A DNA stretch of 26,060 bases from Clostridia bacterium. Its GTDB lineage: Bacteria; CBDUZB01; JAGLHV01. The notes below the pieces were generated by a model that was not told the DNA's origin, ran no database searches, and was given only the letters and a program-made list of their open reading frames with translations. Shown in pieces: positions 1 through 26,060 of the stretch. The DNA is taken from the NCBI GenBank assembly GCA_030595925.1, contig JAUVLC010000026.1, positions 1 to 26,060 of the forward strand, in the 5' to 3' direction. A program made the translations under genes and the position numbers. Within the stretch, counting starts at the first letter, position 1, and the number at the start of each line of letters is the position of its first letter.

Positions 1-20
1 TCAAAACAAAAGACAAAGAC

Positions 21-58
21 AATTTTTCCCCCTTTGAAAAAGGGGGTTAGGGGGATTT
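21..58 (+). repeat. Dispersed C5/G5 hairpin repeat, copy 1
   Basis: The core at 28-46 reads CCCCCTTTGAAAAAGGGGG and can fold into an 8-bp stem, followed by GTTAGGGGGATTT-type sequence. A near-identical copy lies in the opposite orientation at 1745-1782, together with the same GACAAAAGAC-like flank. I know this kind of element as a common intergenic repeat in many bacterial genomes. It lies just upstream of the first gene and could also act as a weak RNA hairpin. Confidence 0.75.
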
Positions 59-113
59 AGTTAAAAGATGGGTGAATTTTAAAAAAAGTCAAGAGAGGGG
101 AGGTGAAAAAACA

Positions 114-647
114 GTGTGGATTTTGAAAAGGGGAATAAAAAAGGGGGTAGTTTTATTATATCCGATGGTAATAATTTGTTTTCTTTTATTACCGGTAAAA
201 GCATTTTCTCAGGATAAATGGAAGACACAGGAAGGATTTGATTTTTATGCCAGGACTCCGATGAATGCTTCTTTACGGTCATTATTATTACCGGGTTGGG
301 GACAATTCTTTAATCAACAAAAGACAAAAGGCTATATTATTACTGCAGGAGCATTGGCAGGTTTAACCGGAGCGATATTGATGTACAGTAAAGCCAATGA
401 TACTTACAGTAAATATGAAAAGAAGAAAGAGCCTGAACATCCTTTGTATGATGATTATTGTGAGCAGTTGGATACGAGTAGAATTTGCGGATATGTGGCA
501 GCAGCTTTTTGGACATGGGGAGTAATAGATGCTTATTTATTTGCTTCTTCTTCAACCACAAGTGCTAAAGGAGAAAAAAAAGAAGGGTTGGTTTTTCAAA
601 TGCAGGGAACAGAGCGATTTGTTTTGGCCTATAATAAACTGTTTTAG
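114..647 (+). CDS. Small exported membrane protein, DUF5683-like
   Basis: Function unknown. I chose the GTG at 114 because GGGGAGGTG (97-105 region) sits at proper spacing and the protein then begins with a clean signal sequence (hydrophobic run, likely cleavage near KAFSQ). A longer GTG start at 72 adds 14 charged residues and is less likely. The segment SLLLPGWGQFFN followed by a KG and a hydrophobic stretch is the hallmark of the DUF5683 type of envelope protein, with a second membrane segment near the C-terminus (CGYVAAAFWTWGVIDAYLF). The protein is short (178 residues from this start). It is 38 nt upstream of a lipoprotein gene and probably co-transcribed. The family assignment is from motif recognition only. 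Confidence 0.75.
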   Translation: MWILKRGIKKGVVLLYPMVIICFLLLPVKAFSQDKWKTQEGFDFYARTPMNASLRSLLLPGWGQFFNQQKTKGYIITAGALAGLTGAILMYSKANDTYSKYEKKKEPEHPLYDDYCEQLDTSRICGYVAAAFWTWGVIDAYLFASSSTTSAKGEKKEGLVFQMQGTERFVLAYNKLF

Positions 648-685
648 TGTTTTGCAGAATTTTAAATAATTAAAAGGAGAAAAAA

Positions 686-1354
686 ATGAAAAAGAGTTTA
701 ATTTATTTAATTGCAACTGCAGTGGTCGGAGGGTTTTTATTTGGTTGTACACCGTTAGAGCAATCGGTAAAAAAAGATACAGGAGCCGGTTCTACGGCGA
801 AAGTAAAAACTGCTGTTTCTAAAAGAAGTTCTACCGGATTTAAACCATTTTATATCTATACGGAAGAAGGTTCTATGAGCAACAACTATTGTCCTTCCGG
901 TTGGATGGGAGACATAAGTGATTTGAAAATGGATGGTGCCTGGGCAATAAAACCTCATTCCGGAAGAACCTGTTCTAAAATTTCTTATTCGGCAAAAGGG
1001 CCTAATGGCTGGGCCGGTATTTATTGGCAGGAACCGGCAAATAATTGGGGAACGGTAAAAGGTGGTTTCAATTTAACGGGAGCAACAAAGTTTACTTTTT
1101 GGGTAAGGGGTGAAGAAGGGGGAGAAAAAGTCGGAGGTTTTACAATAGGAGGAATAATGGATGGTTCCGTTTCTTCCGATACGGCTAATGCGGGTCTTAC
1201 TGTGATAGTATGTACCAAAGAATGGAAACAATATACAATTGATTTAACCGGAAAAGATATGTCCAATATTATTAGCGGGCTTTCCTTTTCAATTGCTAAA
1301 GGAGATAATCCCGGCGGAGCTATTTTCTATTTAGATGATGTAAGATATGAATAA
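686..1354 (+). CDS. Lipoprotein with jelly-roll (CBM-like) C-terminal module
   Basis: A 222-residue protein with a type II signal peptide and lipobox LFGC (Cys21), followed by a Ser/Lys-rich linker to about residue 50. The C-terminal module runs from about 51 to 222. It has the pattern FYIY, NNYCPSGWMGD, PHSGRTC, GWAGIYWQEPANNWG, NLTGATKFTFWVRGE, EWKQYTIDLTGKD and final YLDDV, typical of an all-beta carbohydrate-binding-module-like domain found in many uncultivated bacteria. The same pattern recurs in the protein at 1990-2898, so the two are paralogous in this part. The RBS AAAGGAG (674-680 region) supports the ATG. Binding of a glycan is an inference; no catalytic residues are recognised. 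Confidence 0.85.
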   Translation: MKKSLIYLIATAVVGGFLFGCTPLEQSVKKDTGAGSTAKVKTAVSKRSSTGFKPFYIYTEEGSMSNNYCPSGWMGDISDLKMDGAWAIKPHSGRTCSKISYSAKGPNGWAGIYWQEPANNWGTVKGGFNLTGATKFTFWVRGEEGGEKVGGFTIGGIMDGSVSSDTANAGLTVIVCTKEWKQYTIDLTGKDMSNIISGLSFSIAKGDNPGGAIFYLDDVRYE

Positions 1355-1576
1355 ACGACGGTTCAGTTAGTGCTAAAAGTTTAATTGGTTAGATAGTTCA
1401 TTGTTGGATGATTAATAATTAAAGTAATGGTGTAGGAGTGGCTAAGGTTTGTTTAGAAAGAATAAATACTGTCATTCCTATACGTTCTTTTTTAAGAAAT
1501 TAATTAGAAAAAAAATAAAATTAAAAAATGTTATTCCTTGATAGTGTCTTTAAACTTGATCTTTGTTTTTTATTTT

Positions 1577-1597
1577 CCTCTCCCTTGACGGGAGAGG
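1577..1597 (+). repeat. CCTCTCCC/GGGAGAGG hairpin repeat
   Basis: A perfect 8-bp inverted repeat, CCTCTCCC and GGGAGAGG around a TTGAC loop, followed by GATTAAGGTGAGGGTG. This resembles the widespread dispersed repeat seen in many bacterial intergenic regions. There is no T-run after it, so it is a poor intrinsic terminator, although it lies about 220 nt downstream of the lipoprotein gene. Confidence 0.6.
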
Positions 1598-1644
1598 ATT
1601 AAGGTGAGGGTGTCTGTGCCCGTCTTTTTCTTTGTTTTTTTGTA

Positions 1645-1700
1645 GTTAACTAATAACTTATAACTAATAACTAATAACTTATAACTAATAACTTATAACT
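1645..1700 (-). repeat. AT-rich tandem repeat of TAACTAATAACTTA units
   Basis: This 56-nt stretch consists of tandem, slightly varied units built from TAACTAATAACT and TATAACTAATAAC. Read on the minus strand it becomes AGTTATAAGTTATTAGTT, the same word found in plus orientation at 12239-12270. It is flanked at both ends by GTAGTT. It carries no open frame of interest. Confidence 0.75.
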
Positions 1701-1707
1701 GTAGTTT

Positions 1708-1833
1708 CTGTGCTTTGATGCCTTTGTGCCTGTCGTTTGTCCAAATCCCCCTAACCCCCTTTTTCAAAGGGGGAAAGATTGTCTTTTGTCTTTATCTGTT
1801 GTCTATGGACTATCGACTGTGGACTATAGACTA
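1708..1833 (-). repeat. Intergenic repeat mosaic (inverted orientation)
   Basis: This segment is a chain of repeat words that recur elsewhere in the window in the opposite orientation. They are TGCTTTGATGCCTTTGTGCC (complement of the AGGCACAAAGGCATCAAGG word at 12135-12165), the C5/G5 hairpin at 1755-1773, GTCTTTTGTC, and TCTATGGACTATCGACTG (complement of the GTCCATAG family). The whole gap 1355-1989 (about 635 nt) has no convincing gene. The open frame at 1726-1941 is a translation of these repeats. Confidence 0.7.
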
Positions 1834-1851
1834 AATCTGTTTTTTATTATT

Positions 1852-1874
1852 TGTAGTTGCCTCATTTATGAGGC
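1852..1874 (+). repeat. REP-like element, GTAG plus GCCTCAT palindrome
   Basis: GTAG at 1853-1856 is followed by TT and the inverted repeat GCCTCAT-TT-ATGAGGC (1859-1874). A tetranucleotide GTAG at the 5-prime foot of a short hairpin is the defining architecture of REP sequences mobilised by TnpA_REP (RAYT) enzymes. A second, weaker GCCC/GGGC palindrome follows at about 1877-1900. Confidence 0.65.
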
Positions 1875-1989
1875 GAGCCCGTCAGTCTGTATGGGTGGGC
1901 AGGCAAAAAGGGTTGTGGTTTCTAAACAAAAAAATCCATAAAATAATGTCAATAATTTTTGGCATTACTCAAAAAAGGGGGTATTTAAA

Positions 1990-2898
1990 ATGAAGAAAAA
2001 CAGAGTGTATTTATTAGCTGTTGTTTTGTTGGTAAGTTTCGTTTCTTTAGGCATTTTTAGCTGCAGTAAGAAAAAGAAGCTCACTTTAAGCTCGTTGATA
2101 ATTAGTGTAACACCAAATCCGGCATCAGTAACGGTTGGCAATACCGAAAATTTTATTGCCACAGCTTTGCGTGATGGTGACCCGACGGAAGTAGATTTTT
2201 CCTGGTCGGTAAATTCCGATACACCGGGCAGTACAGTGGGGACAATAACTGCCGAAGGAGTATTTACTGCCGGGTCTACTTCCGGGGAAGGAACGGTCGT
2301 TGCCTCTGCAGAAGGAGACAGCGGCAGCGCCGATGTAACTGTGAGTGGACCGATAATAGTAACTTTTCCGTTTTATGTGTATAAAGATGAAAATGATTTG
2401 GCTAATCATTATTGTTGTTCTTATTGGGAAGGGGACACCAGTCTTACTGGTATGGAAATGGGGCAATGTGCTATTAATCCTCACTCAGGAACTACTTGCT
2501 TGAAATTTACTTTTTGTTATGATAGTTATTGGTGGTCTGCTTTTTGGTGGGAAGAACCAGCTGATTTTATGAAGAATAGTGGAGTGCCGGGTCCTGGAAA
2601 GGGATATAAGTTAACAGGGGCATCAAAACTTACCTTTTGGGCAAGAAGGGAAACCAATGATCCCTCGACTCAATTCTTATTTGGATTAGGATACGAGAAC
2701 AAGAATGGTGGTAGTGATTCTTGTGGATATATTAGGAGTCAACCTGATTTAGCTTTAACTCAGAGTTGGCAACAATTTACCATCCCATTGGGAGTAAAAG
2801 ATTTGTCGTACATTAGCGGGGGATTTGAAGCTGCTAGTTGGGGAGCGAAAGGTGATAAAGTTGTTATTTATCTTGACGATATAATGTTTGAGGAATAA
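1990..2898 (+). CDS. Lipoprotein with Ig-like domain and CBM-like module
   Basis: A 302-residue surface or periplasmic lipoprotein. The signal peptide ends in the lipobox IFSC (Cys25), followed by a KKKK stretch. Residues about 34-118 form a bacterial Ig-like (BIG2-type) domain, with ISVTPNPASVTVGNTENFIA, VDFSWSVNS, TAEGVFTAGSTSGEGTVVAS and SADVTVSG as the usual strand pattern. Residues about 122-302 are the jelly-roll-like module shared with the lipoprotein at 686-1354 (NHYCCSYWEGD, PHSGTTCLKF, FWWEEPAD, LTGASKLTFWAR, QQFTIP, YLDDIMFE). AAAAAAGGGGG upstream serves as RBS. Ligand unknown; a glycan is the best guess from the fold. The extra Ig domain probably acts as a spacer. Confidence 0.85.
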   Translation: MKKNRVYLLAVVLLVSFVSLGIFSCSKKKKLTLSSLIISVTPNPASVTVGNTENFIATALRDGDPTEVDFSWSVNSDTPGSTVGTITAEGVFTAGSTSGEGTVVASAEGDSGSADVTVSGPIIVTFPFYVYKDENDLANHYCCSYWEGDTSLTGMEMGQCAINPHSGTTCLKFTFCYDSYWWSAFWWEEPADFMKNSGVPGPGKGYKLTGASKLTFWARRETNDPSTQFLFGLGYENKNGGSDSCGYIRSQPDLALTQSWQQFTIPLGVKDLSYISGGFEAASWGAKGDKVVIYLDDIMFEE

Positions 2899-2952
2899 GA
2901 GCAAATAATAATAGAGATAATAGAGGAATTTAGTTTGAGGGTATATAGCGAG

Positions 2953-4620
2953 ATGAAAAAAATAGGGCATGTTTTTTTGTGTTTTTTCTTCGTTTTTAGT
3001 TTTTTGCTTTTCAGTCATTTTTTAGTTCAGGCAAAGTGGCAGATAGAAATCCTTGATGCGGAGGATGATGTAGGGCAATATACCTCTATTGCCATAGATA
3101 AAGATAATTACCCTCATATTAGCTATTGTGGATTCCATACAGAAAATGAAATTAAATATATTAACTGGAATGGAATTTTGTGGAATAAAGAAGTAGTTAC
3201 TTCGATAGCAATGATTAGTACAGCATATGCTTCTATGAAAACAGACAAAAAGGATAATCCACATATTGGTTATTGTAAGGGACCTGGTTCCTGGAGTTTG
3301 AAATGTGCTGATTATGATGGTGATTTTTGGAATATAAAAGAAATAGAATGCATAACCGGTCACATGTTTAAAGGGGTATCCCTTGCCGTGGATGGAAATA
3401 ATTATCCTCATATTTCCTATGTGGAAAGTTTTCCATGTCCTCCTTTTAATCTTGAACTTAAATATACCTGGTGGGATGGTTATTCATGGGAAGGGAAAGG
3501 AATTATAGATTATGTGTATAGTACGGTAGGGGTAACTATAGCCGATACCTCGTTAGCCCTTGATACAAATTATGATGCACATATAAGTTACTATTATAAT
3601 GACGGAAATAACTGTGGTTTAAAATATGTTAAAGGGAAAGGTTATATCTGGCCTACAGCGGAATTTGTAGATCAGGCAGGCAATGTAGGAAAATATAGTT
3701 CCCTTAAACTTGATTCCAGCGGAAATATTTGTATTAGTTATTACGACATTGAAAACAAAACTCTTAAATATGCCCTTAAAAAAGTAGGACTTACCTGGTT
3801 TCCTTCCACAATAGATTCTTCCGGCGATGTTGGGCAATACACTTCCTTGCAAATTGATTCTAATGACAATCCCCACATAAGTTACTATGATGCTTCTAAT
3901 GGCCGTCTTAAATATGCCTATAAGAATGGTTCTTCTCCCTGGGCTATTGAAATAGTTGATGCCGAAGGTAAAGTAGGACAGTATTCTTCGCTGGCTTTAG
4001 ATGAAAATGACCATCCGCACATAAGTTATTATGATGAAACTAACGGCGATCTTAAATATGCTAAATGGATTCCCACTTATTTTATTAAAGGTTATGTTAA
4101 AACTTCGTATGGTTTGGGATTGGAAGGTATAACCTTAACTTTATCCGGTGATGATTCAAAAACTTATACTACTACGGATACAGGATACTATGAATTTCTC
4201 GATTTAGTTACAGGGAATTATACTCTTACTGCTGCTAAATACGATGGGACTATTTTGTTTGAACAGGAAAAATCATTTGTTTTAGAAAATAATTTGGAAA
4301 ATCAAAATTTTATCGGTCTGCAAATCGGAGAAATTGAGAAGGAAATAGCGGTACACAATTATCCCAATCCCTCTTGTCGGGGGAAGGGAACTACTTTTGT
4401 TTATACTGTTGGTAAAGCAAATAATGTTTCGCTAAATATTTACACTGATGTAGGGGAATTTGTAAGAACAGTTGTGGATAGTTATATTGAACCGGGCACT
4501 TATGAAGCAGAATGGAACGGTAAGGATATTCATGGAAATCAGATGGAAGCGGGTTTGTATTTTGTTGTTTTAAAAGTAGGAAATAAAGTGACAAAAAACG
4601 CGTTGATTATTCTTCCTTGA
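2953..4620 (+). CDS. Secreted seven-bladed propeller protein with C-terminal sorting-type domain
   Basis: Signal peptide with likely cleavage after VQA (residue 27). Residues about 28-372 contain seven repeats of 45-55 residues with the consensus VGQYTSL-x-D-x4-PHISYYD-x5-LKYA; repeats 5-7 are clearest and repeats 1-4 degenerate, giving a beta-propeller. The N-terminal KWQIEIL strand looks like the closing strand. Residues about 374-455 (IKGYVKTSYGLGLEGITL, GYYEFLDL, NYTLTA) are a carboxypeptidase-regulatory-like domain. Residues 468-555 begin HNYPNPS and contain EFVRTVVD, YEAEWNGKD and MEAGLYFVVL, a FlgD-like or type IX sorting-type C-terminal domain. The ATG at 2953 gives a typical MKK signal peptide; a TTG at 2935 with AGAGGA upstream would add six residues. 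Ligand unknown; surface display or secretion is inferred. Confidence 0.8.
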   Translation: MKKIGHVFLCFFFVFSFLLFSHFLVQAKWQIEILDAEDDVGQYTSIAIDKDNYPHISYCGFHTENEIKYINWNGILWNKEVVTSIAMISTAYASMKTDKKDNPHIGYCKGPGSWSLKCADYDGDFWNIKEIECITGHMFKGVSLAVDGNNYPHISYVESFPCPPFNLELKYTWWDGYSWEGKGIIDYVYSTVGVTIADTSLALDTNYDAHISYYYNDGNNCGLKYVKGKGYIWPTAEFVDQAGNVGKYSSLKLDSSGNICISYYDIENKTLKYALKKVGLTWFPSTIDSSGDVGQYTSLQIDSNDNPHISYYDASNGRLKYAYKNGSSPWAIEIVDAEGKVGQYSSLALDENDHPHISYYDETNGDLKYAKWIPTYFIKGYVKTSYGLGLEGITLTLSGDDSKTYTTTDTGYYEFLDLVTGNYTLTAAKYDGTILFEQEKSFVLENNLENQNFIGLQIGEIEKEIAVHNYPNPSCRGKGTTFVYTVGKANNVSLNIYTDVGEFVRTVVDSYIEPGTYEAEWNGKDIHGNQMEAGLYFVVLKVGNKVTKNALIILP

Positions 4621-4700
4621 GGAGAAAAAAAGTTGCATAAACCAATGCACTTCGTTGCAAGCATAATATCAAGTCTGTTATCATTGGGATGGAAGAAAAG

Positions 4701-4837
4701 TGTAGTTGCTCAATTTAGATATTGTTGAAAGATTCTGTAGCGGTGGCATTTATGTCACATTTTTAAAAAAGCGATGGTAAATATTGATAGAGGTTAATAA
4801 ACCTATTCTGATCACAGACGAAGGATCAAATCGCTAC
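4701..4837. repeat. Cluster of REP-like palindromes in the 4621-5059 gap
   Basis: GTAG at 4737-4740 is followed by CGGTGGCATTTATGTCAC, whose GTGGCAT/ATGTCAC arms pair. A convergent partner ends in CTAC at 4834-4837, with a TGATC/GATCA hairpin (4809-4828) on its inner side. A third, decayed copy lies at 4701-4724 (TGTAGTTGCTCAATTT). AGGTT-AATA-AACCT (4791-4804) adds a small central hairpin. The rest of the 440-nt gap up to the RDD gene shows no recognisable gene. Confidence 0.5.
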
Positions 4838-5059
4838 CATTAGAAACAATTTTACATTTTTTAACAATATTTTAAGTGCGTCCATTCGCCAAACAGATAA
4901 TGGATAGGTGCCGGGCTACACTACCTTTTTAAATTCCAAAGAACATTAAAGAGGAAGGGATTCAATTTAGAAAAAAGGAAAAAACTTTCCGCTATTTTGG
5001 AAAACCTATGTAAACATTAGACTAATCTCTATAATCCTACAAGAGGAGGAATATGATAA

Positions 5060-6109
5060 ATGGAAAAAACAAAGCAGTATCCGAAGAGTGATCTTTTTAA
5101 AAGATTTATTGCTTTACTAATTGATAATGCTTGTTGCTTTGTTGTTTCTTTTATCCCTGTAATTGGGGGAATAACAGGGTGTGTGTACTTTTTGTTTCGT
5201 GACGGCTTTGAGTGGGAATTTATTAGATATCAAAGTTTGGGCAAAAAATTAATGAAGTTAAAAGTTGTCGTTTTTAAGGGTGACAAAAATATGCTTGATT
5301 TGAAACTTTCATTTATGCGGAACTGGTTATTTGCACTTCCGTTGGCTCTAAGTATTGTTCCATTTGTGGGGTGGATTTTAGCTCTTTCAGTTGGTATTAT
5401 CGTCTGGCTAATAGAGGGAATAAAGGTAATTACAGATCCAAAAGGAAGAAGATTTGGTGATGAGTTTGCAGATACGCAGGTAGTAGAAGAGACGGTAAAA
5501 GTAATTGATCAACAACCAAGCGTAGAGTTGGGAATTGAGAAGAAGAAATACTCAAGGACCTCTAATGTGCTTTTGGTTATGGGTACTATTTGTTTGGTTG
5601 TTATTCTTGGTTTGGGGTTTGGCTCTTACAAGGTTTATCAAGGGATAAAGGGAGTGTTAATAGATGAGGTAATTGAAGAAAAAACTGGAGATGTTGGAGA
5701 GGAGATAAGAACGAAGATGGGGGAAAAGGTTGTTGAAAAAGTGTTAGGTGTAGATTGCAAATTTGGTAAACTACCTAAGCATTTTTTAAAGGATATACCC
5801 ATATATGAGGGGGCAAAAGTAGAAACGAGCATGGAGTTTGGAGGAAAAATGTTAAGTATCACATTGAGAATATTGGCACCTCTGGATGAAGTAGTGAAAT
5901 ATTATAAAATAGAGTTTAAAAAAAGAGATTGGGAAATTGTAATGGGATTTACACAAGAAGGAATTTCATCTTTTGCTGCTACAAAAGATGATGGGAAAGA
6001 AATTCAGATACAATTTGAGGAGAATGAAAAAGAGACAACCATTGACTTAGTGTATTTTTATGGAAGACAGGAATTAGGACTAGAAGGAAAGAAAAATGAT
6101 AAGATTTAG
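5060..6109 (+). CDS. RDD-family membrane protein with C-terminal extracytoplasmic domain
   Basis: A 349-residue inner-membrane protein. Residues about 8-140 are an RDD domain: the Arg of LFKRFIALLIDN, the Asp in the same helix, further hydrophobic helices, and the typical GRRFGDEFADTQVV ending. After a charged linker, a third hydrophobic segment (about 172-193, LLVMGTICLVVILGLGFG) leads to a soluble C-terminal domain from about 235. That domain contains LKDIPIYEGAKVETS, DEVVKYYKIEFKKRDWEI and FAATKDDGKEIQIQF, the pattern of a small alpha/beta domain found in bacterial membrane proteins. AAGAGGAGG (5041-5048 region) is a strong RBS. The stop overlaps the next gene by 14 nt, which indicates translational coupling. 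The exact role is unknown; the RDD fold is associated with transport or ion handling, and here may simply anchor a partner of the giant VWA protein. Confidence 0.8.
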   Translation: MEKTKQYPKSDLFKRFIALLIDNACCFVVSFIPVIGGITGCVYFLFRDGFEWEFIRYQSLGKKLMKLKVVVFKGDKNMLDLKLSFMRNWLFALPLALSIVPFVGWILALSVGIIVWLIEGIKVITDPKGRRFGDEFADTQVVEETVKVIDQQPSVELGIEKKKYSRTSNVLLVMGTICLVVILGLGFGSYKVYQGIKGVLIDEVIEEKTGDVGEEIRTKMGEKVVEKVLGVDCKFGKLPKHFLKDIPIYEGAKVETSMEFGGKMLSITLRILAPLDEVVKYYKIEFKKRDWEIVMGFTQEGISSFAATKDDGKEIQIQFEENEKETTIDLVYFYGRQELGLEGKKNDKI

Positions 6110-9100
6110 TAGTTGTGCAAAGTATATAGTTTTTAGTATTATTATTTTAGGAATAGGGGTAATATTATATTTTTTATTTAACATTTCAAGAAATAAAAGG
6201 ACATTTTTTTTAGGAAAAAGATATTCATACATAGAAGAAAAATCCAAACAACTCGATTTCAACGCTGACAAGATATTATCGTTTGTCAAGAATGAAATTA
6301 GATATGAAAAATATAATGGTTGCTTAAGGGGAACAGTAGGCACATTATGGTCGAAGGCAGGGAATGATATAGATAAATGTAGTTTAGCTATTGAATTATT
6401 AAAATATGCAGGTGTAGATACAAAGTTGCTTAAAGGTGGTAATGAATACTTTATTGGCTATAAAAAAGACAAGGATTGGATTTCATTCTGTCCTGTTTCA
6501 GAGGCGAAAGAAGAAAAATTTGAAGTTTTAAAAGATATTCCGGATATTATTAAACATAAATTAGAAATTATTGTGAGATGTTATTATAATGGTTCAAATT
6601 ATGAAGATGATATTATTTATAAGAATGATACAGCATTTTTTATAAACAGGAAGAATGTTTTGGAATTTAAGAAAAAAATGTTTGGTAGAGGTAAGGTAGT
6701 GCCTTGTTTAATATGTGGCGATGAAATTATTCAGGGAAAGGGAAATATAGAGAAAATAAAGAAATTGGTATTAATTTTTAATATTTACTCTCCAAATAAG
6801 GAGAAACAGGTATATCAACGAACTATTTTTGATATAAACCGTGAAGTTGGACATCGGATAGGAAAAATAAAAGATAAATATGTGTTTATTGTTTTGCCTA
6901 ATTTTATAGATAGAAACATATTAGAAAAAGAATCACGTATATTTCGTTCAAATAAAGAAAAGATGCCTATAGATGATGAAATTGTTTTTAAAAATCATCT
7001 ATTATGTATGAGTTTTGCAGTAATATCTGACATAAATACGAAAAAGATATTAAGAAATACAAACGGTAAAGGGTATTTTACTTCACCAAGAATAATTATT
7101 GCTTCCAGAGAATTTGAGATGATAGGGGGGAAAGAAATGCCTAATCAAAGTTTAGATTTGTTAAAAAATAACATAGCATTATTCTCTCCTGATTACAAGA
7201 AAATCAATACTATGCGTGGTATTGGCGACAATGTCATAGAAGGAATGGTTTTGGATATATTCACTAATCAAAAATGTATTACTACTACCCATTTATTTAA
7301 TGAATTATATAAAGAGAATTACGGATATGAAGACAGTACATTTTCTAAAAGGGTTTCTTTATATCTTCATAATTTGCAGAAAATAGTTAGTGAAAATAAA
7401 GATGTAATTTTGACTATAAGTTCGGGGGGATATTCCGTAAAGATAAAAAATTGTTTCCCCGGAGTAGAAAAGAGCGAAAAAGAATTAAGTGTTTTATTTG
7501 CTGAAGATGAGAAAGTAGTATTAGAAAAGAACTTTCCAAAGAAATTAGCTTTCGTCAGGGATAAGGATAAAAATATTTATTATGTGAATTATAGAAAAGA
7601 AAGCATTGAGGATTTATCTTTTTTAATTGAAGATATTTTTATGAGAGGATTTCAATTAGGGCTAAACTATGAACCCGTTATAGCTAAAACTAAAGAGATA
7701 CTTGAGACCGAAAAATTAAAAATTACAAATACAAATAAGATTGTGTATAGCCTTACTGTAGATAATAAAGAACATAAATTAACCGCATATCTCAGGAGAA
7801 AAAAAGGTAATAAATTTAATATGGATTGGGTTGTAGAACATGGGAGAATTATGGGTTCTGCAAAAGTTCGTTATCCGGTAAAATATATATTTAGAATTGA
7901 TGATGTGATGTTTGAGAAGGATTTTAGTGGTATCAAAAAAATTGCTTTTGGTATTGAAGACTATATGATAGAGGATAGAGAGAACATGAAAGTTTCAGAA
8001 AATTATGAAGATTATGAAATTGTATATAATGGGAAGAGCATAGTTGTAGAGACTATGGTGTTAAAAGATAATAAAGACACAAAGATCTGGATTTTTAATG
8101 ATAAAAAGAGTTATTTAGTGTTGAAATTAGAATCCACAAATTATAAGCATGAAATTAAATCAATCACTAATGGAGAAGTTGATAATATTCTGTGTGGAAA
8201 AGTTAGTGACGAAAAGAGCAAAAAAGGAATTAATAATGTTACTGTTTCTCTTTTAAAAACGAAACTTTTCGTGACAACCTGGGGAGATGGCAGTTTTGAA
8301 ATCAACTTTAATGAACCTGTAAATTTAATAGATAATTCTGTTATATTGTTTTTAGATAACTCCGGCAGTATGGGTGATACATTGAAAAACAATCCCAAAA
8401 GTTCTACCAAAACGGAGTTGGCACAGAAAGCGGCTTTTAATTTGTTAGAAAATCTTCCTCAAAAGACTGAGATAATGTACTGTAATTTTTTGGGGGGTAA
8501 TCCATTTAGTGTCGATAAAGAACGTGTTAAAAAAGATATCTCTAATACTATAGGAGGTGCTGGAACGCCTTTAACTACATCTGTTTATAATGTCTTACAA
8601 TCAATGGACAAAGGCGCTTTAGGTAAAAATCAAAAAATAATCTTACTTTCTGATGGGAAAAATGTGGAGAAAAAAGAAACAATGGCAGAAGCCTATAAAA
8701 AATCTAATTATAAAGTGCCTTTTTATACTCTAGGATTTGATATCGAAGCAGGCAGTAAAGCTGAGGAAGAATTAAAAGAGATTGCCGATATAAGTGGCGG
8801 TAAATATGTGAGGGCAGAAAACTTAAAAGAGTTAAAGAAAGCATTTTTTGAATTTTCAAAACCAATTGTTGAAGAGAATAATGATACAATTAATATTTCG
8901 GTAGAGGGTTATGAAGAGGTTCACCAAGAGATTTTTTTAGATAGGAAATATGAGTCTTTAGAATTTAGTTTAAAAAGAAAGAATATAAAAACAGAAGAGG
9001 AAGGAAAAAAAGTTATAATTTTTTTAAAGGAAAATTTGACGAAATTAGAAGATCTAAAAATCAGGAAACAAGCAAAGGAATTAGTGAGTAAAGCAGTATT

Positions 9101-9644
9101 AACTAATGAGGATATAAGGGTAATATTGCCAACAGAAATGATAGATTATAATTTTGTACACACAATTGGCTGGTGGGAATTAAATGTAAGAACGGGAGAA
9201 TTAGTAGGTAGAACAGAAGATGGACTATATGGGGCCGCAACAATGGCAGGAGCACTTGTAGCAGCTACAGGACATAGTGCAGGAAAAATAGCAGTAACTA
9301 TGGGACAAAATATTGATGGGGCTAATGGGCTAAGAAAATATGGCAGCTTTATTGCCGGGATGTATTGCCAATCGGCAGGAATGCTTGGTGCAGTAATAGA
9401 AGAAATAGACATGGAAAGAGAAGGTGGGTGTATTAGTATTAGTAAATGGGTAGAATATGTTGATAAGTATGCCTTTGTATTTTCGGAAGACTTTTTAACT
9501 GAAATGGGTACTATTTATGATAAAGAATCTTTTAGAAAAGGGATAAAATGTGTGTCTAATACTTTTAAAAAAGGAGATACATCTTTATTCCTTGAAAAAC
9601 TGATAGATTTTTCCCCCGTTCCTGTTTTAATGAAAAAAAAATAA
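6096..9644 (+). CDS. Giant membrane-anchored protein: transglutaminase-like region plus nested VWA domain
   Basis: This is an uncharacterised 1182-residue protein with an N-terminal membrane anchor (about 8-30). Residues about 60-115 resemble a transglutaminase-like segment (GTLWSKAGNDIDKCSLAIELLKYAGV). The usual catalytic Cys position is not clearly occupied, so activity is doubtful. Residues about 700-745 look like the first strands of a carboxypeptidase-regulatory-like domain (CGKVSDEKSKKGINNVTVSL, WGDGSFEIN). A VWA domain follows at about 749-925 with an intact metal site: DNSGS (Asp754, Ser756, Ser758), Thr824 and Asp853. After it, INISVEGYEEVHQEIFL looks like the remaining strands of the interrupted fold. 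Near the C-terminus, GWWELNVRTGELVGRTEDG matches a motif I associate with large transglutaminase-like proteins. RBS AGAAGGAAAG lies inside the preceding gene. Substrate or adhesion partner unknown. Confidence 0.75.
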   Translation: MIRFSSCAKYIVFSIIILGIGVILYFLFNISRNKRTFFLGKRYSYIEEKSKQLDFNADKILSFVKNEIRYEKYNGCLRGTVGTLWSKAGNDIDKCSLAIELLKYAGVDTKLLKGGNEYFIGYKKDKDWISFCPVSEAKEEKFEVLKDIPDIIKHKLEIIVRCYYNGSNYEDDIIYKNDTAFFINRKNVLEFKKKMFGRGKVVPCLICGDEIIQGKGNIEKIKKLVLIFNIYSPNKEKQVYQRTIFDINREVGHRIGKIKDKYVFIVLPNFIDRNILEKESRIFRSNKEKMPIDDEIVFKNHLLCMSFAVISDINTKKILRNTNGKGYFTSPRIIIASREFEMIGGKEMPNQSLDLLKNNIALFSPDYKKINTMRGIGDNVIEGMVLDIFTNQKCITTTHLFNELYKENYGYEDSTFSKRVSLYLHNLQKIVSENKDVILTISSGGYSVKIKNCFPGVEKSEKELSVLFAEDEKVVLEKNFPKKLAFVRDKDKNIYYVNYRKESIEDLSFLIEDIFMRGFQLGLNYEPVIAKTKEILETEKLKITNTNKIVYSLTVDNKEHKLTAYLRRKKGNKFNMDWVVEHGRIMGSAKVRYPVKYIFRIDDVMFEKDFSGIKKIAFGIEDYMIEDRENMKVSENYEDYEIVYNGKSIVVETMVLKDNKDTKIWIFNDKKSYLVLKLESTNYKHEIKSITNGEVDNILCGKVSDEKSKKGINNVTVSLLKTKLFVTTWGDGSFEINFNEPVNLIDNSVILFLDNSGSMGDTLKNNPKSSTKTELAQKAAFNLLENLPQKTEIMYCNFLGGNPFSVDKERVKKDISNTIGGAGTPLTTSVYNVLQSMDKGALGKNQKIILLSDGKNVEKKETMAEAYKKSNYKVPFYTLGFDIEAGSKAEEELKEIADISGGKYVRAENLKELKKAFFEFSKPIVEENNDTINISVEGYEEVHQEIFLDRKYESLEFSLKRKNIKTEEEGKKVIIFLKENLTKLEDLKIRKQAKELVSKAVLTNEDIRVILPTEMIDYNFVHTIGWWELNVRTGELVGRTEDGLYGAATMAGALVAATGHSAGKIAVTMGQNIDGANGLRKYGSFIAGMYCQSAGMLGAVIEEIDMEREGGCISISKWVEYVDKYAFVFSEDFLTEMGTIYDKESFRKGIKCVSNTFKKGDTSLFLEKLIDFSPVPVLMKKK

Positions 9645-9653
9645 GGACACCTG

Positions 9654-9672
9654 TTCCACCTCCTGGGTGGAA
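9654..9672 (+). terminator. Possible hairpin terminator after the VWA gene
   Basis: A perfect 7-bp stem, TTCCACC/GGTGGAA with TCCTG loop, begins 10 nt after the stop codon of the giant VWA protein. There is no T-tract after it, so it may be only a stabilising 3-prime hairpin. Low confidence. Confidence 0.3.
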
Positions 9673-9794
9673 TCACTGCAACCCTGATAAGTGAGGAAAA
9701 TACAGAATAGCTACAAAGACGAAGAATATTTGTAGAGATATTTGGGGGGGGAAAATAAGATGGGGAGTAGTGGAGGGAAAAGGAGAACGAATTT

Positions 9795-11993
9795 ATGAAG
9801 AAAAAAAGTATATTTATAATAATTGCTTTATTAACGGTGAGTAGTTTAGTTTTTAGTTCTGAAATGAAAGTGCCTGCCGGGGTGCAGGTGTCTGCCCTGG
9901 GGGGAGCTGGGACTTCGCTTGTACGCGAAGAAGCGGTATATTATAATTCCGCGGCACTTGCTTTTTTTAGAACTCCTTCGGTAGTTACTTCTTGGCAAAG
10001 ATGGTATGATTTTATCGATAAAGGACAGGTTATAGGGATTTTGCCTTGCTTTAAAAATATAACTCTCGGTATTTTTGATAGTTATTCGACTACGGAAAAA
10101 ATAGATTGCTGGGATGAAGATAATAATCAGGTTGATTCTTCCCGTTTTTCTTCTAATTTAGTAAGTATGTCCGCGGGGTGGAGACTGATAAATAATTTAT
10201 CCGTAGGCGGAAGCATAAAATATCTTACTGAAAACACTGATGATGAAAAGGTGTCCTCGGATGTTGCCGGAGATTTAGCCGTTTTTGGTCAGTACAAAAA
10301 AATGCTCAATATGGGAGTTAATTGGCAAAATATCGGCGATAAGCAGGAAAGTGTAGTAAAGGTAGGCGTGTCTATATTGGATGAATCAGGAAAACTTTCG
10401 CCGTTTCCTACTGTATTTAGTTTAGATTTAAATTACCCGTTACAATTCAAATCGTATTTGTCTCTGGGAATAGAAACATTTCTTTATTCAATATTATATG
10501 TTCGTTTGGGATATAGGACAGGGTCGTTGGACCTTGAAAGATTAGGATATTTGAACGGGTTAAGTATAGGGTTTGGAGTTAAACCTGTTCAGGAAAGTAA
10601 TTGGCAGTTAGATTATGCCTTTGTTCCTAACGGAGATCTAGGAGAAATGCACAAGGTGGGTTTAGGATATAAATTTGGGAAGAAAATAAAACCGGCGAAA
10701 ACAGAAAAGGAATATTTATCCTTACAGGAAGAAAAATTTGTTGATGAGGAAGAAATAGAAGTAGAGGTTGTTTTTCAGGAAGGAATGCAGGTAGCACAAC
10801 AGAAAAATTATTTAGAAGCAATACTTATTTTTAAAAAGTGTCTAAAACAAAATCCGGATTATCAGGAAGCAAAAGATGTGCTAAAAGAAATTACGGCTAA
10901 GCTGGATAAAGAAATTAATCAGGAAGGGCAGGATTCGATGATTTTTCAGAGCGTAAAAAAATATTATATAAAAGGCATTGACGAGTATGAAAAAGGTAAT
11001 TTTGAGGGGGCAATTGTGGAATTTAATAAAGTATTAAAACAAACCTTTCACCCTAAAACCGGTAAATATTTAGAACAGGCAAAACAACATCTTTCAATAA
11101 TTGAAAACAAAAAACAAGCAAAATTATATGTTCAACAGGCTAAAAAATCAATTCAGGAAGGGCTATATATTCAGGCAAAGGAAAAATTGGAAAAAAGTCT
11201 TTTTTGTTATCCTGGGTATTTGCCGGCTAAGAAGTTATTAGAGCAGGTGTTGCTCAAGACAGAGGGAGAGCAGAAAATAAAGAAACATCTAACAAGGGGG
11301 AGAAAGAATTTTAATAAAAAACAATATGAAAAATCTTTAATTAATTTTTATCATGTTTTAAAACTTAATCCGGAAAATAAAGAAGCCTTACAAATGGTGA
11401 GAAAATGCGGGTTAAAAATTATAAATACGGATAAAGTAGAAGAGCTTTCTAAAAAAGTAAGGAAAGATTGTTTTGAAAAGGGGAAAGTTTTTGAAAAAAA
11501 AGGGGAATATCAAAAAGCTATTTATCAATGGACAAAGATAATTATAAGTCAACCGACGGATATAGAAGTGCTTAAAGAAATAAAAAGGGTTCATTATAAA
11601 GCACAAAAAAACAAAAAAGAAAAACAGCTTGTTTTGAAACAAGGAAAGGAAAAAATCAAGCAATACAATAAAAAAGCTGAAGAATTTTATAAGAAGGGTG
11701 AATATAATTTTGCTGTTGAATACTGGCAGAAAGTTTTGAATTTAGCTCCGGAAAACAAACAGGCGAAAGAAGGAATAAAAAAATCCGGTGAAAGATTGAA
11801 AAAGATGGCGGGTAACGGTGTTAATATGAAGGTGGTGGAAGAGTATTATAAACAGGGCTTGATTTACTATAATCAGGGGAAATACCGGGAAGCAATATTT
11901 GAATGGAAAAAAGTTTTAGATTTGGTGCCTGACCATGAAAAAGCAAAGGCAAATATAAAAGCGGTAGAAGAAAAAATGCAGGTGAATAGATAA
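9795..11993 (+). CDS. PorV-like outer-membrane barrel fused to seven TPR repeats
   Basis: A 732-residue protein with a signal peptide ending near VFSS. Residues about 25-295 are a PorV/PorQ/UPF0164-type outer-membrane beta-barrel: AGVQVSALGGAGTSLVREEA, VYYNSAALAFF, alternating beta strands, and a closing MHKVGLGYKFGKK. After a charged linker (about 297-325), seven tetratricopeptide-like repeats run to the C-terminus. Each has a G/Y/F pattern such as YEKGNFEGAIVEFNKVLK, FNKKQYEKSLINFYHVLKLN and YNQGKYREAIFEWKKVLDLV. GGAGAACGAATTT precedes the ATG. The barrel places the TPR array in the periplasm, where it could scaffold cell-wall or secretion proteins. The family is known both in type IX secretion and outside it; no other secretion component is visible here. 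Confidence 0.8.
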   Translation: MKKKSIFIIIALLTVSSLVFSSEMKVPAGVQVSALGGAGTSLVREEAVYYNSAALAFFRTPSVVTSWQRWYDFIDKGQVIGILPCFKNITLGIFDSYSTTEKIDCWDEDNNQVDSSRFSSNLVSMSAGWRLINNLSVGGSIKYLTENTDDEKVSSDVAGDLAVFGQYKKMLNMGVNWQNIGDKQESVVKVGVSILDESGKLSPFPTVFSLDLNYPLQFKSYLSLGIETFLYSILYVRLGYRTGSLDLERLGYLNGLSIGFGVKPVQESNWQLDYAFVPNGDLGEMHKVGLGYKFGKKIKPAKTEKEYLSLQEEKFVDEEEIEVEVVFQEGMQVAQQKNYLEAILIFKKCLKQNPDYQEAKDVLKEITAKLDKEINQEGQDSMIFQSVKKYYIKGIDEYEKGNFEGAIVEFNKVLKQTFHPKTGKYLEQAKQHLSIIENKKQAKLYVQQAKKSIQEGLYIQAKEKLEKSLFCYPGYLPAKKLLEQVLLKTEGEQKIKKHLTRGRKNFNKKQYEKSLINFYHVLKLNPENKEALQMVRKCGLKIINTDKVEELSKKVRKDCFEKGKVFEKKGEYQKAIYQWTKIIISQPTDIEVLKEIKRVHYKAQKNKKEKQLVLKQGKEKIKQYNKKAEEFYKKGEYNFAVEYWQKVLNLAPENKQAKEGIKKSGERLKKMAGNGVNMKVVEEYYKQGLIYYNQGKYREAIFEWKKVLDLVPDHEKAKANIKAVEEKMQVNR

Positions 11994-11996
11994 AGA

Positions 11997-12350
11997 TAAA
12001 GACAAAGAATAGTCCATAGTCCACAGTCGATAGTCCATAGACAACAGACAAACAGAAGTCCATAGTCGACAGTCCATAGTCCATAGATAACGGATAAAGA
12101 CAAAGATAAAGACAAAAGACAAAAAATAAAAGACAGGCACAAAGGCATCAAGGCACAGAGGCACAAAGTTAAAAGACAAAAGACAAAAAATAGTCCATAG
12201 TTCACAGTTGATAGTCCATAGATTACAAATAAAAGAAAGTTATGAGTTACGAGTTATTAGTTATAAGTTGAAAAAATTAAAGACAACGGATAAAAGATAA
12301 AAAATAAAAACAAAAGATAGGCACAAAGTTAAAAGATAAAAGAAAGCGAC
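11997..12350 (+). repeat. Intergenic repeat mosaic (plus orientation)
   Basis: This is a gene-free stretch made of recurring words. GTCCATAG units occur at 12010-12045, 12057-12099 and 12191-12226, separated by GACAAAGACAAAAGAC-like spacers. They are followed by AGGCACAAAGGCATCAAGG (12135-12165) and AGTTATGAGTTACGAGTT plus ATTAGTTATAAGTT (12239-12270). The words and much of their order match the complement of 1640-1833. Open frames on the minus strand here (peptides such as YGLSTMDYG) are translations of the repeats. Confidence 0.75.
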
Positions 12351-12396
12351 AGTGGGAAGTTCTAAAAAAAAGTCGGATTTTAATAGGAGAAAAAAA

Positions 12397-12876
12397 ATGA
12401 AATATAAATTTAAACTGCAGGAAGGAAATAATCCTGAGATTGAGCTCGAAAAATCTTTTTGGTTAGGGAACATAAAAGTTTATGTTAACGGCAAAGAAGT
12501 TGCGCGATTAAAGGAAAAAGGAAAACCTTTTCCTCTTCCTATGGGTGATGGAACAGTCAAAAAGATGCTGGTAAAAGGCTGGCTGGATGATGTTCCCAAG
12601 GTTATTGTTGATGGGAAAGAGATACTGTTAGCCAGGAAACTATTTTGGTACGAATATGTTTTAGGTTTTATACCTGCGGTACTTTTAATGGGAGGTGCAT
12701 TAGGGGGGGCTTTTGGTGTTATAGGAATAATGTTTAATTTTAAAATCTTAAGATCTTCTCATACAATGCTTATAAAAAGTCTATTTATTCTTGGGGTTAC
12801 AGTGTTTTTGTTTTTTTGTTATGTAGCATTTGCTAATTTGTTTTATTTTTTATTGGCTATGGTAAGAAGCATATAA
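12397..12876 (+). CDS. Small uncharacterised membrane protein
   Basis: About 159 residues from the ATG at 12397, chosen because TAGGAG lies directly upstream. A GTG at 12352 would begin inside repeat sequence and add a lysine-rich tail. Residues about 1-80 form a soluble beta-rich part (LEKSFWLGNIKVYVNGKEVA, FPLPMGDGTVKKMLV, VDGKEI). The second half has two hydrophobic regions: WYEYVLGFIPAVLLMGGALG with a glycine-rich helix, and LFILGVTVFLFFCYVAFANL. The combination of a DGT-type soluble part with a WYEY-GG membrane part is one I have seen in uncharacterised bacterial proteins; no function is assigned. Confidence 0.75.
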   Translation: MKYKFKLQEGNNPEIELEKSFWLGNIKVYVNGKEVARLKEKGKPFPLPMGDGTVKKMLVKGWLDDVPKVIVDGKEILLARKLFWYEYVLGFIPAVLLMGGALGGAFGVIGIMFNFKILRSSHTMLIKSLFILGVTVFLFFCYVAFANLFYFLLAMVRSI

Positions 12877-12908
12877 AAAAATACGTTATGGGAAAAATTA
12901 AACTTATC

Positions 12909-12937
12909 TTGACATTGGGTTTATGCAAAGGTATAAT
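12909..12937 (+). promoter_or_regulatory. Consensus sigma70-type promoter
   Basis: TTGACA at 12909-12914 and TATAAT at 12932-12937 are both perfect matches to the housekeeping consensus, separated by exactly 17 nt. A start site would be expected near 12944, about 114 nt upstream of the gene at 13058. Confidence 0.8.
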
Positions 12938-12974
12938 GCTTTTACCTCTTTTTTATTTTTAGTGTTTGTTATAA

Positions 12975-13008
12975 AGTATCTATTTTTTCTGAATAGATGC
13001 TTTTTGTC
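12975..13008 (+). terminator. Leader hairpin with T-tract (attenuator or short-RNA terminator)
   Basis: AGTATCTATT (12975-12984) pairs with AATAGATGCT (12992-13001), a 10-bp stem with one G-U pair and a 7-nt loop, followed by TTTTGTCTT. It lies between the consensus promoter and the next gene, about 30 nt downstream of the predicted start site. It therefore looks like an intrinsic terminator that would release a roughly 60-nt RNA or act as an attenuator. It is AU-rich, so strength is uncertain. Confidence 0.5.
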
Positions 13009-13057
13009 TTATTTAGTGGACATAAAAAATGAATATTAAAAGGAATTTTAAGGAAAA

Positions 13058-13870
13058 ATGAAGAAAAAGAATGTATTAAAGTTTATGATAGCTATAAACT
13101 TGATAGTAATTATTGTAATTATCTGGTTTGCCTGGCTGCAATCTCCGAAACCTGATTCGGTAGATAGTCCGGAAATAAAAATAGAAATGATAAAATTGGA
13201 TCCGGTGGAAAGTTTTAAAAAACCTCCGCAGAAGAGTGTACCCAAACAGAAAAAGCCGGAGAAAAAGGTGAAAAAATCAGAAAAAAAACCGAAAAAAAAA
13301 GTTATTACTAAAAAACCATCCAAATTTCATATTTATGGTTTACTCAGTGATAAATATGCAGAACCTTCTTTAAAATTTGATACGGCTAATCCCGGTAATC
13401 CGGATGGAGGTTATTTAGGTGCATGGGGATCGGCGAAAGTAAAGGGGGATGTTCCGGATACATACACTGACCCTCCTTCCAGCTTTAAAATTACTTGTAT
13501 CGGCGGATGGGGTGGTGTTTGGTTCCAATTTGGGTTTGATCCTGACAGCCCTCCTGGGAAAGCCAGGGAAAAAGATATGACTGATTATGGAAAATATCTA
13601 AGATTTGATATGAAGAGCGACGGAGAAGTGATTGTTGGTATGGAATGGTGGGATGATGTTGCGCAAAATAAAGATTCAGCGGATATAAAGATTAAACAGG
13701 ATTTAAATTTTCCTACGGATACTAAATGGCATTCGGTTAAAATAGAGTTTACCAAAATAAAAGGGAAAAATTATGGACATCCGATTAATTTTAAAAAGAT
13801 AAAACTTCCGGTAAGTTTTTCCGGGGAAAATGTTACCTTTTATGTTGATAATTTGAGATGGGAAAAGTAA
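13058..13870 (+). CDS. Membrane-anchored stalk protein with carbohydrate-binding-like domain
   Basis: A 270-residue protein. Residues about 8-27 are a single membrane anchor (FMIAINLIVIIVIIWFAWLQ) with MKKKNVLK inside. Residues about 45-90 form a Lys/Pro-rich stalk (PKQKKPEKKVKKSEKKPKKK), suited to spanning the periplasm or contacting acidic polymers or peptidoglycan. Residues about 93-270 are an all-beta domain: LKFDTANPGN, GGWGGVWFQFGF, YGKYLRFDMKSDGEVIVGME, WHSVKIEFTKI and terminal VTFYVDNLRW. The final D-N/D-x-R/V strand resembles that of the two lipoproteins at 686 and 1990, indicating a similar jelly-roll fold, but the sequence is more distant. RBS AAGGAA. The gene has its own promoter. 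Ligand unknown. Confidence 0.8.
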   Translation: MKKKNVLKFMIAINLIVIIVIIWFAWLQSPKPDSVDSPEIKIEMIKLDPVESFKKPPQKSVPKQKKPEKKVKKSEKKPKKKVITKKPSKFHIYGLLSDKYAEPSLKFDTANPGNPDGGYLGAWGSAKVKGDVPDTYTDPPSSFKITCIGGWGGVWFQFGFDPDSPPGKAREKDMTDYGKYLRFDMKSDGEVIVGMEWWDDVAQNKDSADIKIKQDLNFPTDTKWHSVKIEFTKIKGKNYGHPINFKKIKLPVSFSGENVTFYVDNLRWEK

Positions 13871-13873
13871 AGA

Positions 13874-14075
13874 CGAAGACAAAACAAAAGTCCATAGTCG
13901 ACAGTCCATAGTCCATAGATAACAGATAAAGACAACAGAAAAAAGACTGCAAATGGCGAATAGCAAATAGATAGTTATGAGTTAAAAAATTTGGGAATTT
14001 GAAGTTGGGATTTGGGAGTTTGAAAGGACAGTCCATAGTCCATAGATAACAGATAAAAGATAAAGACAGAAGACA
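13874..14075 (+). repeat. Intergenic repeat mosaic, further copies
   Basis: GTCCATAG-family units lie at 13890-13925 and 14030-14060, both continuing into GATAACAGATAAAGAC-like sequence, with a variant segment (GAGTTAAAAAATTTGGG to GGGAGTTTGAAAGG) between. The arrangement is the same as at 11997-12350. No gene is visible in the whole 13871-14478 gap (about 608 nt). Confidence 0.7.
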
Positions 14076-14090
14076 GGCAGAGAGGAAAAA

Positions 14091-14180
14091 GACGAGGGAT
14101 GATTATTCGCTTCGCTCATTAGGACGAGAGAAAAGAGCCGAAGGATGAGGGACGATCATTCGCTTTGCTCATTAGGACGA
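14091..14180 (+). repeat. Two 37-nt direct repeats, period 53 nt
   Basis: Copy 1 at 14091-14127 and copy 2 at 14144-14180 share GAYGAGGGAYGATYATTCGC and then TTYGCTCATTAGGACGA, differing at four positions. Each holds a small CGCTTCGC-type symmetry. Only two clear copies occur, with a 16-nt spacer, so this is not a CRISPR array. Confidence 0.7.
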
Positions 14181-14273
14181 AAGATGAAGGACGAAAGACG
14201 AAAGATATGGACATATATTTGCGATGTTAATCACAATGGAACGAAAAGTAAATACATTTTGTAAATAAAAAAG

Positions 14274-14333
14274 GTCGTGTTAGTGAACGAAGTGAACGGT
14301 CATTCTTCGTGTTAGCGAAGCGGTCGTCTTTCA
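14274..14333 (-). repeat. Related GTGTTAGYGAA repeats, opposite orientation
   Basis: Two tandem units beginning CGTGTTAGTGAACGAAGTG and CGTGTTAGCGAAGCGGTCG. On the minus strand they read CCGCTTCGCTAACACGA, which resembles the TTCGCTCATTAGGACGA part of the direct repeats at 14091-14180. The two clusters may be arms of one decayed inverted element. Confidence 0.45.
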
Positions 14334-14359
14334 TGGGGAGTTTGCTTAGGATTTAGTAT

Positions 14360-14422
14360 TTATTCTTTGTCTGTTATCCGTAATCTATGGACTATTGACT
14401 GTGAACTATGGACTGTCTTTTG
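14360..14422 (-). repeat. GTCCATAG-family repeat, inverted copy
   Basis: TCTTTGTCTGTTATCCGTA, then ATCTATGGACTATTGACTG and TGAACTATGGACTGTC, are the reverse complement of the units at 12191-12226 and 13890-13925. With the plus-strand copies upstream, this gives a potential long-range hairpin across the gap. Confidence 0.7.
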
Positions 14423-14425
14423 TCA

Positions 14426-14460
14426 TGACAATGTGTGACGCAACTATTTGTGACAATGTT
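14426..14460 (+). promoter_or_regulatory. Direct TGACAATGT repeats upstream of the sugar locus
   Basis: TGACAATGT occurs at 14426-14434 and again at 14451-14459, exactly 25 nt apart, each followed within a few bases by TGTGA or GTGA. They end about 20 nt before the TTG start at 14479. This could be an operator at the head of the sugar locus, but no promoter boxes are clear and the sites may equally be repeat debris. Confidence 0.25.
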
Positions 14461-14478
14461 TGTGAGGTGGGGGTTTAG

Positions 14479-16599
14479 TTGAAAAAGTTATCAATTATTT
14501 TAAAATATGGGGTGGTAGTCTTTTTTTTATTAAGCATTAATTATTTAACTGCTTTTTCTCAGGAGAAAAAAAGTACTACTCTTTATTTGTATTTTGCTGA
14601 TGAAGGCATTTATCCCGATACGAGTATTTTGCAAGACCCTTTTAATCCTTATGCTAAGTATTCAGCAAGTGAATTGGAAAGAGTTAAATGGAATCATATA
14701 GATAGTGGAAATCCGCGTGAGGATTTTTATGTATGGGCAACTCATCTTGCCCTGACTCCCGGAGCAGAAGCTCAATATTATACAGCGAAGGCTTTAGAAA
14801 AGGCAGGTTTATTGGAAGAACGTGTGCGTAATATGCCGCGTAAAGGAATGGTTTTTCGGGGTTTTGGTAATTTAAAAAAACAAGCGATTAGGGCATATCA
14901 GGTAATAATTGATTATTGGCCGCAAGCAAAGAGTTATGATCCGAGACAGAATTTATGGTGGTCATTGGAAGAAGGTGCCCGTGAAAATATTTACCGTTTG
15001 GGTGAAATACCGGTTATTCATCGCCGTACACCATTTTCCTTAGTAGGTGGAAAATACGAGATGAGAATGATAACTAATAATACTACAGGGTACAATCAAT
15101 ATGATTGGGCCTGGCATCCGGAAGGAGTAGAAACGGAAAAATGGGGGATTAATCAGTATCATTCTTTAGGAATGGATTGGGGTTTAAATTATGGCCGGCA
15201 GATTGAAGGGGTTTGTGGAATAGAAGTGTATGCCAATAAGGTTGCTTATTGGGACACTCTAACTTCCCGGGAAGAGAATGTCGGGATAGTTATTTCTAAA
15301 GTAAATTTAAATCTTTATGGAGATTTATTTGATACCTGGATATTTAAAAATGTAGGGCATTATCATTGGGGGGATATGCTGGGATTTTACCGGGAAATGT
15401 ATGAGACCGAGTGGGCTAAGCAATGTAATACATTTGCACCTCAAGGAGTGGAAATTAGTGGACGGGGGATTTTAGACGGGATTACTATGATTGCCGGAGA
15501 AGACCCGATTTGGGGAAATAGTTCGGAGGTTTTTCTAAAATATGAAAAAACCATAGAATTAATTAATTTTAAATTGATGTATAAAGACAAATTGACCGAT
15601 GAAGAAACAGGAAGAATAGATTATGTTTCCGGTGGAGGGATGAATTATTACGATTTTAATCCCTGGGATGATCAGATGAGCGCTTTCGCTTTAACCATTG
15701 GAGAAAAAGAAAGATTTTCTGTGGAATCAGAGATAGGAAAATTTGATGCCGATGAAAAAGATATAGTTTTGGGAATAAAGGGGAAGGTTAAACTTATTCC
15801 GGGACAAGCAGAAATTTTAGCGCAATATGTTAATGCCGAGTTGTATGCGGGGAACAAAAAGGAATTAAATCTGGAGGCAAAATTGATGCCTGTACCCTGG
15901 TTTACTTTGGAAGGCAGCTTTACTCAGCGGGAAAATATTCAGGGTCCTACTTCTGTATTTCCTCCCCTGGTTTTAGATAATAGGGAAGGAACAATTATTA
16001 AAGGGTCTGTTATTTTTGATACTACGCCGGAAATTCCTTTCCGACTCTGGGACGGGAAATTTAATGAAGATGAAAATGCCCCATTCGCTTTGGAAGCAGG
16101 ATATGAACTTGCCGATTATCCGGAATATACGGACAGGCAAAAACATTATAATTATGAGCATCAGGTTTGGTGGGAAGAAACAATTGGTTCTCAGGGGAGG
16201 TCCCCGGCGAAATTAGATAAAGTATTTGCTCGGTTGGTATTGAATCCTTTTAATCGGGGAGATAGTATAATAGTGAATTTTAGTACCGGTTTAAAGCAGG
16301 CGGAAGCAGGAGCGGTTCATGTAGTTGAGGAAACAACCCGTTTCAAAGATATTGAACTGAGTGCTAAAATAGGATTTTTTAGAGGAAAAATTAATTGTTT
16401 TCTGGATGATTGGATGCCTTACCAGATAGATGGCCCTTTATACGGGAAGACTTATGATGAGAGGTTTATCGTTTATTTGGGGCGGGTGTTTGACCGGGAA
16501 GAAAAATTAAAATTGGGTATAGAATATGAGCAGGTAAATGACGACGACCAATCAGCCGAGTATAAAGAGTATCGGCTTATTTGCAGTTTAAAATTTTAA
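14479..16599 (+). CDS. Predicted outer-membrane beta-barrel at the head of a sugar-uptake locus
   Basis: A 706-residue protein with a signal peptide ending near TAFSQ. I do not recognise a named family. The N-terminal part (about 30-170) is mixed, with DPFNPYAKYSASELERVKW and LWWSLEEGARENIYRLGEIP. From about 180 onward the sequence is dominated by alternating amphipathic strands rich in Tyr, Trp and Gly (GGKYEMRMITNN, YGRQIEGVCGIEVYANKVAY, DEREEKLKLGIEYEQV-type endings). The last residues are RLICSLKF, ending in Phe as expected for a barrel-assembly signal. The start is TTG with a very strong GAGGTGGGGG. It lies 80 nt before the ABC permease genes, so a porin or glycan-specific channel feeding that transporter is the natural inference. 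A mixed surface enzyme or binding protein is the alternative. Confidence 0.7.
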   Translation: MKKLSIILKYGVVVFFLLSINYLTAFSQEKKSTTLYLYFADEGIYPDTSILQDPFNPYAKYSASELERVKWNHIDSGNPREDFYVWATHLALTPGAEAQYYTAKALEKAGLLEERVRNMPRKGMVFRGFGNLKKQAIRAYQVIIDYWPQAKSYDPRQNLWWSLEEGARENIYRLGEIPVIHRRTPFSLVGGKYEMRMITNNTTGYNQYDWAWHPEGVETEKWGINQYHSLGMDWGLNYGRQIEGVCGIEVYANKVAYWDTLTSREENVGIVISKVNLNLYGDLFDTWIFKNVGHYHWGDMLGFYREMYETEWAKQCNTFAPQGVEISGRGILDGITMIAGEDPIWGNSSEVFLKYEKTIELINFKLMYKDKLTDEETGRIDYVSGGGMNYYDFNPWDDQMSAFALTIGEKERFSVESEIGKFDADEKDIVLGIKGKVKLIPGQAEILAQYVNAELYAGNKKELNLEAKLMPVPWFTLEGSFTQRENIQGPTSVFPPLVLDNREGTIIKGSVIFDTTPEIPFRLWDGKFNEDENAPFALEAGYELADYPEYTDRQKHYNYEHQVWWEETIGSQGRSPAKLDKVFARLVLNPFNRGDSIIVNFSTGLKQAEAGAVHVVEETTRFKDIELSAKIGFFRGKINCFLDDWMPYQIDGPLYGKTYDERFIVYLGRVFDREEKLKLGIEYEQVNDDDQSAEYKEYRLICSLKF

Positions 16600-16679
16600 T
16601 TGGGAATTAAACGAGACCAAAGGGTTTATCGGTTTGGAGTAACGTTGAAAAAATCGGGTTTTGATATAGGAGAAATTTT

Positions 16680-17648
16680 ATGATTAAAAAGATTTTAAAG
16701 AAAATGAATTCTGAAGCAATAGGAGGGTATTTATTTATTTTACCTAATTTTATCGGATTTTTACTTTTTACTTCTTTACCGGTAGTTGCTTCTTTAGTAC
16801 TTAGTTTTTGCAAATGGGATTTATTTACCCCTTTCCCTAAATTTGTGGGATTGACTAATTTCGTAAAACTTTTTAGTTTTCATTTTAAAGACGGATTTAT
16901 TTTTCAGTCTTTATGGTCTTATTTTTCCTTCTGGCGTTATTTTATTCCTAATGACCCTGAATTTTGGTATTTTTTGTACAATACTGTTTTTTTTATGATT
17001 GGGATTCCTCTTTCTATGGCCGGGTCGTTGTTTTTAGCTATAGTGATGAATCGCAAGTTAAAAGGAATTACTTTTTTTAGGACAATTTTTTTCTTGCCGA
17101 CAATGTCTTCCGTAGTGGCTATTTGTTTGCTCTGGAGATGGGTATATAATACGAATTATGGATTGTTGAATGTTCTTTTATCTAAAATAGGTTTACCCGG
17201 ATTGCCCTGGTTAAACAGTACTCTCCTGGCTAAGCCGGCGCTTATTTTAATGGGGTTGTGGATTTGTATAGGGGGGTTTAATATGCTTTTATATTTGGCG
17301 GCTTTACAGGGTATTCCCCAATATTTATTTGAAGCTGCGGATATAGACGGAGCAAATGCCTGGCAAAAATTTAAACACATTATTTTACCGATTATTTCAC
17401 CAACGACTTTTTTTATTTTTATTATGAGCATTATTTCCGGTTTTCAGGGTGGATTCCAAAATGCTTATTTGATGACAAGGGGGGGGCCTGCAGGGTCAAC
17501 AACAACGTTAGAATATTATATATATAGCAATGCTTTTACCTGGCATCATATGGGATATGCCTCTGCTATTTCATGGTTTTTATTTGTAATTATTTTTGGT
17601 GTTACTATGTTAAATTGGCGGTATGGCGGGCAAAAAGTACATTATTGA
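16680..17648 (+). CDS. Sugar ABC transporter permease, MalF/UgpA type
   Basis: A 322-residue inner-membrane permease of the carbohydrate uptake type 1 family, with six predicted membrane segments (about 18-42, 100-122, 131-152, 183-205, 238-258, 290-312). The cytoplasmic coupling (EAA) motif is intact: EAADIDGANAWQKFKHIILP from Glu218, with the conserved G and final LP. The C-terminal part GGPAGSTTTLEYYIY is also typical. RBS TAGGAG precedes the ATG. The gene is followed after 18 nt by the second permease. No ATPase gene is present in the window. Confidence 0.95.
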   Translation: MIKKILKKMNSEAIGGYLFILPNFIGFLLFTSLPVVASLVLSFCKWDLFTPFPKFVGLTNFVKLFSFHFKDGFIFQSLWSYFSFWRYFIPNDPEFWYFLYNTVFFMIGIPLSMAGSLFLAIVMNRKLKGITFFRTIFFLPTMSSVVAICLLWRWVYNTNYGLLNVLLSKIGLPGLPWLNSTLLAKPALILMGLWICIGGFNMLLYLAALQGIPQYLFEAADIDGANAWQKFKHIILPIISPTTFFIFIMSIISGFQGGFQNAYLMTRGGPAGSTTTLEYYIYSNAFTWHHMGYASAISWFLFVIIFGVTMLNWRYGGQKVHY

Positions 17649-17666
17649 AAATTTAAGGGGGAGATT

Positions 17667-18512
17667 GTGGATAAGAAAAAAAGTTTAAAAAAGCAGAAAT
17701 TAATTTTAGATATAGTTATTTATTGTATACTTTCAATAGTAGGGATAACGATGCTTTTCCCTTTTTTATGGATGTTTTCTACTTCCCTGAAAGATTTGAG
17801 CCAGGTATTTACTACCGGTATAAATCTTATTCCCAATCCTATTAAATGGAGTAATTATGTTAAAGCCTGGAGTTCAATTCCTTTTGGAAGATTTTATATA
17901 AACAGTATTTTTGTTGCCGTAACAATAACTGCAGGGCAGGTATTTACCAGCAGTTTAGCTGCCTATGCTTTTGCCCGTTTAAAATTTCCGGGAAGAGATA
18001 AATTGTTTTTTGGCTATTTAGCCACAATGATGATTCCCGGGACAGTAACGATGATTCCGGTATTTATTTTAATGAAAACTATGGGTTGGTTGGATACCTA
18101 TAAAGCATTGATTTTACCGGGGATGTTTACTGCTTATGGGACTTTTATGCTGCGGCAGTTTTTTATGACGTTACCCCATGATCTGGAGGATGCAGCTAAG
18201 ATTGACGGATGTAGTTTGTTTGGTATTTATTGGCGGGTAATTCTCCCCTTATCCAAGCCTGCGTTGGCGACATTGGCTACTTTTACTTTTATCTGGAATT
18301 GGGGTAATTTCATTTGGCCATTGGTTATAACTAATTCGGAAAAAATGAAGACATTGCCCATCGGACTTTCTTATTTTCAGGATTTACATTCTACGGAATG
18401 GACTTTACTTATGGCTGCATCTCTTATTGTGCTTGTTCCGGCGTTGATTGTTTTTATTTTTAATCAACGTTTTTTTACCAGAGGAATAGCTTTAACCGGG
18501 ATGAAAGGCTAA
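17667..18512 (+). CDS. Sugar ABC transporter permease, MalG/UgpE type
   Basis: A 281-residue partner permease. It starts at a GTG with AGGGGGAGA upstream. After a Lys-rich N-terminus come the MalG-type first helix (ILSIVGITMLFPFLWMFSTS) and the typical NYVKAWSSIPFGRFYINSIF and AYAFARLKFPGRD segments. The coupling motif DLEDAAKIDGCSLFGIYWRV is at about 172-191, followed by ILPLSKP. The C-terminus, RFFTRGIALTGMKG, is the classical RFF-RGLT-GAVKG-like end of this family. It forms the membrane channel with the preceding permease. Confidence 0.95.
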   Translation: MDKKKSLKKQKLILDIVIYCILSIVGITMLFPFLWMFSTSLKDLSQVFTTGINLIPNPIKWSNYVKAWSSIPFGRFYINSIFVAVTITAGQVFTSSLAAYAFARLKFPGRDKLFFGYLATMMIPGTVTMIPVFILMKTMGWLDTYKALILPGMFTAYGTFMLRQFFMTLPHDLEDAAKIDGCSLFGIYWRVILPLSKPALATLATFTFIWNWGNFIWPLVITNSEKMKTLPIGLSYFQDLHSTEWTLLMAASLIVLVPALIVFIFNQRFFTRGIALTGMKG

Positions 18513-18543
18513 AAAATTAAGAGTTCTGCGAAATGCCACATTC

Positions 18544-18692
18544 TGTCATTCCGCACTTGCAGACTGTGTCATAATCAATGTAGTTGCCCAATTTATTGGG
18601 CGGAACGGATAATAATGATGCCTCATAAATGAGGTAACTACAAGTGCTTCAAAAAATCAGAGTTGGGACACGGTCTGTTCGCAGGAATGACA
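18544..18692. repeat. Nested inverted-repeat element (REPIN-like) between permease and binding-protein genes
   Basis: Outer arms: TGTCATTCC (18544-18552) with GACTGTGTC (18562-18570) are matched in reverse by GACACGGTC (18667-18675) and GGAATGACA (18684-18692). Inner pair: TGTAGTT (18579-18585) with the GCCCAA-TTTA-TTGGGC hairpin (18586-18601), and the convergent CCTCAT-AA-ATGAGG hairpin (18621-18634) with AACTACA (18636-18642). The inner pair has the GTAG...CTAC layout of a REP doublet. It splits the transporter operon and could create an mRNA structure that lets the binding-protein gene be expressed more highly than the permeases. Confidence 0.7.
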
Positions 18693-18750
18693 ATAAGAGT
18701 AAAAAGGCTATTTTGCAAAAGTCTATAAAAATTTAAAAAAGGAGGAAAAT

Positions 18751-20094
18751 ATGCAGGGGTTTTTTAAGAGAATGAAAAAGTGTTCAGGGTTGTTGTTGGT
18801 TGGTTTAAGTGTGATTTTGTTAGCGGGATGTGGAAAAAAGGAGGAGGTGGAAGGTAAAAAAGTAAATATTCGGCTTGCTTTTTGGGGGGGTGTAGAGGAG
18901 AAAAAAATAATTACCGATATTGTTACTGATTGGGAAGTAAAACAATCAAAAATAAAAGTAGAGTTGGAACATATTCCTGTTACTTCTTATCTGGATAAAA
19001 TATTAACGGAAATTGCAGGGAGAAGAGCTCCGGATGTAATTTTTTGTGATGTAAATGCTTTTGTTCCCTTTTTTTATAAAAATGTTCTTTTGGATTTAAC
19101 CCCTTTAATTGAGAAAGATGAACAATTCAATGTTAAGATAAAGGATTTTTTTCCGGAAGTTTTAGCTCGATTTACCAGAGAGGGAAAAATTTTCTGTATT
19201 CCCCGGGATACTGCACCTTTTGCAGTAATTTATTATAACAAAGATTTATTTGACCGGTTAAAAATTCCTTATCCTACTGATGATTGGGATTGGGATACAT
19301 TCTTGAAAATAGCCAGGAAATTAACCGTTGATGAAACAGGGAAACATCCTGAGGATAAAGGATTTAATGATAAAAAAGTGAAGCGTTATGGGTTTTGGTG
19401 TTGGACCTGGCAAAATTTTGTTTATAGTAACGGAGGGAAAATAGTTGATGATATAAATAATCCTACTACTTGTCTCTTAAATCAGCCGGAAGCAGTAGAA
19501 GGTTATCAATTTTATGTGGATTTAATGAATAAATATAATGTAGCTCCTTCCGGAGATGCCTTAGCTAATATGGGGATAGGAATTGACCAGATGTTTGCTA
19601 TGGGGAAATTGGGAATGTATCAATCAGGAATTTGGGATACACCTCATTTGAGGGAAATGCTTAAATGTAATTGGGATGTAGTTATGTTTCCTAAAGGGCC
19701 GAAAGGAATAAGAGGATTTGCTACCGGAGGTTCCGGATATGCAATAACATCTGCAACAGAGCATCCTCAGGAAGCATGGGAAGTAGTAAAATGTTTAGCC
19801 GGGGATGAAGGACAGGAAAAATTAGCGGATACAGGGCTTGCTCAACCGGCAAATCGGAAAATAGCCGAAGGAATCCATTTTGCTCAAGGTTCTGCTGCCC
19901 CTTTAAATAAGGGGATGTTAAATGAAGCGGTTAAATATGTAGTTTACGATCCGTTTCATATTCGTTGGCGGGAAGCACAGGATAAATATATTACCCCTAA
20001 ATTGGATTTAATTAATTCCGGGAAAATATCCGTTGAAGAAGGATTCAAAAAAATAGTTCCCAGGGTAAATATTTTGTTGCAGGAAAAAGAATAA
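18751..20094 (+). CDS. Extracellular sugar-binding lipoprotein of the ABC importer
   Basis: A 447-residue family 1 solute-binding protein. The lipobox LLAGC places the lipid on Cys27. The mature part begins VNIRLAFWGGVEEKKIITDI and has the family pattern: DVIFCDVNAFVPFF, LLDLTPLIEKD, IFCIPRDTAPFAVIYYNKDLFDRLKIPYP, WDWDTFLKIARKLT, FATGGSGYAITSATEHPQEA and a long C-terminal helix region. AAAGGAGG gives an excellent RBS. It should be anchored on the inner membrane facing the periplasm and deliver sugar to the two permeases just upstream. The specific sugar cannot be read from the sequence; the GH35-type enzyme downstream suggests galactosides. Confidence 0.93.
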   Translation: MQGFFKRMKKCSGLLLVGLSVILLAGCGKKEEVEGKKVNIRLAFWGGVEEKKIITDIVTDWEVKQSKIKVELEHIPVTSYLDKILTEIAGRRAPDVIFCDVNAFVPFFYKNVLLDLTPLIEKDEQFNVKIKDFFPEVLARFTREGKIFCIPRDTAPFAVIYYNKDLFDRLKIPYPTDDWDWDTFLKIARKLTVDETGKHPEDKGFNDKKVKRYGFWCWTWQNFVYSNGGKIVDDINNPTTCLLNQPEAVEGYQFYVDLMNKYNVAPSGDALANMGIGIDQMFAMGKLGMYQSGIWDTPHLREMLKCNWDVVMFPKGPKGIRGFATGGSGYAITSATEHPQEAWEVVKCLAGDEGQEKLADTGLAQPANRKIAEGIHFAQGSAAPLNKGMLNEAVKYVVYDPFHIRWREAQDKYITPKLDLINSGKISVEEGFKKIVPRVNILLQEKE

Positions 20095-20164
20095 TATTAG
20101 AAAACGGAGAACGTTGGAATCAGGTTTTTATCAAAACTTCATTTAATAAAGGAAGCGATTGGTA

Positions 20165-20773
20165 ATGAGGGGGAAAAAAACCGCATTTACTTTACTTGAA
20201 CTGATGATTGCCGTTGGTATTATTAGTTTATTGGCAATAGTGGCGATTCCTCAATTTGTTGATTTAATAGGTAAGTCAAAAGAGGCAACCACCAAGGGTA
20301 ATTTAGCAATTTTAAGAACAGCGGTTAGTGTTTATTATGCAGATAACGAAGGAATGTGGCCGCAGCAAAATAAAATATTGGATAATGATGCCACCTGGCA
20401 TTATGAAAGCAGTTGGTATCCGGGAGCAACCGGGGTCGATACTCGTCCGGGGTATTTTGAAGATTTAATGGTAATGCAGGATAATGACACACAGCCTAAA
20501 TATCTCGAACGGGTTCCTAAAGCTTATATTGGTCAAAACTGGAGGGGCGCAGGGGGATTTAATAAAGAGGGAACAAGTATCGTGGGAACTTATCATATTG
20601 ATGTGCAGACGGGTGTTCCGGGGACGGGAAGTATTGCCAGGCGAGGACCGGATACGGAATGGTTGTGGGAAGTATGGATGTATTGTTGTGATACAGGAGA
20701 GGTTTGGGTTAATGCCAATAAATTTGCCGGTCCAAGATTTGATACAAAAGGTAAGCCGATTACAAGCTGGTAA
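20165..20773 (+). CDS. Type IV pilin-like protein (pseudopilin)
   Basis: About 202 residues from the ATG at 20165 (a TTG at 20159 is too close to the GGAAG site). The N-terminus RGKKTAFTLLELMIAVGII is a class III prepilin signal: cleavage before Phe, Glu at +5, then a hydrophobic helix. The residue before the cleavage site is Ala rather than Gly, as I recall for many such proteins in Planctomycetes and relatives. The helix continues with SKEATTKGNLAILRTAVSVY, as in GspG/PilA-like proteins. The globular part contains WPQQN, DTRPGYFEDLMV, LERVPKAYIG and ends DTGEVWVNANKFAG with ITSW. No other pilus or secretion gene is nearby. Its position between the sugar-binding and GH35 genes suggests a glycan-related surface or periplasmic role, which is an inference. 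Confidence 0.85.
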   Translation: MRGKKTAFTLLELMIAVGIISLLAIVAIPQFVDLIGKSKEATTKGNLAILRTAVSVYYADNEGMWPQQNKILDNDATWHYESSWYPGATGVDTRPGYFEDLMVMQDNDTQPKYLERVPKAYIGQNWRGAGGFNKEGTSIVGTYHIDVQTGVPGTGSIARRGPDTEWLWEVWMYCCDTGEVWVNANKFAGPRFDTKGKPITSW

Positions 20774-20790
20774 AGGGGGATTTTAAAGAA

Positions 20791-22917
20791 ATGAATTCTG
20801 TTAATTTAAAGGATGGTTATTTTCAGGTCAATGGGAAAAAGCAGTTTATTCTATCGGGAGAAGTGCAATATTTTAGAATTGAAAAAAATAAGTGGAGAAA
20901 AATGTTAGATGGTTTGTGTGAGGCAAACTGCAATACTCTTTCTACTTATGTCCCCTGGAATTGGCATGAATATGAACAAGGAAAGTTTGATTTTACCGGA
21001 AAGACTCATCCCAGCAGAGACCTGGTAAGTTTTTTAAAATTAGTTAAGGAATATGGCTTGAATTTAATTATTAAAGGGGGACCCCATATTCATGCGGAGT
21101 TTTTAAACGGAGGTATTCCTAAATGGGTTCTTTCCGGGTATCCGGAAGTGCTTTGTTTAGATAGTGAAGGAAAACCTACCGGCAATTATGCTTTTTATCC
21201 TCCGGTAACCTATCTTCATCCGACTTATATGCAGTTGGTAAAAAAATGGTATAAAGCATTTACCGAAATAGTGCTTCCTTATGACAATGTTATTTTATGG
21301 CAAATAGATAATGAAGTGAGTTATAGTTTATCTTTTTTTCATTATTCATCCGGGCAGGCTTTTACCGGAGACTATAATCCTTTTCTGGTAAAAAAAAATG
21401 GGCTTTATCAACAATATTTAAGTAAAAAATTCGAAGATATAAAGGATTTGAATGTCCGTTATGGAGAGAACAATACGGATTTTGCTTTGGTTTCTCCTCC
21501 CCGGAAAGAGCCGTCTAATAAGGAAGAACAATTTAAAGTTTTTGATTGGTGTGAATTTCGGGAAAAATTAGTAGCAATGTATGCGCGTTCTTTGATGGAA
21601 ATACTTTTTGAGTTAGGTTGTCGGGGTCCTTTTAGTGTTGATGATCCGCTTTTAGGGTATGATACATCATGGAGAGGTATTTATGATGAGGTTAAAGATT
21701 CGCGTTGGCAGGTAGTTATCGGCTATACCTATTATACCGGCAATATGGAAGAGGAATCAATGGGTTATCATCTTTCCCGTATAGAATTTACCAGGGCTTC
21801 AGGAACCCCTGTGGTTTCTAACCATGAAATTCAGGCGGGAAATGTGTATTTTCTTCCACATTGGAAACAGTCTCCCTCGGATTATGATTTGATATGGAAG
21901 ACTTCCATTGGGTTTGGCAGTAATATGCTTAATTTTTATTGGTTCTGTGATGGATATAATTTCTTGGGATATGAGCATTTTTTGCCGGAAATGAATTTTT
22001 CTTCTCCCTTAGATAGGGATGGAAATAAGAGATTTCAATTTGGAATAATCAAGAAAATAGGGGAAATGCTTAAAAAGTATCCGGAAATTGTAGAAACTAA
22101 ACCGGATTATGATTTGGCCGTTGGATTTTATCACCCTTATGCCCGGATGGGTAAGTTCGGTAATTTAGAGGGGATAGGGAATTTTGAATTAAGCAAAGGC
22201 GGGGCGGTTGGTTCTTTTATAGATCTTTTGGGAGTGTGTAATATTAATTTTCAAATGCTTAATTTAGAAGAAAACATCGAAGAAAACATTTTTGCCCGCC
22301 CATCAAAATTAGTTGTTCTTTGTTATGAATTTTTAGATAAAAATATTCAAAAATCTTTGCTTGATTATGTTTCTGCCGGAGGACATTTGATTTTATTAAA
22401 TCAAATACCTTCTAAGGATGAAAATTTGCAGGAATGTAAGATATTGTACGATGCTTTAAAAATAGCAAGAATGGATTCTATTCCCAAGGGGAAAGGTTTT
22501 TTTGAAATAAATAGGGTGGGATATAAAAATTATGATTTTTGTGTTTATGATGATTTACAGGTGTATGAGTTTAATGACCGGGATTATATTCAGGATATGA
22601 CTTCTTTTTCATCGGGTAGAATATGTGGATTTACCAGGAATGTCGGAGAAGGAAAAATCTCGGTTGTCGGATTTGTTCCCCGGGTTTTTCTGAATGTTTC
22701 CAGAAATTTTGCCCGGGATTATTTTGAGAAAAAATCGCGGGATGAGATTTTAGTTTATGAACGGAAAAATAAAGATTTTTCGCTTTTTACGGTATGTAAT
22801 TTATCGGAAAAAGAAGAAAAAACAGAACTTAATAAAAAAGAATTTATTGTACCTCCCCGTCGAGCAACTTTTATTGTTAAAAAAGGTGAAAATTATGAAA
22901 AGTGGGGAGAAGATTAA
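20791..22917 (+). CDS. Beta-galactosidase-like glycoside hydrolase, GH35-type, cytoplasmic
   Basis: A 708-residue enzyme without signal peptide. The N-terminal half is a TIM-barrel of the GH35 type: QFILSGEVQYFRIEKNKWRK, NTLSTYVPWNWHEYEQGKFD, LIIKGGPHIHAEFLNGGIP and WQIDNEV, with Glu175 the expected acid/base. Glu346 in VVSNHEIQAG is the best candidate nucleophile. The pattern mixes GH35 features with GH42-like ones, so family assignment is likely but not certain. Residues about 450-590 look like a GATase-like domain (LAVGFYHPY, SKLVVLCYEFLD, LLDYVSAGGHLILLN), as in the trimerisation domain of GH42-type enzymes. The rest is a C-terminal beta domain. It starts 17 nt after the pilin gene with AAAGGGGG upstream, and overlaps or abuts the next gene. 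Confidence 0.85.
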   Translation: MNSVNLKDGYFQVNGKKQFILSGEVQYFRIEKNKWRKMLDGLCEANCNTLSTYVPWNWHEYEQGKFDFTGKTHPSRDLVSFLKLVKEYGLNLIIKGGPHIHAEFLNGGIPKWVLSGYPEVLCLDSEGKPTGNYAFYPPVTYLHPTYMQLVKKWYKAFTEIVLPYDNVILWQIDNEVSYSLSFFHYSSGQAFTGDYNPFLVKKNGLYQQYLSKKFEDIKDLNVRYGENNTDFALVSPPRKEPSNKEEQFKVFDWCEFREKLVAMYARSLMEILFELGCRGPFSVDDPLLGYDTSWRGIYDEVKDSRWQVVIGYTYYTGNMEEESMGYHLSRIEFTRASGTPVVSNHEIQAGNVYFLPHWKQSPSDYDLIWKTSIGFGSNMLNFYWFCDGYNFLGYEHFLPEMNFSSPLDRDGNKRFQFGIIKKIGEMLKKYPEIVETKPDYDLAVGFYHPYARMGKFGNLEGIGNFELSKGGAVGSFIDLLGVCNINFQMLNLEENIEENIFARPSKLVVLCYEFLDKNIQKSLLDYVSAGGHLILLNQIPSKDENLQECKILYDALKIARMDSIPKGKGFFEINRVGYKNYDFCVYDDLQVYEFNDRDYIQDMTSFSSGRICGFTRNVGEGKISVVGFVPRVFLNVSRNFARDYFEKKSRDEILVYERKNKDFSLFTVCNLSEKEEKTELNKKEFIVPPRRATFIVKKGENYEKWGED

Positions 22918-22925
22918 GAGGGGTT

Positions 22926-24164
22926 ATGAAAAAGATAGATTTAGAAATGTGGGTTATGCCCAATGCCTCTTTTAAGACCGGGTTGACTTTTGGACAGGAA
23001 TTGAAAGAGTTTTCGAAAAAATATCCACATATAAATGTAAAAGTAAAGGTTCATACATGGTCATCTGCGTGGAGACTTATTATGAAAGCGGTACGGACCA
23101 AGCAAGGTCCGGATATTTTTCAGTTGGGCAGTAGCTGGGGTGATACTCTTGCTTATTTAGGAGGATTAGCTGATATTAGTAAACCCGTAGAAGAATTAAA
23201 AAAGAAACATTTTTTTTCTCCTCTTAATAAACAAATGGAAGAATCTTTTAAAGAAGAGAAAATATATTCCCTTCCCTGGTTTATGGATACCAGGATACTT
23301 TTTTATCGAAAAGATATTTTCCGAAAGGCAGGATTAAAAGAAGAGGATATTGGAGATTGGGATTCATTTCAAAAATCTTGCCGAAAAATAGCGAGTCTTA
23401 AAATAAAAGGGAAAAAAATTTATCCCCTGGCGGTTTCCGGAGCAAAAAGTTGGACATTAATCCATGATATTGCTCCGTGGATTTGGTCGGGAGGGGGAGA
23501 ATTTTTAAATTTTAAAGGTAAAAAAATAAGTTTTCAGCAAAGAGAATCTCTAAAAGGAATGAAATTTTATTTTGATCTGGTTAAAACTTACGGGAGTAAG
23601 ATTGCCTTAGGGCAAAATATGGGCAAGGTAATGGAGAATTTTTTTATTTACGGGCGTTGTGCTATGCACTTTTCCGGAACATGGGTTTTTTCTGTTTTTC
23701 TTAATCCTAATAGTCATTTATACCGGGCGGAAATTGCCGAAAATATTGGAATAGCTCTGCCTCCTGCCGGACCTGCGGGGCGATATGCTTTTTTGGGTGG
23801 AAGCAATCTGGGGGTTGCTAAATTTTCTAAATATCCCCGGGAAGCATGGGAGTTAATTTCTTTTTTAACCTCTCCTTCGTCTCAATTACGCTATACAAAA
23901 GCGATTAGTAATCTTCCTGTTCATTCTAAAATATTTGATGCGTTTTTTTTCGAGGATAAACAATTAGCGGAAAAATTTAAACAAATATGTTCTTTTGGTA
24001 AGATGTTTCCCCCGGTATTTTCATGGGGGATTATTGAGACAATTATGATAGAAATGCTGACAGAGATTTTCAATAGTATAAGGAAAGGTCGATATACGGA
24101 AAATCTTCTTAAAAAAGAGATAAAAAAGATTTCTTCCGAAATAAATTTTGTTCTTTCCCTTTAA
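22926..24164 (+). CDS. Family 1 solute-binding-like protein lacking a signal peptide
   Basis: A 413-residue protein that begins directly with the mature fold: MKKIDLEMWVMPNASFKTGL, then FSKKYPHINVKVKVHTW. No signal peptide or lipobox exists from this ATG. The alternative GTG at 22902 adds only MGRRLRGV, which is not a signal either. The family pattern is complete: GPDIFQLGSSWGDTLAYLG, LADISKP, YSLPWFMDTRILFYRKDIFR, FLGGSNLGVAKFSKYPREAW. The ATG follows AGAGGGG, and the GTG version would overlap the GH35 gene. The protein should therefore stay in the cytoplasm, next to a glycoside hydrolase and a diguanylate cyclase. A cytoplasmic sugar sensor is the attractive explanation; a decayed importer subunit is the alternative. 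Confidence 0.88.
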   Translation: MKKIDLEMWVMPNASFKTGLTFGQELKEFSKKYPHINVKVKVHTWSSAWRLIMKAVRTKQGPDIFQLGSSWGDTLAYLGGLADISKPVEELKKKHFFSPLNKQMEESFKEEKIYSLPWFMDTRILFYRKDIFRKAGLKEEDIGDWDSFQKSCRKIASLKIKGKKIYPLAVSGAKSWTLIHDIAPWIWSGGGEFLNFKGKKISFQQRESLKGMKFYFDLVKTYGSKIALGQNMGKVMENFFIYGRCAMHFSGTWVFSVFLNPNSHLYRAEIAENIGIALPPAGPAGRYAFLGGSNLGVAKFSKYPREAWELISFLTSPSSQLRYTKAISNLPVHSKIFDAFFFEDKQLAEKFKQICSFGKMFPPVFSWGIIETIMIEMLTEIFNSIRKGRYTENLLKKEIKKISSEINFVLSL

Positions 24165-24249
24165 AAAATATTTAAAAAAAAGATATTTTTTTAAATAATA
24201 AATTTCAATATAGGTAATGTTGATTTATAGATTTATAAAAAGGAAATAG

Positions 24250-25716
24250 ATGTCTATGGTTAAAGAAAATTTGAATAAATATTCGGAAAAACTCAGAAAG
24301 GTTAGTAAAATTTTTCGTTATACCCAACCAAATTTGGAAGAAATTCTTAAACAGGTTTTAGATGTCGGGTTTTCTACTTTAAAGTTTGATTGGATGGAAA
24401 TATTATTATGGGATAATGAAAGAAAAGTTTTAGAAACAAAAGTGGTTGCTGAAAAAGATGGGATAATGGAAGGGGAAGAAGAGGTTTTTGTTTCGGAAAA
24501 AACTGATCCGAGAATAATAGTGGGTTTAGGCAGGGAAGAATGTATTGTAAGAAAGAAAAAAGGAGCGGAAGGATTTTTTTCAATAAAAAGTGGTAGTAAA
24601 ATCTTAGGGGTTTTAGGGGTAAATAATCGATTGAGCGGGAGAAATATAGAAGAGTGGCAGATTTCGTTGCTTAAAGAATATGCCGAAGAGATTGGTGTAG
24701 GAATTTGGAGTTTGGAATTACTTTTGAAGGAACAAATACAGGCAGAAAAGTTTAAAGCCCTTTCTAAAATAGGAATGGCTTTAGTAAGCCAATTAAAACT
24801 GGAAAATAGAATAAAAATAATTTTGCGTAGTATTATCAAACATTTAAGTATTGAACGGGTTAAATTATATCTGGTAAATGAAGAAAAAAAAGTATTACAG
24901 GGAACAATGTCTTTTGATCTCAGGGGAAAATTTCATGTTTTAAAGGAAGTATATTCTTTAAAAAAGAAAGCCCATCCTGAAGTTTTTATGGTGATGAAAA
25001 AAGATGCCCAGGAAATAGGGTCTTTCGGATTGGTTTTTTCTGTTCCGTTGAAAGTAGAAAAAAAGATAGTTGGATTTCTTGTTGCCGATAATGTTTTTAG
25101 CCGGGAACGAATTAAAAAAGAAGATATTGAGTATTTGAAGCTTTTTGCTCAGCAGGCTAGTATTTCCATAGAAAATGCCCGGCTTTTTAATGATGTCGAA
25201 AGACTTTCTCTTACCGATGGATTAACAGGTTTATATACTAATAGGTATTTCAGAAAACGTCTTGGGGATGAAATTGTTCGAACAACAAGGCTTAAAACGA
25301 AGCTTGCTTTAGCTATTATTGATGTTGATTATTTCAAAAGGTATAATGACTCTTACGGTCATATGGTTGGAGATCGCTTATTAGTTGATTTAGCCGGAAT
25401 AATTATGAAAAATATCCGTCAGGTGGACTTTGCTGCCCGTTATGGCGGGGATGAATTTGTTGTTTTTTTTCCAAATACGTCTTTGGAAGGGGTACAAATT
25501 GTTACTTTTCGTTTACTGAAAGCAATTAAAAATTATTATATGCCTATTTCAGGAAAAAAAATACGCTTTAGTGTAAGTATGGGGTTAGCTATTTATCCTT
25601 CTAATGCACGAAATAAAGAAGCTTTATTTAGAAAAGCGGATAGAGCTCTTTATCGGGCTAAGGCACAAGGAAGAAATCAGGCTTGTTTTTATTCCGAATC
25701 ATTGGATAAAAAGTAA
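24250..25716 (+). CDS. GAF-GAF-GGDEF diguanylate cyclase
   Basis: A 488-residue soluble signalling enzyme. Two GAF-type domains occupy about 22-155 and 165-312 (the second ends SISIENARLFNDVERLS, the usual GAF-to-output helix). The catalytic domain follows from about 318: DGLTGLYTNRYF, IDVDYFKRYNDSYGHMVGD, and the active-site loop GGDEF at 399-403. The product-inhibition site RxxD is intact (Arg390 to Asp393, five residues before GGDEF). It should make c-di-GMP from two GTP and be feedback-inhibited. There is no membrane segment, so the signal is cytoplasmic. RBS AAAAAGGA precedes the ATG, 85 nt after the binding-like gene. Confidence 0.95.
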   Translation: MSMVKENLNKYSEKLRKVSKIFRYTQPNLEEILKQVLDVGFSTLKFDWMEILLWDNERKVLETKVVAEKDGIMEGEEEVFVSEKTDPRIIVGLGREECIVRKKKGAEGFFSIKSGSKILGVLGVNNRLSGRNIEEWQISLLKEYAEEIGVGIWSLELLLKEQIQAEKFKALSKIGMALVSQLKLENRIKIILRSIIKHLSIERVKLYLVNEEKKVLQGTMSFDLRGKFHVLKEVYSLKKKAHPEVFMVMKKDAQEIGSFGLVFSVPLKVEKKIVGFLVADNVFSRERIKKEDIEYLKLFAQQASISIENARLFNDVERLSLTDGLTGLYTNRYFRKRLGDEIVRTTRLKTKLALAIIDVDYFKRYNDSYGHMVGDRLLVDLAGIIMKNIRQVDFAARYGGDEFVVFFPNTSLEGVQIVTFRLLKAIKNYYMPISGKKIRFSVSMGLAIYPSNARNKEALFRKADRALYRAKAQGRNQACFYSESLDKK

Positions 25717-25762
25717 GACTGTAAAAAGTTTTTTGGTAAAAAGATATTTGTATTGATTTTTA

Positions 25763-25792
25763 TTGACAAAATTGTGTTTTTTTTGTTATACT
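25763..25792 (+). promoter_or_regulatory. Sigma70-type promoter downstream of the cyclase gene
   Basis: TTGACA (25763-25768) and TATACT (25787-25792) are separated by 18 nt, with a T-rich spacer. Transcription would start near 25799 and run toward the window end, probably to a gene beyond it or to the small frame at 25893. Confidence 0.65.
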
Positions 25793-25892
25793 TCCGCTTA
25801 AATACTGGAAAAAAATATAAAAGAAATAAAGTTATTGCTTGTAATAATGCTGTGAGTTGTTAGAGTTTAGAAATTACTTAAAAAAGATTTTA

Positions 25893-25973
25893 ATGAAGGT
25901 AGTAGAAACTGAAAATTTCATAGGTAGTGTCAAAAAAGGTATGAAAGAAAAACAGAAAGAAGTTTGTAGATAA
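25893..25973 (+). CDS. Possible 26-residue small protein
   Basis: An ATG frame of 26 codons (MKVVETENFIGSVKKGMKEK, then QKEVCR and TAA) lies about 95 nt downstream of a good promoter. The peptide is basic and helix-prone. There is only a weak purine stretch upstream as RBS and I recognise no relative, so this may be chance or a remnant of a larger gene. Confidence 0.2.
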   Translation: MKVVETENFIGSVKKGMKEKQKEVCR

Positions 25974-26002
25974 AGGGAAAATCTTCTGTAAATAGGGGGA
26001 GG

Positions 26003-26060
26003 TAGCCGCAGGCTTTAGCCTGCGTTATCGTTGGAGATTTTTCGCAGGCTAAAGCCTGCG
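26003..26060. repeat. REP doublet with CGCAGGCT palindromes
   Basis: GTAG (26003-26006 region) leads into the perfect palindrome CGCAGGCTTTAGCCTGCG (26007-26024). After an 18-nt spacer a second one, CGCAGGCTAAAGCCTGCG (26043-26060), ends at the window edge. This is a common dispersed repeat type. A convergent partner would carry GCTAC just past the window. Confidence 0.8.

Follow-up and report, generated by a model that had tools for sequence, protein, structure and literature searches.

A solute-binding protein without an export signal, genetically linked to a soluble GAF-GAF-GGDEF protein, as a candidate cytoplasmic sugar receptor for c-di-GMP signalling

In Vibrio cholerae the periplasmic solute-binding protein (SBP) NspS, which acts in the response to polyamines, controls the membrane-bound GGDEF-EAL protein MbaA. 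The locus described here resembles that system in that a separate SBP, as putative receptor subunit, is genetically linked to a c-di-GMP enzyme that it may gate; it differs in that the SBP has no leader and the cyclase no membrane segment, so that both would be soluble and cytoplasmic, and in that the SBP is of a β-glucoside family. An SBP fold also serves as input to c-di-GMP enzymes in RmcA, where an SBP_bac_3 domain is fused to a phosphodiesterase (PMC8846402), and in CdgH, a cyclase with tandem PBPb domains (PMC5431781), but those domains are fused and extracytoplasmic, not free cytoplasmic proteins of CUT1 type. A cytoplasmic sugar-system protein in complex with a c-di-GMP enzyme is known from EIIAGlc-PdeS of V. 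cholerae (PMC8846402), whose input is the phosphorylation state of the PTS, whereas the input proposed for our pair is sugar binding itself. PMC9602780 describes solute-binding proteins as extracytosolic, every SBP that we found in the literature as input to a c-di-GMP enzyme acts across the membrane, and our search of the open-access literature found no leaderless or cytoplasmic SBP controlling a cyclase. Two described importer proteins, CbpB of Clostridium thermocellum (7x0i) and βGlyBP of Thermus thermophilus (7c63 series), belong to the same subfamily as our SBP over its full length, with the stacking tryptophans kept; both are exported, whereas the SBP studied here is leaderless, lies beside a cyclase and falls in a separate clade.

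The window that we analysed, 26,060 nucleotides, corresponds to the complete contig C171 in a metagenome-assembled genome of 2.6 Mb (G000), for which two genomes of the same genus (G001 and G002) were available for comparison. The genes at its right end follow the order two permeases, lipoprotein SBP, prepilin-like gene, GH35-type gene, leaderless SBP and GAF-GAF-GGDEF gene (Table 1), with 8 nt between the end of the GH35-type gene and the start of the leaderless SBP. We recognised no ATPase gene in the importer locus, a feature shared with CbpB loci, which likewise have none beside the importer (PMC9601137). Apart from the lipoprotein SBP and the leaderless SBP, we found no family-1 SBP in this genome. 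A preliminary description had placed the leaderless SBP between a cytoplasmic GH35-type enzyme and a soluble cyclase, and the open reading frames are as it gave them; scans of the enzyme and the cyclase for membrane segments and leaders found neither. The GH35-type enzyme matches GH35, GH42 and GLMA_2nd in Pfam, and its closest solved relatives are exo-β-glucosaminidases (GLMA) and a β-1,2-glucosyltransferase. The prepilin-like gene (20159-20773, with an N_methyl motif) between the lipoprotein SBP and the GH35-type gene is kept in G001, with a dN/dS of 0.18.

Table 1. Features at the right end of the window, with the basis of each assignment
Feature	Position	Strand	Basis
Two ABC sugar-importer permeases	16680-17648 and 17667-18512	+	ORFs; blastp homologues in other sugar-importer loci
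Importer's lipoprotein SBP, with lipobox, AbnE/UspC-like	18751..20094	+	Pfam, similarity, hydrophobicity scan
GH35-type/GLMA-like enzyme, predicted cytoplasmic	20791..22917	+	Pfam, nearest solved relatives, no signal peptide
Leaderless family-1 SBP, predicted CbpB/βGlyBP type, 412 aa	22926..24164	+	ORF, Pfam, 7x0i match
Trp45 of leaderless SBP, equivalent of CbpB Trp90	23058..23060	+	Alignment; Trp in 26/26 leaderless homologues
Trp253 of leaderless SBP, equivalent of CbpB Trp296	23682..23684	+	Alignment
Predicted GAF-GAF-GGDEF diguanylate cyclase, soluble, 488 aa	24250..25716	+	ORF, Pfam, hhalign
Cyclase GAF-like domain 1, missed by Pfam	24277..24720	+	hhalign against second GAF: probability 97.8, E 8e-13
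Cyclase GAF domain 2	24802..25176	+	PF13492, 3e-13
Cyclase RQVD I-site and GGDEF active-site motif, both intact	25417..25458	+	Motif reading

The absence of a leader, the conservation of the SBP and its genetic linkage to the cyclase are well supported. As first described, the protein has a full family 1 fold without a signal peptide, and we agree on both counts: the SBP is full length (Pfam SBP_bac_1, 1e-32), and no leader is encoded from any start, whether the ATG or the alternative GTG at 22902, the frame opening just 9 codons 5' of the ATG. Its best 11-residue mean hydrophobicity is -0.14, against 3.14 in the importer's own SBP, in which the lipobox previously ascribed to it accompanies this hydrophobic stretch. 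A hidden upstream leader is ruled out, since the frame shuts after 9 codons and the relatives agree. In G001 and G002 the protein (94% and 85% identity) likewise lacks a leader, and the order GH35, SBP, cyclase is kept; with the leader missing from each of the three species, frameshift and misassembly are ruled out as causes, and homologues in two further lineages are leaderless as well. Among the three species dN/dS is 0.08-0.12 for the leaderless SBP, 0.10 for the lipoprotein SBP, 0.08-0.09 for the GH35-type gene and 0.10-0.13 for the cyclase. The leaderless SBP is thus intact and under purifying selection, which rules out a decaying pseudogene, and it is probably a cytoplasmic protein.

Leaderless SBPs of this kind have a single origin. 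An 11-residue hydrophobicity scan cleanly set apart 26 leaderless homologues, with no more than 15 residues ahead of the fold and scores of 1.2 or below. Of 24 other homologues, 23 carry a plain leader, scoring 2.3 or above; in the one remaining, from G333, 83 residues precede the fold, more than the scan covered. In an IQ-TREE phylogeny of 52 rows that included CbpB and βGlyBP, the 26 leaderless rows form one side of a branch with support 97/96, and the clade nests beside signal-bearing β-glucoside binders. Leaderless folds contain a mean of 5.5 cysteines against 2.5 in the exported relatives, as expected for proteins of a reducing, cytoplasmic compartment, although the members of the clade are not independent data. 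Other family-1 SBPs that we read in the G240 lineage and in G253 do have leaders.

By phmmer the leaderless SBP matches CbpB 7x0i with an E-value of 2e-70 over residues 4-410 and βGlyBP 7c63 with 8e-62, which places it by descent in the CUT1-type (SBP_bac_1) β-gluco-oligosaccharide-binding family, as far as homology can tell; because the export signal is absent in 26 clade members, we do not file it as an importer SBP. The fold assignment is by sequence homology; AlphaFold models reached a pLDDT of 38 from the single sequence and 44 from an 8-row alignment, values too low for a usable structure and probably due to the shallowness of the alignment. In CbpB, W90 and W296 stack on the sugar (PMC9601137), and their equivalents are present here, the CbpB numbering having been matched through the 206-residue spacing of the tryptophan pair. 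Cello-, laminari- and other β-gluco-oligosaccharides are ligands of the closest solved relatives (PMC9601137), a GH94 gene downstream of the cyclase in the sister species G002 would fit such sugars, and our best guess for the ligand is a β-linked gluco- or glucosamino-oligosaccharide.

The 24250-25716 protein is a predicted diguanylate cyclase with an intact active-site motif. Pfam recognises its GGDEF domain (PF00990, 8e-43) and the second GAF domain only; profile comparison with hhalign indicates that residues 1-157 are a GAF-like repeat homologous to that second GAF. GGDEF and RxxD sites had been reported as intact, and the sequence does read RQVD-x5-GGDEF, with RYGGDEF at residues 397-403. 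We ruled out that it is one of many SBP-linked cyclases in this genome: of its eight further GGDEF matches none adjoins an SBP gene, and their N-termini, where readable, are mostly of response-regulator types, the others being partial.

Conservation of the pair extends beyond the genus in a search of 386 genomes. In G116 and G253, two species of one other genus, a leaderless SBP (38 and 37% identity) is directly followed by a full-length GAF-GAF-GGDEF protein (38 and 37%, E about 1e-100), with a gap of 12 nt in G253. The neighbours of this pair are unrelated genes, with a deaminase upstream in both genomes and a cytidylate kinase downstream in G253, and we found neither a transporter nor a glycosidase beside it; in G116, a genome of 96% completeness, we detected no family-1 SBP other than the leaderless one. 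In G387, the third genome of that genus (81% complete), neither the leaderless SBP nor the cyclase was found. Adjacency is thus present in five genomes of two lineages, and outside the window's genus it is supported by two species of a single genus. A third lineage (G240, G368, G390, G391 and G392, all five examined of its phylum) has 2-9 leaderless SBPs per genome. The phylum of G357 (four genomes) gave no match and viral contigs gave no relatives; relatives on plasmids all fall below 60% identity, and those ranking highest (about 31%, from Thermus) carry annotations as transporter SBPs.

The sensory half of the cyclase (residues 1-317) has a correspondingly narrow distribution. At E ≤ 1e-12 it was detected in 7 of 386 genomes (G000, G001, G002, G116, G253, G240 and G368), and these are exactly the seven of the 386 with leaderless SBPs, a co-occurrence with a chance of about 4e-7 when families are counted and lineages are taken as independent. 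Part of it may reflect kinship or gene exchange, since the G000 and G240 lineages have a further GAF-GGDEF protein in common: the best outside match of the G000 copy lies in G240, at 52% identity, and this closeness makes two of the three lineages less independent. As a control, the GAF domain of another G000 cyclase matched 250 of 366 genomes, with a shorter query and a looser cut-off (1e-8 versus 1e-12), which indicates that the sharp distribution of the sensory half is untypical of GAF-GGDEF proteins.

The arrangement differs in the third lineage. The cyclase relative of G240, G368, G391 and G392 lies in a type IV pilus/secretion cluster, apart from the SBP genes. In the three relatives that we aligned (L154 5282-6799, L155 6972-8402 and L158 7547-9010), all within type IV pilus/type II secretion clusters, the RxxD site is kept and the GGDEF motif is degenerate (RFEGDG), so that it may read c-di-GMP or act in regulation instead of being a cyclase. 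In G390, with its nine leaderless SBPs, the cyclase sensory half matched only weakly. Leaderless SBP genes of G391 and G392 are divergent from a GAF-HD-GYP gene whose HD and GYP motifs are intact (L138 10559-11686 and L140 6312-7424), and a second conserved leaderless SBP of the G240 lineage is about five genes from a PAS-GGDEF-HD-GYP gene. We also observed a PilZ gene (L140 233-625) a few genes from the GAF-HD-GYP gene of G392. The leaderless SBP paralogues of G390 occur in tandem arrays of six (L136 291-8040, minus strand) and three (L137 5636-9362, minus strand), the gene following the array of six encoding a PAS protein cut by the contig end.

Taken together, we favour, with a probability of roughly 0.55, the reading that the leaderless SBP is a soluble cytoplasmic sugar receptor for c-di-GMP signalling, drawn from a monophyletic leaderless branch of CUT1-type proteins. 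A β-linked oligosaccharide, imported or made internally, would close the two-lobed SBP; the closed (or open) form would then dock on the GAF pair of the co-expressed cyclase, shifting the geometry of the cyclase dimer and altering c-di-GMP output, with feedback on the cyclase at the RxxD site. Physical contact between the two proteins, direct control of the cyclase and the direction of that control are inferred. The SBP would probably report from inside the cell which sugars are present. The signalling module suggested in the preliminary description gains from the homologues being leaderless and from the adjacency recurring outside the genus, in G116 and G253; it fares less well in the third lineage, where the genes are unlinked and the GGDEF motif is degenerate. 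Its further claim, that the module senses sugar brought in by the adjoining importer, does not generalise, because the G116/G253 pair stands alone and we detected just one family-1 SBP, the leaderless one, in G116. More tentatively, and with somewhat less than even confidence, we propose a family of cytoplasmic receptors descended once from β-glucoside importer SBPs through loss of the export signal, and serving as interchangeable sugar-sensing subunits of soluble c-di-GMP enzymes (cyclase, HD-GYP and perhaps PAS proteins) in several deep-branching uncultured lineages.

If the receptor reading is right, a Venus-flytrap receptor has been re-used as a free cytoplasmic sensor, unfused to its output domain, and intracellular oligosaccharides have a direct route to c-di-GMP that bypasses the PTS. 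Both proteins are small and soluble, and in vitro tests of the pair would be easy.

Among the competing explanations, we consider it unlikely that the SBP is a cytoplasmic sugar sensor or carrier without effect on the cyclase, the two genes being merely co-regulated within a response to carbohydrates and the GAF domains reading some small molecule for themselves. Small ligands (cAMP, GDP) are indeed bound directly by GAF domains known from c-di-GMP enzymes (PMC8846402), and SBP and cyclase genes are unlinked in one lineage; against this, G116 and G253 retain exactly the SBP and the cyclase outside any sugar locus, and the cyclase sensory half co-occurs with leaderless SBPs. Quite improbable, in our judgement, is a purely metabolic role in which the SBP buffers imported oligosaccharides or shuttles them to the cytoplasmic GH35 and GH94 enzymes. 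The adjoining GH35-type gene and the GH94 gene of the sister species would suit such a role, but the G116/G253 pair has no such enzymes alongside, G116 has no other family-1 SBP that we could find, and leaderless members elsewhere sit away from recognised glycosidase genes.

We give slightly less credence still to the idea that the fold no longer binds sugar and persists beside the signalling enzyme as its scaffold or decoy. The leaderless clade does vary at several positions that exported relatives conserve, and W176 is lost in most of its members; however, W45, W71, W118, R123, W187, the GGS motif and others are invariant or nearly so, and the SBP of the window retains both W176 and W253. 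Least probable, and very much so, is an ordinary importer SBP, either exported by a non-classical route or deprived of its leader by mis-annotation, frameshift or decay: a full-length SBP just downstream of an importer invites that view, but the frame shuts 9 codons upstream, 26 homologues in three lineages are leaderless while exported relatives clearly have leaders, dN/dS is about 0.1 and the importer has a lipoprotein SBP of its own, the leader scan and dN/dS refuting the mis-annotation and decay variants outright.

Three further observations concern related loci and the contig itself. In G102 (L097 1725-5953, minus strand) a signal-bearing CbpB-like SBP and its permeases directly follow a GGDEF gene and an EAL-HDOD gene, a further neighbourhood of SBP and c-di-GMP genes in which the SBP is exported. 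Open frames of about 740-800 residues occur in several lineages (L005, L081, L082, L084, L088 and L090); in L005, the one that we read completely, a single protein combines a leader with a family-1 SBP and an ABC permease. In the window, the non-coding stretches 13880-14480 and 25990-26060 contain short repeated phrases, such as 'gtccatagtccatag' and 'attcgctt(c/t)gctcattaggacga', and a hairpin, GCAGGC-TTTA-GCCTGC, lies close to the contig end and recurs at its very end, which suggests dispersed repeats that possibly broke the assembly.
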